From Elusimicrobiaceae bacterium (GTDB lineage Bacteria > Elusimicrobiota > Elusimicrobia > Elusimicrobiales > Elusimicrobiaceae), in the NCBI GenBank assembly GCA_017961585.1, contig JAGCWX010000031.1:1-64000 (forward strand): DNA of 64,000 nucleotides, given 5' to 3'. Both the position numbers and the translations under genes were made by a program. Within the stretch, counting starts at the first letter, position 1. Each line of letters begins with the position of its first letter. Positions 1 through 64,000 of this stretch are shown one piece after another. The notes under the pieces were generated by a model. It searched no databases. It had not been told where the DNA came from and worked only from the letters and a program-made list of their open reading frames with translations.

Positions 1-128
1 TCCTTTTTTCCTACAAGTTTAATTACGAAAGCGGTTAGCTTTCTAATATAGTCTAACATATTTTTAGAAAATTTCAAGCACTTTTTAAAAATTTTTTATT
101 TTTGCGCGCACGTTGTAAAACATAAGGC

Positions 129-250
129 GTCATTCCCGAAGGTCGTAATCGGGAATCCCCACCGCTTAAAAAACATAAGGTGTAGATCCCCGATAGAAAC
201 ACTCGGGGATGACCTAGTGGGCGCACTTCCACGCACACCGTGGGCCGTCC
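129..250. repeat. Intergenic hairpin repeat, copy 1 (122 bp)
   Basis: This is one copy of a 122-bp unit that recurs almost base for base at 323-444; I see one difference, in the C-run after the first hairpin. It contains two inverted repeats, ATTCCCGA/TCGGGAAT (132-156) and ATCCCCGA/TCGGGGAT (186-210). It ends in a segment with TTCCACGCACACCG. No protein homology is evident, and the open frames through it are chance products of the hairpins. Diverged relatives lie near 6071-6190 and 42434-42600. Confidence 0.85.
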
Positions 251-257
251 CGGACGA

Positions 258-327
258 AACAACAAGCGTTGAAGATCCCAAATCAAGTTTGGGATGACAT
301 CTTTGTTTAATAAAATAAGGCCGTCAT
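258..327. repeat. Spacer repeat with hairpin, also present at 5898-5968
   Basis: A roughly 70-bp block carrying the inverted repeat ATCCCAAA/TTTGGGAT (275-295). It is repeated almost identically at 5898-5968 with one extra T. It joins the two 122-bp units here, so 129-444 is one composite array. The function is unknown; it resembles the small non-coding hairpin elements found between genes in many bacteria. Confidence 0.8.
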
Positions 328-444
328 TCCCGAAGGTCGTAATCGGGAATCTCCACCGCTTAAAAAACATAAGGTGTAGATCCCCGATAGAAACACTCGG
401 GGATGACCTAGTGGGCGCACTTCCACGCACACCGTGGGCCGTCC
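323..444. repeat. Intergenic hairpin repeat, copy 2 (122 bp)
   Basis: Second near-identical copy of the unit at 129-250, in the same orientation. It ends about 30 bp before the TATAAT that precedes rbfA, so it may form the upstream flank of that promoter. Nothing else gene-like is visible in 1-486; the infB/nusA genes that often precede rbfA are not in the window. Confidence 0.85.
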
Positions 445-473
445 TTTGCCAAAAACAGCTACTCAATAAATGG

Positions 474-479
474 TATAAT
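474..479 (+). promoter_or_regulatory. -10 hexamer (TATAAT) of rbfA, leaderless layout
   Basis: A perfect TATAAT ends 7 nt before the rbfA ATG at 487, and no Shine-Dalgarno sequence lies between. If this is the real -10, transcription would begin at or next to the start codon. TTGCCA at 446-451 is too far upstream for an ordinary -35. Confidence 0.5.
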
Positions 480-486
480 AAGGTAT

Positions 487-846
487 ATGATAGATAGAGT
501 AAAACGCTTAGAAACCCTTTTTTTAGAGGAAATCAACACCCTCATTACCAAGCTGACCGCTAACGGCAACTTGGGCGGCATTGTTACCATTACCGCCGTA
601 CACGTAGCCAAAGACTTGGCCACCGCCAAGGTATATTATTCCGTGTTTGGTTCCCCGCAGGACCGCCAAAAAACACAGGAGGCATTTTCTTTGCTGCGCA
701 AAGAGATTGGGGCCCAACTGCGCGGACGCTTGCACTTAAAGCGCATTCCTTCCTTTACCTTTGAGTACGACGACACGCCCGAAAAAGCCGCGCGGGTGGA
801 ATCCATTTTCCAAATTATTGATAAGGAAAAACACGATGGAAAATAA
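487..846 (+). CDS. rbfA: Ribosome-binding factor A
   Basis: A 119-residue protein of the RbfA family, a KH-like factor that binds the immature 30S subunit and helps mature the 5' end of 16S rRNA. Family-typical features are the N-terminal basic helix (start MIDRVKRLE), the central strand with KVYYSVFG and the segment RGRLHLKRIPSFTFEYDD. Length is normal. It is the first gene of rbfA-DHH-truB-ribF, the usual translation cluster, and overlaps the next gene by 11 bp. The start is the only suitable ATG and has a TATAAT 7 nt upstream but no ribosome-binding site. The function is well supported by family; the start is likely. Confidence 0.95.
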   Translation: MIDRVKRLETLFLEEINTLITKLTANGNLGGIVTITAVHVAKDLATAKVYYSVFGSPQDRQKTQEAFSLLRKEIGAQLRGRLHLKRIPSFTFEYDDTPEKAARVESIFQIIDKEKHDGK

Positions 847-1828
847 AGCCGAAAGTTTACAACAAATTTGGAACGCTATCCACCAAGGGAAACGCTTTTT
901 TATCGCCGGGCACCTAAACCCGGACGGGGATTCCTTGGGTTGCACGCTGGCGGTAACTTCCCTTTTGGAACGTATGGGCAAAACCGTGTACGCCTATGCC
1001 GCGCCCGCTATCGGGCAGGATTTGCAATTTTTGCCCGGCCTGGCCAAAGTGCACGTGGGCAAATTGCCCGCCAAGGCCAATTTTGACACGGTGATTTTGC
1101 TGGAATGTTCGGACCGCAACCGCGGCGGCGATTTGGAATTTATTTTGCAAAACGCCCGCACCTTGGTAAATATAGACCACCATTTGGTCAGCGACGCTTA
1201 CGGCAACGTCAATCACATTGATTCGCGCGCGTCCAGCACGGCGGAAATTATTTTTCAATTTTTTGAACAATCCGGCGGGGAATTTTTACCCACCCCCGAA
1301 GAGGCCACCTGCCTCTACACCGGCGTGGTAACCGACACGGGGCGCTTTGTCCATTCCAACACCACGGCCGAGGCCCTGCGCGTAGCATCCGCCTTGGTAG
1401 CCCTGGGGGCCGACGTTGCCACCATCAACCAAGTGATCTACTTCACCAAACCTTATATTGACTTAAAATTGCAAGGCCGCGCCTTGGAAAAAATGCAACT
1501 TCGTTTTGACAATAAATACAGTGAAATTATTCTCACCCATCGGGATTTTGAATCCTTCGGCGCAACGCCCGCGCAAACGCAGGGCATTGTCAGCCAACCC
1601 ACCATGATCCCGGGGGTGGAAGTTTCGGCGTTAATCAAAGAAGAATCCGATAAAGTTTCCGTCAATTTACGTTCCCGCGGCGCGGTGGACGTTAGCCGCA
1701 TTGCGCAAAGCTTCGGCGGCGGCGGGCATGCGCGGGCGGCCGGTTTTAAAGTAACCGGCAAAACCGTCACGCAAGTGGCCGAAGAATTGGCGGATATGGT
1801 ATTACATGTCGTTAAAGAACTTGCCTAA
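836..1828 (+). CDS. DHH/DHHA1 phosphoesterase (NrnA/RecJ-like)
   Basis: A 330-residue two-domain protein of the NrnA family, which degrades short oligoribonucleotides and, in some members, dephosphorylates 3'-phosphoadenosine 5'-phosphate. The N-terminal DHH domain has GHLNPDGDSLG near residue 25, a metal-binding aspartate region and NIDHHLVSD, the DHH motif. The C-terminal DHHA1 domain ends with SFGGGGHARAAGF. I chose the ATG at 836 because it has an AAGGAAA site and places MENKAESLQQ at the start; the frame is open further upstream within rbfA. It overlaps truB by 23 bp. The family is secure, but the exact substrate cannot be told from sequence. Confidence 0.9.
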   Translation: MENKAESLQQIWNAIHQGKRFFIAGHLNPDGDSLGCTLAVTSLLERMGKTVYAYAAPAIGQDLQFLPGLAKVHVGKLPAKANFDTVILLECSDRNRGGDLEFILQNARTLVNIDHHLVSDAYGNVNHIDSRASSTAEIIFQFFEQSGGEFLPTPEEATCLYTGVVTDTGRFVHSNTTAEALRVASALVALGADVATINQVIYFTKPYIDLKLQGRALEKMQLRFDNKYSEIILTHRDFESFGATPAQTQGIVSQPTMIPGVEVSALIKEESDKVSVNLRSRGAVDVSRIAQSFGGGGHARAAGFKVTGKTVTQVAEELADMVLHVVKELA

Positions 1829-2516
1829 ACCGCAAAAAAGCGGGCTCCTACTCATTGATAAACCGGCTGATTTTTCTTCGCACGATATCATTGCCATTGC
1901 GCGGCGGATTTTGCACACCAAAACCATTGGGCACAGCGGCACGCTGGACCCTATGGCCACGGGGCTGCTCATTTTGCTCGTCGGGCGCGAGGCCACCAAA
2001 CGCCAACCCGAATTTTTAAAATTATCCAAAACTTACCAGGCCGTTTTAAAATTGGGCACCCAAACCGACACGTGGGATAAATACGGCGAAGTCGTCGGCC
2101 AGCAACCCGTGCCGCCCATCAGTGCGCAGGCACTTTCGCAAGCGGTGGCCCGTTTATCCGGCAGTGTTTCGCAAATCATCCCCCCCTTTAGTGCTAAAAA
2201 AATCAAGGGCGAAAAAATGTACGACCTCGCCCGCAAAGGTGTGGAAATGCCGGCACGTTTTACGCAAGTAAACGTGGCGTGGGCGGATGTGGTGCAAACT
2301 GCGCCTGACGAAATTTCCTTTACCTTAACCGGTTCCTGCGGCACGTACGTGCGCGCGCTGGGGCACATGCTGGCCCGTGAGTTGGGCACCGTGGGGCACT
2401 TAACTCAGTTGCGCCGCACGGCTATCGGCCCCTACCACGTGGCGCACGCCTTTGACGGCAATTTGCTCAAAGGATGCACCCAGGACACCCTTTATCAGCA
2501 GGTGCAACCCGTATGA
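1806..2516 (+). CDS. truB: tRNA pseudouridine-55 synthase
   Basis: A 236-residue TruB, which converts U55 of the tRNA T-loop to pseudouridine. Seen are the N-terminal LLIDKPADFSSHD and the catalytic motif GHSGTLDPMATGLL, holding the nucleophilic aspartate, near residue 40. KTYQAVLKLGTQTDTWD and the later CGTYVRALGHMLA are further conserved blocks. It is much shorter than the 300-plus residues of the E. coli enzyme and appears to lack the C-terminal RNA-binding extension. It overlaps the DHH gene by 23 bp and ribF by 4 bp (ATGA), so the operon is translationally coupled. Confidence 0.95.
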   Translation: MSLKNLPKPQKSGLLLIDKPADFSSHDIIAIARRILHTKTIGHSGTLDPMATGLLILLVGREATKRQPEFLKLSKTYQAVLKLGTQTDTWDKYGEVVGQQPVPPISAQALSQAVARLSGSVSQIIPPFSAKKIKGEKMYDLARKGVEMPARFTQVNVAWADVVQTAPDEISFTLTGSCGTYVRALGHMLARELGTVGHLTQLRRTAIGPYHVAHAFDGNLLKGCTQDTLYQQVQPV

Positions 2517-3403
2517 AAAATTTTATCACCATTGGCACGTTTGACGGTTTACACCTGGGGCATCAGCACTTGTTTAACTTGCTGGAAGGCCGTGCGGCGC
2601 AGCATCAACAAAAACCGCTGGCGTTGTATTTCCCGTTGCCGCCCAAAACGTTGCAATCCACCCACCCGGAAATGACCGTGCTTACGCTGCCCGACGAAAA
2701 GAAAGCCCTTTTAAAGCAGCTGGGCGTGCCCGCACAAACGCTGGATTTCACGCGTCTGCGCTCGCTATCGCCGCAGCAATTTTTCAACCGCTTGTTGCAT
2801 CATTACGATTGCGGCGGCGTGCTGGTGGGGGCGGATTTTGCTTTTGGCAAAAACCGCACGGGCTCGGCCGTGTTTTTGCGCGAAGTATGTGCCGATAAAA
2901 ATATTCCCTTTGAAGTGGCTCCGTTTTACACGCAAGGGCACGAAAAAATTTCCTCTTCCCTCATCCGCAAACTTTTAGCGCAAGGGGATATCCCGCGTGC
3001 CAACGCGCTTTTGGGGCGGCCGTACGAACTCACGGGCCGCGTGATTGTAGGGCACAAGCTCGGGCGCCGCTTGGGCTATCCTACCGCCAATTTGGACACC
3101 GGAATCTACAAAATTTTGCCGCTGGGCGTATTTGCGGTTAAAGTGCGCGTGGGCACGCGGATTTACGACGGGTTTTGCAACATTGGTTTCCGCCCAACGG
3201 TCAACACGCTTAACACTATTTTGCCGCTGGTGGAAGTGCACATTTTCAATTTCAAACAAAGCATTTACGGGCGTAAAATTACCGTGTGGTTTTATGAAAA
3301 ACTACGCAACGAAACAAAATTTGACGGTTTAGAAGCCCTCAAAACACAGCTGGCGGCCGACAAGCAAACCGCACAGGACATTTTAAAAAGTTGTTCTCTA
3401 TAA
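2513..3403 (+). CDS. ribF: Bifunctional riboflavin kinase / FAD synthetase
   Basis: A 296-residue enzyme that phosphorylates riboflavin to FMN and adenylylates FMN to FAD. The N-terminal nucleotidyltransferase domain has GTFDGLHLGHQHL within the first 20 residues and SSSLIRKLLAQGD near residue 145. The C-terminal kinase domain has GRRLGYPTANLD, with NIGFRPTV further on. The ATG at 2513 overlaps the truB stop (ATGA); the same frame is open a little upstream inside truB but lacks family similarity there. rpsO, which often follows ribF, is absent; a terminator closes the operon. Confidence 0.96.
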   Translation: MKNFITIGTFDGLHLGHQHLFNLLEGRAAQHQQKPLALYFPLPPKTLQSTHPEMTVLTLPDEKKALLKQLGVPAQTLDFTRLRSLSPQQFFNRLLHHYDCGGVLVGADFAFGKNRTGSAVFLREVCADKNIPFEVAPFYTQGHEKISSSLIRKLLAQGDIPRANALLGRPYELTGRVIVGHKLGRRLGYPTANLDTGIYKILPLGVFAVKVRVGTRIYDGFCNIGFRPTVNTLNTILPLVEVHIFNFKQSIYGRKITVWFYEKLRNETKFDGLEALKTQLAADKQTAQDILKSCSL

Positions 3404-3410
3404 ATAAAAA

Positions 3411-3433
3411 GGGCGGTGCCAAAAGCACCGCCC
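3411..3433. terminator. Bidirectional hairpin terminator
   Basis: Perfect stem GGGCGGTGC/GCACCGCCC (3411-3419 and 3425-3433) with A-rich sequence on the left and a T-rich tract on the right. It lies between converging ribF and the minus-strand membrane protein gene, so it can serve both. Confidence 0.85.
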
Positions 3434-3452
3434 GTATTTTCAAAACACGTGT

Positions 3453-3728
3453 TTATTCTTCTTCGGATTGGTAGTAATCGCGCACGAATAAAATAATGTA
3501 GGTCAGCCACGAGCCGCCCAAACAAATAATAAAGCAGTACGAGAACCACCACATTTTTTGGGCCGGGTCATAATTGCGCACCAAGGCATCAAATAACAAC
3601 AACCCCAACACGTACATCAAATACACCCACACCCCCAGCGTAAGTACGCGCAAGGCCAAATCCAACGTAGCTTTGAGGGCCCCTTTTTCTGCATACGGTT
3701 CTTTCAAATAGGTCATTAGTTTTTGCAT
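3453..3728 (-). CDS. Small membrane protein of unknown function
   Basis: A 91-residue protein I do not recognise. It has a basic/polar N-terminus (MQKLMTYLKEPYAEKG), two strongly hydrophobic segments at about residues 25-48 and 62-82, and an acidic tail ending SEEE. The predicted topology is two membrane passes with both ends on the same side. An upstream site (GGAGAAATT before the ATG) supports the start. It is the last gene of a minus-strand group with a secreted protein (8 bp upstream) and a pilin-like protein, so a role at the envelope is possible but not shown. Confidence 0.7.
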   Translation of the reverse strand: MQKLMTYLKEPYAEKGALKATLDLALRVLTLGVWVYLMYVLGLLLFDALVRNYDPAQKMWWFSYCFIICLGGSWLTYIILFVRDYYQSEEE

Positions 3729-3736
3729 AATTTCTC

Positions 3737-4423
3737 CTAGTTCGTAGCCGGGACGTATTCCTGCGCCCGTTGTACATCGGTGGACGGAGCCAACGCATAA
3801 TCTTCCGAGTGTTCCACCGGGGTATCATACGTATACGTTTGGGCCATGCTTTCCACTTCCACTGCGGTGGGTTCATCTACCAGCACGGTCTCTTGTTTGG
3901 TGACCACAACCGCTTTGGGTTTGGTGACCCAACGGCGCGACGGTTTGCTCAGCCGGGATTTTGTGCCCGACGTAGTTTCCGTAGGATAAGTGCGCAATTG
4001 CGCTTTTAATTGCAAGGCCTCTTGCAACGCCGCTTGACGGTTGACCGGGGCATATTCATCTATCATTTGATGTTCTTGCGGCACAAGCCCATTGCCTTGC
4101 GGAGCGCGCCCGCTGGCTAACTGCGGGTAACGGCTGGTTCCCACAAAGCTGCGCGTAACGGCTACTTTTTCTTCGTTATAATATCCGTCACGGGCGCTGG
4201 CGGTTACCGGGGCCGCTTCGCCCTCGGGGCTACGCGGCGTAACGCCCGAGAACACCAACCCATTGGTGGTATCCTGCGTGCGGACAGTTTCCGGGGTCAA
4301 GCAATACGCAATGCGCTGCAACGTGGTGGCCTTTTGGTGGGCATCCACGCGGGTTTCGCAGGTGGACGCAAACGCCCCCCCTGCTAACAAACAACAAGCT
4401 AATAAAAGGAGTGTGTGTTTCAT
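3737..4423 (-). CDS. Secreted protein of unknown function
   Basis: A 228-residue protein with a clear Sec signal peptide (MKHTLLLLACCLLAGGAFA, cleavage probably after AFA). The mature part is low in hydrophobic residues and rich in T, E, A, Q and V. The second half has VTKPKAVVVTKQE followed by an acidic stretch with several tyrosines. No catalytic motif or known domain is apparent. The frame is open for 38 codons upstream, but the signal peptide fixes the start at 4423. It sits between a pilin-like gene and a small membrane protein gene on the same strand. It could be a periplasmic or surface component; that is a guess from context. Confidence 0.7.
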   Translation of the reverse strand: MKHTLLLLACCLLAGGAFASTCETRVDAHQKATTLQRIAYCLTPETVRTQDTTNGLVFSGVTPRSPEGEAAPVTASARDGYYNEEKVAVTRSFVGTSRYPQLASGRAPQGNGLVPQEHQMIDEYAPVNRQAALQEALQLKAQLRTYPTETTSGTKSRLSKPSRRWVTKPKAVVVTKQETVLVDEPTAVEVESMAQTYTYDTPVEHSEDYALAPSTDVQRAQEYVPATN

Positions 4424-4470
4424 AACTCTACTTTTATGATAGTACATTTTAAGCTCTTTTGCACACAATT

Positions 4471-5523
4471 TTACCAGGTTGGAAGCTTTGTAAGGCACTG
4501 GGACTTTGCGACACGTGCACACGTTACACACTTCCACCGGTACTCATCTTGATTGTTAGAACATCTTTTTTGCACAGCAACTGCATAAGTACTCCCTTCT
4601 GTAGTACAGGTATCCTTTACGGAAGATAACGTGCCTTTTATCTGCTTTCCTCCGCATTCCCAGTCCAAGTGATAGAGACTGGCGGGTCTCCAGGTGCTAT
4701 CGACGCATGATGGCATATCTTCATCCTTGAGATCAGCTGGGGCTCCCCAATCAGCTGCCACTTTAGGATCCTGATCTGCACTCTGGGCACCAATAGACAG
4801 GTTACTGTAACAAAGGACTGTTTCTTCGTCTTTTTCTTCGTTGGAGGAAGTAGAATGCAAACTGTTTTCACAAAGTTCCCATTCCCCTTTTCTATTACAA
4901 CATTGCTCAATTAGTTTTTCACCTGTCTGGAGGGATGGTCCTTCATTGGCATCACGGATGTTTGTCCCTACTACTACCGTTTCGCCCGGGCCCAGAAATC
5001 TTGTACTACCAGGCGAGCATTTCGTTGTTGGCTCCGGGGTTGGGGTTGGCTCCGGGGTTGGGGTTGGACTTGTTCTCGCCACTACCACTTCACAATCTTC
5101 ATTGCGGGCCAGGTTCGTCAATTCGGAACATTTGGGATAGTCTTTATCCAATTTATCACATCCTGCGCCGGTGCAGCAAATACGTCCATCTGCATATGAC
5201 GGGATTTGTAATTCATAATCCCCATTAAGCGACGTGGCGGCTATCCCGTTGCCCGCCAATTCGCTATTGGTTAGCGTATAGCTAAAATTGGTACCCGTAT
5301 TTTTAGGTAAAGAGGCCAATTTAGCTTTATCGGTCAAATACGGTTTGTCCAGCATACAGCGCGCTTCCTGCTCGGTGCGCACGGCGGCCATCATTTCTTC
5401 CGCCTCACTCGTCTTGCGGGTTTCCAACATTTTGGTAAACTTGGGCAGTACAATAGCGGCTAGTACCCCTATAATTACTACGGCTACCAATAATTCAGTC
5501 AAGGTGAATGCTTTCTTTTTCAT
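4471..5523 (-). CDS. Type IV pilin-like protein with long Cys-rich C-terminus
   Basis: A 350-residue protein with a classic class III signal: a short basic leader, then FTLTELLVAVVIIGVLAAI, the N-methylation/hydrophobic helix of type IV pilins and type II pseudopilins, cut by a prepilin peptidase. After about 150 residues comes a proline-threonine linker (PTPTPEPTPTPEP), encoded by two perfect 18-bp repeats at 5030-5065. A C-terminal domain of about 170 residues with many cysteines (for example ECGGK, CVTCARVAKSQC) follows and is probably disulfide-bonded. Ordinary pilins are about 150 residues, so the C-terminal part is an added module. Surface assembly is inferred. Confidence 0.85.
   Translation of the reverse strand: MKKKAFTLTELLVAVVIIGVLAAIVLPKFTKMLETRKTSEAEEMMAAVRTEQEARCMLDKPYLTDKAKLASLPKNTGTNFSYTLTNSELAGNGIAATSLNGDYELQIPSYADGRICCTGAGCDKLDKDYPKCSELTNLARNEDCEVVVARTSPTPTPEPTPTPEPTTKCSPGSTRFLGPGETVVVGTNIRDANEGPSLQTGEKLIEQCCNRKGEWELCENSLHSTSSNEEKDEETVLCYSNLSIGAQSADQDPKVAADWGAPADLKDEDMPSCVDSTWRPASLYHLDWECGGKQIKGTLSSVKDTCTTEGSTYAVAVQKRCSNNQDEYRWKCVTCARVAKSQCLTKLPTW
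5030..5065. repeat. Tandem 18-bp repeat in pilin linker
   Basis: Two perfect copies of GGCTCCGGGGTTGGGGTT (plus-strand reading) encode the PTPEPT linker of the pilin-like protein. Copy number could change by slippage and alter linker length. Confidence 0.8.
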
Positions 5524-5637
5524 AATTACTCCTTATATATAGTGCAACAACTTTATTCTAATAAACATACAACCACAAGTCAAGCGCAGCCACCCTCTGC
5601 AACGACGGCAAGGTGGCCGCCCCCGGCTGAAGTTTAG

Positions 5638-5643
5638 TATAAT
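5638..5643 (+). promoter_or_regulatory. Likely -10 element of tRNA-Ser
   Basis: A TATAAT 42 bp before the tRNA-Ser 5' end, in the context GTATAATAAAGGTA, which resembles the tRNA-Val promoter region. A second TATAAT at 5679-5684 is too close to the tRNA 5' end to drive it. No good -35 is visible. Confidence 0.4.
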
Positions 5644-5685
5644 AAAGGTAGATATCCGCGCCCGCCACTCGGCAACGGTATAATT

Positions 5686-5770
5686 GGAGAGGTGTGTGAG
5701 TGGTTGAAACAGCAGGTCTCGAAAACCTGTAAACCGCAAGGTTTCGAGGGTTCAAATCCCTCCCTCTCCG
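5686..5770 (+). tRNA. tRNA-Ser (anticodon CGA)
   Basis: An 85-nt class II tRNA. The acceptor stem is GGAGAGG/CCTCTCC with discriminator G at 5770. The anticodon stem CAGGT/ACCTG encloses loop CTCGAAA, giving anticodon CGA (reads UCG). A variable arm and the T-arm GGGTTCAAATCCC follow, as expected for serine. CCA is not encoded. Confidence 0.95.
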
Positions 5771-5773
5771 TTG

Positions 5774-5809
5774 AATTTTAAGGGCTCCCACAAGGGGGCC
5801 CTTAAAATT
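5774..5809 (+). terminator. Long hairpin after tRNA-Ser
   Basis: Nearly perfect stem AATTTTAAGGGC.../...GCCCTTAAAATT just after the tRNA. The 3' side ends in AAAATTTAA rather than a pure T-run, so termination is likely but the element could also be a processing hairpin. Confidence 0.6.
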
Positions 5810-5897
5810 TAATGGATGGAGCCACGCAAACTGCTTTGCGTGGCGTAGGGATTTGAAAGCCGCAGCTACGCACACCGCCGTTGACCGTCCCTAACAA

Positions 5898-6190
5898 AAC
5901 AACAAGCGTTGAAGATCCCAAATCAAGTTTGGGATGACATCTTTGTTTTAATAAAATAAGGCCGTCATGCGGAACTTGACTGCGCATCTTCCACACATGC
6001 TGTTGTCAAACAGGTCGTCATGCTGAACTCGACTGCGCATCTTCCACACCCGCCGCTATCCAATTAAGTCGTCATTCCCGAAGGTCGTAATCGGGAATCC
6101 CCACCGCTGTGCCGTTATCAAACAAGGTGGAGATCCCCGATAGAAACACTCGGGGATGACCCAACGGGTGGGCCTTCCACACACGCCGTT
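5898..6190. repeat. Second intergenic repeat block
   Basis: A composite of repeat units. 5898-5968 copies 258-327. Two similar units starting GTCATGC (5964 and about 6018) share ACTGCGCATCTTCCACAC. 6071-6190 is a diverged copy of the 122-bp unit, keeping both hairpins (ATTCCCGA/TCGGGAAT and ATCCCCGA/TCGGGGAT) with a changed middle. With the flanking spacers it fills 5811-6190, where I see no gene. Confidence 0.8.
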
Positions 6191-6198
6191 TGTGCGCA

Positions 6199-6236
6199 AA
6201 AAAATCCCGCCAAGCTAATGCCGGGCGGGATTTTTT
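6199..6236. terminator. Bidirectional terminator of the histone-like gene
   Basis: Perfect stem AAAAAATCCCGCC/GGCGGGATTTTTT. On the minus strand it lies directly after the lysine-rich protein gene and ends in a T-run. It also has T-run polarity on the plus strand. Confidence 0.85.
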
Positions 6237-6248
6237 ACTTCAACTAAA

Positions 6249-6452
6249 TTATTTCTTTTTTGCTACTTTTTTGGCCGGCTTTTTTGCTACTTTTTTGGCC
6301 GGTTTTTTTGCGGCAGCTTTTTTAACAGCTACTTTTTTGCAGGCTTTTTTAGCGCAGGCTTTTTTGGCACAGGCTTTTTTAGCCGGTTTTTTTGCTACTT
6401 TTTTGGTGGCTTTTTTAGCGGCCACTTTTTTCACGGTTTTTTTCACAGCCAT
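6249..6452 (-). CDS. Lysine/alanine-rich histone H1-like protein
   Basis: A 67-residue protein made almost only of K, A, V, T, P and three cysteines, built from repeats of the AKKA/PAKK/VAKK type. This composition is typical of bacterial histone H1-like DNA-binding proteins (Hc1/Hc2, AlgP-type tails), which bind DNA or RNA by charge and are intrinsically disordered. The start at 6452 has a strong AGGAG site; an upstream in-frame ATG lacks one. A good promoter (TTGCAT-17-TATTAT on the minus strand) and a strong terminator make this a single-gene, probably well-expressed unit. The three ACAKKA/ACKK cysteines are unusual for such a protein. Confidence 0.8.
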   Translation of the reverse strand: MAVKKTVKKVAAKKATKKVAKKPAKKACAKKACAKKACKKVAVKKAAAKKPAKKVAKKPAKKVAKKK

Positions 6453-6491
6453 TTTTAATCTCCTAAGACAATTAGTTTTAACCTCATAAAA

Positions 6492-6520
6492 ATAATAGCA
6501 CAAATATTTTAAAAATGCAA
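6492..6520 (-). promoter_or_regulatory. Promoter of the histone-like gene
   Basis: On the minus strand, TTGCAT (6515-6520) is separated by exactly 17 bp from TATTAT (6492-6497), about 40 bp before the start codon. This fits a sigma-70-type promoter with a normal leader and AGGAG site. Confidence 0.65.
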
Positions 6521-6696
6521 TACTTTTTCCGTCTGAAGTTTTTCTTTGCCAAAAAATTGCGCTGAAAATTGTTTGCGTTTTATAATTTGTTTTTGCATTT
6601 TCTCCGTCGGGAAAATAATTTTCTACAACTTTTTTCCATACTTTGTGCCCGCCAAAAAAATTTTAAAAAATTTTTTAAAAATTTGCTTGACAAAAT

Positions 6697-7317
6697 TTAT
6701 TTTTTCCACATCGCCAATAATTTTTCTGCTGTTTTTACTTTGGAAATTTGCATCCGTTTTAGTTTCGTTGCGCGCACAAATTGTTGCACAAAGCGGTCCA
6801 GCGCAGAAACATTTTTGCCTTTTAATTCTATTTCAATTTCTTTCATTTTAAGCTGCCGCCCACACACGCGCAAGGTTACATCGTCCAGGGCCATTTCTAG
6901 TTTTTCTCCGTCGTAATTAAACCCATAAACCGTGCGTTTGTTTGCAATCGCAAATTGTACTTGCAGCGCGCGCACGTTCAGTTGTTTCCACTGTTTTTTT
7001 TGTTCCAAAAATTGCAGCGCTTGTTTTAAATTAGTAACGCGCGGCAGGGGCAATGTTTCTTCTTGCCGCACGGCTTTGCCTTGTTTGATTTGCGTGCGTG
7101 TTTTAAAAGTGGTTTCCCATTTTCCGTCGGTATTTCGCACACGCAATGCAATTTTTTGCGCGGCTAAATCGCGGTTGGCGTGATCTAAGTACGTGTCTTT
7201 AATTTGCAACAACTGTGGTTTTGCGTTGAGGTTTAACGTCTGCAAAAAACGCCGCGCACGCATAAACGCGCCGGGCGTGTTGGCATCTAACTTGTATTCC
7301 GTTTCAAAGTTTTTCAT
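6697..7317 (-). CDS. CYTH-domain triphosphatase-like protein
   Basis: A 206-residue protein of the CYTH superfamily (CyaB/thiamine triphosphatase/YgiF fold), whose members hydrolyse triphosphate substrates in a beta-barrel tunnel. The signature acidic motif appears at the N-terminus as ETEYKL. Further charged tunnel residues are seen in ALRVRNTDGKWETTFKTR, EETLPL and the late KEIEIELKG. Only a single CYTH domain is present, with no CHAD domain. The true substrate (inorganic triphosphate, thiamine triphosphate or other) cannot be told. It has no Shine-Dalgarno sequence; a TACACT ends 7 nt before the ATG. The 244 bp between it and the histone-like gene hold only the latter's promoter and A/T-rich sequence. 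Confidence 0.85.
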   Translation of the reverse strand: MKNFETEYKLDANTPGAFMRARRFLQTLNLNAKPQLLQIKDTYLDHANRDLAAQKIALRVRNTDGKWETTFKTRTQIKQGKAVRQEETLPLPRVTNLKQALQFLEQKKQWKQLNVRALQVQFAIANKRTVYGFNYDGEKLEMALDDVTLRVCGRQLKMKEIEIELKGKNVSALDRFVQQFVRATKLKRMQISKVKTAEKLLAMWKK

Positions 7318-7362
7318 ATAATTTAGTGTAGCAAAAAAGTATAATAAAGGTAGGAGATTCCT

Positions 7363-7896
7363 ATGGAAAAATTAAAACAACCTACCTCTTTAAATTGCTT
7401 TGCGTGTGGCAAAAATAATCCGTTCGGGCTCAAGCTGAAATGGTTCAACAATTATGAACAAAAACAAGTAGAGACCGAATTTGAATTGAGCGACAATTAT
7501 TGTTCCTACCCGGGCACTGTGCACGGCGGCATTGTGGCTACTATTTTGGATGAAACTTCCGGCCGCGCTATTTTGCTTAATAACGATTTTGCGCGCTTGA
7601 TGGTGACGCTTAAAATGGAAGTAGTGTACAAACAAAACACACCCACCAACACCAAGTTAAAAGCCATCGGCCGCGTACTGCGCGACGGGGGCTCCCGCGC
7701 GCAAGTGGAAGGGGAAATCGTCCTGCCCGACGGAACCGTGTGTGCTTCTTGCAAAAGTATTTTGTTCAAAATTCCGCAAGCGGTGCAAGCGCGTTTTGGC
7801 TCGGAAGCGGACGAATGGAACCGCACCACGCCCCAAGTACCGCAAGGATGCAACTGCGGGCCGGAAGGCCATGTCTGCGGCGAAAAGGCAAAATAA
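7363..7896 (+). CDS. PaaI-like hotdog thioesterase
   Basis: A 177-residue hotdog-fold protein of the PaaI/YbdB acyl-CoA thioesterase group. Key features are the N-terminal CFACGKNNPFGLKLKW, common in this subfamily, then TVHGGIVATILDETSG, which carries the hotdog helix and catalytic acidic residue. The C-terminal strand has RVLRDGGSRAQVEGEI. The last 20 residues are cysteine-rich (CNCGPEGHVC), an unusual tail that might bind a metal. A TATAAT at 7340 and an AGGAG site at 7352 give it an ordinary leader. It stands alone before tRNA-Val; the substrate is unknown. Confidence 0.85.
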   Translation: MEKLKQPTSLNCFACGKNNPFGLKLKWFNNYEQKQVETEFELSDNYCSYPGTVHGGIVATILDETSGRAILLNNDFARLMVTLKMEVVYKQNTPTNTKLKAIGRVLRDGGSRAQVEGEIVLPDGTVCASCKSILFKIPQAVQARFGSEADEWNRTTPQVPQGCNCGPEGHVCGEKAK

Positions 7897-7897
7897 A

Positions 7898-7926
7898 TTG
7901 AATCCGTCTCTTTATTTTGATATAAT
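7898..7926 (+). promoter_or_regulatory. Promoter of tRNA-Val
   Basis: TTGAAT (7898-7903) and TATAAT (7921-7926) are separated by exactly 17 bp, placing the transcription start about 20 bp before the tRNA 5' end. Confidence 0.75.
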
Positions 7927-7951
7927 AAGGTATAGAATTTAAGTAGTTTTT

Positions 7952-8024
7952 GGATCGGTAGCTTAGTTGGTAGAGCGCCTGCTTTACACGCAGGAGGTCA
8001 GGGGTTCGAGTCCCTTCCGGTCCA
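7952..8024 (+). tRNA. tRNA-Val (anticodon TAC)
   Basis: A 73-nt tRNA. The acceptor is GGATCGG/CCGGTCC (one T-G pair) with discriminator A at 8024. The D-arm is TAGCTTAGTTGGTAGA, and the anticodon stem CCTGC/GCAGG with loop TTTACAC gives anticodon TAC. The T-arm is GGGGTTCGAGTCCC. CCA is not encoded. A T-run follows directly. Confidence 0.96.
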
Positions 8025-8208
8025 TTTTTTTATTTGTAAAACGCTTTATTTCTTTGTTGCTCACTTGCTCGAATACCTCCGCGCTTCCGCGCGCGTTCCG
8101 CCAGTATACTTCGCAAGTTCGCGCCTCGAACTGAAGCGTTTTTCTTTTAAAAAAATCCCGCGTTGCAAGAACTCCTTTCCGGTCCATTTTTTATTTGTAA
8201 AACGCTTT
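8014..8208. repeat. Direct repeat of the tRNA-Val 3' end (copies at 8014-8047 and 8175-8208)
   Basis: The last bases of tRNA-Val plus about 24 bp of its downstream flank (TTCCGGTCCATTTTTT, ATTTGTAAAACGCTTT) are repeated almost exactly 161 bp further on. The second copy ends two bases before the stop codon of the aryl-polyene ligase gene. Such a repeated tRNA 3' end is the usual scar of tRNA-targeted integration. The 127 bp between the copies holds no gene I can support. Confidence 0.75.
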
Positions 8209-8210
8209 GT

Positions 8211-9338
8211 TTACCAATCGCTGTCTTTACCCATGGAATTGGTGGGAAGCGCGGCTCCAAAAGTAAACGCGCGAGGCATTTCGTGAGAAGATAATTGACC
8301 CGTCAGATAGCTACGCAGTTGTGGCAAAATTTGCTCTGTATATTGCGCGTTAAGTACAACAAAGGCCTTTAAGCGTTTGCCTTCTTCCGGACGCATCAAA
8401 CGTATTTTGCAAGTTTTAACTGCCGGATGTTGCTGTAATATTTTTTCCACTCGGTCTAACGAAACATTCACCCCGGCCACCTGCACCACACGGTCCATCC
8501 GTTTGAGCGGAAAAATCCCACGGGGCGCAACAAATTTCACTTGATCCGGGAAGGGCACCCACCCTTCAATGCCTTTGCGGCGTATCTGTGTATGATCGGC
8601 GGAAATTTCCCAAAAATCGTTAATTTGAAAGGGTTCGCTTTCATCCTCGCGCACGCCAATCCCCCCTGTATCCGTGGCCCCGTACAATTCTACCACGTGT
8701 TCTGCGCCGGCTTGTTGAAGCCGGACAAATAATCCTTGGGGGCAGGGCGCGGTAGACGTAACCGCCGTTACGCCCGGCGGGAACCTATTCCCCGCTTGCA
8801 AAAAATATTCCCAAAACAGTGGGAAACCCGCCAGCACATCCCCAGATTGCAAAATAGATTCCCACGGTTGCACCGGCAGTGCCGCAAGCGCACAGGTGGG
8901 CGTTTTGTACACAAACGGGAATAATACGGCAAACGAAATCCCATACAAGTGTTGGCGCGGGGTTAGCGTAATGAGCCGTTTAGCATTTTTAAAATGACGT
9001 CCTACACTTTTCCCTTCAATTTCCAACATTTCTTGCGTATATAGAATTTGTTTAGGGTTGCCCGTGCTCCCCGAAGTGGACAAATACACAAATTTATTTT
9101 TTTGATAGGCCTGATGGGCTTGAGAAATCAGTTGCGATAAAGCAGAAAACGGTTCCGGCTTAAACCCAAAAAATAGCCCCACTTGCTTTGTGGCCTGTTG
9201 AAGCACTTCCGCCGGGATTTTTTGTATATCCAGTTTTTCCGACGTATCAAAAAACGCAAAGGTATCGTGCCGCTGTTTGACGAGTTCGGTAGAAATAATA
9301 TCGTGGACAATCCATTCCACCTGCTCACGCGCAAACAT
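8211..9338 (-). CDS. AMP-dependent aryl-ACP ligase of the aryl-polyene operon (ApeH-like)
   Basis: A 375-residue member of the ANL adenylating superfamily. In aryl-polyene loci this enzyme activates the aryl starter (for example 4-hydroxybenzoate) as an adenylate and loads it on an ACP. The P-loop LSTSGSTGNPK is near residue 85, ELYGATDTGG near 218 and the hinge region near VKFVAPRG. The C-terminal NSMGK, the usual catalytic lysine motif, is followed by only four residues, so the protein ends unusually early after it. It is short, as are the ligases of aryl-polyene clusters. It is last in the operon and overlaps the preceding gene by 14 bp. Confidence 0.85.
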   Translation of the reverse strand: MFAREQVEWIVHDIISTELVKQRHDTFAFFDTSEKLDIQKIPAEVLQQATKQVGLFFGFKPEPFSALSQLISQAHQAYQKNKFVYLSTSGSTGNPKQILYTQEMLEIEGKSVGRHFKNAKRLITLTPRQHLYGISFAVLFPFVYKTPTCALAALPVQPWESILQSGDVLAGFPLFWEYFLQAGNRFPPGVTAVTSTAPCPQGLFVRLQQAGAEHVVELYGATDTGGIGVREDESEPFQINDFWEISADHTQIRRKGIEGWVPFPDQVKFVAPRGIFPLKRMDRVVQVAGVNVSLDRVEKILQQHPAVKTCKIRLMRPEEGKRLKAFVVLNAQYTEQILPQLRSYLTGQLSSHEMPRAFTFGAALPTNSMGKDSDW

Positions 9339-10119
9339 ACGGCTTCCCCGCTATTTTTAAAATGGTTCCGGCAAATTGTTCGCGCAAGCTAAAATCTTTT
9401 TTCTGCTCTAAATGGTTGGCCAGTAGCAACACGCTATGCGCGCACGAATGAACAGGCAAAAGCGGTTGCGTTTGCGTGCGTACATCAACGGTGGTAGAAA
9501 GCTCAATAGAATCCAACACAAATTGCGTGGCCGCGGTGGGTTTTTTGCTTACCACCCATGCGCCCGCCAACCGCGTAGCCGGTAAATGCGGCTGATAGAC
9601 AAATGGATCAAACACATGTGGATCCTTTTGTAACACTTCTACTAAAAGCGGATTTACATCTTCCGTTACAGCCACAAGTACCTGTTCGCACATATCTTTA
9701 GCTAGAAATTGCTGAGCCGTTAACAAGGCCGCCCCGAACGAAGCATCCAGTTGCCCGGTTACTACGCAAGGCCCGTGGATACCTAAAAACATAGAAAGGA
9801 AAAGTGCCGTTGAATTATGCACCGAACTGGCAAATGCCGTCGGGGAAGATAATTCGTCGCCATCTTCCACAATACTTTGCATAAACTTGAGCGTACTTTC
9901 CAAGGCACCCGCACCCATGGCCAAACTAATTCCCAACTTAGCATGTGAAGTATCTTTTAATTGGGCTTGCTCCAACGCGCGGAATGCACACAACAATACA
10001 TTTTTTGAAATTTGTTCTGCGCGGCGTAATTTGCGCACTTCCACAAAAGGGGCAAAATCTTCCGGGGCCGCGTCGCCCGTTAAGCAAGCAAATCCGTTGA
10101 TAAAAAGTTTAGGCAGCAT
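9325..10119 (-). CDS. Ketosynthase-like chain-length factor (ApeC-like)
   Basis: A 264-residue protein resembling the short ketosynthase-like family found beside the elongating ketosynthase in aryl-polyene clusters, where it forms the KS:CLF heterodimer that sets chain length. It shows FASSVHNSTALFLSMFLGI, the family's substitute for the active-site region, but no catalytic Cys-His-His triad. The ATG at 10119 overlaps the upstream ketosynthase by 11 bp; the long upstream open frame is inside that gene. Function is inferred from family and position. Confidence 0.8.
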   Translation of the reverse strand: MLPKLFINGFACLTGDAAPEDFAPFVEVRKLRRAEQISKNVLLCAFRALEQAQLKDTSHAKLGISLAMGAGALESTLKFMQSIVEDGDELSSPTAFASSVHNSTALFLSMFLGIHGPCVVTGQLDASFGAALLTAQQFLAKDMCEQVLVAVTEDVNPLLVEVLQKDPHVFDPFVYQPHLPATRLAGAWVVSKKPTAATQFVLDSIELSTTVDVRTQTQPLLPVHSCAHSVLLLANHLEQKKDFSLREQFAGTILKIAGKPYVCA

Positions 10120-11308
10120 CACAAGCCCCCAGGACAATAGCGGCATTACAACCGCCAAAAGCAAGTGAATCAGAAACGGCAAAACGTTTTGAAATAGTAG
10201 TTTGCTTTTGGGTGGGCACCAATTGCAATTGCTCATCGGGCGTAGAGAACCCAACTGTTGCCGGCAGTATGCGTTTGTTGAGTGCTTGCAGGGTGAGCAC
10301 GGCCTCTATCGCGCCGGCGGCTCCCAGCGTGTGCCCGGTAACACTTTTGGAACCCCACACCGGCACCTGAGGCAACACAGCGCGAAAAGCAATTGCTTCC
10401 GCGCTATCGTTGGCTTGGCTGGCGGTACCGTGTGCGTTAATAAAAGCAATATCGTTAGCGTTTTTGCCCGCATCTTGCAACGCAAAAGAAAGCGCTTTTT
10501 GCAAGCCCGTTCCCTTCGGGTCCGGCGCGGTGGGGTGGAACCCGTCGCAACAATTTCCATACCCTAATACATAGCCCTGGCAAGGCAGCTGAAATTTTTG
10601 GGCGGTTTGTTCATTCACTAAAAGCAAGGCCGCGGCACCTTCCCCGATATTAATACCACTGCGCGTTTTACAAAACGGACGGCAACGTTGTGGGGTAGAT
10701 ACAAGTAGGCGGATAAATCCGTCGTAAGGGCTTTCCGTAAGCTCATCGGTACCGCCGCACAACACCACGTCGCACAAATCTGTTTCAATCCAATTTTTGG
10801 CTAGGCCAATCGCATCCGTTCCGCTGGCACACGCGGTAGCAATCGTTTGGAAGGGGCCGGTAAAGCCGAAGTAGTTACTCACCCACTGGGCTAAAGGCGT
10901 AGCCAGGTAATTTTTAAGCCCTGCTATATCCTGGGACGTTAGCGAATTTTGCCGCCACTGTTTGTATATTTGAAAACAATGAAAAGAAGAATGTACCGAG
11001 GAGCCGACAATCACCCCCACACGGCTTGGGGTAAGCTGACTGGGCAAAATCCCCGCCTGTGCAAAGGCCTCTTGGGCCGCGCGGATAAAAAAGAATTGGC
11101 TGAAAGTTTGATCGGCAGGTTTATTTTGATACGTGGTGGGATTTACCAAAAATACGGGGTATTTAGTTGTATAGGTACTTGTAATGCGGTCCGCAGGTAA
11201 TTCAAAGAGAGCATTTCCGCTTAATGCCCCTTCAAATGTTTCGGCTGCCGTATTGCCACACGCACATACGCAGCCCATCCCTGCGATTGATACTTGTTTT
11301 AAAGACAT
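10109..11308 (-). CDS. Beta-ketoacyl-ACP synthase (ApeO-like)
   Basis: A 399-residue FabF-type condensing enzyme that extends the polyene chain with malonyl-ACP. The catalytic cysteine lies in ATACASGTDAIG, near residue 170. The two catalytic histidines lie in NAHGTASQAND and KSVTGHTLGAAGAIEA, followed by the C-terminal SLAFGGCNA. All three catalytic residues are present. It is immediately followed by its chain-length-factor partner and preceded by an ACP (stop and start overlap by one base), a typical KS:CLF:ACP unit. Confidence 0.9.
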   Translation of the reverse strand: MSLKQVSIAGMGCVCACGNTAAETFEGALSGNALFELPADRITSTYTTKYPVFLVNPTTYQNKPADQTFSQFFFIRAAQEAFAQAGILPSQLTPSRVGVIVGSSVHSSFHCFQIYKQWRQNSLTSQDIAGLKNYLATPLAQWVSNYFGFTGPFQTIATACASGTDAIGLAKNWIETDLCDVVLCGGTDELTESPYDGFIRLLVSTPQRCRPFCKTRSGINIGEGAAALLLVNEQTAQKFQLPCQGYVLGYGNCCDGFHPTAPDPKGTGLQKALSFALQDAGKNANDIAFINAHGTASQANDSAEAIAFRAVLPQVPVWGSKSVTGHTLGAAGAIEAVLTLQALNKRILPATVGFSTPDEQLQLVPTQKQTTISKRFAVSDSLAFGGCNAAIVLGACDAA

Positions 11309-11571
11309 TATTTCTTGCGATTTTTTTCAATATAATCCGCCAGAGTGCCCATCGTTTTGAACACTTCGCGGCCTTGCTGCATATTCTCAATTAAGATGCC
11401 GTACTTTTTTTGTAGCAGCATAATAAGTTCCACAGCATCCAAACTATCCAGGCATAGCCCGCTGTCGCCGAAAATGGCATCTTCGGCACCAAAGCCGGAA
11501 ACATCATTCCCGCCCAAGTCAATATTTTCGGCAATGAGCGTTTTAATTTCATCTATTGTTTGTTGTTGCAT
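11308..11571 (-). CDS. Acyl carrier protein, second of the operon
   Basis: An 87-residue acyl carrier protein. The 4'-phosphopantetheine attachment serine is in LCLDSLDAVELI, near residue 41. Acidic helices and the terminal ADYIEKNRKK fit the family. Two in-frame ATGs lie just upstream; I chose the one at 11571 for best spacing from GGTGGA. It overlaps the end of the upstream acyltransferase by 23 bp. Together with the ACP at 18825 it gives the two ACPs usual for aryl-polyene loci. Confidence 0.88.
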   Translation of the reverse strand: MQQQTIDEIKTLIAENIDLGGNDVSGFGAEDAIFGDSGLCLDSLDAVELIMLLQKKYGILIENMQQGREVFKTMGTLADYIEKNRKK

Positions 11572-12466
11572 AATCATTCCACCCATCAAAATAATTAAAG
11601 AACTGATACGGATATTTTATACAAAATTGTGTTAAGTAGTCTATAAATTGTTGAGCATAGGGCTGATAATGTTGTTTCTGCGGGCCTTGGTCTTGCACCG
11701 CAAACGGTTGAAATACCCAGCCGGAAAGGCGGCCCTTTCCTTCCCATGGGAAGAAAGCAATCACGATAGGGGCTCCCGTTGCGGCGGCCAAACGGTAAAA
11801 ACTATACGGCACGTGTATTTTGCCTCCCAAAAAATCTACCTCTACAGCATTTTGCGGATTGCCAAACACGCGGTCCGCCATCGCACATACAATTTCCCCC
11901 CGCTTCAGGGCGGCCATCATTTCCGGCACGCCACCCAGCGGCCCGGCGGGGTTAATAAACGTAAAAGGGGCCTTTTCCCCACGATGCTGCGCGACAGTCT
12001 TATCGTTATCTTTGGGGTTGCGGTAATACAAAATATGCATGGGCCTATTTAAAAATTGCAAGCAGTTCACCGCACTTTGCCAACACCCTACATGCGCCGT
12101 CAGCAACAATATTCCTTTGTTTTGTTTGACGAGTTCCTCGCACATTTGGCGTGTTTGGGAATCGGAATCAAATTGCGTGTTTCCCAAAATCCCCAACGCG
12201 GCCCGGTCCACCAGCGTGCGCCCAAAGGTAAGATTAAGCCGAAACGTATGTTTAAAAAAATCCCATTTTGTCGTCGGCGCAAAACGGCGTGTGATGTACG
12301 CGCGCGATTTATCCCGCACCGATTTATGCAAGCAATATACCAACACTAACGGATACAAAAACCAATAGGCCAGCGTGCGGCCGCCCAGCGAAATCAAGAC
12401 GTACACAAAACGATGTTTAAAACGAGAGGCCATACTTCGGCCCGTTTTTTCTTCATGCGTGTTCAT
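11549..12466 (-). CDS. LpxL/HtrB-like lysophospholipid acyltransferase
   Basis: A 305-residue acyltransferase of the lipid A biosynthesis (LpxL/HtrB) superfamily. An N-terminal hydrophobic segment (about residues 22-45) anchors it to the membrane. The catalytic HX4D-type site appears as LLTAHVGCWQSA, with a later ADRVFGNPQ block. In aryl-polyene loci such an enzyme is thought to transfer an acyl or polyenoyl chain to the lipid anchor. The start at 12466 has AGGAG at good spacing and overlaps the glycosyltransferase by 14 bp. Confidence 0.8.
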   Translation of the reverse strand: MNTHEEKTGRSMASRFKHRFVYVLISLGGRTLAYWFLYPLVLVYCLHKSVRDKSRAYITRRFAPTTKWDFFKHTFRLNLTFGRTLVDRAALGILGNTQFDSDSQTRQMCEELVKQNKGILLLTAHVGCWQSAVNCLQFLNRPMHILYYRNPKDNDKTVAQHRGEKAPFTFINPAGPLGGVPEMMAALKRGEIVCAMADRVFGNPQNAVEVDFLGGKIHVPYSFYRLAAATGAPIVIAFFPWEGKGRLSGWVFQPFAVQDQGPQKQHYQPYAQQFIDYLTQFCIKYPYQFFNYFDGWNDYATTNNR

Positions 12467-13625
12467 GCAAACTCCTACGAAACGCCCACCCCAACGCAGC
12501 TACTATCCCAAAAGTGATGACGGCTAAACACGGGGCTACTAGTAAGGACCCCAAAATCCACTCCCACACGCGTTGCAATGCTTGTTTCCCCAGGGTGGTC
12601 AGCGTGAATTCTGTCAGCCAATGCCCGTGACGTACAAAATACCCCACTTCAATACATAAAGCCGGGATAAACGGGCCAATACATAGCTTTTCAAACCCCA
12701 CACACAACAGCCGATTTAAATTCCACCAACCGGCGCCCCAAAACAGCCACACTTGCCGAATGCCCACAAACGCAATGGAACCGCAAAAAATCCCCCACGC
12801 CGCCGAAAGTGCGTTACGCAGCACACTGCCGGGGGTAGCTAAATTATCCTTAAGTATTTGCCAATAACTTTTTTTAACCAGGGCACCTGCTACTTCTTCA
12901 TATTGGCGGTGCGCAATCGGCAGCATGGAACGCATCGTTAAATAAGTATTCAGTACCGTCAAGCGCAAATTATCTTTCCATTGGCTAAAATGGGAAACCC
13001 GCTCGCCCGTGTAGGAAACACTCACCGGCACTTCTTCCACTTTAAACCCTGCCCACAAAGCGCGCACCACCACTTCTACCTCAAAGGCATAGCGTTTGCT
13101 CCATACCTGCAACGTGTTTAGCAAATCAATGGGATAGCACCGGTAGCCGCTTTGAATATCGTGCACGGCTTTCCCGGTTTGCACGTGTACCCAAAAATTA
13201 CCGAATTTACGCCCAAAGCGCGAACCAAATGGAACCGTCTCATCAAATTTACGCACCCCTAAAATGAGTGCTTGCGGATTTTGCGTAGCGGCCTGAATGA
13301 AAAGCGGAATTTCTTGCGGATCGTGTTGGCCGTCGGAATCAATCGTAATGATATGACTAAACCCATGTTCTTGCGCCCACGCGGCACCGGCTTTGATGGC
13401 GGTGCCCTTCCCTTGGTTAGGGGTTTGACGAAGCAGCTCTACATGGAGCCCCTGCAAACAAGTGTCCGGAAACGCTGCACTCCCATCATCCACCACCAAA
13501 ACATGCGGCCAAACGGCCAGGCATTGCTGGGCTACCGTGCGCAATGTTTTGAGGTGATTATAATGCGGAAGTACCACCAAAAATGTTATTTGGGCTGCAG
13601 TTTGCCTTGTTTCCATGCTTGGCAT
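12453..13625 (-). CDS. Family 2 glycosyltransferase with C-terminal membrane domain
   Basis: A 390-residue GT2 enzyme. The N-terminal catalytic domain (about residues 12-235) shows VVLPHYNHLKTL, LVVDDGSA, GKGTAIKAGAAWA, and the metal-binding TIDSDGQHDP. DIQSGYRCYP follows, like the DPM1/polyprenol-phosphate sugar transferases. From about residue 265 a hydrophobic region with several membrane segments follows, of the DUF2062 type often attached in aryl-polyene loci. It probably adds a sugar to the polyene or its lipid anchor. It overlaps the thioesterase gene by 40 bp; the exact start (first or fourth residue Met) is uncertain. Confidence 0.82.
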   Translation of the reverse strand: MPSMETRQTAAQITFLVVLPHYNHLKTLRTVAQQCLAVWPHVLVVDDGSAAFPDTCLQGLHVELLRQTPNQGKGTAIKAGAAWAQEHGFSHIITIDSDGQHDPQEIPLFIQAATQNPQALILGVRKFDETVPFGSRFGRKFGNFWVHVQTGKAVHDIQSGYRCYPIDLLNTLQVWSKRYAFEVEVVVRALWAGFKVEEVPVSVSYTGERVSHFSQWKDNLRLTVLNTYLTMRSMLPIAHRQYEEVAGALVKKSYWQILKDNLATPGSVLRNALSAAWGIFCGSIAFVGIRQVWLFWGAGWWNLNRLLCVGFEKLCIGPFIPALCIEVGYFVRHGHWLTEFTLTTLGKQALQRVWEWILGSLLVAPCLAVITFGIVAALGWAFRRSLHEHA

Positions 13626-14059
13626 ATTTTCTCGTAAAATTCCGGGCGTTCAAACAATACTTGTTGGGTTTGTTTATCCACTAAAAGTTGTACGCTGTAT
13701 CCGCGAGCCATCACCTTTTGTTGCTCGTCCAAAATTGTAAAATCCACGTTGAGCCGCACCGCTTCTGTATAGAACAACCGTGCTTTTATCTCATACGTAT
13801 GGCCGTACGTTAAAGGGGCCAAATAATCCAGGTGCATTTGCCGCACGGGTAGCAGTACCCCGTGGTTAAAAAAATCAGCATATCCCATGCCAAAGGCATC
13901 TCCCAGGGCCATGCGTGCATCCTCGCACATGGCCACGTAATTGCCGTGCCAAACAATTTTCATCACATCCATTTCGTGGAAACGCACCGTGTGAAAAATG
14001 GATTTCTCAAGGGGTTTGGGGGCGTTGGGTTCCTGCTTAAAATAGTTGTATTGTTTCAT
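13586..14059 (-). CDS. Acyl-CoA/ACP thioesterase, YbgC-type (ApeK-like)
   Basis: A 157-residue 4-hydroxybenzoyl-CoA thioesterase-like hotdog protein. The segment FHTVRFHEMDVMKIVWHGNY carries the family pattern with the catalytic aspartate, near residue 31. AMCEDARMALGDAFG forms the hotdog helix. In aryl-polyene loci a thioesterase of this type is thought to edit or release chains. Its ATG overlaps the dehydratase stop by 4 bp. Confidence 0.85.
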   Translation of the reverse strand: MKQYNYFKQEPNAPKPLEKSIFHTVRFHEMDVMKIVWHGNYVAMCEDARMALGDAFGMGYADFFNHGVLLPVRQMHLDYLAPLTYGHTYEIKARLFYTEAVRLNVDFTILDEQQKVMARGYSVQLLVDKQTQQVLFERPEFYEKICQAWKQGKLQPK

Positions 14060-14412
14060 AACTCCCTCTGCACAAATTGCACAATTAGCTGACTTAATTT
14101 TTTATTTTGATTGGGCTCTACCAACTCCGCAAAGTACCACCCATCCGGGCGTTGCGATAATTTGACCTCTATAAATGAGCCCGGCAAAGAAGGGCTGATA
14201 AACTTGGCCTTTTTAATAGCTTTTACTTCCATGGGTTTGTTAAGCAACCGGCTGGCCGCATCACTGCAAAATGAAATTTGACACACCGCCGGCAACAGGG
14301 GATATCCTTCAAAATGTCCCTTAAACGCCGGGAAGTTTTCTTCTAGTTCATACAAAATGCCCGCGGGGGTTGTACGCCGATAACACGTTTGAATTGCTTG
14401 TTCTACAAACAT
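14056..14412 (-). CDS. Hotdog 3-hydroxyacyl-ACP dehydratase (ApeI-like)
   Basis: A 118-residue FabZ/FabA-like hotdog protein. The segment FPAFKGHFEGYPLLPAV matches the dehydratase pattern, with the catalytic histidine in KGHFEGYP, near residue 33. In aryl-polyene systems two small dehydratases (ApeI and ApeP) act as a heterodimer; the partner here is the gene at 17658. It overlaps the lipoprotein gene by 10 bp and the thioesterase by 4 bp. Confidence 0.85.
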   Translation of the reverse strand: MFVEQAIQTCYRRTTPAGILYELEENFPAFKGHFEGYPLLPAVCQISFCSDAASRLLNKPMEVKAIKKAKFISPSLPGSFIEVKLSQRPDGWYFAELVEPNQNKKLSQLIVQFVQREL

Positions 14413-14819
14413 ACTCCTCCTGTTACTTCCATTTCAAATGTTCCTTGCAAGAGCGCCGTTTTTTGGGTGATTTTCCGCGCCGGGCAGGAAGTTAAAAACT
14501 GTTCCTGCACCAATTGCCCCCACGCGCGAATCAACCTGCCGGGGATTTTGGGTGCCCGGTAGTGCACCTGTATTTGCTCGTTTGATACCGTTAAATCCGC
14601 CAATTTTAGGGCGGGTTCTGCCAGGATGATTACGCGTGCTTGCTGTGGTTGGGGCTCATATTGGCTAATAAGCGTAAAGTAAAATTTTTGCGGTTCAAGT
14701 ACCCCGCTGGCCATGGACGCGGTTTGCATAGCAATGGGCTCCGCCGGCGCAGGCGTATTTACCCAATGGGCCCGGCAGCCAAACAAGAAAATTACAAGCA
14801 CTCCGATTATTTTTTTCAT
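14403..14819 (-). CDS. Small lipoprotein of the aryl-polyene operon
   Basis: A 138-residue protein with a lipoprotein signal (MKKIIGVLVIFLFGC, lipobox LFGC), so lipidated at Cys15. The mature part is probably beta-rich. Its place after the MMPL exporter matches the DUF3261-type lipoprotein of aryl-polyene loci, thought to help move the product to the outer membrane; I cannot confirm that family by eye. The ATG at 14819 overlaps the exporter stop (ATGA), which fixes the start. Confidence 0.8.
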   Translation of the reverse strand: MKKIIGVLVIFLFGCRAHWVNTPAPAEPIAMQTASMASGVLEPQKFYFTLISQYEPQPQQARVIILAEPALKLADLTVSNEQIQVHYRAPKIPGRLIRAWGQLVQEQFLTSCPARKITQKTALLQGTFEMEVTGGVCL

Positions 14820-17077
14820 ACGTAACGTTTCCATAAAGCGGGCAATATAAATAAGGACACTAATACCGTGCCCCCAATGCCTACTAACGCGCAGATCCCC
14901 ATCATAAATAAAACGGCGTGCTTGGCAAGAATCAGCACCCCAAAACCGGCCAACGTGGATAATCCCGCCGCCAGCAAAGCGCGTGTGGGGTAAAGCTGCG
15001 TCAATTCTTCTTGTTGGGAGCGATATTTGAGCAATTGAAAAATAGCATAATCCAGCCCCAGCCCGATAAGCAACGGTAAGAAAATCAGCCCGAACAAATT
15101 AACTTGCACTTTACACAGTGCCAAACAGCCAAACAAGAAACAACTTCCCAGCACCACCGGCACAAAACATAACAGCGTTTCTTTTACGTTGCGAAACAAA
15201 AACCACACCGCCGCCCCATTCAATAGCAACGCCAGGCAAACAACCCACGTCGCTTCTTTTTTGACGCTTTGAACCAAACTGGTTTGCAAGGCAGAGGCAG
15301 AAATAAAAACCGCGCGAACCCCGTCTGAAAGCCGCGCGTAAATGGGCTCATTGGGGACGATATTTACAACCCCGTATAAGCCGTTTGAAATCTTAACCAT
15401 CGGATTATACCAAGCGGAAAAATCAAAATTTGAGTTTGCGGAAGAAGCTTGCAGCCACGTCCAAAAAGGCGTAAACGCTTGGGGATTAAATCCCTTTTCT
15501 TGGGCTTGTGTTTCCAATAAAACTTGCATTTCGTGTTGGCGTTGCGGTGTCCAAAACGCAGCCCAACGCTTTAGATTTTGGGCTTGTGTGTGCGCCGATG
15601 CAAAAAGCGCACTAATGGGAAGGCCCGCCGGCACTTGAGAAGATAATTGCTCATTATGGGCCAGGGCTTCCTCTTGCGTTTTCCCTAAAGCAAACAGCAA
15701 AGCCCCTTGGGCAGAAGGGAACAATTCTTCCGCAATTTGTTTATCCTTGGCAAATGCGGGCGAAGTGGAATTTAAATCATCCAAATTAGAACTCAAAGCA
15801 AGATGTTGAATGCCCCAAATCCCAAACACCAGCAGGAGGATGCTCGCCCAAACGGCCCCCTTAAAAGGCAGCGGCTTGATTTCCATGCGCGCAGTTTTTA
15901 ACTCGGCAGAGGTTGGCATTTTAAAATAGGGCGGCAAAATATGCACCGCTATAAAAAACGCCAAGCCAAGCGCAAGCAGGGCAAATACCGCAATCTGCTT
16001 AAACACTTCAATGGAAGAAAATAACAACGCCACAAAACAAAGTCCGGACGTTAAAAAATTGCACCACAAATGCCCTGTAATTTTGGATACGGCCGCCCCC
16101 GCTTCTATTTTGGTTTGCTGCAAGGCAAAATAAATATAGATAGCATAATCCACCGATAACCCAACCACCACACTGCCAAAGCCCAACGTAATGCCGCTGA
16201 TATGCCCAAAAATCAGCTGCGTTATCCACGCGGCCGGGGGAAGGACTAACAAGGGGAGCAAATACACCAGTAGCGCCCGCCGGGTGCGAAAAAAGCACAC
16301 AAAAACAGCGGCCAAACAAATCAGTCCGGCCAAGGTTACCGTCGTTAAATCCCGTTTGATAAGAGTAACATTCTCCAACGTATAGCGAAGCCCCCCCACA
16401 AAAAAAGTGCGCACTCTTTGTGGCAGAGAAGATTGAAACTCAGTAAAAAATTGTTGCAACCGTTGCGCCGCTTTGATGTCCGAAACGGCTGACTTTGCGT
16501 CGTACAAACCGGCAAGGATTGTGCCTCTGTTGTTTGACAAAAAGCCGTCTGTGTAATTTAATGCTTGCACGCCCTGGCCTATTGTACCCCACCGCTTAAA
16601 TAATAGTTCCGTTAAATTAAACGGATCTTGCGTCATCTTTTGAGTGGTAAATATACTTTGAAAGGAAAATAATTCTTCGTAATATTTGGCGAATTGATCG
16701 GCCACTGCCTGCGGGGAAATTTTTTGCTCGGTCTCCTGCTCAATTTTCGGCGAAAAAAGGCCCGGCAACGCGGAAAGCACATCTGATACCACATCCTCGG
16801 CCAGCGGCTTTTTCGGCACAATAAAGCCGGCATTTGCCAGGGCATTTTGAAGCGCGCGCGCCGTTTCTTGTGCTTGTTCTTTAGACGAGGCCAGCGTAAT
16901 CACAATCAATTTTTGGCTAAGCGCAGAGTGTTCAAAGAGCGCAACTTGCTGCTTGATTTTGTTAGGCACTAAGGCCAGTATATTTTCTTCCAGCGTGCCC
17001 CGGCACAGACCCAAAATGCCCAGTAGCATTAAACAAACGCAAGCCAATAGTTTGCCGTGGCGTCGCAAGAAATTCAT
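14816..17077 (-). CDS. MMPL/RND-type exporter
   Basis: A 753-residue membrane protein of the MMPL/RND superfamily. One N-terminal membrane helix is followed by a periplasmic domain, then a block of about five helices (residues about 235-385). A second periplasmic domain and a second block of helices (about 615-750) follow. The duplicated layout is the family hallmark. Helix motifs such as GSVVVGLSVDYAIYIYF and LLIGLGLDYAIFQLLKY carry the acidic residues expected for proton coupling. In aryl-polyene clusters this exporter moves the lipid-linked product across the inner membrane. It overlaps LolA-like and lipoprotein genes by 4 bp each. Confidence 0.88.
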   Translation of the reverse strand: MNFLRRHGKLLACVCLMLLGILGLCRGTLEENILALVPNKIKQQVALFEHSALSQKLIVITLASSKEQAQETARALQNALANAGFIVPKKPLAEDVVSDVLSALPGLFSPKIEQETEQKISPQAVADQFAKYYEELFSFQSIFTTQKMTQDPFNLTELLFKRWGTIGQGVQALNYTDGFLSNNRGTILAGLYDAKSAVSDIKAAQRLQQFFTEFQSSLPQRVRTFFVGGLRYTLENVTLIKRDLTTVTLAGLICLAAVFVCFFRTRRALLVYLLPLLVLPPAAWITQLIFGHISGITLGFGSVVVGLSVDYAIYIYFALQQTKIEAGAAVSKITGHLWCNFLTSGLCFVALLFSSIEVFKQIAVFALLALGLAFFIAVHILPPYFKMPTSAELKTARMEIKPLPFKGAVWASILLLVFGIWGIQHLALSSNLDDLNSTSPAFAKDKQIAEELFPSAQGALLFALGKTQEEALAHNEQLSSQVPAGLPISALFASAHTQAQNLKRWAAFWTPQRQHEMQVLLETQAQEKGFNPQAFTPFWTWLQASSANSNFDFSAWYNPMVKISNGLYGVVNIVPNEPIYARLSDGVRAVFISASALQTSLVQSVKKEATWVVCLALLLNGAAVWFLFRNVKETLLCFVPVVLGSCFLFGCLALCKVQVNLFGLIFLPLLIGLGLDYAIFQLLKYRSQQEELTQLYPTRALLAAGLSTLAGFGVLILAKHAVLFMMGICALVGIGGTVLVSLFILPALWKRYV

Positions 17078-17661
17078 TGAAATACCTCGGCCGGGAGTGA
17101 AGGATTAATCTGCGTGTTATTAAATTTCCACAAAACAAAATCGCCGGAAGGTTCTTCCATTTCCACTTGTGTAACGATGCGAGGGTCTTTCTCGTCCAGC
17201 CAAACGGTAATTTTTTTAACTACCTTATGTTCCTTTATCATAGGCACAAACGTAATTTGCGTTCCTTCGTGCGTGATTTGGTAATTCTTTTGTAACGAGT
17301 CAAAATCCAGCGTCAGCCACACTAACATTTCGCCAATGAACATACGCCCCATGGCGGAGGCGATGGGCGTTTTAACTGGGCCTTGCAGCCGGTAGGCGTT
17401 ATCTTTTTCAATCAAAAATCCGTTTTCAAACGGTTTTTGATATTGCCAACGCAATTTTTGCAAGGCCTTATTAAAAGCCAAAGTCCCCTGGCTTTGAATG
17501 GGCTGATTGAGCAAAGACAAGTGCTTTTCTTCGGTAAAATCGCTTTGCAACGTTTGCACGGTGCTAATTTGTTTGGCATAATCCTGCAGCGCAGCGTCTT
17601 TGGGTTGCGCCCAAGAAAGCCCAAACGTCAAACACAGCAGCAAACTTAAATAATATTTCAT
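17074..17661 (-). CDS. LolA-like outer-membrane lipoprotein carrier
   Basis: A 195-residue periplasmic protein with a signal peptide (MKYYLSLLLCLTFGLSWA). It has the LolA pattern: TLQSDFTEEKHLSLL near residue 40, GTLAFNKALQKLRWQY, and the late ITVWLDEKDPRIVTQVEM. LolA-like paralogues are regular members of aryl-polyene loci, where they probably ferry the hydrophobic product to the outer membrane. The ATG at 17661 overlaps the dehydratase stop by 4 bp, so the upstream in-frame extension is rejected. Confidence 0.87.
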   Translation of the reverse strand: MKYYLSLLLCLTFGLSWAQPKDAALQDYAKQISTVQTLQSDFTEEKHLSLLNQPIQSQGTLAFNKALQKLRWQYQKPFENGFLIEKDNAYRLQGPVKTPIASAMGRMFIGEMLVWLTLDFDSLQKNYQITHEGTQITFVPMIKEHKVVKKITVWLDEKDPRIVTQVEMEEPSGDFVLWKFNNTQINPSLPAEVFQ

Positions 17662-18101
17662 AGCGATTTTGGGGGCTCCCCCTTCCACATAAAAATATAC
17701 ACGGTGGCTTGCGCCAATTTTTCTTCGCCGCGTAGCACTTCCCCGCGCACGATATACGTGTCAAAACACTCATCCATTTTTTCGGTTTTGATTGTTAACA
17801 CATCCCCCGCGCGGGCCGAGGAAAAACTTTCCATATCGCGCAGTGTGGCCAAGTAGCCGCCGCCTTTTATGGTTAGCCCCTTTTGGATACGGCGGTACGC
17901 CTCGCAAACACCGTACCCCTGCGCAATCAGCTCGCAACACGTTTCCGGCAACAACGCGCCGTTCTCACACAAAAACAAATGGTCCTCTTTGACAGGCGCT
18001 TCGGCAAGGCCGATTTTCTCTTGCACATCCAACACGCGGCTGACCAACAACATAGGCGGCCGATGCGGAATAAGAGAAGTCACTTCAGGATACTTTGTCA
18101 T
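17658..18101 (-). CDS. Hotdog dehydratase (ApeP-like)
   Basis: A 147-residue protein of the FabA-like hotdog family. It starts with the dehydratase hallmark LIPHRPPMLLVSRVLD. A helix holds ALLPETCCELIAQGYGVCEAY, where related enzymes carry catalytic acidic residues. It is the likely partner of the shorter dehydratase at 14056. It overlaps the acyltransferase and LolA-like genes by 4 bp each. Confidence 0.85.
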   Translation of the reverse strand: MTKYPEVTSLIPHRPPMLLVSRVLDVQEKIGLAEAPVKEDHLFLCENGALLPETCCELIAQGYGVCEAYRRIQKGLTIKGGGYLATLRDMESFSSARAGDVLTIKTEKMDECFDTYIVRGEVLRGEEKLAQATVYIFMWKGEPPKSL

Positions 18102-18823
18102 AATTGTTTTTCAAAAAATTCCATAATTTGTTTTTTGGCGGCTTGCGCCATGTGCAAATGCCCCAATTCCCCGTCGTAATCTTTAGGATATAGCGCCGGG
18201 AATGTTTTTAGCACCACGCGTGCCGGTTTAATGGTAAAAGAGCCGGCGGGGAGCATTTTTTGTGTGCCTGTAATCGCCACGGGCACAACGGGCAAGTTAA
18301 GTTGCTCGGCCAAGTAAAAGGCCCCGCTCTTAAACCGTGCATACGGGTCCTTGCGGGACCCTTGCGGGAAAAACATAATGTCGCATCCCTTTTCTACGGC
18401 GTTTTTGCATTGTGCCAAAATCTGCTCGGGGGATGTCTTTTCGGCGTCTATATATCCGGCCCCGTTCATTACATAGCGAAAAAACGGCAACTTGAACACC
18501 CAACCCTTTGTAATATAAATGATATTATCAAACCCAAAAGCACTTATCGTATACAAATCCAGCGCGGAGGCATGATTGGCCACAATCACGCAACTTCCTT
18601 CCGGGCGCGCTTGTTTTTCTACGCACAGTCCGTTGCTGGCCAGGCGCATAAAGAATACAATTCCGCGCGATTGGATATACACAAATTTGCGCACGGCCCG
18701 ATCCCGCTTAGCCGACGAGGTAAGCCATAAGAAAGGAGCCGCAACAAGCGTGGACACAAACAGCCAGCCAATCGCAGCTCCCCCAATAACAATCGTATTA
18801 AAACAAGTGCGCAAGCGCTCCAT
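18098..18823 (-). CDS. PlsC-like 1-acylglycerol-3-phosphate acyltransferase
   Basis: A 241-residue acyltransferase with an N-terminal membrane helix (about residues 10-35). The catalytic HX4D motif is present as NHASALD near residue 83 and the second block as FFPQGSRKD near residue 152. In this operon it may attach an acyl or polyenoyl chain to a glycerol-type anchor rather than serve general phospholipid synthesis. It begins one base after the ACP stop. Confidence 0.85.
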   Translation of the reverse strand: MERLRTCFNTIVIGGAAIGWLFVSTLVAAPFLWLTSSAKRDRAVRKFVYIQSRGIVFFMRLASNGLCVEKQARPEGSCVIVANHASALDLYTISAFGFDNIIYITKGWVFKLPFFRYVMNGAGYIDAEKTSPEQILAQCKNAVEKGCDIMFFPQGSRKDPYARFKSGAFYLAEQLNLPVVPVAITGTQKMLPAGSFTIKPARVVLKTFPALYPKDYDGELGHLHMAQAAKKQIMEFFEKQL

Positions 18824-18824
18824 A

Positions 18825-19085
18825 CTATTTGTGGTGGGTGCGGGCTAATTTTTCAATAAAATCATACAAGTCGTTGAGGGTAACGATGGTACGCAAATCA
18901 TACCCTTGGCGCAACGTAACGCCGAATTTTTGTTCCAAAACCACCACCATATCTACCGCGTCCAAGCTATCTAATCCCAAGTCATCCCTGAGTTGGGCGG
19001 TAGGTACTAGTTGGTCGTTCTTGAACTCAAACTCTTTTGCTAAGGCCTCGTTTGTTTGTTTGATAATTTCTTCACGTGTAATCAT
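18825..19085 (-). CDS. Acyl carrier protein, first of the operon
   Basis: An 86-residue acyl carrier protein. The phosphopantetheine serine is in GLDSLDAVDMVV, near residue 39. The C-terminal YDFIEKLA fits the family. The ATG at 19085 overlaps the ketosynthase stop (ATGA), so the longer open frame is rejected. No dedicated phosphopantetheinyl transferase gene lies in the window. Confidence 0.9.
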   Translation of the reverse strand: MITREEIIKQTNEALAKEFEFKNDQLVPTAQLRDDLGLDSLDAVDMVVVLEQKFGVTLRQGYDLRTIVTLNDLYDFIEKLARTHHK

Positions 19086-20302
19086 TGGGGTCTCCTCAAA
19101 AGCAAAGAACAATTGTTGCCGCCGATGGCAAAACTGTTTTTCATAATAATATGTAAAGGGGCGTTTGTAACTTGTGTATTATATTGCAAGGGGGCGCATT
19201 GCGGATCCACTTGTTTTAAATTGTGCGTCGGTAAAATTTGCTGGGCTTTTAACATTTCCGCGCACGCAATACTTTCCAACGTTCCGCTGGCACCCATGGT
19301 GTGGCCTAAATGTCCTTTCAAACTGTTGATTTTTAAGTTCGGGCCAAAGACGGCGTGGGCCGCTTGCGTTTCGGCAATATCGCCGGCTACGGTGCCCGTG
19401 GCGTGGGCGTTTAATAAATCTACTTGCGCGGGCTTCACCTGGGCCGCTTGTAGTGCGCCCTCCATACATTTTTTCAATGTATCTGCCGATGGATAGGCCA
19501 TATTTTCCGTTTCGGTATTTGCATAAAAGCCAAGCACTTCGGCCAAAATCGGAACGCCGCGCTCTTGGGCGCTTTGCTTTGTTTCCATAAACACAAGTCC
19601 GCACCCTTCCGAAACGACAAGCCCGGTGCGCGAAGCATCAAACGGCCGGCACGCCGCCGCGGGGTTATCGTTGGAATTTTTGGACGTAGCTTGCATGATA
19701 TCAAAACACGCGCTAAACATGGGGTGATATTCTTCCGTGCCGCCGCACAAGGCCTGCTTCACAAGCCCTTGCCGGATGGCCAAAAAGCCAAGCCCCATGT
19801 TCATCAGTCCCGTGGCGCACGCTTCGCTTCCGCCCATGGCCGGGCCGTTGATTTTTAACGCTTGGCACACGGCGGCTAGCGGGGAATGGTTCATAATTTG
19901 CAAAAAATCAGACGTTTTGATGAGTTCCAAATGCGCGCCCTGGCTGTAGCTGGTAAGTTCCAGCCATACGGATATGCTGTTAAGTGTGGAGCCCATAAAA
20001 AAGCCAAGTTGATCGGGAGCGACCTCGTAACCGGCCTGGTGCAACGCTTCTTGCGCGGCGCAATAGGCATACAAGCCCATACGGCTCATGCTACGACGGT
20101 ATTTGCGCGGGATAAAAGAATAATCGGTAGTAGGAACGGTGGCTGCCACTTTGGTATTTACCATGGGCAATGCTTCCAATTCCGCAACGGTATGCATACA
20201 GTTTTTGGCGGACAGCAACCCCTCCCATAGGGCTTGCACACCGGTCCCATAGGGGGAAACTGCTCCCATGCCTGTAATGACAACTGTATTGGAATCGTCC
20301 AT
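19082..20302 (-). CDS. Beta-ketoacyl-ACP synthase (ApeR-like)
   Basis: A 406-residue FabB/FabF-type condensing enzyme. The active-site cysteine is in GSEACATGLMNMG (about residue 165). Catalytic histidines lie in NAHATGTVAGD and KGHLGHTMGASG, followed by NSFAIGGNN. This is the second complete ketosynthase of the operon, probably the homodimeric one. The ATG has TATAAT ending 6 nt upstream and no ribosome-binding site, so a second, internal and leaderless transcript may start here, 31 bp after the ketoreductase gene. Confidence 0.9.
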   Translation of the reverse strand: MDDSNTVVITGMGAVSPYGTGVQALWEGLLSAKNCMHTVAELEALPMVNTKVAATVPTTDYSFIPRKYRRSMSRMGLYAYCAAQEALHQAGYEVAPDQLGFFMGSTLNSISVWLELTSYSQGAHLELIKTSDFLQIMNHSPLAAVCQALKINGPAMGGSEACATGLMNMGLGFLAIRQGLVKQALCGGTEEYHPMFSACFDIMQATSKNSNDNPAAACRPFDASRTGLVVSEGCGLVFMETKQSAQERGVPILAEVLGFYANTETENMAYPSADTLKKCMEGALQAAQVKPAQVDLLNAHATGTVAGDIAETQAAHAVFGPNLKINSLKGHLGHTMGASGTLESIACAEMLKAQQILPTHNLKQVDPQCAPLQYNTQVTNAPLHIIMKNSFAIGGNNCSLLLRRPQ

Positions 20303-20308
20303 ATTCGT

Positions 20309-20314
20309 ATTATA
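20309..20314 (-). promoter_or_regulatory. Possible internal -10 before the ketosynthase gene
   Basis: TATAAT on the minus strand, ending 6 nt before the ATG of the ketosynthase gene in the only real gap of the operon. It fits the leaderless pattern seen at other genes of this window. No -35 is evident. Confidence 0.45.
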
Positions 20315-20333
20315 TCAATTTGTTGGCAACCTT

Positions 20334-21065
20334 CTACATGCAAATTCCGCCGTTCACCTGGAACGCTTGCCCCGTGATATAAGAGGCCTTTTCAGAACAC
20401 AAGAAAGATACCAAATTGGCCACTTCTTCCGGGCGGCCCAAGCGGTGCAACGGAATCAGCGGCAAAATTTTATCAATGGGAAGCCCTTCCAGCATTTCCG
20501 TTTCAATAAACCCCGGGGAAACCGCATTCACCAAAATATTGCGTTTGGCTACCTCGGCGGCTAAACTGCGTGTGGCCCCCACAATACCGGCCTTGGCGGC
20601 GGAATAATTGGTTTGCCCCGGCACGGGTGCATGCGCCGCAGACGAGGCAATATTTACAATCCGGCCTTGTTTGGCGTGAATCATAGCGGCCAAAACGGTT
20701 TTAGTAACATTGTGAAATCCGCCCAACACCGTGGACAAAACATCGGTCCATTCTTTTTCTTGCATAAAAATCAGCAAATTATCCCGGCGGATCCCGGCAT
20801 TATTCACAAGGGCGTACGGGGTTTGCTTGGCCAACAACGGCGATAAAGCCGCCTCTACGGCCTTGGCATCAGCCACATCAAAGGGAAGCAACGTGCAGCT
20901 AACGCCCATATCTTCTATTATTTTTTGGGCTTTTTGGGCCGCCGTATGATTGGAATGATAATTTAACCAAATATCAAAACCGTCTTGAGCCAATTGTTTT
21001 GCAATCGCCAAACCGATCCCGCGGCTGGCACCCGTAACGAGGGCAATTTTGCGAGGGGATGTCAT
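20334..21065 (-). CDS. 3-ketoacyl-ACP reductase, FabG-type (ApeQ-like)
   Basis: A 243-residue short-chain dehydrogenase. The NADPH-binding motif [12 protein letters not shown] is near residue 11, VNNAGIRRD near residue 88, and the catalytic Ser-Tyr-Lys in the 135-155 region ([11 protein letters not shown], then YSAAK). It ends with the FabG-like [11 protein letters not shown]. It is the first gene of the aryl-polyene operon, with AGGAG before the ATG and a plausible promoter upstream. It is the only ketoreductase in the cluster. Confidence 0.92.
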
Positions 21066-21096
21066 CTGTTTTTCTCCTTAAAAAGTCTATAGTACT

Positions 21097-21125
21097 ATGA
21101 TAACTAAAATAAGCCAATAAGACAA
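21097..21125 (-). promoter_or_regulatory. Candidate promoter of the aryl-polyene operon
   Basis: On the minus strand TTGTCT (21120-21125) and TATCAT (21097-21102) are 17 bp apart. They lie about 30 bp before the ketoreductase ATG, which has an AGGAG site. It is the only gap large enough for the operon promoter. Confidence 0.5.
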
Positions 21126-21138
21126 ATTTTTAAGGCGT

Positions 21139-22032
21139 TTAATTCCCGCTTTTTTGTGTGTGCTGCGCGCGGATAACCAGAATAACGCCTAGCAAAATCA
21201 AACACACTCCCGCCGCAATTTTGGGGGTTAAATGTTCGCCAAAAAGCAAAATGCCAATAAACAATGCGGTTACCGGCTCCAAGGCACCGATAATAGCCGT
21301 GGAGGTGGACCCGATAATTTGAATAGCCACCGTCAATGTTTCTAAAGAAATGATGGTAGGGAACAGTGCCAACGCCACCGCACACAAACACAACCACGGG
21401 CTAGTCAACGGCTGTAAATCCATTCCGCCTTTTAGCAGAAGCACAAAAAACACAAGTCCAAAGAGCATAACATAAAAACTCAGCTTGGCGCCGTTCATCG
21501 CGGCTACGGGTTTGGCTTTACGCACCATTACAATGTAAATAGCGTATACCCACGCCGAGGCCAGCACCCACGCCAAGCCCACCGCATTGATACGCACTTG
21601 TTCCCCCCCATTATAAAGGGCCACCACTCCCACGGTAATCATAGCAATGGAAACCCACAATATTTTGTCTATTTTTTCGTGAAAAAATAACGCCATTATG
21701 AGGGCCACTAAAATGGGATAAATAAACAAAATAGTGCACGCAAGCCCGGCTTCCATATACTTAAATGCGGAAAATAACGTCAACGAGGAAGATGCAAAAA
21801 ACAGTGCCATCACCGCCAAACAAACCCCTTGTTTGAACGTAATTTGAAGGGAGACTTTTTTGATAAATTTCAGCCAAAAGCCGTAGATCAAAACCGCAAA
21901 TGCATAACGGTAAAACAGGACGGAATTTACCTCCATCCCGGCCGCATACAACGGCAACGCGAAGAGGGGATTTGTCCCGTAACTGGCCGCGGCCGCAATT
22001 GCATTAAGAACACCTTTTGTATTTGCGCTCAT
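21139..22032 (-). CDS. EamA-family (DMT superfamily) transporter
   Basis: A 297-residue membrane protein with about ten hydrophobic helices and the internal duplication of EamA proteins; the two halves begin near residues 8 and 150. Each has the family's proline/glycine-rich helix end, for example EPVTALFIGILLFGEHLTP in the second half. Substrates of this superfamily are small metabolites, often amino acids or nucleotide sugars; none can be chosen here. It lies upstream of the aryl-polyene operon on the same strand, 73 bp from it. TAAAAT ends 6 nt before the ATG, with no ribosome-binding site. Confidence 0.85.
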   Translation of the reverse strand: MSANTKGVLNAIAAAASYGTNPLFALPLYAAGMEVNSVLFYRYAFAVLIYGFWLKFIKKVSLQITFKQGVCLAVMALFFASSSLTLFSAFKYMEAGLACTILFIYPILVALIMALFFHEKIDKILWVSIAMITVGVVALYNGGEQVRINAVGLAWVLASAWVYAIYIVMVRKAKPVAAMNGAKLSFYVMLFGLVFFVLLLKGGMDLQPLTSPWLCLCAVALALFPTIISLETLTVAIQIIGSTSTAIIGALEPVTALFIGILLFGEHLTPKIAAGVCLILLGVILVIRAQHTQKSGN

Positions 22033-22113
22033 ACTTATATTTTACTTCTTTTGCGCCTGCTATTTTGTTAAAAAATCCGTACGTACACGCGCGCGAATTG
22101 TTATAATAAGAAT

Positions 22114-22764
22114 ATGTTCAGCCCTTTGTTGGAATTTGATAAACAACAAGCCATCCGTTACGAAACCAATTTTTTAATTGGCATTGATGAGGCCGGTCGT
22201 GGCCCGTTGGCTGGCCCGGTGGTGGCTTGTGCGTGTTTTATTCCGCCCGCAGTTGTTCAACACTTTAACGACGTCAATGACAGCAAAAAATTAACCGAAA
22301 CCAAACGCGAAGAAATTTTCAAACGCTTAACCAGCCCCGGCAATGGGATCATCTACGGGGTGGGCTTTGCAACCGCGTTGGAAATTGACCGTTTAAACAT
22401 TTTGCAAGCTACCTTTTTGGCGATGCGCCGCGCGGCCCAAAAATTTTTACACATGCCCGACAGTTGTGTCTTAATAGACGGCCCTTATCCGGCGCAAGGG
22501 TTACAAATGAGCCAACACCCTGTGATTGACGGGGACGCTAAGTCCCTGGCGATTGCGGCCGCCAGTATCATTGCCAAAGTAACCCGGGACCGTTACATGG
22601 GCATTTTAGAGAAATTATATCCCGGTTACGGCTTTGGCGGGCACAAAGGATATGGCACCGCCAAACACTTGCAGGCCCTACGGGAACTGGGCCCTTGCCG
22701 CGAACACCGCCGCACATTCGGCCCCGTGCGCAAATTATTGCCGCCGGAGGATTCGTTGTTATGA
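22114..22764 (+). CDS. rnhB: Ribonuclease HII
   Basis: A 216-residue RNase HII that cuts the RNA strand of RNA-DNA hybrids and removes misincorporated ribonucleotides. Metal-binding acidic residues are seen in IGIDEAGRGPLAGPVV (near residue 25), DSKKLTETKR (near 52), LIDGPYP and the late SIIAKVTRDR. GYGFGGHKGYGTAKH is also family-typical. Length is normal. TATAAT ends 6 nt before the ATG. It is coupled to the yraN-like gene by an ATGA overlap. Confidence 0.96.
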   Translation: MFSPLLEFDKQQAIRYETNFLIGIDEAGRGPLAGPVVACACFIPPAVVQHFNDVNDSKKLTETKREEIFKRLTSPGNGIIYGVGFATALEIDRLNILQATFLAMRRAAQKFLHMPDSCVLIDGPYPAQGLQMSQHPVIDGDAKSLAIAAASIIAKVTRDRYMGILEKLYPGYGFGGHKGYGTAKHLQALRELGPCREHRRTFGPVRKLLPPEDSLL

Positions 22765-23123
22765 ACACAACCTCTCAAGGAGCCCTGGCCGAAGAACAGG
22801 CCGCCCGTTATTTAGAGCAGAAAGGGTACGAAGTGCTGGCGCAAAATTTTCGCGCGGCCGGGGGAGAGATTGATTTGGTAGTTTATCAAAAAAACACGTT
22901 AGTGTTTGTAGAAGTAAAACAACGGGCTTATGATGCCTTTGGCGGGCCGGTGGGTGCCGTCACCCCCACCAAGCAAAAACGCATTGCCAAAGCCGCCACG
23001 CAATTTGTAAAAGCTCATCCCCGCTTAAAGTATGAGCAAATCCGTTTTGATGTAGTAGCTATCCTGCCCGAGAAGTGGGAGCATATTGAAAGTGCTTTCT
23101 TTCCGCCCAGGACCACATTATAA
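22761..23123 (+). CDS. YraN/UPF0102-family endonuclease-like protein
   Basis: A 120-residue protein of the UPF0102 family, which has a Holliday-junction-resolvase/endonuclease-like fold. Typical blocks are GALAEEQAARYLEQKGYEVL and GGEIDLVVYQKNTLVFVEVK, holding the D-ExK catalytic-like residues. VGAVTPTKQKRIAKAA follows. The cellular role is not settled in the literature. rnhB-yraN adjacency is common. The start overlaps the rnhB stop by 4 bp; a longer upstream frame is part of rnhB. Confidence 0.92.
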   Translation: MNTTSQGALAEEQAARYLEQKGYEVLAQNFRAAGGEIDLVVYQKNTLVFVEVKQRAYDAFGGPVGAVTPTKQKRIAKAATQFVKAHPRLKYEQIRFDVVAILPEKWEHIESAFFPPRTTL

Positions 23124-23135
23124 TAGGGAGGACAC

Positions 23136-23957
23136 ATGACACAATTAGCTGTAGTAAAAAAGGCCGTAGCTTTTATCAATAAAAAAACAAAAAATTTTCA
23201 GCCGGAAATTGCCTTGATTACCGGCTCGGGCCTGGCGGGCTCTATCCCGGCACTTACCCAAAAAATCACCTTGCCTTACACGTCCATACCGGGCTTTTTA
23301 AGAAGCACCGTCCCCGGGCATACCGGCAATTTGATTTTTGGCAAATACAAAGGCCGCAACATTGTGGTCATGCAAGGGCGCTTTCACTATTATGAAGGTC
23401 ACCCGATGAAAGATTTAGCCATTTCTATCCGCACCCTCAAAATGTTGGGCGTGCAAAAGCTGCTTGTTTCTGCCGCTGTGGGATCCATGGATATGAAATT
23501 AAAGCCCGGGTCCTTGTGCGTGTTAAAAGACCATATCAATTTTATGTGCAACAACCCGCTCATCGGCAATCACGACCCGGCCTTTGGCCCTATGTTTTTT
23601 GACTTAACCGAGGCGTACGATAAAACCTTGCGCAAAACCGCTTTGGCCGCCGCAAAAAAAGCCAAAATCAACGCGGGCGAAGGCGTATACCTGGCTGTAA
23701 CCGGCCCCAATTTTGAAACCCCGTCCGAAATTCAAATGTTCAAACGCTGGGGAGCCACCGTGGTGGGGATGTCCGTCGTGCCGGAAGTATTAACCGCACG
23801 TCAGTGCGGCATCCAAGTGTTGGGGCTTACGTGGGTAACCAATATGGGCTGCGGTATTTCCAAAACGCCTCTTTCCCACGAAGAAACAATCCGCGAAACG
23901 AAAAAAATTGAAGGGAAATTTAAAGACTTGTTGGAAATTTTGTTTGTAAAACTATAA
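23136..23957 (+). CDS. Purine nucleoside phosphorylase
   Basis: A 273-residue trimeric-type purine nucleoside phosphorylase that splits purine nucleosides with phosphate in salvage. Family motifs: ITGSGLAG near residue 28, TVPGHTGNL, the phosphate/substrate segment QGRFHYYEGHP, then VSAAVGSM, TGPNFETPSEI and GMSVVPEVL. The site MGCGI replaces the usual asparagine-containing loop context but looks intact. It has a good GGGAGG site. It follows yraN by 12 bp and is probably co-transcribed. Confidence 0.92.
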   Translation: MTQLAVVKKAVAFINKKTKNFQPEIALITGSGLAGSIPALTQKITLPYTSIPGFLRSTVPGHTGNLIFGKYKGRNIVVMQGRFHYYEGHPMKDLAISIRTLKMLGVQKLLVSAAVGSMDMKLKPGSLCVLKDHINFMCNNPLIGNHDPAFGPMFFDLTEAYDKTLRKTALAAAKKAKINAGEGVYLAVTGPNFETPSEIQMFKRWGATVVGMSVVPEVLTARQCGIQVLGLTWVTNMGCGISKTPLSHEETIRETKKIEGKFKDLLEILFVKL

Positions 23958-23968
23958 GAGAACGAAAT

Positions 23969-23997
23969 GGTAAGGCGGATGATTCCTCCGCCTTACC
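23969..23997 (+). terminator. Hairpin between the phosphorylase and flippase genes
   Basis: Perfect stem GGTAAGGCGGA/TCCGCCTTACC with a 7-nt loop, in the 49-bp gap. No T-run follows, so it may be a weak terminator or an mRNA-stability hairpin. Confidence 0.5.
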
Positions 23998-24006
23998 CTA
24001 CAAATT

Positions 24007-25431
24007 ATGGCCGCTAGTATTAAACGTTTAGGAAAGGAAACTCTGATTTACGGCACGTCAACCGTATTGGCGCGCTTGCTGAATTTTTGTCTAGTTCCGT
24101 TCTATACGTATTACTTGCTCCCCGGGGATTACGGCGTTATTGCCACCACGTTTGCCGTGATTGCGCTACTAAACGTGATCTTTTTATTTGGCATGGACCA
24201 AAGCTATTTGCGTTTTGCCAGCGAACAAACCCAAAAGACCGATGTATTTCAACACTGCTTCTACGGCGTGTTGGCTAACGGGCTCGTCTTAGCCGTTTTG
24301 CTATGGTTGTTTGCCAAACCGTTTGCGGCACTGATCGGTATTGGCGCGCAATATGCTTATTTAGTACACCTGGCTATGTGGATTTTGCTGCTGGATGTGC
24401 TCAATATGATCCCGTTTACCAAACTGCGTTTGGAACGGCGCCCGTGGTATTTTGCGGGTGTGCGTACGGCCTCAATTGTGGTCAACGTGCTGGGAAACAT
24501 CTTTTTTATTGCGGTTTTGCATAAAGGGATTGCCTCTATTTTATGGGCCAATATTTTTGCGTCGCTCACTTCCCTTTTGCTACTTTCCCCGGTAGTGTGG
24601 AAAGAATTGCTAGCTAAAAAGCCCCAATTTAATGCCCAACTCACACGCGCCATGATCCGCTTTGCGTGGCCGTTTGTACCTTCGGGGTTGGCCAGCTTGC
24701 TCATTAGCGTAATTGATAAACCGATTTTGGTACACTTGGCCGGATTAGCACAAGTGGGTATTTATCAAGCCAATTTTAAAATCGGCGTGTTTATGATGCT
24801 CTTGGTATCCATGTTTGATCAAGCGTGGCGGCCGTTTTTCCTGGCGCACGCCCAGGAGCCCGATGCCAAACAAACCTTTGCACGGGTGCTGACTTGTTTT
24901 ACGGCCTTGGGAACCTGGTTCTTGCTGGGGCTTAGTTTCTTGATGCCCCCCATTATTCAAAGTAATATCTTCGGGAACTTCCACCTCATCAGCCCGAATT
25001 ATTGGAGTGGGCTTAACGTCATCCCCTGTGTGCTGACCGGCTATTTCTGCTACGGGTTGTATGTCAATTTTATGATTGGCCCCGTGCTTACCAAAAAGAC
25101 ACGCATTTTACTATGGATTACATTGCTGGGCGCGGCCGTAAGTATTACAACCAACTTGACGTTGGTGCCCTATATAGGCATTTTAGGCGCCGGCTGGGCC
25201 GTAGCGTTAAGTTACGGTGCTATGGCAGCGGCGTTGTTTAAGTTTACACAAAAAAACTACCCCATCCCTTACGAATACAAAAAGCTGGCAGTGATAGCGG
25301 GCGCTTGCGTGTTGGCTTCGTTGATTGCGTATGTTGTAAGTAAACAAGCGCAGCCCTATGCGCTGGGAGTAAAGGTACTTCTATTGAGTATTTATCCCTT
25401 GGTGATGTGGCTAACTGTAAAAAAAGCGTAA
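24007..25431 (+). CDS. Polysaccharide flippase (Wzx/MATE-like)
   Basis: A 474-residue protein with about 12-14 membrane helices of the polysaccharide-transport (PST/MVF) superfamily. Typical is the N-terminal LGKETLIYGTSTVLARLLNF with VPFYTYYLLPGDYGVIA. Such proteins flip undecaprenyl-linked glycan repeat units to the periplasm. The WecA-like and GT9-like genes nearby and the 60-64 kb cluster are possible partners. The start codon lies just after a hairpin; no strong ribosome-binding site is visible. Confidence 0.87.
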   Translation: MAASIKRLGKETLIYGTSTVLARLLNFCLVPFYTYYLLPGDYGVIATTFAVIALLNVIFLFGMDQSYLRFASEQTQKTDVFQHCFYGVLANGLVLAVLLWLFAKPFAALIGIGAQYAYLVHLAMWILLLDVLNMIPFTKLRLERRPWYFAGVRTASIVVNVLGNIFFIAVLHKGIASILWANIFASLTSLLLLSPVVWKELLAKKPQFNAQLTRAMIRFAWPFVPSGLASLLISVIDKPILVHLAGLAQVGIYQANFKIGVFMMLLVSMFDQAWRPFFLAHAQEPDAKQTFARVLTCFTALGTWFLLGLSFLMPPIIQSNIFGNFHLISPNYWSGLNVIPCVLTGYFCYGLYVNFMIGPVLTKKTRILLWITLLGAAVSITTNLTLVPYIGILGAGWAVALSYGAMAAALFKFTQKNYPIPYEYKKLAVIAGACVLASLIAYVVSKQAQPYALGVKVLLLSIYPLVMWLTVKKA

Positions 25432-25450
25432 GGGACGTAGCGGGCCTATC

Positions 25451-26617
25451 TTATTTGTACAATGCACTTTTAAATTCGGCCGTTTGGTTAATCTCTTTAA
25501 ACAACCAACCTTTTTGTTTATCGTCAAACAACGCTTCAAAATTTTCAAAGTTGTGTTGTAAGGCCTTTTCCAAGTATTTGTACATATTTTTGCGATCTTT
25601 TTTGTTCGTCCAGTACCATCCCGCCAAGTTGACGTACGGCGTAGGGGCGGTGGGATCTAGCAAAATAGCCATTTCAAAATCCGCCTTGGCACCGGGAAAA
25701 TCTTTTAAATTCAGCCGGGCAAAACCGCGGTTATTATACGCAATCGCCCACTTGGGTTCCAACACCACCGCTTGGTGATAATCGTTACGGGCATGTTCAT
25801 AATCGCGTAGTTCCTCGTACACCAGCCCGCGGCGATTGAACCAATAGGCCTTGGGATCTAAGGTAAGGGCTAAAGAATAATCTTCCAACGCGGCCTCATA
25901 ATCCCCCATTTCTTTAAATGCACTGGCGCGCGAGCGCAACCAAGCCGGATTTTTGGGGGCCCGGTTCACCGCTTTACTAAAAGCGGATACGGCCTCGTCC
26001 AATTCCCCTTCGTTTTGTAAAAGCTGCCCTTGCCAATGATAAAGTTGCGAAGAATCATCTCCCTGCTCTTTCAAGGCCGATAACATGGCCTGTGCTTCAT
26101 CATACCGGTACGCACCAATGGCCACGGGGATCATCTCGCGCAATAAAGGTTTGGAAGCCCCTTTCCACGTTTCGCCTACATATTTTTTGTAATCGGCTAA
26201 AGCCGCCGGATATTTTTCAAGCGCACGGTACGAACGCGCCCGCGCCAAATAGAAATTTTCATACGAAGCATTTAAGGAAATGGCTTTGGAAAAATCCGCC
26301 ACCGCCAGGGTATTTTCCCCCATTTTATGATACGCTAGCCCGCGTGCATAATAGCGGAAAGAATCTTTAGGTCGCAAGGACACCACTCGGTTGTAATCTT
26401 GCACGGCGTGGACGTAGTCTTCCAAAGCAACATAGGCATCCGCCCGGTAATGATAGGCATCCACATGCTGGGGCGATTTTTCAATCACTTGGGAAAGCAA
26501 CTCCACCTGTTGGGCGGGGTCTTTGGTTTGTTTGGCTTGCTCAAACAACGGGTCGGCCGTTTCCCCCCACGCGCTAAGTGCCGCGCACATACAAATTATA
26601 TACAAAAATATCCGCAT
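25451..26617 (-). CDS. Secreted TPR-repeat protein
   Basis: A 388-residue protein with a signal peptide (MRIFLYIICMCAALSAWG) followed by about nine tetratricopeptide repeats filling residues 25-370. The repeats show the usual A-Y-x-R-G-x-A and ALADYxxAL patterns (for example AYHYRADAYVALEDY and NNRGFARLNLKDF). TPR arrays bind other proteins. It is probably periplasmic. It is followed upstream on the same strand by a membrane protein gene 15 bp away. No partner can be named. Confidence 0.85.
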   Translation of the reverse strand: MRIFLYIICMCAALSAWGETADPLFEQAKQTKDPAQQVELLSQVIEKSPQHVDAYHYRADAYVALEDYVHAVQDYNRVVSLRPKDSFRYYARGLAYHKMGENTLAVADFSKAISLNASYENFYLARARSYRALEKYPAALADYKKYVGETWKGASKPLLREMIPVAIGAYRYDEAQAMLSALKEQGDDSSQLYHWQGQLLQNEGELDEAVSAFSKAVNRAPKNPAWLRSRASAFKEMGDYEAALEDYSLALTLDPKAYWFNRRGLVYEELRDYEHARNDYHQAVVLEPKWAIAYNNRGFARLNLKDFPGAKADFEMAILLDPTAPTPYVNLAGWYWTNKKDRKNMYKYLEKALQHNFENFEALFDDKQKGWLFKEINQTAEFKSALYK

Positions 26618-26632
26618 ATGTTTATTTAACTA

Positions 26633-27343
26633 TTATTTAAGTAAAAATACAAAATAAATATTTAACAAAAGCACCCCCGCGCCCACCGCATAACAACACA
26701 GCAACAGCAGCGTAGCAAAGAAATGCAAGTTTAAAAATACCGCGCCGGCCAGGGTTGCTTTCCCTGCAAACAATTTACCCAATTTGATCGTTTTGCCGGA
26801 CCATTTGACCACTTTGGCTGTAAGCACACAACGCAACGCCGCACCCAATAACCCCAATACCAGCACCACTAAAGCCCGGGTAAAAACCGGATCCTGCCGC
26901 CGATGAAAAGAGGATACTACTTCCCGCACGCTACCGCTTACCACCGTTTTGGCCTGATCTTTGGAAAGCCCTACATCCAAATCGGAAATTTGCCCGGCGG
27001 CTTTTTGCTGTACTAAATCTAAAAGGCGGTCAATTAAATGGCTCCACTGTACGCAAGCCAAACGCACGGCCAACACGCCGGTAGTAAAAAGGGAATAGCC
27101 AAACGCCACCGCCCCATAAAAAATCAGTACGCACCCAATGCCCAGCCACTTAACCGGCCACGGCCATTGCGCAAACAAAGTGGAAGAAGTAACATAGGCA
27201 ACCAACAAAAAAATACCAATTCCGCCCAGCAAATGGGGCAGAAACCAACGCCGCATATCCGCCGCAAAATAGGCAAACGCTTGCGAAAAGAGTTGTGCGG
27301 TATTTTCTTGTTCCGTGCGTGAGAGAGGAATGCTATTTTCCAT
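26633..27343 (-). CDS. Membrane protein of unknown function
   Basis: A 236-residue protein with about five hydrophobic segments: near residues 36-52, 68-95, 160-178 and two in the last 45 residues. Between them is a soluble loop with charged residues (QKAAGQISDLDVGLSKDQ). I do not recognise the family. Its ATG overlaps the end of a 45-residue Cys/His-rich gene by 11 bp, and the TPR gene follows it, so these three and the GT9-like gene form one minus-strand unit. An envelope role is a guess. Confidence 0.7.
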   Translation of the reverse strand: MENSIPLSRTEQENTAQLFSQAFAYFAADMRRWFLPHLLGGIGIFLLVAYVTSSTLFAQWPWPVKWLGIGCVLIFYGAVAFGYSLFTTGVLAVRLACVQWSHLIDRLLDLVQQKAAGQISDLDVGLSKDQAKTVVSGSVREVVSSFHRRQDPVFTRALVVLVLGLLGAALRCVLTAKVVKWSGKTIKLGKLFAGKATLAGAVFLNLHFFATLLLLCCYAVGAGVLLLNIYFVFLLK

Positions 27344-27470
27344 GGCAGCAACAATGTCCGCAACAAGTATGGGGTTCCCCTTTTTTACACGAGGGAATAC
27401 GATCGGACACTTTAACCATTTTGCCTAATTTCTTGTCGTACACATAGGTACCTGTTTTTGAGTCGCTCAT
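27333..27470 (-). CDS. Small Cys/His-rich protein (45 residues)
   Basis: A 45-codon gene. The N-terminal half has TYVYDKKLGKMVKVSDRIPS and the C-terminal tail is CKKGEPHTCCGHCCCHGK, with six cysteines and three histidines in 18 residues. It starts at 27470 with a clear GGAG site 7 nt upstream. It begins 3 bp after the GT9-like stop and overlaps the membrane-protein start by 11 bp, so spacing and signals are those of a real operon gene. The tail could bind zinc, copper or iron-sulfur; that is inference. I do not recognise a named family. Confidence 0.75.
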   Translation of the reverse strand: MSDSKTGTYVYDKKLGKMVKVSDRIPSCKKGEPHTCCGHCCCHGK

Positions 27471-27472
27471 TT

Positions 27473-28675
27473 TTATTCTCCAAATTTTTGGGTAAACCAG
27501 CGGATAATCCACTCCGGCTTATAGTCAATAATTTTACGATTGTGGCGCGTGTAACTTTGTTCCGGCGCAAAAATTTGTTTTTCTCGCGGCAAAAACGGAT
27601 AAATATGATTAGTAACCACCTCTATATTGGGGTACCACACGTTGTGTACTTTTTTATCCACCCAATGCGAAAGCCCCAAATTGGGCAGTTTAAGCCCGGC
27701 CGATGCCGCCCAAAACACGCTGTTCACCGCAATTACATAAAGTGGAAATTCTTGCTTTAACAAAGCAAGTAGTTGCCAGGTTTGGTTGATGGACAATTTT
27801 TTAATATCTATTTGTAAATACTGCGGGTTTTGCTCCGGCCCGCCCGGGGTTACACTCATTACAAAATAGCCGGCTTTAATAAGCTGTTCGGCCAATGTTT
27901 TCACGTGCGGATAGGTATAATTAGAACTGCGGGAATCTAATTGCAAAAATACAATGCCTTTAGTGCATTGCGCTTGCGCGCGGGCTATGGCCAAATAATC
28001 GGCCACCGGTTTTGCTACGTCGTGCGGGAAATACATCTGCGGGGCCGAAGCATCGTGCGGCAGCGGCAAATTGAACGTATCAAACAAGCTGATCACCCGG
28101 TGCGTAACATATTGGCTGTGATCATAATAGACAGGGATTACCAAAAAATTTTCCGGCACGTCTTTAAGCGCGGCGGAATAATCGTAATTTTTCCAAATGA
28201 GCGGATGACGAGTGCCCTGGAAATAAAATACTTTTTCAAAGTGCGGGTTTTCTTCCAACAATTTGCCAACTAAGGGCGAATTGTTGCGGTCAAATTGCGC
28301 GCCCACATACGCGTAAAACGGAAGGTGCGCATACTTTTGTTTCAGGGCGGCCAAAACGGGGGTCGTATAAAGATAATCGCCAATCCCCATAAAAAACACA
28401 AACGCAAACCCCTTTACGTTCGGATTGGCAGACAAAGCATTATCCAAATTGTAATATACGTGCTCGTGCAAGTACAGCGGCCGGCGAATATGATACCAGG
28501 ACTCATCCAGCGGCAAAGTTTCTTTGGCATCTTGCACCGGGCGTTTGTTAAAGCCGTACCACACCGGGGTACGTTGCGGCACAAAAAATAAAAGCTTGTG
28601 CAACGCAAAGCGGGCACATTCATAGCAAACACAAAACGGACGATGGGCGCGAAGCCACTTTTGAAAACCGGTCAT
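27473..28675 (-). CDS. GT9-like (heptosyltransferase-type) glycosyltransferase
   Basis: A 400-residue protein resembling ADP-heptose:LPS heptosyltransferases. The first-domain signature GIGDYLYTTPVLAALKQKY is near residue 100. The second nucleotide-sugar domain has the family's VFLQLDSRSSNYTYP and later AVNSVFWAASAGLKLPNLGL, where GT9 enzymes recognise the donor. The N-terminal 80 residues are extra, with several cysteines (FCVCYECARF). The start MTGFQKWLR at 28675 is chosen because TATACT ends 7 nt upstream; an earlier in-frame ATG would run into the fmt promoter. Acceptor unknown. Confidence 0.75.
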   Translation of the reverse strand: MTGFQKWLRAHRPFCVCYECARFALHKLLFFVPQRTPVWYGFNKRPVQDAKETLPLDESWYHIRRPLYLHEHVYYNLDNALSANPNVKGFAFVFFMGIGDYLYTTPVLAALKQKYAHLPFYAYVGAQFDRNNSPLVGKLLEENPHFEKVFYFQGTRHPLIWKNYDYSAALKDVPENFLVIPVYYDHSQYVTHRVISLFDTFNLPLPHDASAPQMYFPHDVAKPVADYLAIARAQAQCTKGIVFLQLDSRSSNYTYPHVKTLAEQLIKAGYFVMSVTPGGPEQNPQYLQIDIKKLSINQTWQLLALLKQEFPLYVIAVNSVFWAASAGLKLPNLGLSHWVDKKVHNVWYPNIEVVTNHIYPFLPREKQIFAPEQSYTRHNRKIIDYKPEWIIRWFTQKFGE

Positions 28676-28747
28676 ATATAATAGTATAAGAAAATCCGCT
28701 GCCTTTGGGCAACCGTACGCCGCGTACAAATATAGTAAAATATAGGT

Positions 28748-29698
28748 ATGAAGCTAAAAACGATTTTTTTTGGTACGCCGCAACTGGCCGTGCCTTATTT
28801 GGAACTGGTACACAAATTGACCGATTTGCAACTAGCCGTGACCCAGGCCGACAAGCCGCGCGGACGCGGGATGGAAGTTTCGGCCTGCCCCGTTAAGGCA
28901 CGCGCGTTGGAACTAGGCGTACCGGTTTTGTCGCCGGAAAAACTAAAAGACGATTTTGATAAAATTGCCGCTACGCCCTTTGAGCTAGGCATTGCCGTGG
29001 CGTATGGAAAAATTTTCCGCCCGGATTTTTTGGCATTGCCTAAACTCGGGATTTTGAACGTGCATTTTTCGCTGTTGCCCAAACTGCGCGGTGCGGCCCC
29101 CGTGCAACAATCCCTCATCCAAGGGTACACCCGGACCGGGATTTCCGTATTTTGGATTCGCCCCGGTATGGACGACGGCCCGCTGTTCTTGCAAAAAGAA
29201 ATGGATATTGACCCGCAAGACAACGCCCAAACACTTTTTGAAAAATTAATTCCGCTGGGTGTGGAAGGATTAACCGAAGTACTCACGCGCTTGCAAAACG
29301 GGGAAATAATACAAACTCCGCAAACCGGGGAACCGACCGCTGCGCCGATGCTGCAGAAAGAAGATGCACTCTTGCGCCCGGCTGATTTGACCGCCACGCA
29401 GTTGCACAACCGTGTGCGTGGCCTGGCGTGCGGACCGAAGCCCAAAGTGCCTTTTTTGCATAACGGGCAAGTGGAATGGGTGCAAGTATTGCACACGCAA
29501 CCGGACCCGGTGGAATCCACCGCCGCCCCCGGCACGGTGCTTACCATTGAACGCACGCGCGGAATTTTAGTAAAATGTAGAGAGGGCGCGTTGTGGCTTG
29601 TGCGCGTACAACCCGCCGGCAAAAAACCGATGACCGCGTACGATTTTGCCAACGGGCGCGGGTTGAAAAATGGAAATGGCGTTTTTTTAGAACTGTAA
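28748..29698 (+). CDS. fmt: Methionyl-tRNA formyltransferase
   Basis: A 316-residue enzyme that formylates initiator Met-tRNA with 10-formyl-THF. The N-terminal domain starts FFGTPQLAVPYLELV. The catalytic region is NVHFSLLPKLRGAAPV, near residue 100, followed by TGISVFWIRPGMDDGP. The C-terminal OB-like domain contains LRPADLTATQLHNRVRGL. TAAAAT ends 6 nt before the ATG and no ribosome-binding site is seen. It heads the fmt-unknown-PASTA-rpe-rpsP-khpA-trmD-rplS run. Confidence 0.96.
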   Translation: MKLKTIFFGTPQLAVPYLELVHKLTDLQLAVTQADKPRGRGMEVSACPVKARALELGVPVLSPEKLKDDFDKIAATPFELGIAVAYGKIFRPDFLALPKLGILNVHFSLLPKLRGAAPVQQSLIQGYTRTGISVFWIRPGMDDGPLFLQKEMDIDPQDNAQTLFEKLIPLGVEGLTEVLTRLQNGEIIQTPQTGEPTAAPMLQKEDALLRPADLTATQLHNRVRGLACGPKPKVPFLHNGQVEWVQVLHTQPDPVESTAAPGTVLTIERTRGILVKCREGALWLVRVQPAGKKPMTAYDFANGRGLKNGNGVFLEL

Positions 29699-29704
29699 AA
29701 AACC

Positions 29705-30238
29705 ATGTACGCTAACTTTTTTTTGTGGTGTGTTATTGTACCGATTGGTATAGCTTTAGTTCGGTATCTTGCTACATCCGGAATACTCAAAAAAGATCAT
29801 CCTCGCGTATGCGATTTTGAAAATGCCCAATCCAACAACGTTGCCGTTGGAAAAACAAATTTTATTTTCGAAGGAAAAAAATATTGCGTACCGGCAAAAT
29901 ATCGAGAACACGTCTTGCAAGCTTTACGAGGAAATGAAGGGGCAAAGTATGAAATTATCATCCAAGGCTTCTCTATAGAAGGACCGTATATTCCTGAGTT
30001 GTATTTTAAATTGCTTTACGAATTGGCAGAAAAAGATTTAGGTGTACTTGTACAAATGGCGGATTCCTATCTGGATGGGATTGGAACCCCCAAAGACGAG
30101 GAAAAAGCAAGAGAAACTTACGAACGCGCTCTAGAATTATACGACAACACGCCCGAAGGAATGTATGTCCCGGAACGGTCTAAAGAATACCGAGATATGT
30201 TAGTAAAAGGGGCCGGTTGGCGCGAAATTGAAAGGTAG
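29705..30238 (+). CDS. Membrane-anchored protein with a Sel1-like segment
   Basis: A 177-residue protein I do not recognise. It has an N-terminal membrane helix (about residues 4-25), a soluble middle with KKYCVPAKYREHVLQAL, and a C-terminal Sel1/TPR-like helix pair (DSYLDGIGTPKDEEKARETY). A single such repeat is unusual; Sel1 proteins normally have several. It lies 6 bp after fmt and 3 bp before the PASTA gene, so it is translated in the same operon, yet its base composition is visibly more A/T-rich than both neighbours. This suggests a later insertion. Confidence 0.75.
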   Translation: MYANFFLWCVIVPIGIALVRYLATSGILKKDHPRVCDFENAQSNNVAVGKTNFIFEGKKYCVPAKYREHVLQALRGNEGAKYEIIIQGFSIEGPYIPELYFKLLYELAEKDLGVLVQMADSYLDGIGTPKDEEKARETYERALELYDNTPEGMYVPERSKEYRDMLVKGAGWREIER

Positions 30239-30241
30239 ATT

Positions 30242-31240
30242 ATGTCCAATAAAGAAGAAAATTTTGATGAGTTTTTAGATAAATCCAAAAAACCTCGCCA
30301 CACTGCGTGGATAGTGGTTGCGCTTATTGTGCTGTTTTTTGTGGCCTTGATTGCTGTATCGGCCGATTGGGTAATGGGTGCGCTCATTCATACGCGCAAA
30401 GAAGTAACCGTGCCCGATTTGACCAAAAAGCCCGTTTCTCAAGCGCTTGATTTATTAGCCAAGCAAAACCTGGCCGCTAAACAAGCCGGCGTAGAATATG
30501 CTCAGGACGTGGCCCCGGGTTCGGTGCTGCGCCAAGTGCCTTCGGCCGGGTCCACCGTGCGCGAAGGGCGCATCATCCGCGTGTGGATCAGCCAGGGCGA
30601 TGAAATGGTGTTTGTCCCCAATACCGTAGGCACCCCGCTGCGCGATGGGCAATTGGCTATCCGCCAAGCCGGGTTAAATATTTCCAAGGTGGAAAATGCC
30701 TACTCCCTTACGTATGACAAAGGGGTCATTATTGCGCAAACCCCCAAGCCCGATAGCATGGTTCAAAAAGGGACCGCCGTTGTGCTGGTTTCTTCCAACG
30801 GTAAACCGCCGGCCAGCGTAGTATTGGTACCCAATTTCAAGAGCAAAAAATTGGCCGAGGCCACTTTGTGGGCCAGCCACCAGGACGTCAATTTGATTAT
30901 TAAAGAGGACCCCACTTCCGTGTTCCCCAACGGCATCATTGCGGCCCAGTCCCCCCGTGCGGACAGCCAAGTTGCCCCCGGTTCAAACGTGGAAATAACC
31001 GTCAGCCGCCGCGCCGTGGCCGATAACGAAAAATCATACCATTTGCATTACGAATTACCCCAAGGCAAAAAAGAAAGCCACGTGCGGGTAACCATTGAGG
31101 ACGTAACCGGCGAAAACGAAGTTCTTAGCGAACGCAAACAACCCGGTTCAAAAGTTGATTTGGAAATTCCGTTTACCAGTTTTGGCACTGTGCGCGTATT
31201 TGTAGACGGCGTATTGGTGCGGGAACGTGAAGTAAAATGA
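30242..31240 (+). CDS. PASTA-domain membrane protein
   Basis: A 332-residue single-pass membrane protein. A basic cytoplasmic N-terminus, a helix at about residues 23-45, then three PASTA repeats (about 55-120, 121-190, 192-262) marked by VTVPDLTKKPVSQALDLL and VFVPNTVGTPLRDGQLAI. A beta-rich tail follows. PASTA domains bind muropeptides or beta-lactams in cell-wall sensors and PBPs. Here no kinase or transpeptidase domain is attached, so it may be a scaffold or sensor. It is coupled to rpe by an ATGA overlap. Confidence 0.9.
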   Translation: MSNKEENFDEFLDKSKKPRHTAWIVVALIVLFFVALIAVSADWVMGALIHTRKEVTVPDLTKKPVSQALDLLAKQNLAAKQAGVEYAQDVAPGSVLRQVPSAGSTVREGRIIRVWISQGDEMVFVPNTVGTPLRDGQLAIRQAGLNISKVENAYSLTYDKGVIIAQTPKPDSMVQKGTAVVLVSSNGKPPASVVLVPNFKSKKLAEATLWASHQDVNLIIKEDPTSVFPNGIIAAQSPRADSQVAPGSNVEITVSRRAVADNEKSYHLHYELPQGKKESHVRVTIEDVTGENEVLSERKQPGSKVDLEIPFTSFGTVRVFVDGVLVREREVK

Positions 31241-31932
31241 AAAAGACTTCCCAAATACCCCCTGTAAATGGTAAAATAGCTGTTGCGCCTTCCGTGTTGT
31301 GTGCGGATCTGTATCAGCTCGGCCAAGCCGTTGAAATGGTAAAGAAAGCCGGGGCCGATTGGATCCACGTGGATATTATGGACGGGCATTTTGTGCCGAA
31401 CTTGAGTTTCGGGCCGGCACTGGTAAGCTCTTTGAAAAAACATACCGATTTACCGTTAGATGTGCACTTGATGGTAACCAACCCGCTGCGCTTTATTGAG
31501 CCGTTTGCCAAAGCGGGGGCGGATTTACTTACCGTGCATATTGAAAGCGAAGATGACACGGCAAAAGCACTAAACGCAATCCGTGATTTGGGCGTGCAAG
31601 CGGGCGTATCCATTAAACCCGATACCCACCCCGATGTCATCAAGCCGCTTACCGATTTATTGGATTTAGTACTGGTGATGAGTGTGTACCCGGGTTTTGG
31701 CGGGCAAGCTTTCTTGGAAAATTCCCCCGCCCAAATTAAACAGGTACGCCAAATCATCAACGCTTCCGGCAAAAAAATATGGCTGGAAGTAGACGGCGGT
31801 ATCAACGCACAAACCGCCAAAATCGCCATCGCCGCCGGGGCCGATGCCCTGGTAGCCGGCAATGCAATTTTTTCGTCCGCGGACCCTGAATTGGCCCTCA
31901 AGCAAATTAAACAGGCCTCCCCGGCAATTTAA
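31237..31932 (+). CDS. rpe: Ribulose-phosphate 3-epimerase
   Basis: A 231-residue TIM-barrel enzyme interconverting ribulose 5-phosphate and xylulose 5-phosphate. Motifs: VAPSVLCADLYQLGQ near residue 17, the metal ligands in WIHVDIMDGHFVPN, LDVHLMVTNP, and VMSVYPGFGGQAFL. LEVDGGINAQTA follows. All catalytic residues expected for the family are present. It is coupled to the PASTA gene by an ATGA overlap. Confidence 0.96.
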   Translation: MKKTSQIPPVNGKIAVAPSVLCADLYQLGQAVEMVKKAGADWIHVDIMDGHFVPNLSFGPALVSSLKKHTDLPLDVHLMVTNPLRFIEPFAKAGADLLTVHIESEDDTAKALNAIRDLGVQAGVSIKPDTHPDVIKPLTDLLDLVLVMSVYPGFGGQAFLENSPAQIKQVRQIINASGKKIWLEVDGGINAQTAKIAIAAGADALVAGNAIFSSADPELALKQIKQASPAI

Positions 31933-31972
31933 ACCGCTTTTACACTGTAAAAGCAAATATAAGGAGACATAC

Positions 31973-32221
31973 ATGGCAGTAGTAATTAGATTACAAAGAG
32001 TTGGCAAAAAAGCCCAGCCGCAATACAGAGTTGTGGCCATTGAAAAGAAATCCGCTGTGGGCAGCGAAGCCAAAGAAGTACTCGGCCAATATCATCCCTG
32101 CAATCCCAACGCCGCAGAACAAGTTAAATTGGATATGCCGCGCGTGGAATATTGGATGAAAGTGGGTGCTAAACCTTCTCAAACCGTAGCCAGCTTGATT
32201 AAAAAAGCCAGCGCTAAATAA
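31973..32221 (+). CDS. rpsP: 30S ribosomal protein S16
   Basis: An 82-residue S16 with the typical start MAVVIRLQRVGKKAQPQYRV and a normal length. The start at 31973 has a strong AAGGAGA site. It leads the rpsP-khpA-trmD-rplS group. The 40 bp before it could hold a promoter, but none is convincing. Confidence 0.97.
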   Translation: MAVVIRLQRVGKKAQPQYRVVAIEKKSAVGSEAKEVLGQYHPCNPNAAEQVKLDMPRVEYWMKVGAKPSQTVASLIKKASAK

Positions 32222-32235
32222 CCCCAGGGGGCTAT

Positions 32236-32469
32236 ATGAAAGATTTAGCCACCCTGCTCTTAAAATCTCTTTCGTCTACACCCGATAAAGTGGTTGTAAC
32301 CGAAACGGTAGAAGAGAATCGGGTTTATCTATCCACCAAAGTGGATGGAGCTGACAAAGGCAGAGTGATTGGCAAAGACGGATGCATTATTAAAGCTGTA
32401 CGCACGGTACTCACCGCGGCAGCCGCCAATCAAGATAAAAAAGTAACTTTGAAGCTGGAAGACGAATGA
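32236..32469 (+). CDS. khpA: KH-domain RNA-binding protein KhpA
   Basis: A 77-residue single-KH protein with the RNA-binding loop GRVIGKDGCIIKA near residue 42. KhpA acts with KhpB/EloR in some bacteria to control mRNAs and cell elongation. Its place between rpsP and trmD is the standard one. It overlaps trmD by 4 bp. Confidence 0.94.
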   Translation: MKDLATLLLKSLSSTPDKVVVTETVEENRVYLSTKVDGADKGRVIGKDGCIIKAVRTVLTAAAANQDKKVTLKLEDE

Positions 32470-33188
32470 AAATTGACGTTATCACTGCATTTGGCGAATT
32501 AGTAGATCAAACGCTCTCGCAAAGTATTGTGGGGCGTGCGCGAAAGGCAGGGATAATTAAACTGGGCACTTTAAGTCCGCGGGAGTTTACCACGGACAAA
32601 CACAAAACGATTGACGACCGCCCCTACGGCGGCGGGCCCGGGATGTTAATGATGGCAGAGCCGCTCTACCAAGCCATTAACAAACTGCGCAAGAAGTCAT
32701 CGTACGTTGTGTTAACCAGTCCGCGCGGCCAAGTGTTTAACCAAGAACTGGCTAAAAAACTGGCCAAAAAACGCCACCTCATTATCGTGTGCGGACATTA
32801 TGAAGGAATTGACGCCCGGATTTACCCGGAGGTGGACCTGGAAGTATCGTTAGGGGATTTTATTTTGACCGGCGGGGAATTAGCCGCCTGCGTGATGATA
32901 GATACTTTAACGCGGCTTCAAAAGGGAACTTTTAAAAAGGATGATGTAACATCGTCTGAGTCGTTTGAAGGAAATTTGTTGGAAGCTCCGCAGTACACCC
33001 GCCCGGAAGTGTGGCGCGGCAAACGGGTTCCGCAAGTGCTTTTAAACGGCAACCATAAAGAAATAGAAGCGTGGAAACACGCAGAGTCTTTAAAAATTAC
33101 AAAGCAGTTTCGGCCTGATTTGCTTGAAAACGCCTCTCAACCAAAGCCGGCGGGCCGAGCGAAGAAAAAAGAAATTCGGAGGAAGTAA
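32466..33188 (+). CDS. trmD: tRNA (guanine-37-N1)-methyltransferase
   Basis: A 240-residue SPOUT-class methyltransferase that methylates G37 of tRNAs. The trefoil-knot cofactor region has [14 protein letters not shown] and [13 protein letters not shown] near residues 110-140. [14 protein letters not shown] is near residue 50, and the C-terminal domain has [20 protein letters not shown]. The tail ends in a lysine/arginine-rich stretch. It overlaps khpA by 4 bp. rimM, which usually lies between khpA and trmD, is missing. Confidence 0.97.
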
Positions 33189-33193
33189 AATTT

Positions 33194-33592
33194 ATGAACA
33201 TTAGTGATATCAAACATAACTTAAAAACCAACATCCCGGTTTTTAAAGCGGGCGATACAGTCCGCGTGAAAGTAAAAGTAGTAGAAGGCGATAACGAACG
33301 CTTGCAAGCTTTTGACGGCGTTGTGATTGCCCGCAAAGGTTCTGGCATTGGCGAAACTTTCACCGTGCGCAAAATCTCGTTTGGGGTAGGCGTGGAACGC
33401 ATTTTCCCGATTCACTCCCCCCGCGTGGACAGCATTGAAGTACTTAAAGTAGGTAAAGTACGTCGTGCCAAACTCAACTACTTGACCAAGCTCTCCGGCA
33501 AAGCCGCCCGCTTGCAAGAACTTAAGAAAACGACCGGTACTGCAGATGATGCCCAAACAGCTGAAGCTGCCCCGGCCGCCGAGGCGAAATAA
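33194..33592 (+). CDS. rplS: 50S ribosomal protein L19
   Basis: A 132-residue L19. Conserved segments are [19 protein letters not shown] and [12 protein letters not shown], then RRAKLNYL. The last 25 residues form an alanine/glutamate-rich extension (EAAPAAEAK) beyond the usual end. A GGAGGAAG site lies upstream. It is followed by a strong terminator. Confidence 0.97.
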
Positions 33593-33630
33593 TTACTTTA
33601 ACGAGTAATTTTTAAACTCCGAATAGAAGT

Positions 33631-33667
33631 AAAACTCCCGCACAAACGCGTTGTGCGGGAGTTTTTT
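33631..33667 (+). terminator. Terminator after rplS
   Basis: Perfect 15-bp stem AAAACTCCCGCACAA/TTGTGCGGGAGTTTT with a 5-nt loop and a T-run. It also suits the converging lipoprotein gene. Confidence 0.92.
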
Positions 33668-33675
33668 GATAGAAA

Positions 33676-34305
33676 TTACCGCAAGCTGATTAGTTGTAAT
33701 TCTAAAAGAATTTTCCCATCTTGGTAGACCATTTCGTGTGGCACTTGGATAAGCCCATCGGCCGAAATAGGCATATAATCGCCATAGACCATATCGGCAC
33801 TGTTTAAAGCAGTTACCGTGCGCGCGGCCACGGGGTACACGCTGCCTTGCTCATACACAAAAATTTCTTTAGCCCGCACACCTTTATAAGAAACACTGGT
33901 TTCATTATTTTTGGTACTCACCCCGGCATACGTGCCCGGGTTAGAAAATAGCAAATCCAACAGTTGCGTAATACGCCCGCGTACCAAGGTATTATCTACG
34001 TCTTTAAATAGGTAGCGGTAAGCAATTCCTTCCGGGCTGACAATCGCATCCAGCACGCGGAACACTCCCCCCGTCAGTAAAACAACTTGCACATCTTCTG
34101 CCCCTATTTTTTTAGCGGTTACCACGCCGTCCATCTGCATGCCGTTCATCGTACCAACCACTTTAAAAGCGGCTTGGGTTTTCCCTTCCGCAAAAAAATT
34201 TACTTTTTTGTAGTCGCGCACCTGAGTGGGAATTTGTTTGACGCGCGCCGTGGCACACGCACACAGCAAGACTGCGCAAGAAAATGTTAAAATTTGTTTA
34301 AGCAT
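33676..34305 (-). CDS. Lipoprotein of unknown function
   Basis: A 209-residue protein with a lipoprotein-type signal (MLKQILTFSCAVLLCAC; the likely lipidated cysteine is at about residue 17). The mature part shows FFAEGKTQAAFKVVGTMNGM and LLFSNPGTYAGVSTKN. The pattern recalls small outer-membrane lipoproteins of the LolB/DUF4292 type, which I cannot confirm by eye. The start at 34305 has a GGGGG site. It diverges from the WecA-like gene with only 31 bp between them. Confidence 0.7.
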   Translation of the reverse strand: MLKQILTFSCAVLLCACATARVKQIPTQVRDYKKVNFFAEGKTQAAFKVVGTMNGMQMDGVVTAKKIGAEDVQVVLLTGGVFRVLDAIVSPEGIAYRYLFKDVDNTLVRGRITQLLDLLFSNPGTYAGVSTKNNETSVSYKGVRAKEIFVYEQGSVYPVAARTVTALNSADMVYGDYMPISADGLIQVPHEMVYQDGKILLELQLISLR

Positions 34306-34336
34306 ATAAAACCCCCTTTTGGATATTATACTGTTT

Positions 34337-35368
34337 ATGAACTTATACGTGCTTACCTTTTTATGTGCCGCTGCAGTAGCCGCGCTGAGTCTGCCGCTAC
34401 TTAAGCACACGCTGGGCCGTTTTTTAACCGATCAACCCGGCGGGTTGAAAACCCACTCTCGGCCGGCCTTGCTGTTGGGGGGTTGTGCAGTACTGGCAGG
34501 CACAATCAGCGCGCTGGTGCTCATCCGGTTAATTACCGATTTCCCCACCGGAACTTTACATAGCTTGCGCGGTATTTTGGGCGCGGGCTGTTTGATTTTT
34601 CTACTGGGGCTTTTGGACGATTTGCGCAAACCCAAAGGGCTCCCCATTTGGTTGCGCCTACTCGTTCAAGCGATAGCCGCCGGATTACTGATTAATTATG
34701 AAGTATATGTACAAATTTTTCAAACCACGTGGCTTAATTACGCTTTCACATTTTTGTGGCTGGTAGGGCTGACCAATGCTTTTAACCTACTGGATATTGC
34801 CGACGGACTCTGCACCAGCCAAACGGTCATTTGCACCTTGGGATTATTTGCCATTGCGCTGCCCGGGGAACTGTGGTACGTCAATTTTGCTGCGCTGGCA
34901 TTGCTGGGCAGCTGTTTGGCTTGTTGGCCGCACAATTACAAAACCCCCAAAATTTTCTTGGGGGATGGCGGTTCCACTTTTTTTGGGTTTTTTATTGCGG
35001 CCCTTTCTATGGGAACACAATATTCCCGGCACAACCCCTACGGGTACGCCGCCGCTTTATTTATTGTAGCGGTGCCGTTGCTGGATACTACCTTTGTAAT
35101 TTTAGCGCGTGCGTTGCAAGGCAAAAACCCCTTAAAAGGGAGTAACGATCACTTGGCCCTGCAGCTCAAAAACAAATATCATTTTAAAAACCATACCGTC
35201 ATTTTATTGTTTGCGTTGGCCGCAATTGGATGCAATTTGCTGGCATATACTTTAACCAAAACCACCCCCGCCCATACGCTTGCTTTGTGTGTGTTGGCCG
35301 TATTGGGGGCCGGGATGTTTATCTTATGGCTACTTCAAAAACTAAACACGTTCAAACACTCATCTTAG
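34337..35368 (+). CDS. WecA/TagO-like undecaprenyl-phosphate sugar-1-phosphate transferase
   Basis: A 343-residue integral membrane enzyme of the MraY/WecA family with about ten or eleven helices. It would start glycan synthesis by linking a sugar-1-phosphate to undecaprenyl phosphate. Family motifs: LLGLLDDLRKP near residue 93, NAFNLLDIADGL near 148, FLGDGGSTFFGF near 208, and SNDHLALQL. The GSNDHL segment matches WecA-type rather than MraY-type enzymes. The ATG at 34337 is preceded by TATTAT ending 7 nt upstream and no ribosome-binding site. Donor sugar is uncertain. Confidence 0.88.
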   Translation: MNLYVLTFLCAAAVAALSLPLLKHTLGRFLTDQPGGLKTHSRPALLLGGCAVLAGTISALVLIRLITDFPTGTLHSLRGILGAGCLIFLLGLLDDLRKPKGLPIWLRLLVQAIAAGLLINYEVYVQIFQTTWLNYAFTFLWLVGLTNAFNLLDIADGLCTSQTVICTLGLFAIALPGELWYVNFAALALLGSCLACWPHNYKTPKIFLGDGGSTFFGFFIAALSMGTQYSRHNPYGYAAALFIVAVPLLDTTFVILARALQGKNPLKGSNDHLALQLKNKYHFKNHTVILLFALAAIGCNLLAYTLTKTTPAHTLALCVLAVLGAGMFILWLLQKLNTFKHSS

Positions 35369-36624
35369 GCGGCGGAATCACCGGCCTGGCCACAGCGTAC
35401 GCCCTGCAAAAGCGCGGGATGAGCGACTATTTGGTTTTGGAAGCCAACCCCGTTCCCGGGGGGCTGTGCGCCACCACCACGCAAAACGGTTATCAATTTG
35501 ATTTTGGCGGGCATTTCTTGCACTTACACACACCAAAAGGTAAAAAAATAGTTCAAGAATTGTTGGGAACCAATTTAAAAAAACACGCGCGCAAGGCCTT
35601 TATTTACACAAACGGCATGAAAGTTCCTTACCCGTTCCAAAGCAATTTATGGGCCCTCTTTCCCGAAGTGCGTGCTATATGTGTAGAAGGATTAAAACGC
35701 ATTGAACCCCAAACCCCGCAAAATTTTGAACAATGGTGTTTGCAATCCTTTGGGTGGGGATTGTACGAGGCGTTTTTCCGCCCCTATAACGAAAAACTAT
35801 GGGGCAAGCCGTTGCGCGAATTATCGTGCGATTGGTGCGGCCCGTTTGTACCGGCTCCGGCGCGCAAACAAATGCTGCAAAGTGCTACCCACAAACCGGC
35901 CCATCCCCAAGGATACAACGCCGCTTTTTATTATCCTAAAAAGGGCGGCATCGGGGCCCTTATCCAGGCGCTGGTCAAACAAATTAACCCCGTGCGTCTT
36001 AATAGCCGGCTAACTCACCTGGATTTAAAAAACCGCACGGCCTGGATCAATGGAAAAGAAAAAATAACGTTTGACCACGTAGTCAACACGTTGCCTCTGC
36101 CCGATCTTGTTGCCTGCCTAGAAGGCAACGCAACGCTGAAAAAATCGGCCCAAAAATTGGAATCCCGCCCGGTAACGATTTATCACTTGGCTTTAGCACG
36201 CAAGCTAGAACCCTTTCACTGGATTTACTGCCCCGATCCAGCCCAGCCCTTCTACCGCGTGGGGATGGTAAACAGTTTTTATCCCGAGGCAGTGCCCGAC
36301 AAAGAAACCTCCCTGTTGTGGGTGGAATTACCCGGGCAAATTCCCCACACTCCCGATATGGAACAAAAAATTTGGAATGGGCTTTATCAAAAAGGCCTGG
36401 TCAACGAAGATGACGTTTCCCTCTTTTCCGCTTGGCAGGATGTTCCCCATGCCTACGTGCTATTTAACGCCGAGCGTGCCCAACGTGTTCCCGCCTTGTT
36501 AGCCGCCTTGGAAAAACAAGGGTGCTACTGCGTGGGCCGCTACGGACGGTGGGAATATAGCTTTATGGAAACTTCCCTTTTACAAGGGGATCAAATAGCT
36601 CAAAAATTGGCAAATCTGCTATAA
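35326..36624 (+). CDS. FAD-dependent amine-oxidase/UDP-galactopyranose-mutase-like protein
   Basis: A 432-residue flavoprotein. The FAD-binding dinucleotide fold is ILGGGITGLATAYALQKRG near residue 13, with the acidic end VLEANPVPGGLCATT. DFGGHFLHLHTP near residue 60 and a C-terminal GRYGRWEYSFMETSLLQG complete the fold. This pattern fits protoporphyrinogen-oxidase-like and UDP-galactopyranose-mutase-like enzymes found in polysaccharide loci. Next to a WecA-like gene a sugar-related role is plausible. It overlaps that gene by 43 bp; the start at 35326 is the last ATG that retains the FAD motif. Confidence 0.82.
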   Translation: MATSKTKHVQTLILGGGITGLATAYALQKRGMSDYLVLEANPVPGGLCATTTQNGYQFDFGGHFLHLHTPKGKKIVQELLGTNLKKHARKAFIYTNGMKVPYPFQSNLWALFPEVRAICVEGLKRIEPQTPQNFEQWCLQSFGWGLYEAFFRPYNEKLWGKPLRELSCDWCGPFVPAPARKQMLQSATHKPAHPQGYNAAFYYPKKGGIGALIQALVKQINPVRLNSRLTHLDLKNRTAWINGKEKITFDHVVNTLPLPDLVACLEGNATLKKSAQKLESRPVTIYHLALARKLEPFHWIYCPDPAQPFYRVGMVNSFYPEAVPDKETSLLWVELPGQIPHTPDMEQKIWNGLYQKGLVNEDDVSLFSAWQDVPHAYVLFNAERAQRVPALLAALEKQGCYCVGRYGRWEYSFMETSLLQGDQIAQKLANLL

Positions 36625-36634
36625 TATAACAGGT

Positions 36635-37765
36635 ATGAAGGTTCTCGTTTTTGGGGGCAGTTTTGACCCCGTTCACAAAGGTCACGTAGCGCTATTTCGC
36701 CGGGCAATGAAAGTGGTTGCCCCTGACGTGGCGCATATCGTACCGGCGTATCACTCCCCTTTTAAAGCCAAATCGCCCACCCCGTTCCGCTTGCGTATGA
36801 CTATGCTTAAACAAGCATTCAAAGGGGCCGGCAAGAATATTGTATTTGACGATTACGAACTTAAACAAGGCGGCAAAACTTACACTTATCAACTGGTGCA
36901 ATACCTTAAAAAACGCTACAAAGACCCGGAAATTTATCTGCTGGTAGGAACTGATTGCCTTAACGATTTACACAATTGGAAAAATCCTTCTTACATTTTT
37001 GAAAATGCCGTGGTAGTGGCCGGCAAACGCAAAGGATACGACGAAAATCCCGCCACCTTCCCGCATATTTTCCTGCCGGGGTTCTTCCCAAAATTATCTT
37101 CCAGCCGGGTACGGGCGCATATTTTGGCCTGTGGGGATATCCCCGATACGGTTCCCCCCGCCATTGCCCCCACCATTCGCAAGAACAAATTATACGGGCT
37201 GGACGTGCACGATTGGCTTAAAGGGCACTTAAAACCCAAACGCTATTTACACTCTAAAAACGTAGCGGAAATGGCCGCCGCCTTTAGCGATATCTACGGG
37301 ATCAACGTGGAAGCGGCCGTGAAAGCCGGCATTTTGCACGATGCCGCCAAAGGGATGGACGCCCCGCAATTGATTGAATTTTGCAAAGAACATAAAATTA
37401 AAGTGCCGTTTTTTGAAGATATTTGCCAAATGGAACCGCAACTGTTGCATAGTTATGCCTCCCGCTGGCTGGCTAAAAATCAGTTTGGCATTCACGATAA
37501 AGAAATTTTGGACGCCATTGCCGAACATACCTTAGGTAGTTTGCATATGAGCACCCTTTCCAAAATGCTTTTTGTGGCAGATATTTCTTCCAAAGACCGC
37601 AAATACAAAGATGCTTTTGTCATCCGTACCCTGGCGTTGCAGGATTTAGATAAAGCCCTGCGCTATGCGGCTAACCGCAAATTGCTTTTTACAATTGATT
37701 GTCAAAAGTGGCTTTGCCCCTTAGGTATTGACCTATGGAACCATCTTATCAAACAAGAAAAATAA
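36635..37765 (+). CDS. nadD: NadD nicotinate-nucleotide adenylyltransferase fused to a YqeK-like HD hydrolase
   Basis: A 376-residue two-domain protein. Residues 1-190 are NadD, which makes nicotinate adenine dinucleotide; seen are FGGSFDPVHKGHVAL and LVGTDCLNDLHNWKN, then the SSSRVR motif. Residues about 195-376 are an HD-domain hydrolase of the YqeK type (Ap4A hydrolase). Seen are RYLHSKNVAEMA, ILHDAAKGMD and AIAEHTLG, holding the metal ligands. YqeK is usually a separate gene next to nadD; here the two are fused. TATAAT ends 9 nt before the ATG, which would give a very short leader. Confidence 0.93.
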   Translation: MKVLVFGGSFDPVHKGHVALFRRAMKVVAPDVAHIVPAYHSPFKAKSPTPFRLRMTMLKQAFKGAGKNIVFDDYELKQGGKTYTYQLVQYLKKRYKDPEIYLLVGTDCLNDLHNWKNPSYIFENAVVVAGKRKGYDENPATFPHIFLPGFFPKLSSSRVRAHILACGDIPDTVPPAIAPTIRKNKLYGLDVHDWLKGHLKPKRYLHSKNVAEMAAAFSDIYGINVEAAVKAGILHDAAKGMDAPQLIEFCKEHKIKVPFFEDICQMEPQLLHSYASRWLAKNQFGIHDKEILDAIAEHTLGSLHMSTLSKMLFVADISSKDRKYKDAFVIRTLALQDLDKALRYAANRKLLFTIDCQKWLCPLGIDLWNHLIKQEK

Positions 37766-38619
37766 TCGGCCGGATATTGGCTGTGTTATGTGCCGTACTT
37801 TTAGGGCTGGCTTTTTGGGCGCAGCTTTCTTCGCCCGTATTGCAGCAGTTAATTGCACGTAAAAATACCCCTTTGCACGTACTGGTACTAACCCAACCGG
37901 CCATGCGCTTTACCTACAACCCAACCGACCGCAAAGCCCTCGTTGCCGTTGCCACAAACGCGTGCGAACGCGCCTCTCTTTCCCAGTGCTTTAACGGGGA
38001 ATTTGATTTTTTTTATCAGCCGCAAGAAACCGAGCAAAATACGTTTTGGACCCAATTTAAAGACAATCTATCCACCTGGCGCTACAACCCAGCTATTTTA
38101 GCCCGTTACGTGCATGCTTACATCAATGCGGGGATTCAAAAACGCACCAACTTACACCCCGGAGTGTTTATTTTGTTATCGCAAGAATTGGCCGCTTTAA
38201 CTCCCAACGATTTTGCCGTACAATATCCCAAAGCCAACCCAAAGAAAAAAGGAAAAAAAGCCACTGCCGAGCCGGAAATGGCCCCCATGCTGGATAGATC
38301 CGCCACACAAGCCGTCAAAAAACCGCTTAAAGTAATTGTGCTCAATGCTTCCGGTAAGAGAGGGTTGGCCGAATCGCTCAAGCAATATTTACGTGCGCAA
38401 TACGCCAAAGGGCTTTTGCAAGTGGACGTATACGATACCGGCAATTACCCTACCGAGCAGGAAAAATCGTTTTTAATTGACTATAGCGGCAACTTGGTAG
38501 CGGTAACGCAGCTTAGCCATGCAGTAGGAATCAACGGGGAAATCCGCTCCGAAAAGCCAACCGGGGATATTTACGATACCACTATTGTATTGGGGAAGGA
38601 CTTTGAAATGCCCCTTTAG
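37735..38619 (+). CDS. Membrane-anchored protein with LytR_C-type domain
   Basis: A 294-residue protein with an N-terminal membrane helix (about residues 11-33). A middle region without obvious motifs and a lysine-rich linker (PKANPKKKGKKAT) follow. The C-terminal 95-residue domain has VIVLNASGKRGLAESLKQYL and DIYDTTIVLGKDF, matching the LytR C-terminal domain found in cell-wall LCP proteins. The LCP catalytic domain itself is absent. It overlaps the nadD fusion by 31 bp. Its place in the nadD-rsfS group is conserved in several phyla where an LCP protein sits here. Confidence 0.8.
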   Translation: MEPSYQTRKIIGRILAVLCAVLLGLAFWAQLSSPVLQQLIARKNTPLHVLVLTQPAMRFTYNPTDRKALVAVATNACERASLSQCFNGEFDFFYQPQETEQNTFWTQFKDNLSTWRYNPAILARYVHAYINAGIQKRTNLHPGVFILLSQELAALTPNDFAVQYPKANPKKKGKKATAEPEMAPMLDRSATQAVKKPLKVIVLNASGKRGLAESLKQYLRAQYAKGLLQVDVYDTGNYPTEQEKSFLIDYSGNLVAVTQLSHAVGINGEIRSEKPTGDIYDTTIVLGKDFEMPL

Positions 38620-38661
38620 TTATCCCCTTAAAAATGCTAGACTAAAGAAGAGAGAAAACCT

Positions 38662-39171
38662 ATGAATACCAAAGAACTTGTATGCTTGGCCGCACGTTTG
38701 GCCGATGATAAAAAAGCCGAAAACATCAAAGTAATTGATTTAGGGGGGCTGTCTTCGTTGTGTGATTATGTACTGATTATGACGGCCACCTCCAAACCGC
38801 ATTTAGAAGCGGTGGAAGAAGAAATCAGCAAAAAACTAAAAGAAATCGGCATCTACAAAACCAACCGCGACGGAGCCGACAGCTTGCAATGGCGCGTGAG
38901 CGACTATGGTGCTTTTTTGGTACATATTATGACGCAAGATGCACGTGATTTTTATGCATTAGACAAAATTTTTAGCTTCGGCACGGAATTGGACTTTACC
39001 AAACCCGTCAAAAAAGCTCCGGCTAAAAAAACCGTTGCCAAAAAGCCCGCTGCCCAAAAAACAACTAAAAAAACACCCGCCAAAAAAGCGGCTAAAAAAC
39101 CGGCAGCCAAGAAAAAAGGTTCTCAAACAAAAACCGTTAAAAAATCAACCAAAACCACGAAGAAGAAATAA
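38662..39171 (+). CDS. rsfS: Ribosomal silencing factor RsfS with lysine-rich tail
   Basis: A 169-residue protein. Residues 1-110 form the RsfS domain, which binds ribosomal protein L14 and blocks subunit joining in starvation. Seen are IDLGGLSSLCDYVLIMTA and LQWRVSDYGAFLVHIM, then DARDFYALDKIF. Residues 110-169 are a lysine/alanine/threonine/proline-rich tail (repeats such as PAKKTVAKKPA and TKKTPAKKAAKK), like the histone-like protein at 6249. The usual RsfS is about 105-130 residues, so the tail is an addition. It may strengthen RNA binding; that is inference. Confidence 0.93.
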   Translation: MNTKELVCLAARLADDKKAENIKVIDLGGLSSLCDYVLIMTATSKPHLEAVEEEISKKLKEIGIYKTNRDGADSLQWRVSDYGAFLVHIMTQDARDFYALDKIFSFGTELDFTKPVKKAPAKKTVAKKPAAQKTTKKTPAKKAAKKPAAKKKGSQTKTVKKSTKTTKKK

Positions 39172-39173
39172 AA

Positions 39174-40766
39174 ATGTTTGAAAAACTAAAACACGATATT
39201 ACCCTTAAATTAACCAATGCCGCGGCCTTTAAAGGCCAGGATCTCCCCCCGGTGGAGTTTTCCCCCGCGCCGGCTCATACGCAGGCGGATTTGTCGCTGG
39301 TGTGGGCAATGGCCGCCGCCAAAAGATTGCACAAAAATCCGTTAGACATTGCGCAAAAGGCCTGCCAAGTGATTAGCGAAGTAACAGGCGTTGCCTCTGC
39401 GCAAGCGATTAAACCCGGGTTTATCAATATTACCCTGGAAGACAAATTTATCATTGATATTGCCGCCGACCGCCGCATTAAAGAGCGCACCAACGAGCAA
39501 AACAAACAAAAAATCCTCATTGAATTTGTATCCGCCAACCCGACCGGGCCCCTGCACGTGGCCAGCGGACGCGGCGCCAGCTTGGGGGATAGCTTAGTTA
39601 AAATTCACCGCGCCCTGGGTTATCAGTGCGACAGCGAATATTACGTCAACGACGCCGGCAACCAAGCCGAGCTGTTGGCCGTTAGCTTAAAAGCCCGCAA
39701 AGAAGGCAAAGAACCGCCCGAGAATGGTTACCACGGTTCCTATTTAGTGGAATTGGCCAAACGCATCCCGGCCGACTTGCCCGAAGAAAATTACGGGCGT
39801 TGGGCGATGGAAGAACTACTCAAAACCCAACAGCAAGACATGAAAGATTTCCACGTGGATTTTACGCGTTGGTTCCGCGAATCGGATTTACACAAAGAAG
39901 ATGCCCCCAAAAAGGCCGTTGCCTTTTTAACTGAGCGTGGCTACACGTATGAGAAGGACGGGGCTGTTTGGTTCGGTTCTACACAAGACGAAGAAGCCCA
40001 AGACGATAAAGACCGCGTACTCGTACGCAAAGACGGCCGCCCCACTTATTTTATGGCTGATATTGCCTACCACAAAAGCAAATACGACCGCGGCTATACC
40101 ACTTTAATTGACATTTTAGGCGCCGATCACCATGGCTATGTACCGCGTATGAAAGCTGCTGTACACGCCCTGGGGCACGACGAAAAAACCTTCGTGCCGA
40201 TTATTCACCAATTGGTGCATTTAACCGAACATGGTGAACAAGTAAAAATGTCCAAACGGGCGGGGCACTTTATTACCTTGCGCGAACTGATGGACGACGT
40301 AGGAACCGATGTATGCCGGTTCTTCTTCGCCAGCCGCACGCCCAACGCGCATATGCTTTTTGATATGGACCTTGCCAAAAAACGCACGAACGAAAACCCT
40401 GTTTTCTACGTGCAATACGTCCACGCGCGCATTTACTCAATTTTTGAGGCCGCCAAACAAAAAGGGTTGGCCGAAGCTACCACCGCAAAGACACCGCTTA
40501 CCCCGCAAGAACGCGCCTTACTGCTTAAACTTGTGTGGTTCAAACCGGTGCTGAATATGTGCGTAGCCGATTTAAGCCCCCACCATTTAACCACGTATTT
40601 AGTGGAATTGGCCGGGCTATTTCACGCATTTTACGACAATTGCCGCGTCATTGACGACGCCAACCCTGATTTGACCGCCAGCCGCTTATTTATTTGCCAA
40701 CGCGTGGCAGAACGGATCAAAAAGGGCTTGGAATTTATTGGCGTCAGTTCCCCGGAAAAAATGTAA
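39174..40766 (+). CDS. argS: Arginyl-tRNA synthetase
   Basis: A 530-residue class I synthetase charging tRNA-Arg. The HIGH-type site appears as ANPTGPLHVASGRGAS near residue 122. NDAGNQAELLA lies near 160, DILGADHHGYVPRMKA near 315, and the KMSKS-type loop is QVKMSKRAGHFITL near 358. The C-terminal anticodon-binding domain has QYVHARIYSIFEAA and the terminal ICQRVAERIKKGLEFIGV. It is a little shorter than the E. coli enzyme. It starts 2 bp after rsfS. Confidence 0.97.
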   Translation: MFEKLKHDITLKLTNAAAFKGQDLPPVEFSPAPAHTQADLSLVWAMAAAKRLHKNPLDIAQKACQVISEVTGVASAQAIKPGFINITLEDKFIIDIAADRRIKERTNEQNKQKILIEFVSANPTGPLHVASGRGASLGDSLVKIHRALGYQCDSEYYVNDAGNQAELLAVSLKARKEGKEPPENGYHGSYLVELAKRIPADLPEENYGRWAMEELLKTQQQDMKDFHVDFTRWFRESDLHKEDAPKKAVAFLTERGYTYEKDGAVWFGSTQDEEAQDDKDRVLVRKDGRPTYFMADIAYHKSKYDRGYTTLIDILGADHHGYVPRMKAAVHALGHDEKTFVPIIHQLVHLTEHGEQVKMSKRAGHFITLRELMDDVGTDVCRFFFASRTPNAHMLFDMDLAKKRTNENPVFYVQYVHARIYSIFEAAKQKGLAEATTAKTPLTPQERALLLKLVWFKPVLNMCVADLSPHHLTTYLVELAGLFHAFYDNCRVIDDANPDLTASRLFICQRVAERIKKGLEFIGVSSPEKM

Positions 40767-40780
40767 ACTAACAGGAAAAT

Positions 40781-41731
40781 ATGGATATTAGCTACTTGCT
40801 GTTCCTACAACATATTCGCAATGGCTTGCACGATGCAGGCTCGTCGTTTTTTGTGGGATTATCCACGTTTTCGGTTACCTATTTATTCTTATTGCCGGCC
40901 TTCATTTACTGGTGTATGAGCAAACGCAAAGGGCTGTATATATTTGCATCGGCCTATTTGTGTATTGCCATGAGTGCTATTGTTAAATTGATCGCGTGTG
41001 TGTATCGCCCTTGGGTGCGCGATCCGCGCGTAATTCCGGTAGGGGACTCCTTAACCCGCGCCACCGGGTATTCACTCCCCAGCGGCCACGTAACCCACGC
41101 TACCCCTATGTACGGCGGTATGGCCAAAATATTTTGGGCAGGTAAATTTACCCACTGGCTTAGCATCTTTTTTATAGGGATCTTGTTGCTTACCGCTTTC
41201 TCCCGCAACTATTTGGGGGTTCATACCCCGCAGGACGTTATCGTAGGGATCGCTTTAGGGATATTGGCTTTGTGGATTGTGGAGTGCATTTTTAAAGAAA
41301 TAGACAAACAACCCGAGCACGAAAATTATTTCTTGCTGGCAGGCATTGTGTTTGGAATATTAAACCTGCTTTTTGTAATTTACAAACCCTATCCGCTTGA
41401 TTACGTAGACGGCAAATTGCTGGTGGATCCGCAACTGATGACCAACGACGCTTACAAAGACATCAGCTATTTAATTGCCTTCTGCGCCGCGCGTTACACG
41501 GAACGGAAATGGATTTCGTTTGAACAAACCGGGTTAAATGTAAAAGGGATTTTAATCGGCTTATTGGGCTTAGTACTGGCCGCCCTGTTGATTGCCGTTG
41601 GGGAAAAGGCGTGCATCCACTTTTTAGGTGCACACTGGGGCCGCGCGCTATATGCCTTTGTGATTGTTTTTTACATCATCGCGGGCTATCCGGCCGTTAT
41701 CAAATGGCTTTTTAAACAAAAAAAGAAATAA
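40781..41731 (+). CDS. PAP2-family membrane phosphatase
   Basis: A 316-residue membrane protein with about eight helices and the three PAP2 active-site motifs. These are KLIACVYRPW (KX6RP) near residue 68, PSGHVTHATPMYGG near 102, and SRNYLGVHTPQDVIVG (SRX5HXXXD) near 142. PAP2 enzymes remove phosphate from lipids such as undecaprenyl pyrophosphate or phosphatidate. The C-terminal half has extra helices beyond the minimal family. It is followed by a terminator. Confidence 0.9.
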   Translation: MDISYLLFLQHIRNGLHDAGSSFFVGLSTFSVTYLFLLPAFIYWCMSKRKGLYIFASAYLCIAMSAIVKLIACVYRPWVRDPRVIPVGDSLTRATGYSLPSGHVTHATPMYGGMAKIFWAGKFTHWLSIFFIGILLLTAFSRNYLGVHTPQDVIVGIALGILALWIVECIFKEIDKQPEHENYFLLAGIVFGILNLLFVIYKPYPLDYVDGKLLVDPQLMTNDAYKDISYLIAFCAARYTERKWISFEQTGLNVKGILIGLLGLVLAALLIAVGEKACIHFLGAHWGRALYAFVIVFYIIAGYPAVIKWLFKQKKK

Positions 41732-41766
41732 ATCTCCAAACGCCGCCAAATTCTCTTATACGTAAG

Positions 41767-41789
41767 AAGCCCCTTTTTAAAGGGGCTTT
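41767..41789. terminator. Bidirectional terminator
   Basis: Stem AAGCCCCTTT/AAAGGGGCTT with T-rich sequence on the plus strand. It lies between converging PAP2 and pilin-like genes. Confidence 0.8.
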
Positions 41790-41811
41790 GTGTTGGAATT
41801 AGTCGTTTTCC

Positions 41812-42327
41812 CTACATAGGATAAGCAATCAATTCTCCTCCCTTTATTGGTTCGCCTTTCCCCAATGTTTTACAGAACGAAAGACATGCAGTCTCAGAAG
41901 AACTACCACAAGCACAATAAAATCCTTTGGGTACTGAACCAAAAAGCAAGGATCCATCAGCTGCGGGGCCAATATATGCAATACCGTAAGGCTGATTGAG
42001 GCTGCCTGCTACTAACGCACCAAATAACGGATAGTACATATAATGACCCACTGTGCAATAGCTATCTCCCTCTTCGCCTTTTAATTCGCAAACGCCGTCG
42101 GAAGCGGTGACGAAGATATCCTCCCCATTTAACGTACCCTCTAATTCGGCCACTTCAATATTGTGGCTCATTTGCCGCAGTAATACCATCGCTTCTGCCG
42201 TACGGCTTTTTTCTACGGCCTTTTGATATTGCGGCAACGCCACCGCCGCCAAAATACCAATGATTAAGACGACTACTAATAATTCAATTAGGGTAAACCC
42301 TAAACGGCCTTGTACTCTATTTTTCAT
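41812..42327 (-). CDS. Type IV pilin-like protein
   Basis: A 171-residue pilin or pseudopilin. The prepilin leader ends with GRLG, then [18 protein letters not shown] follows, with the conserved glutamate at position 5 of the mature form. The C-terminal half has four or more cysteines ([16 protein letters not shown]), likely paired. The start at 42327 has AAGGAGAGC upstream; a longer frame reaches into the hairpin-repeat region and is rejected. It is separate from the pilin-like gene at 4471, and no pilus assembly genes are in the window. Confidence 0.9.
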
Positions 42328-42433
42328 AAGCTCTCCTTGTGTTTTGATGTTCAGCATAAGAAAGTGTATCAAAAAAAAAAAAACAATGCAATTCTTTTCT
42401 GAAAAGACGACTTTTGCAATTAGGCAAAACATC

Positions 42434-42600
42434 CGTCATTCCCAAAGCTTGTCCCGCAAGGCTGTAATGCGGGGTCCCAGGGTCTTCCACGCAGGTCGTT
42501 GTCGTTCGTCGTTCATTAAAGGTTGTCATCCCCGAGAATTTGTGGCCCGCAAGGTTGGGGGATCTCGCCGTTTTAGAAACGGCAACAACAGTTCCCGAAA
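42434..42600. repeat. Diverged intergenic hairpin repeat
   Basis: Two linked units beginning GTCATTCCC and GTCATCCCCGAG, related to the repeats at 129-444 and 5898-6190 but clearly diverged. Short inverted repeats remain around GTCCCGCAAGG and ATTTGTGGCCCGCAAGG. They fill much of the 346-bp gap between the pilin and macroglobulin genes, together with the promoter of the latter (TATAAT about 35 bp before its ATG, with an AGGAGGGG site). Confidence 0.65.
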
Positions 42601-42673
42601 AAACACTTGTACAAGACATAAACCCTCATAAAATTTTATAATAGAAAATATACGCGACAGGAGGGGTCTGCAT

Positions 42674-45600
42674 ATGAAAAAAATACTTGCTGCCTTATTA
42701 CTTTGTGTGGCGTTTTGTGCCCACGCCCAAACCTTAACAGAGGCCGAAAAACTTTATCAGGACGGAGATTTTGCCTCTGCTCAAAAACAATACGAAGAAA
42801 TTGTAAAAACCGCTACCGGCAACGATTTGTATCAAGCCCAATTACGCCTGGCAGCTTGCCAATATAGTCAGGGTGCTTATCTAAACGCCGCCAAAACTTT
42901 ATTCTCTTTCCCCCTTCCGCAAGATGCCCTTTGGAAAGCCCGCTTTCTGCTCTATCGCACGCAAATGGCTCAACAAGTAGCCAACCAATACTCCCCCATC
43001 CTGCAAGCGCGCGAAATAGAAGGCAATACCGATATGGAACAATGGACCCGCGGCCAATGGCACAGCCAAATGCAAAAAGATTTTGAGCAACTTTGGGCCT
43101 TGCGCGCCGACTTAATCAAAGCTCCTATCCAGCAAGAAACCCTCATTTTAAACGTAAAAGATACCGATACGCAACGCATCCCCACGTTGTTTGATTTTGT
43201 GGTGCAACAATGGACTTCTTTTTTGGGCGGCACCGAACAAAACCTGCCGGCCGAAGGCGTGCGCAATTATTTAAGCGGCCACGCGGCCCCTATTGCCAAA
43301 CAAAAAAACCGCGCCGACAAATTAGCCAGCGTCCTCAAAACCGCTTACGAACTGGAAGGCACAAACCGGCAAAACGCCCGCCTGTTTTGGCAAACCGACT
43401 ACATTTTACTTCCCTTGCAACGCAAAGATTTATTTGAAATAAAAAATGAAGAAAAAGCATTCCGCACCGCCGTAGAACAACTCTACTCCGTAAGTGGTTT
43501 TCAGCATGACCAAGGTTGGTGGAAAAAATTCAAAGGGCGCAGTACCGCTTATGGGCAATCCTACGCGGCTTATCAAGTGGCCCAACTGCTTTTGAATCAT
43601 CAAGAACGTGAACAAGCGTTAGCCGTGTGCCAATATGCCACCAAGCAATTTGCGGAATCTTATTACACGCAGCAATGCCAAGATATGGCGCAGGAAATTA
43701 CCAAGCAAGCAATTTACTTTGTTCGCGGGACGGAAAGCACTATTTTGAACCCCCAACAGCCCAAACTATCCCTTGAAACCCGCAACATCCCCACCGTTTA
43801 CGTACGTGTTTACCCCGTTACCCGCACGGAGTTGGAAACCCTCTATCACCGCAGTTACCACCGGGCGATAGACGATTGGACCGATTTGTTGGATACCTCC
43901 GACGAAATCCTCAAGGCCATGCTCAGTTCCACCAAAAAATATCAAACGGTGGAAGTCCCCGTTTCCTACCCAAAACCGTACGATTCGCAAACTACCTTTT
44001 TTACGCTGCCCGCTTTGGAAAAAGGATTTTATGTAGTCATTGCCAGCTCAAACGCAAATTTTAATTATACCCAAGGTCCGGTCTCCGGGCAGATTATCAA
44101 CATAACGGACCTGGCCCTTTTTACCACAGCCGCCATTGAAGACAACCCGGCTAATTATGTGCGCACCTTAAACACGCAATCCCGCACCTACAAACCGCAA
44201 GTCTTCCGCTGGTACGCCCTTGATTTAAAAACCGGCGAACCGCAAGCCGATACCGAGCTGGATGTTATCCAAAATCAAACCCGCAAAACCCGCCATCGTC
44301 TTACCACCAACCGTGAAGGCACGGCCGGGTTACCTGTTTCTATTCTTGTAGAAAAATGGAAACACACGTGGGAACGCGTTTCCACCTTGGCTCAAAAAAA
44401 CGGAGATAGTGCTATTGGTTCCTTTGCAAGTTTTGATTTTTCCACCGAGGACCCTGTAAAAATCTTTTTACAAACGGACCGCGCCATTTACCGCCCCGGG
44501 CAAAAAGTGACGGGCTCCGTGCAGGCATTTCAAGCCATGCCCCGCGGTTGGAAAGTATTGCCCAACTTGTCCGTAAAAATTACCGCGCACGATACCAACG
44601 GCAAGCAAATCTATCAAGCCAACACCCACCTCAACGAATGGGGAACCGCACAAGTGCAATTTAGTTTGCCGCAAGGCAATGAACTGATGGGTTATTTTAA
44701 CTTGCGTGCCAATTTAGAAGCCGGCGGGCAAACCTATCACGCGTATCACAATTTTCAAGTGGAAGAATACAAACGCCCCGAATATGAAATTTCCCTAAAC
44801 GATCCCAAAACCCCGCTTGTTTATAATCAAAAGGGAACGGTAACCGGCCTTGCCAAAACGTACGCAGGCACCGCCTTGCAAGGGGCTACCGTCAAATACA
44901 CCGTAAAAGCTCAAGAATATTCTCCGTGGTTTTACAGCTGGCGTTATCGCCCGCACAGCACAGAAGTCATTGCGCAAGGGCAAACCAAAACGGATAGCAC
45001 GGGTGTCTTTAGTATTTCTTGGACGCCGCAACCCACTCAAAAAGAAGAACAGGCCACTCAATACACGGTGCAAGCCGAAGTATACGACGAAACAGGCCGC
45101 CCGATTGAAACCACACGCAATTACCGCGTAAGTGCTCATGCCAATTTCTTAAACGTAGATTTTGCCCAAGGTTTTTATGATGCTCACAAATCCACCCCGC
45201 TTGGGAAAATCACCTTGGCAGATGCGGACGGACACGCTACCCCCGGGCAAGTATCTTTGCGCATTGCGCAAGTGGAAAACACCCCGCAAACCCCTCAAGA
45301 GCAAGTGAGGGATGGAATCCTCCTCCAACCGGCTCAAAATAATGACATCAATGCTTGGTACAAAGATGCCAAAGAATTAAAAACCGTTTACAAACAAACG
45401 CTCAACTTCACGCAAGAAGCGCAAGAAGTACAACTGCCCGCGTTGGAAGAAGGGATTTACCGCCTTATCTTGCAAAATGAAAAAGCCCAAAAACAAGAAG
45501 TGATTTTTGTAGTGGTAAGCGAAAAATCATCCTTGTCCTTGCCGGCTATTACTTTGCCGCAATATAACACCTATCACCCCGGCGAAACCGCCCGCGTGCT

Positions 45601-48600
45601 ATTGGGTGCCGGTTCGCTGGCAAACACCAAGTGGGTAGAAGTATTGTATAAGCGCAACTTCTTACGCACCCGCCAGCGTTTGCCTGGCGGCGTAAGCATT
45701 TATGAGTATTTGGTAACCGAAGAGGACCGCGGCGGCATTGCGATCAATTGGTTTGGAGCCAGCGACTATCAAATCCATCAAGGGGCCACCGCACTCACCG
45801 TACCGTTTGACAATCAAAAATTGGCTGTGGAAATAAACACTCCCGAAACGGTCAGGCCCGGCCAAACCGTGGCTTGGCAACTTACCGCGCGCGACTACAA
45901 AGGCACCCCGATAAACGGGCAAGCCAGTTTGGCCGTGTATGATAAATCGCTTGATTATTACGCCAAAAAAACAAACCCGTTTGACTTGGCTACCTTGTTC
46001 CCGATTTCCTCGGAAAGCCGCGAAGCAGCCATCAACCGCTTTATTGGCTATCCCGATACGTTGTGGGACGTTTCACACGTGGCCCGCAAATGGGTACCGC
46101 TGCCTAATTTGCCTACGTTTAATTTGGTCATGCAACGCAATTATTACCGCAATATGCGCAAAGCAGGTGCGGCCGCGCCCATGATGGCAGCACAAAAGGT
46201 GGCCCTGGATGATGTCAAAGCCGCTTCTTTAACCTTTGGCGTGGCCGAAGTGGCAAGCAGAGGCGGAGGCATGGACCTTGCTTCCTTTGATGAAGCCGTA
46301 GAAGAGAAAGAATCCAGCGAGCAACAAAATACCCAAGAACTTGGGGAAGAATTACCCCAAGACGTCTTGCGCACGGACTTTGCCGAAACCGCGTATTTCA
46401 ACTCGCTCTTACCGATTAAAAACGGGAAAGCCCTGGTTTCTTTCACCCTACCGCAAAGTATTACCACGTGGAATGTTTTAGGGTTTGCGCTGACAAAAGA
46501 TGCAGAGTTAGGCACGTTCACCGCTACCGCTATTTCCCGCAAAGAATTTATGGTGCGTTTACACTTGCCCCGCTTCTACCGCGAGAACGACAAAGGGGTT
46601 TTCCAGGCCTCGGTGATCAACTTATCTAACCGTAAAATTACCGTGCCGGTTACCCTTTCCATCACGCAGGATAAACAAGGCAAGGCCGCTGCTTTTGGGC
46701 TTAAAAATGCTACCCAAAATGTAACCGTAGAAGCCAATTCTACCGCTTACGCTTCGTGGGAAATAACCGCCCCCACTGCGCCGGGGTTGTATCAAATTTC
46801 AGCGGTGGCGCGTAGCGTAACCAGCAGCGATGGCGAACAAAAAGATTTCCCCGTGTTGCCCAGCTTATCGCGCTTGTTGGCCACCACAAACACTGCGCTT
46901 AAAAACGGTGCCAACACGCTCACTCTTACCGAATTAAACGACGTGAGCGACGCTCAACCGGAACTGGCCGCCCTCACCTTGCACCCCAGTTTAGCACTAT
47001 CGGTTCTCAATAAAATGCCGAACTTGTTAGTGTGGCCGTATAATGACTTGGTTTCCTCGTTAAACCGCTACGTTCCGTTAGCGATTGTGCACCAGTTCTA
47101 CACCACGTATCCCGAGTTGAAACAAGCCGTGTTAAAGCTCCCCAAACGCACAGGGGTTACGGCAGCTTGGAACGAAACGGATCCGCTGCGCCTGACGGTT
47201 TTGGAACAAACGCCTTGGCTCAATATTGCACAAGGTTCCACGCAACATCAAGCCAACCTCATCAACTTGTTTGATGATAAAATTGTTTCCGAAAGGTTAG
47301 CCAAAGAAAAAACACGTATTTTAAAATTCCAAAACCCCAACGGTTCGTTTAGTTGGTTTGCCGGCGGACCGGCGGACCCCTACTTAACGCTACGGGCATT
47401 GGAAGCATTTGCGCAAGCCGTTGCGTTTGGTGCCGCCGTACCCAAAAACGAGGCAGAAAATGCTATTGCTTATGTAGTGCCCCAAATTGAGAAACAACTT
47501 TTGGACGACAAAACCGGCTCTGTCTCTACCGTATCTTATGCCTTGTATGCGGCGTATACGCTATCGGCTTTCCCGGCGCACTGGACGCAAGCCGCCAAAG
47601 CCCGGCCGTATCTTAAAAAATGGGTAGACTATGCCGACCAGCAATCGCGCTTTATGACCCCGTTGGGGCAAATATACGCGGCGGCGATCTATCACCGGTT
47701 AGGGGATGATGTAAAAGCCAATGCGTATTTGGATAAAGTACTTGCCCGTATGAAATACAACCCGCTCACCGGGGCCTATTTCGCACCGGAAGCCCAAAGC
47801 TGGTTGTGGTATCAAGATACACTGACCACCCAAACTACCACGCTTAAAACACTCTTGGAAATCCGCCCGGACAGCGACAAAATTGAACCCATGGTGCAAT
47901 GGTTGCTTTTCAACAAACAAGTAACCAGTTGGCAAAATCCGTCCGCCGCGGCCCAAGCCGTATTTGCCTTGCTGGATGTAATGAAAGCCAAAGGCGCGCT
48001 CACCACGCAAAGCACGTATCAAATTAGTTGGGCCGGCACACGCCAAGCGCGCACCTTTAAACCCTTAGATTGGACGGAAGATTTGCAATGGGTCAAACAA
48101 GGGGCGCAAGTGACCCCGGCCGCTTACCGGGCTCAAGTTACCAAGCAAAGCAAAATGACAGATTTTGCTTCGTTAAGTGTTGTGTACACGTCGGCCCAGG
48201 CGCAAGCGTCCCCCAAAGGGGTGCTCAATGTAACGCGCGAATATTTTGTACGCACGCCGCAAGGGAACACACAAAAATTACGCCCGCTGGCTAATTTGGA
48301 AGAAGTAAAAGTAGGCGACGAAGTAGAAGTGCAACTTACGCTAACTGCGGATAGTGCTTTTGAATACGTCTTAGTGTCGGACCCGAAACCCGCCGGCTTT
48401 GAAAGCGAAACGCTCACCAGCGGCTGGACGTGGAACCCCGTACCGATGTATCAAGAGATACGCGACGCAGAAACCAACTTCTTCATCAACCGTTTGCCCG
48501 CCGGTAAAGTGGTGCTACACTATGTGTTGCGCCCCACCGTACCCGGAGACTTCCACGCCAAACCCGCGCAAGTGCAAAGCTTATACGCCCCCGAATATGG

Positions 48601-48640
48601 GGCCCACAGCGCGGCTGAAAAAGTGAAAGTAAGCAAATAA
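42674..48640 (+). CDS. Giant alpha-2-macroglobulin-like protein (YfhM/YfaS family)
   Basis: A 1988-residue secreted protein with a signal peptide (MKKILAALLLCVAFCAHA). Residues about 20-330 look like a helical, TPR-like N-terminal region. Then come macroglobulin-type beta domains (YRPGQKVTGSVQ near residue 606) and the A2M domain (TTWNVLGFALTKDA near 1270). A helical thioester-type domain follows from about 1430. Where the CxEQ thioester motif is expected, near residue 1453, this protein reads WPYNDLVSSLNRY, so the thioester is absent. Bacterial A2Ms trap proteases and are often paired with PBP1c; no pbpC is nearby. The lack of a lipobox suggests it is periplasmic or released. Confidence 0.9.
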   Translation: MKKILAALLLCVAFCAHAQTLTEAEKLYQDGDFASAQKQYEEIVKTATGNDLYQAQLRLAACQYSQGAYLNAAKTLFSFPLPQDALWKARFLLYRTQMAQQVANQYSPILQAREIEGNTDMEQWTRGQWHSQMQKDFEQLWALRADLIKAPIQQETLILNVKDTDTQRIPTLFDFVVQQWTSFLGGTEQNLPAEGVRNYLSGHAAPIAKQKNRADKLASVLKTAYELEGTNRQNARLFWQTDYILLPLQRKDLFEIKNEEKAFRTAVEQLYSVSGFQHDQGWWKKFKGRSTAYGQSYAAYQVAQLLLNHQEREQALAVCQYATKQFAESYYTQQCQDMAQEITKQAIYFVRGTESTILNPQQPKLSLETRNIPTVYVRVYPVTRTELETLYHRSYHRAIDDWTDLLDTSDEILKAMLSSTKKYQTVEVPVSYPKPYDSQTTFFTLPALEKGFYVVIASSNANFNYTQGPVSGQIINITDLALFTTAAIEDNPANYVRTLNTQSRTYKPQVFRWYALDLKTGEPQADTELDVIQNQTRKTRHRLTTNREGTAGLPVSILVEKWKHTWERVSTLAQKNGDSAIGSFASFDFSTEDPVKIFLQTDRAIYRPGQKVTGSVQAFQAMPRGWKVLPNLSVKITAHDTNGKQIYQANTHLNEWGTAQVQFSLPQGNELMGYFNLRANLEAGGQTYHAYHNFQVEEYKRPEYEISLNDPKTPLVYNQKGTVTGLAKTYAGTALQGATVKYTVKAQEYSPWFYSWRYRPHSTEVIAQGQTKTDSTGVFSISWTPQPTQKEEQATQYTVQAEVYDETGRPIETTRNYRVSAHANFLNVDFAQGFYDAHKSTPLGKITLADADGHATPGQVSLRIAQVENTPQTPQEQVRDGILLQPAQNNDINAWYKDAKELKTVYKQTLNFTQEAQEVQLPALEEGIYRLILQNEKAQKQEVIFVVVSEKSSLSLPAITLPQYNTYHPGETARVLLGAGSLANTKWVEVLYKRNFLRTRQRLPGGVSIYEYLVTEEDRGGIAINWFGASDYQIHQGATALTVPFDNQKLAVEINTPETVRPGQTVAWQLTARDYKGTPINGQASLAVYDKSLDYYAKKTNPFDLATLFPISSESREAAINRFIGYPDTLWDVSHVARKWVPLPNLPTFNLVMQRNYYRNMRKAGAAAPMMAAQKVALDDVKAASLTFGVAEVASRGGGMDLASFDEAVEEKESSEQQNTQELGEELPQDVLRTDFAETAYFNSLLPIKNGKALVSFTLPQSITTWNVLGFALTKDAELGTFTATAISRKEFMVRLHLPRFYRENDKGVFQASVINLSNRKITVPVTLSITQDKQGKAAAFGLKNATQNVTVEANSTAYASWEITAPTAPGLYQISAVARSVTSSDGEQKDFPVLPSLSRLLATTNTALKNGANTLTLTELNDVSDAQPELAALTLHPSLALSVLNKMPNLLVWPYNDLVSSLNRYVPLAIVHQFYTTYPELKQAVLKLPKRTGVTAAWNETDPLRLTVLEQTPWLNIAQGSTQHQANLINLFDDKIVSERLAKEKTRILKFQNPNGSFSWFAGGPADPYLTLRALEAFAQAVAFGAAVPKNEAENAIAYVVPQIEKQLLDDKTGSVSTVSYALYAAYTLSAFPAHWTQAAKARPYLKKWVDYADQQSRFMTPLGQIYAAAIYHRLGDDVKANAYLDKVLARMKYNPLTGAYFAPEAQSWLWYQDTLTTQTTTLKTLLEIRPDSDKIEPMVQWLLFNKQVTSWQNPSAAAQAVFALLDVMKAKGALTTQSTYQISWAGTRQARTFKPLDWTEDLQWVKQGAQVTPAAYRAQVTKQSKMTDFASLSVVYTSAQAQASPKGVLNVTREYFVRTPQGNTQKLRPLANLEEVKVGDEVEVQLTLTADSAFEYVLVSDPKPAGFESETLTSGWTWNPVPMYQEIRDAETNFFINRLPAGKVVLHYVLRPTVPGDFHAKPAQVQSLYAPEYGAHSAAEKVKVSK

Positions 48641-48648
48641 AATATGTA

Positions 48649-48681
48649 CTCCCCCCTGCTTTAAAGCAGGGGGATTTTTTT
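48649..48681 (+). terminator. Terminator after the macroglobulin gene
   Basis: Perfect stem CCCCCTGCTTT/AAAGCAGGGGG with an A then a seven-T run, directly downstream. Confidence 0.93.
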
Positions 48682-48747
48682 GCCGATTTTTGCTCTCTGG
48701 CCAAAATATACTATAATGAAAATAAGTCAATCCCCAGGGGTAACAAG

Positions 48748-49563
48748 ATGCAACTGATTGTTACAAAATTAAGCGTTGGGTTATGGGCGGCCTCGTACAT
48801 CAAAGGAACCGTGCAGGCCTTCGGCCCGACGAAAAACCACCCCTTTGTGTTAGGGTTACCCACCGGGGCCACCGTCATTGATATGTATGCCGTGCTGCGT
48901 GCTTTTGTGCAAGAGCGGCTCTTAAGTTTCCAACATATTGTTACATTTAACATGGATGAATATATCGGCATCCCGGCCGATCATCCGCAAAGTTATCACA
49001 GCTACATGCGCCAGCATTTGTTTGATGCGGTGCACATGCCCCCGGAACATGCCTTCATCCCCGACGGGCAAGCCACCGATTTACACGCCCAATGTCAACA
49101 GTACGAAAACACCATCGCGCGCATGGGCGGGATTGATTTATTTATTGGCGGGATTGGGCGCAACGGGCACATTGCTTTTAACGAACCGGGCACACCCTTC
49201 CATTCGCGCACGCATGTACAAACTTTATCGCCCAGTACGCGCGAAGCCAATGCCCGTTTCTTTTTAAATGATATTTCCCGTGTGCCGCAGCAAGCTATCA
49301 CCGTGGGCATTGGAACCATTTTGGATGCCAAAGAACTTTTGTTTATTGCAAACGGAGTGCAAAAGGCGGCCGCCGTATCTCATTTAATTTCGCAAGAACC
49401 CACCGTGGATTGGCCGCTAACCGCACTGAAATTACATCCCCACGCTTCCTTATTAGTAGACCTGGATGCGTGCGTGCTTTTATCCGGCGATGTAAAAACC
49501 CAGCTGGACCAAGCGCGCGAACAAAACCCGCTGGCCGACCAGTGGACCGTGGAGGTAAAATGA
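48748..49563 (+). CDS. nagB: Glucosamine-6-phosphate deaminase
   Basis: A 271-residue enzyme converting glucosamine 6-phosphate to fructose 6-phosphate and ammonia. Motifs: VLGLPTGATVIDMY near residue 34, TFNMDEYIGIPADHPQSY near 69, and GGIGRNGHIAFNEPGTPF near 135, with the catalytic Asp/His. TVGIGTILDAKELLF follows. Length is normal. A TATAAT at about 48711 and an AGGGGT site precede it. It is coupled to nagA by an ATGA overlap. Confidence 0.96.
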   Translation: MQLIVTKLSVGLWAASYIKGTVQAFGPTKNHPFVLGLPTGATVIDMYAVLRAFVQERLLSFQHIVTFNMDEYIGIPADHPQSYHSYMRQHLFDAVHMPPEHAFIPDGQATDLHAQCQQYENTIARMGGIDLFIGGIGRNGHIAFNEPGTPFHSRTHVQTLSPSTREANARFFLNDISRVPQQAITVGIGTILDAKELLFIANGVQKAAAVSHLISQEPTVDWPLTALKLHPHASLLVDLDACVLLSGDVKTQLDQAREQNPLADQWTVEVK

Positions 49564-50687
49564 AATCCCTTCCTCACGTAAATGTGGTAACCTCGCGCGG
49601 TATTTTGCACAACGCGTGCTTGGAAATCGCCGAAGGTAAAATTGCACGCATTACCACATCCGACGAACCAAAAGATCCCGCGCAACTGCCGCTGGTAATT
49701 CCTTCTTTTATAGATTTACACATCCATGGCATGGGTGGGTACGGGCCCGAACAGGGCACCGCGCAAGCGTTGTTGCACCTTTCGGACGTACTAGCCCGGC
49801 AAGGGGTGCGGGCGTTTTGCCCTACGCTTTACGGGGCTCACCCTCAAAAAATGGCACAACAACTGCGTGCTTTGGTGCCGGCTATCGGGCAAGAAAAAGG
49901 AGCTAAAATTTTGGGCTTTCATTTGGAAGGGCCTTTCCTTTCCCCTCAAAAACCCGGTGTAATGAAACCGCAAGATATCGTACCGGCCCGCTTGGAAGAT
50001 TGGCAAGAAATTTATCAAGCCGCCCAAGGGCACGTAGCCATTTTAACATTAGCGCCGGAAATCCCTGATGTGGAACCCATCCTGAAGTTTTGTTTACAAC
50101 ATCACATTGTAGTACAAGCGGGGCACACCAATGCCACGTATGAACAAATGCAACGCGCCTTTGACCAAGGGGTAAAACGCGTAACCCACCTAGGCAATGC
50201 CATGAGTGGGCTGCACCACCGTGCGCCCGGCGTACTGGGCGCCGTGCTGGAAAACCCGGCCCTTTCGTGCGAAGTGATTGCCGATGGCAAACACGTGCAT
50301 CCGGCTTTGCTTAAAATTCTAAAAGCGGTAAAACCTATTTCCCAAATTACAGCGGTTACCGATGCGTTACTCCCCACCGGGCAAAAGCAGGGGTCCTTCG
50401 TAGCAAATGGGGAGGAGGTTACGTTGGAAGACGGCGTGTGGAAACGCACGACCGACCACGTATGGGCGGGCTCTGCATTAACGATGTGGGATGCTTTTTT
50501 GCAATTGTTGTCCGCCGGATATTCGCTGGAAGAAGCCGTTAGCTGCACCGGCACAAACGCGGCTAAATTGCTTTCGGCAGAAAGTGAAATAGCAGGGGGT
50601 CAACCGGCTGATTTTATCGTATTATCCCCCCACTTACAACTACAACATATTTTCAGGCAAGGGCAAGAAATAACCCCTTCATTTTAG
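49560..50687 (+). CDS. nagA: N-acetylglucosamine-6-phosphate deacetylase
   Basis: A 375-residue amidohydrolase that removes acetate from GlcNAc-6-phosphate, feeding NagB. Metal-binding and catalytic motifs: DLHIHGMGG near residue 55, FHLEGPFLSPQKPG near 120, QAGHTNATYEQM near 185, HLGNAMSGLHHRAPG near 207, and AVTDALLPTG near 262. The start at 49560 overlaps the nagB stop; the upstream in-frame extension lies inside nagB. No PTS or NagC-type gene is nearby. Confidence 0.96.
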   Translation: MKSLPHVNVVTSRGILHNACLEIAEGKIARITTSDEPKDPAQLPLVIPSFIDLHIHGMGGYGPEQGTAQALLHLSDVLARQGVRAFCPTLYGAHPQKMAQQLRALVPAIGQEKGAKILGFHLEGPFLSPQKPGVMKPQDIVPARLEDWQEIYQAAQGHVAILTLAPEIPDVEPILKFCLQHHIVVQAGHTNATYEQMQRAFDQGVKRVTHLGNAMSGLHHRAPGVLGAVLENPALSCEVIADGKHVHPALLKILKAVKPISQITAVTDALLPTGQKQGSFVANGEEVTLEDGVWKRTTDHVWAGSALTMWDAFLQLLSAGYSLEEAVSCTGTNAAKLLSAESEIAGGQPADFIVLSPHLQLQHIFRQGQEITPSF

Positions 50688-50694
50688 GCACACA

Positions 50695-50718
50695 AAAGCC
50701 GCCCCTTTGGGCGGCTTT
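50695..50718. terminator. Bidirectional terminator after nagA
   Basis: Stem AAAGCCGCC/GGCGGCTTT with A-rich and T-rich sides. It lies between converging nagA and a minus-strand secreted-protein gene. Confidence 0.85.
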
Positions 50719-50743
50719 ACATCTCTAAAGCAAAGGCAATTTA

Positions 50744-51385
50744 CTAATAGCACAAGTACATAGAACCGTTAACGGATCGCCATGTTGGTGAATTTCCAGG
50801 GACTGCTGATACTGTTACATTTCCCAATTGTAATGCGTCGGATACGTTTACGGAAGTGTTGGCAGTGTTGGCAATGAGTGTCGTGGCTTTCACTGTTACT
50901 TTATTTAAAACATTTTCGTCGGTAAAAACATGGGGGTCATTATCTGTGTCATGTATATAGGACGCTTCTTCTGCCGTTAATGTCCCGTCTTTCAATTCTA
51001 CCACAGTCCCTGTACCATGATTTGCATCTGTTGGAAGGACGTGGAGAGAGCTTCCTTTACCTTGGACAATTGGGCCATTTTTACCTGATTCTACGTCAAC
51101 AGTAATATTGTGTTGGTCTGATCCAACATGATTAATATAAGCATCTTGATGGGACACTCTTCCTTCGGCGCTCCCATCAATAGTAATATCTTTCCCGTCG
51201 GCAACCGGATGGATCTGGAGTTCAGCTGCTTCCAATCCGCCGGCAAGCGTACCTTTGTTGACTATTGTAAGCTTTTTGTATACACCCGTGCGAGAAGGGT
51301 TGTACGAAATGGCAGAAACCGATTCGTTATATCCAAACGCCGTCCCTGCAAACAAAACACATACTATTGCGGCCCAATAACGCAT
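50744..51385 (-). CDS. Secreted protein of unknown function, beta-rich
   Basis: A 213-residue protein with a signal peptide (MRYWAAIVCVLFAGTAFG). The rest is rich in T, V, N, G, D and H with short alternating strands, such as KKLTIVNKGTLAGG, NITVDVESGKNGPIVQG and KVTVKATTLIANTANTSV. The composition recalls repetitive beta-solenoid or autotransporter passenger fragments, but there is no translocator domain. The last residues SMYLCY are hydrophobic. I recognise no family. It stands alone between nagA and adhE. Confidence 0.7.
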   Translation of the reverse strand: MRYWAAIVCVLFAGTAFGYNESVSAISYNPSRTGVYKKLTIVNKGTLAGGLEAAELQIHPVADGKDITIDGSAEGRVSHQDAYINHVGSDQHNITVDVESGKNGPIVQGKGSSLHVLPTDANHGTGTVVELKDGTLTAEEASYIHDTDNDPHVFTDENVLNKVTVKATTLIANTANTSVNVSDALQLGNVTVSAVPGNSPTWRSVNGSMYLCY

Positions 51386-51570
51386 ATAAACTCCTTTATC
51401 ATCAGCTAAAAACTTATACTATCATTGTATAGAAAAAAATGCGGAAATACAAGCCCTAATTTTGTACTCTGCGCGGATGTACATTTTATGCTAGCAATAC
51501 CTTCCCAAAAAGTATAGAATGTAGATATCCGGCATCTTTGTCCGATATTTTACCAAGGAGATAATTGCCC

Positions 51571-54219
51571 ATGGAAAAAAAGAAATCAGCCGTTTCCACA
51601 ACCCTGGCCTCTAACGAGGAACTGATTTTGCTAGACAAAATAGTTGGCAAAGTAAAAAAAGCCCAGCAAATTTTTGCTACCTACACGCAAGAGCAAGTGG
51701 ATAAAATTTTCCGCGCCGCTGCTATTGCCGCAGCACAGAACCGCATCCCCTTAGCCAAGCTAGCCGTAGAAGAAACCGGCATGGGCGTAATGGAAGATAA
51801 AGTAATTAAAAACCAATTTGCTTCCGAATATATTTACAACCAATACAAGGACACAAAAACTTGTGGGGTCCTATCGGATGATGACGCCTTTGGCTACCGC
51901 CAGGTGGCCGAACCGATTGGACTAATTGCCGGGGTGATCCCCACTACCAACCCCACTTCCACCGCTATTTTTAAAAGTTTGTTGGCCCTTAAAACACGCA
52001 ACGGGATTATATTTTCCCCCCATCCGCGGGCAAAAAAATGCACCATTGAAGCCGCCAGAATTGTTTTAAATGCCGCGGTAGAAGCCGGTGCGCCCCAAGG
52101 AATTATCGGCTGGATTGATAATCCCACCACCACCCTTTCCAACGCGCTGATGCACCACAAAGACATCAACTTAATTTTGGCTACCGGCGGCCCCGGCATG
52201 GTAACCGCCGCTTATTCTTCCGGCAAGCCGGCCCTGGGGGTGGGCGCCGGAAACACGCCCGTGGTAATTGATGCCTCTGCCAATATTAAAATGGCTGTTA
52301 GCTCTATCATCATGAGCAAAACTTTTGACAACGGCATGATTTGCGCGAGTGAACAATCCGTCGTTGTAGAAGAAGCGGTTTACACGCAAGTTAAAAAAGA
52401 ATTCGTCGCGCGCGGTTGCCATTTTGTAACGGGTAAAGATCGCCAAAAACTGGCTGACACCATTGTGATAGATAATAAATTAAACTCAGCTATCGTAGGG
52501 CAAACAGCGGAGGCCATTGCCAAAATGGCCGGTATCAAAGTGCCTGCGCATACTAAAATTTTAATCGCCGAAGCAAAAGAAATTAACGACCAAGAACCCT
52601 TCGCACGCGAAAAACTTTCCCCGGTGCTGGGCTTTTATAAAGCCAAAAATTTCAAAGTGGCAGCCGACTTGGCACGCAAACTGATTTTGTACGGTGGGGC
52701 GGGGCATACCTCGGTGCTCTATACTGACGAAGCCAACGAAGACCATATTGATTATTTTCAAGATATGCCCACCGCACGCACACTGATCAATATGCCCTCT
52801 TCACAAGGGGCGATTGGGGATGTGTACAACTTTAAACTTGCCCCTTCACTCACACTGGGATGTGGGTCCTGGGGTGGCAATTCTGTGAGCGAAAATATTG
52901 GAGTCAAACACCTTATGAACGTAAAATCTGTAGCCGAACGCCGTGAAAATATGTACTGGTACAAAGTACCTCAAAAGATCTACTTTAAACGCGGAGCTTT
53001 GCAACAGGCCCTCGCCGAATTGCAAGATAAAAAACGCGCCTACATCATTACCGATAAAACCATGGAGCAACTGGGCCACGTACGCACGGTGATTGATGTA
53101 TTGGAAGGGCTCAATATTAAAGTGCGCGTATTTTCCGACGTCATCCCGGATCCGGATATCTCCAACGTAAACAAAGCGCTGGCGGTTGCCAATTCGTGGC
53201 AGCCGGATATGATTATCGCTTTGGGCGGCGGTAGTGCCATTGACGAAGGGAAAATGGTATGGCTGATGTACGAAAACCCCGACACCAGTTTTGAAGATAT
53301 TGCCATGCGCTTTATGGACATCCGCAAACGTATTTATTCCGCCCCGCCGCTTGGCAAAAAGGCCATCATGGTGGCGATTCCCACCACGTCGGGCACCGGT
53401 TCGGAAGTGACGCCGTTTACTATTATCACCGACGAAAAAACCGGTACCAAATACGCCATTACGGATTATGCCCTCACGCCCGATATGGCCATTATTGACC
53501 CGGAATTTGTTTTAAATATGCCCAAATCGCTCACGGCATTTTCGGGGTTGGATGTATTGACGCACGCCATTGAATCGTACACTTCTGTATTTTCCACCAA
53601 CTTCACCGAAGGCCAAGCCCTAGAAGCCATGCGCCTTGTGTTTAAGTATTTGGAAAAATCCTACACCGAAGGCGCCAAAAACATCAACGCCCGCGAGAAA
53701 ATGCACTACGCCGCCACCATTGCCGGCATGGCATTTGCCAACGCGTTTTTGGGGTTGTCGCACTCTATGGCACACAAATTAGGGGCGATGTATCACGTAC
53801 CGCACGGGCTAGCCAACGCGTTTTTGCTCCCGTACGTGATTGATTTCAACGCCACCGATAAACCCACCAAGCAGGGGTTGTTCCCGCAGTACAAATATCC
53901 GTTTGTAAAAGGCCGCTACGCTAAAATTATTGACTATTTGCTGCCCGAACACAAACTGGGCAAAAACCCGGATGTCAAAGTGCAAAAGCTCATCAATATG
54001 GTGGAAGATTTAAAACACAAATTGAATATTCCTAAATCCATTAAAGAGTACGGCATCCCGGAAAAAGAGTTTTTGGCCAATTTGGATAAACTCTCCGAAT
54101 TAGCGTTTGACGACCAGTGCACCGGCGGCAACGCGCGCTACCCCTTAATTAGCGAAATTAAGGAACTGTATTTAAAGGCCTATTACGGCAAACCTATCAA
54201 ACACGCAAAAGGAAAATAA
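51571..54219 (+). CDS. adhE: Bifunctional aldehyde/alcohol dehydrogenase AdhE
   Basis: An 882-residue fusion that reduces acetyl-CoA to acetaldehyde and then ethanol, forming long spirosomes in other species. The N-terminal aldehyde dehydrogenase (about 1-440) has TGGPGMVTAAYSSGKPALG and the nucleophilic cysteine in NGMICASEQSV. The C-terminal iron-type alcohol dehydrogenase (about 455-880) has ALGGGSAIDEGKMVW, IPTTSGTGSEVTPF, and the iron-binding HSMAHKLGAMYHVPHGLAN. Length and domain order are normal. The ATG at 51571 has AAGGAG. The 185-bp upstream gap contains TATAGA at 51513 but no clear regulator site. Confidence 0.97.
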   Translation: MEKKKSAVSTTLASNEELILLDKIVGKVKKAQQIFATYTQEQVDKIFRAAAIAAAQNRIPLAKLAVEETGMGVMEDKVIKNQFASEYIYNQYKDTKTCGVLSDDDAFGYRQVAEPIGLIAGVIPTTNPTSTAIFKSLLALKTRNGIIFSPHPRAKKCTIEAARIVLNAAVEAGAPQGIIGWIDNPTTTLSNALMHHKDINLILATGGPGMVTAAYSSGKPALGVGAGNTPVVIDASANIKMAVSSIIMSKTFDNGMICASEQSVVVEEAVYTQVKKEFVARGCHFVTGKDRQKLADTIVIDNKLNSAIVGQTAEAIAKMAGIKVPAHTKILIAEAKEINDQEPFAREKLSPVLGFYKAKNFKVAADLARKLILYGGAGHTSVLYTDEANEDHIDYFQDMPTARTLINMPSSQGAIGDVYNFKLAPSLTLGCGSWGGNSVSENIGVKHLMNVKSVAERRENMYWYKVPQKIYFKRGALQQALAELQDKKRAYIITDKTMEQLGHVRTVIDVLEGLNIKVRVFSDVIPDPDISNVNKALAVANSWQPDMIIALGGGSAIDEGKMVWLMYENPDTSFEDIAMRFMDIRKRIYSAPPLGKKAIMVAIPTTSGTGSEVTPFTIITDEKTGTKYAITDYALTPDMAIIDPEFVLNMPKSLTAFSGLDVLTHAIESYTSVFSTNFTEGQALEAMRLVFKYLEKSYTEGAKNINAREKMHYAATIAGMAFANAFLGLSHSMAHKLGAMYHVPHGLANAFLLPYVIDFNATDKPTKQGLFPQYKYPFVKGRYAKIIDYLLPEHKLGKNPDVKVQKLINMVEDLKHKLNIPKSIKEYGIPEKEFLANLDKLSELAFDDQCTGGNARYPLISEIKELYLKAYYGKPIKHAKGK

Positions 54220-54226
54220 ACATCCC

Positions 54227-54256
54227 CCCCCTACGTTACAAAACGTAGGGGGTTTT
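54227..54256 (+). terminator. Terminator after adhE
   Basis: Perfect stem CCCCCTACGTT/AACGTAGGGGG with a 4-nt loop and TTTT, directly after adhE. Confidence 0.92.
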
Positions 54257-54266
54257 CACAAAATGC

Positions 54267-54272
54267 TATAAT
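54267..54272 (+). promoter_or_regulatory. -10 hexamer of the merR-family gene, leaderless layout
   Basis: Perfect TATAAT ending 6 nt before the ATG at 54279, with no ribosome-binding site between. It sits immediately after the adhE terminator. Confidence 0.55.
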
Positions 54273-54278
54273 AAACCC

Positions 54279-54623
54279 ATGGGACTGGAAGAACTGCAAG
54301 AGAAAGATTATTTTTCTATTGGGGACGTGCGGCGTATTACCGGCGTGCCGGAGTACTCCATACGCTATTGGGAGGCCGAATTTGGCCTCATCCGCCCGGT
54401 GCGTTTGCCCAGCGGGCACCGGCGTTATTCCAAGTCCGACGTGTACACACTCCTAAAAATTAAAGACTTAATTTACAAGCATAAACTCACGCTGGAAGGC
54501 GCCAAAAAGCAACTCAATAAATATCAGTTTGCTACTTCGCTGGATGCCAAATCTGCCGCCCGCATAGATGTAAAACTGCTTACCGAAATTAAAGAAGCGC
54601 TGGCGGATTTAATCAAAGAATGA
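54279..54623 (+). CDS. MerR-family transcriptional regulator
   Basis: A 114-residue regulator with the MerR winged helix: YFSIGDVRRITGVPEYSIRY near residue 10 and PSGHRRYSKSDVYTLLKIK near 45. The C-terminal part is a short dimerisation helix with no cysteine pattern for metal sensing. Similar short MerR proteins are often found beside tRNA-Pro and ihf-like genes. Its target is unknown. Confidence 0.92.
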   Translation: MGLEELQEKDYFSIGDVRRITGVPEYSIRYWEAEFGLIRPVRLPSGHRRYSKSDVYTLLKIKDLIYKHKLTLEGAKKQLNKYQFATSLDAKSAARIDVKLLTEIKEALADLIKE

Positions 54624-54661
54624 TATAATGTATGTGTGGCGGCTAAAAAACCGCACAAGTA

Positions 54662-54733
54662 CGGGGAGTGGCTCAGAGGTAGAGCGCTCGCTTGGGGTGC
54701 GAGAGATCGCGGGTTCGATTCCCGCCTTCCCGA
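54662..54733 (+). tRNA. tRNA-Pro (anticodon GGG)
   Basis: A 72-nt tRNA. The acceptor is CGGGGAG/CTTCCCG with one G-T pair and discriminator A. The anticodon stem CTCGC/GCGAG with loop TTGGGGT gives GGG. The T-arm is CGGGTTCGATTCCCG. A TATAAT (54624-54629) lies 32 bp upstream. Confidence 0.96.
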
Positions 54734-54771
54734 AGTTTTGAAATCATAACGCACTTTTGTGTGCTGATTTA

Positions 54772-54844
54772 CGGGGCGTAGCGCAGATGGTAGCGCGCAC
54801 GGTTCGGGACCGTGAGGTCGTGGGTTCAAATCCCGCCGCCCCGA
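54772..54844 (+). tRNA. tRNA-Pro (anticodon CGG)
   Basis: A 73-nt tRNA. The acceptor is CGGGGCG/CGCCCCG with discriminator A. The anticodon stem CACGG/CCGTG with loop TTCGGGA gives CGG. The T-arm is GTGGGTTCAAATCCCGC. It is 38 bp after the first tRNA-Pro, so probably co-transcribed. Confidence 0.95.
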
Positions 54845-54855
54845 AACTTTACTTT

Positions 54856-54880
54856 AGGCACCTTCAAAAGGTGCCTTTTT
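54856..54880 (+). terminator. Terminator of the tRNA-Pro pair
   Basis: Stem AGGCACCTT/AAGGTGCCT followed by TTTT, 11 bp after the second tRNA-Pro. Confidence 0.88.
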
Positions 54881-55190
54881 CATCGACAGTTTCACTTTTT
54901 CTCGTCGAGAAACAACTGATTTTTTAATCTATCTCGGTCTTAGAGTAGTATTTTCTCCGTCGTAAAAGGCCGTTTTCTTATCTTTTTCTCTGTGGGCCAA
55001 ATTTGCAGGATCCAAACTTCTAGGGTAGACCCACTATTTTGTAATTCAAACCTGCGACCTCATGCATTTTTTAAGGACTTATTATCATTTTCCCAACGTT
55101 AACATATCTCAAATGTATTCTTAGTATTTAAAATGAGGTCGCTGGTTCTAATCCCGCGACCCTTATATATTTTCTTGAAAACCACTACAA
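54881..55190. other. Gene-free left flank of the mobile island with tRNA-like fragments
   Basis: No gene is visible. The stretch contains a perfect palindrome TTTCTCG-T-CGAGAAA (54898-54912). Two related fragments in opposite orientation look like tRNA T-arms: one reads GAGGTCGCAGGTTTGAA on the minus strand (55047-55063), the other GAGGTCGCTGGTTCTAAT on the plus strand (from 55135), continuing CCCGCGACCC. They directly flank the 3' end of the serine recombinase gene, where attachment sites are expected. Confidence 0.55.
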
Positions 55191-56804
55191 TTAGTTACTT
55201 TGCCAGTGTTGCTCTTGTATCTCAAAATCCACATTACCTTCAGCAATATTCATAAGCTCCCGCAATGTTAGATTTTTCGGGTTTTTGTATTCTAAAATAT
55301 CCGCTACAATACGTGGGGATAAATAGCACAGATTGACATACCGCGCAAAGGTACGCTTATTCATACCGCTGGCCTTTTCCCACTCACGGGTTTTCAGTCC
55401 TTTTTCCAATAACTTCTTGAGTTTCCATGCACGGGCAAGCCCACGGACCAAACTTTCATTGAGTTGGCGTACTGTCAGTATATTTTGTGACGTACCATGC
55501 TGCAAACGTGTAGAGGTGACATTGTCTATATAAAAAGTATCCCGAAGTGTAATGGTTTCAGCCCCCACTTCCGGCAATACAGGATTTTTTATTTTTTCGG
55601 CTTGTTTTTGGCAGTTATGGCAATTATCCAAAAATACCATCCTATCCAGCGTAATCTGTAAGCGACAGTTCGTACCCTTTTTCACACAAATTATCTGTTT
55701 AAGGCATTTTTTAGCTTCATCAAATGTAATTTGGCTGCTATCTGCCTGTAAATCAACGGAGGACAAATCGGCTCTGCGTATGGTATTCAATACAAACTCA
55801 TCTAGCTGAATTACCGGGATATGGACCCCTTTGCGGATGAAATAATATTGATATTTTTGCCCCTGTTTTCTAGTACTAGTTAAGTTATAGGGATTTCCCT
55901 TATCATCAAATAATTTATCCGCCATTAACGTTATTTTCCAGATATATGCCCGGTATTCTTTAAGGCCATTCTTAAAATGACCCAGTTTATCCTGTACGGC
56001 TTCAAACAGCTCTTGGGATACAAGAGCTGGCTGTTTGCCCAGATAGACCTTATTAGCCGCAAAATGGGGCATTTTCCCTGCATACAAAGGATTAGACAAA
56101 ATATGCAAGATATTATTGTAAACAAACGGTTTTCCACCTTTTTCTTCCCCTTTCTTGGTTTTCCACAGTTTACAATGGTATCCTCGCTCATTCATCCAGG
56201 TTACAACCTCCATAATGTTGCCAATTTCTAAATATTTTTGAAAGATAAGACGTACAACAATAGCTTCCTGTTCATTAGGCACTAACTGCCTATCTTTGAT
56301 ATCGTAACCCAGCGGAAGAACCCCACTGCCCCACAATCCTTTTGCTTTGGTAGCGGCTACTTTATCACGTATACGTTCGGCAGATACTTCCCGCTCAAAT
56401 TGAGCAAAGGATAACAGCATATTAAGCGTCAGTTTACCCATAGAGTTAGTAGTATCAAATGATTGCGTGATAGATACAAAATTGCAGTCATATTTGGCAA
56501 ACTCCTGCATCATTTTATGGAAATCAAAAATGGAACGGGATAGACGATCCACCTTGTAAACGACCACTACCTGTATTCTATGAGAACGGATTTCTTCCAA
56601 CAAGGTCTGTAATCCGGGCCGGTCCATTGTACCCCCACTAATCCCCCCATCTTCAAACGTCTTATAATACTGCCATCCGTTAAACGCCTGAGATTGTATA
56701 TATGCTTTGCATGCTTCTTCTTGGCTTTGCAGGGAACTAAACTGAGAATCTAACCCTCGCTCGTTTGATTTACGTGTATATATAGCACAGTTAAATTTTG
56801 CCAT
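55191..56804 (-). CDS. Large serine recombinase
   Basis: A 537-residue site-specific recombinase. The N-terminal resolvase domain starts with CAIYTRKS, the catalytic serine motif, and continues YKVDRLSRSIFDFHKMM and FAQFEREVSAERIRDK. The recombinase domain (about 165-290) has WGSGVLPLGYDI and LSNPLYAGKMPHF. The C-terminal part is long and holds a Cys pair region (DNCHNCQKQ), a zinc-ribbon-like feature, and a helix-turn-helix-like end. I chose Met at 56804 for its GGAGAG site and family fit. It overlaps the DUF2924-like gene by 55 bp. Such enzymes integrate and excise phages and other elements. Confidence 0.92.
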   Translation of the reverse strand: MAKFNCAIYTRKSNERGLDSQFSSLQSQEEACKAYIQSQAFNGWQYYKTFEDGGISGGTMDRPGLQTLLEEIRSHRIQVVVVYKVDRLSRSIFDFHKMMQEFAKYDCNFVSITQSFDTTNSMGKLTLNMLLSFAQFEREVSAERIRDKVAATKAKGLWGSGVLPLGYDIKDRQLVPNEQEAIVVRLIFQKYLEIGNIMEVVTWMNERGYHCKLWKTKKGEEKGGKPFVYNNILHILSNPLYAGKMPHFAANKVYLGKQPALVSQELFEAVQDKLGHFKNGLKEYRAYIWKITLMADKLFDDKGNPYNLTSTRKQGQKYQYYFIRKGVHIPVIQLDEFVLNTIRRADLSSVDLQADSSQITFDEAKKCLKQIICVKKGTNCRLQITLDRMVFLDNCHNCQKQAEKIKNPVLPEVGAETITLRDTFYIDNVTSTRLQHGTSQNILTVRQLNESLVRGLARAWKLKKLLEKGLKTREWEKASGMNKRTFARYVNLCYLSPRIVADILEYKNPKNLTLRELMNIAEGNVDFEIQEQHWQSN

Positions 56805-57241
56805 TTTTTTCTCTCCATAAGTCCAAAAAATGCCGGACCGCTCACATGACAATTTGATATGGTGGAGGCAACCACTGTTAAATTGGGATAGATTTTACCT
56901 TCCCATTCGTATTCTTGCTCGCCTTTGACCGTTACCTGATAGATTTTCCCTTTGTACTTTTTAGTTAGCAGTGTTCCAACAGACAGGACATATCGGTTTT
57001 TATGAGCATGCTCGATATACTTATCAGGATTACTTGCATAGCGATCAAGCCGTGTGACATATTTCTCTGGTAGTTTACAGCGCCCCAATTCACATTGGAT
57101 AGCATACCACAACGGCCGCAATTTGGCTTTGTGGCCTATCATGGGATACGTGTAAAACGTGTCCCAATAAAACTGCAATTTTTTGTCCGATAAAGATTTC
57201 AATTCATCAAAGCTCTTTGGGAGGTAACACTTTCTTCGCAT
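56750..57241 (-). CDS. DUF2924-like protein
   Basis: A 163-residue protein. The first 60 residues (LPKSFDELKSLSDKKLQFYW) are helical. The C-terminal half resembles the DUF2924 pattern: a small barrel KYKGKIYQVTVKGEQEYEWE, then NLTVVASTISNCHVSGPAFF. DUF2924 genes commonly sit beside large serine recombinases, but their role is not established. It overlaps both neighbours (35 and 55 bp). A second, shorter copy of the same C-terminal module lies at 57433. It could be a recombinase accessory or DNA-binding factor; that is inference. Confidence 0.75.
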   Translation of the reverse strand: MRRKCYLPKSFDELKSLSDKKLQFYWDTFYTYPMIGHKAKLRPLWYAIQCELGRCKLPEKYVTRLDRYASNPDKYIEHAHKNRYVLSVGTLLTKKYKGKIYQVTVKGEQEYEWEGKIYPNLTVVASTISNCHVSGPAFFGLMERKKWQNLTVLYIHVNQTSEG

Positions 57242-57458
57242 AAATTATCTTCTCAATTTTTCTAATTCTTTGTGATGCATCCCCTTTCTGATAATATGCT
57301 CGGGCCAATACGTCAAAGAATTTTATAGCAAGTAAAAGCAATACTTTATCATGTAGCACCTTGGGCCGCCCAAGGGGATTACCTGAACGGCCCTTTACAA
57401 ATCGCCCCGAAATTGGAGGCAAATGGCGCGGTTTATTTGGTAAGTCCAAAGAATACAT
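57207..57458 (-). CDS. DUF5681-like small protein
   Basis: An 83-residue protein with the motif FVKGRSGNPLGRPK near residue 20, typical of the DUF5681 family seen beside phage and integrase genes. A helical basic C-terminus (RIRKIEKIIYAKKVLP) follows. The ATG at 57458 is preferred; a TTG 24 bp further upstream is also possible. It overlaps the flanking DUF2924-like genes. Function unknown, possibly DNA- or RNA-binding. Confidence 0.65.
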   Translation of the reverse strand: MYSLDLPNKPRHLPPISGRFVKGRSGNPLGRPKVLHDKVLLLLAIKFFDVLARAYYQKGDASQRIRKIEKIIYAKKVLPPKEL

Positions 57459-57741
57459 AACCGCTGATTTGGCGTTTGACAATCGTCATGGCCACACGTG
57501 AGATGCTTTTAAATACTTTCCCTTCGTATTCAAAGCCGTTTTCCAACACTTTTACTTCTATGGTTTTACCACGATAGGTTTTGGTAATAATGCTGCCTGG
57601 CGCAGGCAAGCGGTTATCGCGCGGCCGGACAGGTAAGTTGTCAAGCGGGGTTTCTTCGATAGTGACAGGACTGACTACCCGCAAAACAGCAAGTTGCGGG
57701 GGTTTAGTTTTAGGTGCTGATTTTTTGATTGTTTTCTTCAT
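57433..57741 (-). CDS. Short DUF2924-like protein, first gene of the island operon
   Basis: A 102-residue protein with a lysine-rich N-terminus (MKKTIKKSAPKTKPP). It is followed by a module clearly like the C-terminal half of the gene at 56750: SIITKTYRGKTIEVKVLENG, then SRVAMTIVKRQISGYVFFGL. The pair probably arose by duplication. The strong AAGGAG site lies inside an inverted repeat with a distant upstream complement, so translation may be controlled. Function unknown. Confidence 0.72.
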   Translation of the reverse strand: MKKTIKKSAPKTKPPQLAVLRVVSPVTIEETPLDNLPVRPRDNRLPAPGSIITKTYRGKTIEVKVLENGFEYEGKVFKSISRVAMTIVKRQISGYVFFGLTK

Positions 57742-57742
57742 A

Positions 57743-57808
57743 ACTTATCTCCTTAAATAAGCGTTTTTCCCTTCGTACTACATTCACGCTTACTATTGGG
57801 AGATAAGT
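57743..57808 (-). promoter_or_regulatory. Inverted repeat covering the ribosome-binding site of the island operon
   Basis: On the mRNA of the minus strand, ACTTATCTCC (from 57799-57808) is a perfect 10-base complement of GGAGATAAGT (57743-57752). The latter contains the Shine-Dalgarno site of the first gene at 57741. The two arms are 46 nt apart. If paired, the site would be masked. Confidence 0.4.
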
Positions 57809-57839
57809 CAAGTAATTATTCCATTATTTCTTAGTACAA

Positions 57840-57902
57840 GTTCAAGTCCTGGTGGGCGCAGAGATTGACGAGAGCCCGTTCTCAGAAGAGAGCGGGCCTT
57901 TT
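57840..57902 (+). other. tRNA 3'-end-like remnant followed by terminator
   Basis: TTCAAGTCCTGGTGGGCGCA (57841-57860) reads like the T-loop and acceptor 3' end of a tRNA (the GGGCGC end would fit tRNA-Arg), but no 5' half precedes it. A terminator hairpin GCCCGTTCTC/GAGAGCGGGC (57874-57897) with TTTTT follows, as after a real tRNA. This looks like the right-hand junction left by integration in a tRNA gene. Confidence 0.45.
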
Positions 57903-57912
57903 TACCCCCTTT

Positions 57913-58072
57913 TTACGACGTAAAATCAGTAGCAAGATTAGCAAGGTTATAAATGCAAAACTATACAGGCACTCGGCAGAAAAATGGCAGAAAACCTTTC
58001 TGCCATAGTTTAGCCATTCTCAGCGAACCCTGCTACTTTTTGTCTGCCATTTTACATACTTTTTGGCAGAAA
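57913..58072. repeat. Palindrome and GGCAGAAA repeat cluster
   Basis: A perfect 15-bp palindrome TTTTACG-A-CGTAAAA (57913-57927) is followed by five copies of a GGCAGA(AA) motif in about 100 bp. Direct copies start at 57975, 57986 and 58065; inverted copies lie at 57997-58004 and 58043-58048. The second and third form a perfect hairpin, ATGGCAGAAA/TTTCTGCCAT. This could be an operator array, recombination accessory sites or iterons. No gene lies in 57742-58100. Confidence 0.6.
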
Positions 58073-58100
58073 CCAAAACTAAATTTTCTACAATATATAT

Positions 58101-58606
58101 ATGCTCAAAGTAATCCAAGGCGATATCACTACACTTCGGGTGGATGCCATCGTAAATGCCGCTAACCATACGCTCCTAGGGGGGTGGTGGAGTGGATGGG
58201 GCCATACACCGCGTCGCAGGGCCGGAGCTCTTAAAAGAATGTCGCACGCTCGGTGGTTGCCCTACGGGACAGGCAAAGATAACCTCTGCCTATAATTTGC
58301 CTTGTAAATACGTCAGCCATACGGTTGGGCCCGTTTGGTATGGTGGAGCGCATAACGAAGTAAAGGACCTGTTCAACTGCTATACCAATTCCCTTAAATT
58401 AGCGGATTTGTATAACTGTGGGAGCGTGGCCATTTCCCTGTATCTCTACTGGAGTATACCGTTTCCCCAAAGAGCAAGCGGCCCAAACCGCTATAACCGC
58501 TATAAAACAAATATCTCCCTCATTAAAAGCAGTACAGGAAATAACTCTTGTGTGCTTTTCTGAGGAAGATAAAGAAATCTACGATAGTTTGTTAAATAGT
58601 CGTTAA
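58101..58606 (+). pseudogene. Macro-domain (ADP-ribose hydrolase-like) gene broken by two +1 frameshifts
   Basis: Joined over three frames this encodes a complete macro domain of about 165 residues, like O-acetyl-ADP-ribose deacetylase YmdB. It starts MLKVIQGDITTLRVDAIVNA and continues ANHTLLGG. It then moves to the next frame at [20 protein letters not shown], and finally to the third at [17 protein letters not shown]. The first shift fits one extra G in a G6 run (58179-58184), the second one extra C at 58430-58431. All ADP-ribose-binding blocks are otherwise intact, so decay is recent or the bases are sequencing errors. TACAAT ends 6 nt before the ATG. Confidence 0.85.
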
Positions 58607-58615
58607 ATTTTTAAA

Positions 58616-59239
58616 CTATTGTACTTGTGCCTGTAATTTGTTCAAAATATCACGAATGTCCTTAACTAATCCATCGCGCATCTTGATAATTTCTTGTGTG
58701 CGTTTTGATACGTCGTTATACAACCCTTTTTCAAGTCGTTCATAATTATCCGTTTCTAAACGATAACTTACAAAACAATGTATCTGAACGGAACATTTAG
58801 TTCTTAATTTTGCAACATGATTGTAAATTTTTTCTTCAATAAAAGGAGCATTTTTATATAAAATATCGGCTGAAGCATTATATCTCTGAACTGCATCCTT
58901 GTATCTTTGTAACCACACTTTTTTCTCTTCATTAGGATCGGCAGGTAATTCGTCTGCAGGTGGAAATAACATGTAAGTAGTTTGTGTCATATCCATTACG
59001 ACGCCAATTAAATCTTTATAAATACTAAGTTTTAAATCGAAATGCTTTTGGCTGATATATATTTGCCTATCTAATGCTGATTGGTATTTTGCTATTTCTT
59101 TTGCTATTGTTTGTTCATTCTGTTTTGCTACTCTATCTGCCAACATGTCCAAAAGTTTATTAATAATTGCCCACATAATTACACTAATACCTCCAATATT
59201 GCCAACCCATGTAAAGACTGTTTTTGCTACCTCACTCAT
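58616..59239 (-). CDS. Membrane-anchored coiled-coil protein of unknown function
   Basis: A 207-residue protein with a hydrophobic N-terminal segment (about residues 8-30) and a long helical remainder rich in K, E, Q and D, with coiled-coil character. An example is QNEQTIAKEIAKYQSALDRQ and, near the end, RTQEIIKMRDGLVKDIRDIL. Residues about 90-105 hold FPPADELPADPNEEKK. No family is recognised. It overlaps the nuclease remnant gene by 4 bp (ATGA). A defence or phage-related role is possible given the island, but nothing in the sequence shows it. Confidence 0.7.
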   Translation of the reverse strand: MSEVAKTVFTWVGNIGGISVIMWAIINKLLDMLADRVAKQNEQTIAKEIAKYQSALDRQIYISQKHFDLKLSIYKDLIGVVMDMTQTTYMLFPPADELPADPNEEKKVWLQRYKDAVQRYNASADILYKNAPFIEEKIYNHVAKLRTKCSVQIHCFVSYRLETDNYERLEKGLYNDVSKRTQEIIKMRDGLVKDIRDILNKLQAQVQ

Positions 59240-59439
59240 GATATTCTCCTAACAAGCCAACAAAGGTCTAATTTTTCATTTGTAAACTTCCCGCCACACC
59301 AACCTGACTCTTGAGCTGTAGGATTGGCCCACAGGCCGATTTTGGCGGTTTTAGCTTGGGTTTCCAACTGCTTCCATTCTTCGCATTCTGGTATGTTGCA
59401 GTAGATTGTACGGACAAGGGCGATTCCCTCTATTATCAA
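59236..59439 (-). pseudogene. C-terminal remnant of a staphylococcal-nuclease-like gene
   Basis: A 67-residue fragment matching only the end of SNase-family nucleases (thermonuclease-like): EGIALVRTIYCNIPE, then WKQLETQAKTAKIGLWANP, the usual last helix and loop. The OB-fold core with the catalytic Arg-Glu-Arg residues is missing because only 23 bp separate this fragment from the ugd stop. The junction at 59440-59462 is therefore a deletion or insertion boundary, probably the right edge of the island. The ATG may still be used. Confidence 0.65.
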
Positions 59440-59462
59440 GAAATAATGGAAAATTTTTCCTT

Positions 59463-60701
59463 TTAATCTCTCTTAAACAAATCCCGCGTGTAAACCTTTT
59501 CTTTAATGTCATCCAAGCAAGAGTCGTAGCGGTTGGCAATAATGGCCTTACAGCGCGTTTTAAATGCTTTTAGGTCGTTTACTACCTCACTACCAAAGAA
59601 AGTGCTCCCGTTTTCTAAAGTGGGCTCATAAATAATAACAGTTGCACCTTTTGCTTTTACCCGTTTCATAATGCCTTGAATGGAGCTTTGACGGAAATTA
59701 TCGCTTCCCGCTTTCATGGTTAAGCGATATACCCCAATAACGGTGTTATGCTCTTTTTTCGGGCTGTACTGGTTGTTTTGTCCATAAGTATAATATCCGG
59801 CCTGTTTGAGCACTTGGTCGGCAATAAAGTCCTTGCGGGTACTATTTGAATCCACAATGGCTTTGATTAGGTTCTGCGGTACATCTGCATAGTTGGCCAG
59901 TAATTGTTTGGAATCCTTCGGCAGACAATAGCCACCATAGCCGAAAGAAGGGTTATTGTACTGGTTCCCAATACGCGGGTCCAAACATACACCCTCAATG
60001 ATTTGTTGAGTATTTAATCCTTTGAGTTCGGCATAGGTATCCAATTCGTTGAAATAACTCACACGCAGGGCCAAATAGGTATTGGCAAATAGTTTTACGG
60101 CCTCTGCTTCGGTGTATCCCATAAACAGCGTAGGAACGTCTTGTTTAATGGCCCCTTGTTGTAAGAGTTTGGCAAATGTATGGGCTTTTTGCGTTAAATC
60201 CTTATCCGCAAAATCTGTCCCCACTACAATACGGGAAGGATATAAATTGTCATACAAAGCGTGTCCTTCGCGCAAGAACTCAGGGCTAAACAAAATGTTT
60301 TTTACACCCATTTTCTCGCGCACTTGGCGGGTATAGCCCACCGGAATGGTGGACTTAATAACCATGGTGGCTTTGGGATTATATTTCTTAACCAGTTCAA
60401 TGACCGCCTCTACCGCAGAGGTATTAAAATAGTTTTGTTGTGGGTCATAGTTAGTGGGGGTGGCAATAATCACAAACTCCGCTTGTTCGTAGGCCGCTTT
60501 TGCATCTGTCGTTGCGGTTAGGTGCAAAGGTTTATTAGCCAAAAAGTCCTCAATCTCTTTGTCGGCAATCGGAGATTTGTTAGCGTTAATTAAATCCACT
60601 TTTTCCGGCACAATGTCTACGGCAATTACGTCATTGTGTTGGGCGAGCAACGTCGCTAAAGAAAGTCCTACATATCCGGTTCCGGCCACAGCTATCTTCA
60701 T
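59463..60701 (-). CDS. ugd: UDP-glucose 6-dehydrogenase
   Basis: A 412-residue enzyme that oxidises UDP-glucose to UDP-glucuronate for surface polysaccharide. The NAD-binding start is [33 protein letters not shown] lies near residue 86, [11 protein letters not shown] near 115, FSPEFLREG near 142, and [14 protein letters not shown], with the catalytic cysteine, near 256. The form is the short one typical of capsule loci. The start at 60701 has GAGGGGAG and overlaps the flippase stop by 4 bp. It is the last gene of the minus-strand polysaccharide group. Confidence 0.95.
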
Positions 60702-62257
60702 AAACTCCCCTCTCGATATAAATTCTTTTCTATTTTTTGTTTTATAATCTTTACTAAATTCAGTACTTCTTGACATTTGAAGAGATATAATAAGCCAAAA
60801 TAAACACTAAAATTTAGAACGATAGAAATCCCAAAACGTAAAAATGGCTTCAGACACACCAAATGCAAAGAACATGCGTAACTGACGAATATAATTATTA
60901 AGCCGGCCAACGTCATTTTTTTTATCGATGGGAAAATGTCCATAAAATGAAACCCTGGTAAGTATTTCCCTATTTTATGAAGGAGTAAATATGCAGCTAA
61001 CATAGTTGATAAAGTGGTCCCTAGGGCAATACCTCCTATACCTATAAAACGTGTTAAAATAATACTCAAGACAGAGTTGGCTAAAATAGCCAACGAGGCT
61101 ACTTTTAATGGGGTTTTGGTATCCTTCATTGCATAGAATGCCCGTGTAATTAATTCTTGAAGGGACGAAAAAATATACATCCCACCATAAAAAGTCAGAA
61201 GAGTAGCAGTCATAAAAAAAGCATCTTTTCCAAAATTACCTCTCATATATACAATACGAACAATATCTGACGAAAAAACAACGGTCATAATGGATACAGG
61301 AAGCATGCACATGAGTAGTGACACGCACGATTGTTTCAATCGCTTGCTAAAATCAGCCAAATCATTCTTGGCATAAGATTCAGCAAAGTAGGGATACAAA
61401 ACTGTGGACAGTGTTGTAATAATTATGCCAGTTACAAAACGGTTTAAGGTATTTGAATAGCTCAATGAAGAAACAGCTCCCTGGGCCACAAAAGAAGCTA
61501 AAATTCTGTCCACTATGTTATTAATCTGAATGATGCTGTTCCCAATCAAAATCGGAAAGGTAAGATTGAACAATAAGAAACTGTCCTTATCGAAAATTTT
61601 AGAAGGCCAAGAGAACTTAAAACGCTTTAGAGAAATCATAATTAGTGTGGTAATTTGTATGATGTGCCCGCAAACGACAGACCAGGTCAAAGTATACATG
61701 CTTTGATTTTTTCCAAATGCAAACACTAGTAGAATTACTGTCAAATTATAAAACAGACCCGCTATTTGGGCCCCGTAAAATAATTTTCTAGAGCTTAAAA
61801 TTGACGAAAACATGTATTGGCCCATTGTGAGTATAAAGGTGGCCAAGACAATGCGAGATAAATATATGGATAATTGAGTTTGCGCAGAATTAAATCCCGG
61901 GGCCAGTATAGGAATTAGTATTGGAAGGAGAAGGATCCCTGCTATACTTAAAAAGAGTGATATGACAGCCGTCATGCATAGCATTTTGGATGCATATTTA
62001 TCTGCTTCGTTCTCGTTCGAAACAATTTTTGAAACATAAACAGACAGGAATGCAGTAGAAACACTGTTACACACTGCTGGGAAAATAACGCTAGGCAAAC
62101 TTTGTGCTAGGAAAAAGGCATCAGTTTGCCAGGTAGCTCCATAGAAACTTGCTATGATGGCATCCCTAACAAAACCGAATATCTTACCAATCACAACAAT
62201 AATAGTAACGAGAGCCGATATTTTAAATAATTTGTTAGACCAGTCTTTTGACAACAT
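60698..62257 (-). CDS. MurJ-like lipid flippase
   Basis: A 519-residue membrane protein with about 14 helices of the MurJ/MviN family. Family features are [21 protein letters not shown] near residue 28 and [20 protein letters not shown] near 260. MurJ flips lipid II; paralogues in polysaccharide loci flip other lipid-linked units. Its place beside ugd and a TupA-like gene favours the latter, and visible A/T-richness sets it apart from housekeeping genes. A weak AAAGGA site precedes the start. Confidence 0.88.
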
Positions 62258-62263
62258 GACAAT

Positions 62264-63163
62264 TTATCCTTTAAATTTTTTCATTTCAGCAGAGATATCC
62301 AATAGATCCCCCATGCTTTCCCCATTTATTTTTATTTCGGCCATACCTATACATCCATGTGGGAAAAAAGTCATTTCGCCAAAAACGACCTGTCCTTGAA
62401 TGTCGTATAAATCTACTCTTACAAAAGGAAATCCTTGGCTCAATTTGCTAGCAATTTTAAGCATATGTTGTAATGATGGCGGACGTCCCGGAAGATTGGT
62501 AGGCAAGTGATAATTTCGGATTGGCTTCCCTAAAATTTCCCATTTAGGGGACATAAAGATAGCGTTTTGATTACCAAAACGTTCATTAATGACTAATATG
62601 GCTAACGGCTTTCCATTAAAGCAATAGATTTTATAGTCTGTTAGAGAGGAATGTCCTTTTTGATCCAAATATTTTTCACATATATACCATTTCTTTAACT
62701 TTGATACAGGAATCCCACCAATTTGAGCCATTAGTCTGTCATAGAGGTATTGTTTCCTCCAAGGAGAAATCTTTTTTTTGAATTCTTGTTCTGTCAGGTT
62801 ATCCTTATTAGGACACAACAAATTTGTGGTGCATCCTTGGCTTATTTTGAATACAAATTTATGAGGAAGTTGATTAAAATCTATATAGCTATCAGATTCG
62901 TATGTGCCATATAATTTATTAAGAATTTCGGGCCCGACATTTGTAGCTACATATTCTCTAACTAAATATTTATCGCACAACATAAGGACTTTCATGTTAT
63001 TTCGATATGTATGTAACGATAGCCACAACAGTTTTTCGCTAAAAGTACGCGGATTTTTTAGATCACAATGTAATTTATATGTGAAATAATATGTGATTTT
63101 AGAATATAACACCGGGAAATAAACTCTCAAAAACATTATTAGCATGTAACGAATACGTTTCAT
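62264..63163 (-). CDS. TupA-like ATP-grasp protein
   Basis: A 299-residue protein of the TupA-like ATP-grasp family, whose founder takes part in teichuronopeptide synthesis. Typical are NPRTFSEKLLWLSLHTYRN near residue 37, LCDKYLVREYV, KFVFKISQGCTTN near 102, and the late FVRVDLYDIQGQVVFGEMTF. This last segment holds the ATP/Mg ligands and GGMAEIK-type end. It probably adds an amino acid or similar group to a polysaccharide. It ends 7 bp before the MurJ-like gene. Confidence 0.88.
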   Translation of the reverse strand: MKRIRYMLIMFLRVYFPVLYSKITYYFTYKLHCDLKNPRTFSEKLLWLSLHTYRNNMKVLMLCDKYLVREYVATNVGPEILNKLYGTYESDSYIDFNQLPHKFVFKISQGCTTNLLCPNKDNLTEQEFKKKISPWRKQYLYDRLMAQIGGIPVSKLKKWYICEKYLDQKGHSSLTDYKIYCFNGKPLAILVINERFGNQNAIFMSPKWEILGKPIRNYHLPTNLPGRPPSLQHMLKIASKLSQGFPFVRVDLYDIQGQVVFGEMTFFPHGCIGMAEIKINGESMGDLLDISAEMKKFKG

Positions 63164-63173
63164 ATTAAAATTC

Positions 63174-63935
63174 CTATAATCCTAAATAGCAATTATGTCC
63201 TTGTAGAATGTAAGTAATGGCTTGATTAAACAGGTCATTAGCTTCCATTAAGACAAGGTCTAAATTCGATAATTTCATCCTTTTTTGCTTTTGAACGAGA
63301 GAAGCGATTTTTTGGAATACCTTTTTATTGTTTTTACATCCATTCGCACGCATAATCATAGATTTTTTATATTTCTTTCCATCAATAATAAGTGTGCCTG
63401 TATAGTGTCTAGACAATAGATTTTTAAATGGAGAGAACTCGCCACTTAGACGATATGCGGCACAGTGCACCATAGAAACTTTGTTAGGGGCAGATCCTAA
63501 CCCTAAGTACAAAATTTTTGTATTGGCGAACTGATGTAATTTATAATAAGGCGAATATTCGTCAAAACCATATTTGCTATGAAATGCATCTTTAAATAAT
63601 ATGGGAGCATGAGGACCAATACCCGCAATAGAAAAGTGAGTACAGGCACTCCTTTCCACACCGACTTGATTTCTAAAAATTTCTGAGAGGACGCCAGCGT
63701 TTGATGGAGTGTGCAATATATCAAAATATTCTCGGGATTGGCCATAAGAAGGCATCAGCAGAGTGCCTTCAGGACCAATAATTTCCTTTATTAAAGCGAT
63801 TATATCTTCCGGCGTTCCCAGGAAATTATAAAATCTGCGCCAAGAAGCATGCACCATTACTATATCTCCTTCCTGCAGGCCAACAGATATAAGGGCTTTT
63901 CGAAAATCGGAAAGAGAGTATTTTTTGTCGTACAT
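63174..63935 (-). CDS. AAC(3)-family N-acetyltransferase, possibly partial
   Basis: A 253-residue protein of the aminoglycoside 3-N-acetyltransferase fold. Seen are VMVHASWRRFYNFLG near residue 27, GPEGTLLMPSYGQ, and CTHFSIAGIGPHAPILF near 97. LGLGSAPNKVSMVHCAAYR follows. In polysaccharide loci this fold acetylates or acylates amino sugars, so drug resistance should not be assumed. No ribosome-binding site precedes the ATG, and the same frame stays open to the window end (ANQAETISDALDRYRV just upstream). The real protein may therefore start beyond 64000. Confidence 0.8.
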   Translation of the reverse strand: MYDKKYSLSDFRKALISVGLQEGDIVMVHASWRRFYNFLGTPEDIIALIKEIIGPEGTLLMPSYGQSREYFDILHTPSNAGVLSEIFRNQVGVERSACTHFSIAGIGPHAPILFKDAFHSKYGFDEYSPYYKLHQFANTKILYLGLGSAPNKVSMVHCAAYRLSGEFSPFKNLLSRHYTGTLIIDGKKYKKSMIMRANGCKNNKKVFQKIASLVQKQKRMKLSNLDLVLMEANDLFNQAITYILQGHNCYLGL

Positions 63936-64000
63936 AAGTTTTTCAATCTTGACACGGTATCGGTCAAGGGCATCGGAAATAGTTTCCGCCTGATTTGCGT

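What the first reader, a model, noticed from the sequence alone, without database searches (positions are those of the whole stretch)
27333..27470. 45-residue Cys/His-rich protein gene in an envelope operon
A 45-codon gene with strong GGAG spacing, 3 bp after a glycosyltransferase stop and overlapping a membrane-protein start. The tail has six Cys and three His in 18 residues; the first half has a TYVYDKKLGKMVKVSD-type basic/aromatic module. Genes this short are easily missed by annotation pipelines. It may bind a metal or act as a zinc-knuckle adaptor.
Basis: partly seen in the sequence, partly recalled or inferred. Interest (0 to 1): 0.55.

Follow-up and report, generated by a model that had tools for sequence, protein, structure and literature searches.

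The report
Conserved tiny cysteine-tailed Elusimicrobia protein
This is a real, strongly conserved 45-residue bacterial protein, a predicted small hairpin with a cysteine/histidine tail that may bind metal, found across much of one class of bacteria and not covered by the protein-family databases searched.

Summary
The reading frame is real (minus strand, 27333-27470) and belongs to a protein family without a matching Pfam, NCBIfam or PHROG model. A profile finds it in 171 of 340 Elusimicrobiota genomes; three hits look like chance and the rest lie in one class. A 21-residue core, TGxYxYDxKxGKxVKVSxxIP, shows synonymous-biased change and is predicted as a beta-hairpin. The tail carries 3-7 Cys in all 80 loci read, but their order drifts. 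In 42 of 80 loci the gene precedes an unknown helical membrane protein and a TPR protein. In 30 of these 42 a TATAAT-like box ends 5-7 nt before the ATG, which suggests a leaderless mRNA; the window's copy instead sits behind another gene with a Shine-Dalgarno site. In most other loci tRNA-Arg(GCG) is next door. Sister classes lack it but carry FmdB zinc-ribbon proteins with similar Cys tails; no genome of 99 had both, and none had Hsp33. Best reading: a hairpin docking module plus a metal/thiol tail, working like a small FmdB/Ruc-type redox or zinc switch. It fails the FmdB membership tests. A 'zinc knuckle' is not supported; metal binding is plausible but unproven.

The parts
27333..27470 (-). 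45-codon gene with stop (the finding)
   Evidence: translation; family in 171 of 340 phylum genomes at E<=0.01, 3 of them probably chance
27405..27449 (-). residues 8-22, predicted beta-hairpin TYVYD-KKLG-KMVKVS; G7 (just before it), Y9, D12, K14, K20 and S22 invariant among 46 aligned members
   Evidence: AF2 strands 8-12 and 17-22, pLDDT block mean 91 for residues 11-20; alignment A2
27336..27389 (-). residues 28-45, Cys/His tail (6 Cys, 3 His), low-confidence (probably disordered) in the model
   Evidence: pLDDT block means 71 (residues 21-30), 52 (31-40), 44 (41-45); tail Cys counts 3-7 in 80 loci
27478..27481 (-). GGAG Shine-Dalgarno, 7 nt before the ATG
   Evidence: sequence
26633..27343 (-). 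c1: 236-aa helical, membrane-type protein; its start overlaps the small gene's end
   Evidence: ORF; directly downstream in 42 of 80 loci; found only in family f1, 70 of 334 genomes; AF2 pLDDT 89.6; no PDB match at E<=0.001; no Pfam match over cut-off
25451..26617 (-). c0: 388-aa TPR protein with a hydrophobic N-terminus (signal-peptide-like, by eye)
   Evidence: Pfam TPR_1 E=1.2e-41; cluster c0 has 43 members in the loci read
27473..28675 (-). upstream gene, possible glycosyltransferase; cluster c22 with 6 members, so this upstream partner is local to the window's relatives
   Evidence: weak Pfam hit; cluster sizes

Best explanation
The gene makes a genuine small protein in two parts. An N-terminal beta-hairpin (about residues 7-23), too small to have a core of its own and nearly invariant among the members read, probably docks on a conserved partner. 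A C-terminal flexible tail of Cys and His probably binds a metal ion (Zn most likely) and may lose it when oxidised. I think it most likely works like FmdB/Ruc: a small cytoplasmic redox- or zinc-switched protein used in stress or proteostasis, which in class Elusimicrobia stands in for the FmdB protein carried by sister classes. Where c1 is present it is probably expressed with, and may serve, the c1/TPR envelope pair. Shown: a conserved coding frame, a conserved Cys tail, gene linkage in one family, promoter-like spacing, and a complementary distribution with FmdB. Inferred: docking, metal binding, the redox switch, the FmdB-like role and the envelope role.
For: Family in 171 of 340 phylum genomes (G243, G067 and G078 look like chance). 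Purifying selection on the core. Hairpin predicted at high confidence, tail at low confidence. Tail Cys 3-7 in 80 of 80 loci while the core has none in 77 of 80. Of 46 in-class genomes 38 have the small family and 0 have FmdB (PF09723) over the Pfam cut-off; of 53 outside the class 0 have the small family and 43 have FmdB (counted). Hsp33 is absent in 99 of 99 while 8 of 14 control genomes ring. FmdB proteins of the sister classes carry the same kind of tail: an 11-residue identity SCPSGGCCPGC, against at most 9 in 60 shuffles of our tails; tail-to-tail profile score reached by 1 of 200 column shuffles. Ruc (M. tuberculosis Rv0991c) is a published Zn-binding, oxidation-activated chaperone with a zinc-ribbon N-terminus and a disordered tail (PMC7448276; passages and section 8 seen). 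That Ruc belongs to PF09723 is recalled, not tested.
Against: The hairpin core shows no profile similarity to FmdB (probability 0.2%; 48 of 200 column shuffles score as high), and whole-profile probability is 3.4%. The tail-tail probability is only 7.3%. The complementary distribution follows one deep split of the phylum, so it is in effect one evolutionary event. Eight of 46 in-class genomes and 10 of 53 outside have neither protein over threshold; five in-class genomes (G007, G031, G076, G095, G102) have sub-cut-off PF09723 matches at E<=0.001, not examined. The paper describes Ruc's tails as variable and hydrophilic, so a Cys tail is not what makes Ruc a chaperone. No chaperone gene was recognised beside the family, but only selected neighbours were annotated. 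Nothing here measures metal, redox or binding.
Confidence: 0.4

Rival explanations
1. A metallochaperone or metal buffer (metallothionein-like) whose hairpin docks on a transporter or membrane partner (c1 in one family, an RND pump elsewhere) and whose tail carries the metal.
For: Tail rich in Cys and His with order free to drift, as for a buffer; a Cys/His-mixed tail in G102. In five loci the upstream gene is an RND pump (AcrB-type by Pfam for the one tested), with a 2-nt gap in three of them, and a YgaP-like TM gene follows in three. In the window's genus the gene co-occurs with membrane protein c1: both 50, neither 13, c1 only 2, small only 1 (a chance hit) of 66 genomes.
Against: The RND neighbours are a minority and c1 is confined to one family. 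c1 persists without a detected small gene in G108, G109 and G122 (upstream stretches read for G109 and G122). The genus co-occurrence is not corrected for phylogeny.
Confidence: 0.3
2. A factor acting on tRNA or translation, tied to the neighbouring tRNA-Arg(GCG) gene: a small basic Cys protein that binds tRNA or the ribosome.
For: tRNA-Arg(gcg) lies upstream on the same strand in 27 of 38 loci without c1 (9-194 bp away) and on the opposite strand in 16 of 42 loci with c1 (13 of them within 211 bp), so adjacency occurs in both orientations. One FmdB locus of a sister class, L219, has a tRNA-Arg (anticodon acg) about 70 bp downstream, 1 of 30 loci scanned. Core net charge is +2 to +4 in 80 of 80.
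Against: In the window's genome this tRNA lies on another contig. In G102 the neighbour is tRNA-Thr. 26 of 42 loci with c1 have no tRNA within 1.5 kb, and only one of these (L134) has a contig end within 1.5 kb upstream.
Confidence: 0.12
3. A cysteine-codon leader peptide: the ORF only times translation of c1 by Cys-tRNA supply, through the overlapping stop and start.
For: Short ORF, Cys codons just before its end, and an in-frame ATG for c1 starting 10 bases before the last base of the small gene's stop in 35 of 42 loci.
Against: The hairpin half is conserved at protein level, and the family is kept with its tail in many genomes where c1 is not found.
Confidence: 0.04
4. The hairpin is the functional part (a peptide-like ligand for a conserved cytoplasmic partner) and the Cys tail merely crosslinks or dimerises it.
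For: The hairpin is far more constrained than tail order; a similar hairpin (63% over 24 residues) starts a 127-aa protein in a viral contig, L193.
Against: At least 3 Cys in the tail of every one of 80 loci argues for chemistry rather than a spacer.
Confidence: 0.14

Closest known systems
FmdB / Ruc zinc-ribbon proteins (Pfam PF09723 Zn_ribbon_8; Ruc = M. tuberculosis Rv0991c, its place in PF09723 recalled)
   Same: Small size, an N-terminal strand with aromatic-x-aromatic (by eye), a low-order C-terminus; Elusimicrobiota FmdB proteins carry Cys-rich tails, one sharing 11 residues with ours; complementary distribution in the phylum.
   Different: No CxxC...CxxC in the core, PF09723 not among the Pfam matches of 35 members at E<=1, no profile similarity of the core.
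Metal-binding Cys/His tails such as those of SlyD or HypB, and bacterial metallothioneins (recalled, not fetched)
   Same: Short flexible tail rich in Cys and His.
   Different: No enzyme or chaperone domain attached; a conserved hairpin with two aromatics precedes the tail.
N-terminus of a 127-aa protein in viral contig IMGVR_UViG_3300010412_000050 (L193)
   Same: TGTYVFDKKLRKFVLISDRAP, 63% identical over 24 residues.
   Different: Different, longer C-terminal part; the gene follows a 646-aa ORF that reads like a portal protein (by eye).

Membership tests
FmdB/Ruc (PF09723) | CxxC ... CxxC zinc ribbon in the first ~50 residues | tested here: not met
   Core has no Cys in 77 of 80 loci and one in 3; window core has none
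FmdB/Ruc (PF09723) | Scores over the Pfam gathering cut-off | tested here: not met
   35 members scanned against Pfam, PF09723 not matched at E<=1
FmdB/Ruc (PF09723) | Profile similarity of the N-terminal domain | tested here: not met
   hhalign core vs FmdB alignment probability 0.2%, 48 of 200 shuffles as good
FmdB/Ruc (PF09723) | Disordered, variable C-terminal tail | tested here: met
   AF2 block pLDDT 52 and 44 over the last 15 residues; tail variable in length and order
FmdB/Ruc (PF09723) | Binds one Zn; oxidation releases it and activates holdase function (Ruc, PMC7448276) | not testable with these tools
   needs purified protein
CCHC zinc knuckle | C-x2-C-x4-H-x4-C spacing (recalled) | tested here: not met
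   read by eye on the window tail CKKGEPHTCCGHCCCHGK; spacing absent
Metallothionein | Small, Cys-rich, generally few or no aromatic residues (recalled) | tested here: inconclusive
   Tail about 20% Cys on average, but two conserved aromatics in the hairpin; no Pfam metallothionein match among 35 members at E<=1
Leader peptide / attenuator | Meaning lies in codons and in a fixed downstream gene | tested here: not met
   protein-level constraint; present in f2 and f11-f15, where c1 was not found

The most novel reading that the evidence does not exclude
Class Elusimicrobia replaced or reworked the FmdB/Ruc zinc-ribbon protein into a minimal form: the knuckles are gone, the hairpin is kept as a docking clip, and metal and redox sensing has moved wholly into the Cys/His tail. 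This would be among the smallest redox- or zinc-switched stress proteins, made from a leaderless mRNA in many members and, in one family, wired to an envelope pair (c1 and a TPR protein).
Probability: 0.2. Interest if true: 0.62.

Novelty: new variant of a known kind. Interest (0 to 1): 0.45.

Why it matters
A protein of about 45-85 residues kept across much of a bacterial class, yet without a Pfam, NCBIfam or PHROG model in the copies searched, is likely to do something useful there. Its distribution against FmdB and Hsp33 points to an open question, how these bacteria handle thiol, metal or oxygen stress. A member lies in G102, which by its size (1,643,562 bases) I take for the cultured species Elusimicrobium minutum (recalled). 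The repeated TATAAT-6 nt-ATG spacing also makes leaderless translation in this group directly testable.

Tried and rejected
Homology of the hairpin to FmdB: tested by hhalign whole and in parts, with column-shuffle controls for core and tail, not supported; only the tails resemble each other, and the one tail shuffle that beat the observed score did so with an odd outlier of 130. Known families: scans of 35 members gave only weak matches (Pfam best E=0.021; NCBIfam best 0.026; PHROG best 0.0046 for phrog_2656 in 2 members, and phrog_28194 in 13 members at best E=0.011), not followed further. PDB sequence profile: best E=0.13. PDB fold search with the hairpin model: best E=6.2. c1 fold search: best E=0.52. 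Plasmids: no match with one member as query. Phages: no match with a composite query. Other Cys tails in the own genome: 13 pattern matches (2 exact including the gene itself, 11 with one mismatch; reversed control 6); five of the seven other loci fetched were read by eye in six frames and no second small Cys-tail gene was recognised. Weak family hits in G243, G067 and G078 lie in interrupted or long frames and are treated as chance. Zinc-knuckle filing rejected on spacing. Leader peptide rejected because the protein is kept where c1 is not found. Limits: the genome-contig scan used one 9-residue core pattern, so core positions in that set are partly selected for; 270 stretches matched, 84 were confirmed, 80 kept; the 186 unconfirmed were not seen. 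L087 was missed by the regular expression, so '80 loci' means the window plus 79 of 80; some are near copies (78 distinct proteins). L220 was left out of the FmdB alignment, 29 of 30 used. L086 and some others were not in the c1 alignment; 34 of 42 used. In print: the paper searches, in a partial open library, listed no paper that by title or abstract start deals with this family. PMC10783764 was seen in passages only: it lists Elusimicrobia in a table of classes by anti-Shine-Dalgarno type, with an ordinary AAAGGAGG partner, which does not exclude leaderless genes.

Full report
On the minus strand, 27470 to 27333 encodes MSDSKTGTYVYDKKLGKMVKVSDRIPSCKKGEPHTCCGHCCCHGK, with GGAG 7 nt before the ATG, a 2-nt gap from the upstream stop, and an overlap with the start of a 236-aa ORF. 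The stated Cys and His counts are right. The protein has no Pfam or NCBIfam match over a cut-off.

It is a protein family. A search with the protein finds it in 52 of 61 genomes (own included) at E<=1, of which G001 (E=0.19) is taken as spurious. A profile of 35 members finds it in 171 of 340 genomes of the phylum at E<=0.01; re-search suggests that the weak hits in G243, G067 and G078 are chance. The rest are in families f1, f2 and f11-f15 of one class. Of 80 loci from named records, 72 bear an Elusimicrobi- name and 8 say only 'bacterium'. In 42 c1-type and 38 other loci the 21-codon core has a ratio of mean pN to mean pS of 0.31 and 0.21, and third-position differences dominate; seven relatives have no amino-acid change from the window core at synonymous difference 0.39-0.72. 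In 46 aligned members M1, G7, Y9, D12, K14, K20, S22 and C37 are invariant. Because that locus set was found with a core pattern, invariance at some core positions is partly selected; the searches do not rest on the pattern.

Anatomy. AlphaFold2 gives a beta-hairpin (strands 8-12 and 17-22, block pLDDT 91) and a low-confidence tail (block pLDDT 52 and 44). The core has no Cys in 77 of 80 loci; the tail has 3 to 7 Cys in all 80 and 3 to 10 Cys plus His. Tail order drifts (GGCCGHCGCHDD, GPCGGCCGCCHEH, CPMNPGGHTCNGCCGH, SCPHAHVCGSHCKH), which fits metal or thiol chemistry better than one fixed finger. The end of the tail is partly fixed by the overlapping c1 start: an in-frame c1 ATG starts 10 bases before the last base of the small gene's stop in 35 of 42 loci, usually as the AT of the His codon and the next base, so the terminal Cys-His is not independent evidence.

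Context. In 42 of 80 loci the gene is followed by c1, a helical membrane-type protein, and then by a TPR protein. c1 occurs in 70 of 334 genomes, all in family f1. Within the window's genus, 50 of 66 genomes have both, 13 neither, 2 c1 only, 1 small only, the last a chance hit. In G108, G109 and G122 c1 is present and the small gene was not found; the upstream stretches of G109 and G122 were read and hold none. c1 folds confidently (pLDDT 89.6) but matches no PDB fold at E<=0.001. Other neighbours: tRNA-Arg(gcg) upstream on the same strand in 27 of 38 loci without c1 (9-194 bp), and on the opposite strand in 16 of 42 with c1, 13 of them within 211 bp; an RND pump gene upstream in five loci, with a YgaP-like TM gene after the small gene in three; TPR, BacA/UppP and DUF167 genes after it in L128 and L138; ThiF, Ppnp and M32 peptidase genes in others (Pfam names from one representative each). 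No single protein partner is general, which points to a stand-alone function that one family has wired to an envelope pair.

Expression. In 30 of 42 c1-type loci a TA[TA]AAT box ends 5-7 nt before the ATG: 26 at exactly 6 nt, 23 of these with an extended TG; six loci have a Shine-Dalgarno-like motif instead, and six have neither (two of these with a box 1 nt from the ATG). With six bases between hexamer and +1, transcription would start on the A of the ATG, i.e. a leaderless mRNA (textbook spacing, recalled; no transcript was seen). G102 shows the same spacing. Among 3928 ATG codons tested in these sequences, TATAAT ends 6 nt upstream of 39, against 0-10 at every other spacing from 0 to 24, and 12 of the 39 are other genes. 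In the window's whole genome TGnTATAAT-N3-13-ATG occurs 39 times against 9 for the reversed control. The window's own copy lies behind another gene and has a Shine-Dalgarno site instead.

Comparison. FmdB (PF09723) is over its cut-off in 43 of 99 phylum genomes, all outside the class: 43 of 53 outside, 0 of 46 inside; five inside have sub-cut-off matches at E<=0.001 that were not examined; of 14 control genomes 7 ring, 1 over the cut-off. The small family is in 38 of the same 46 and 0 of the same 53. Hsp33 is in 0 of 99 while 8 of 14 controls ring. The FmdB proteins of the sister classes (29 aligned) have Cys tails like ours, one sharing SCPSGGCCPGC; shuffling our tails 60 times gave at most 9 shared residues. 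The tail-tail profile score is reached by 1 of 200 shuffles, although the probability is only 7.3%; the core is not similar to FmdB by profile, 48 of 200 shuffles scoring as high. So it is not filed as FmdB. It may work like Ruc, the M. tuberculosis chaperone with a zinc ribbon that binds Zn and is activated by oxidation (PMC7448276, passages and section 8; its place in PF09723 is recalled). That paper's table gives ruc in 33.33% of 3 Elusimicrobia genomes, and its discussion calls Ruc and Hsp33 anticorrelated in some lineages. The split seen here is a single deep one, so it counts as one event.

Verdict. A real, so far unmodelled small protein family with a plausible metal/thiol tail and an unusually conserved hairpin. 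The most likely working mode, at about 0.4, is an FmdB/Ruc-like redox or zinc switch; a metallochaperone or buffer role is next at about 0.3. The decisive tests are biochemical.

Noticed in passing
window 487 (+), 20302 (-), 22114 (+), 54279 (+): Further ORFs in the window have TATAAT ending exactly 6 or 7 nt before an ATG, so leaderless mRNAs may be common in this genus.
   Followed up: partly
L224 1501-1572; L088, L095, L108 and others: The tRNA-Arg beside the family has anticodon GCG, not the ACG usual in bacteria (usual form recalled), while L219 of a sister class has ACG. Whether TadA is missing in this class was not tested.
   Followed up: no
window 26633-27343 and alignment A3: c1 is a family-specific helical protein, confidently modelled, with no Pfam match over cut-off and no PDB fold match at E<=0.001.
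   Followed up: partly
L193 2962-3345: A viral contig carries the same hairpin motif at the start of a 127-aa protein right after a large ORF that reads like a portal; a search for relatives of that protein in viral contigs found only itself.
   Followed up: partly
L142, L149, L151, L152, L161: In these relatives the gene upstream of the small gene is an RND pump, and in three of them a YgaP-like TM gene comes after it.
   Followed up: no
99 Elusimicrobiota genomes: Hsp33 (PF01430) was not found in any of 99 sampled genomes; 8 of 14 control genomes ring.
   Followed up: yes
G011, G031, G097, G027 and others of the genus: Thirteen of 66 genus genomes lack both the small gene and c1; four of them were re-searched without a hit. 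Whether they form one clade was not tested.
   Followed up: no
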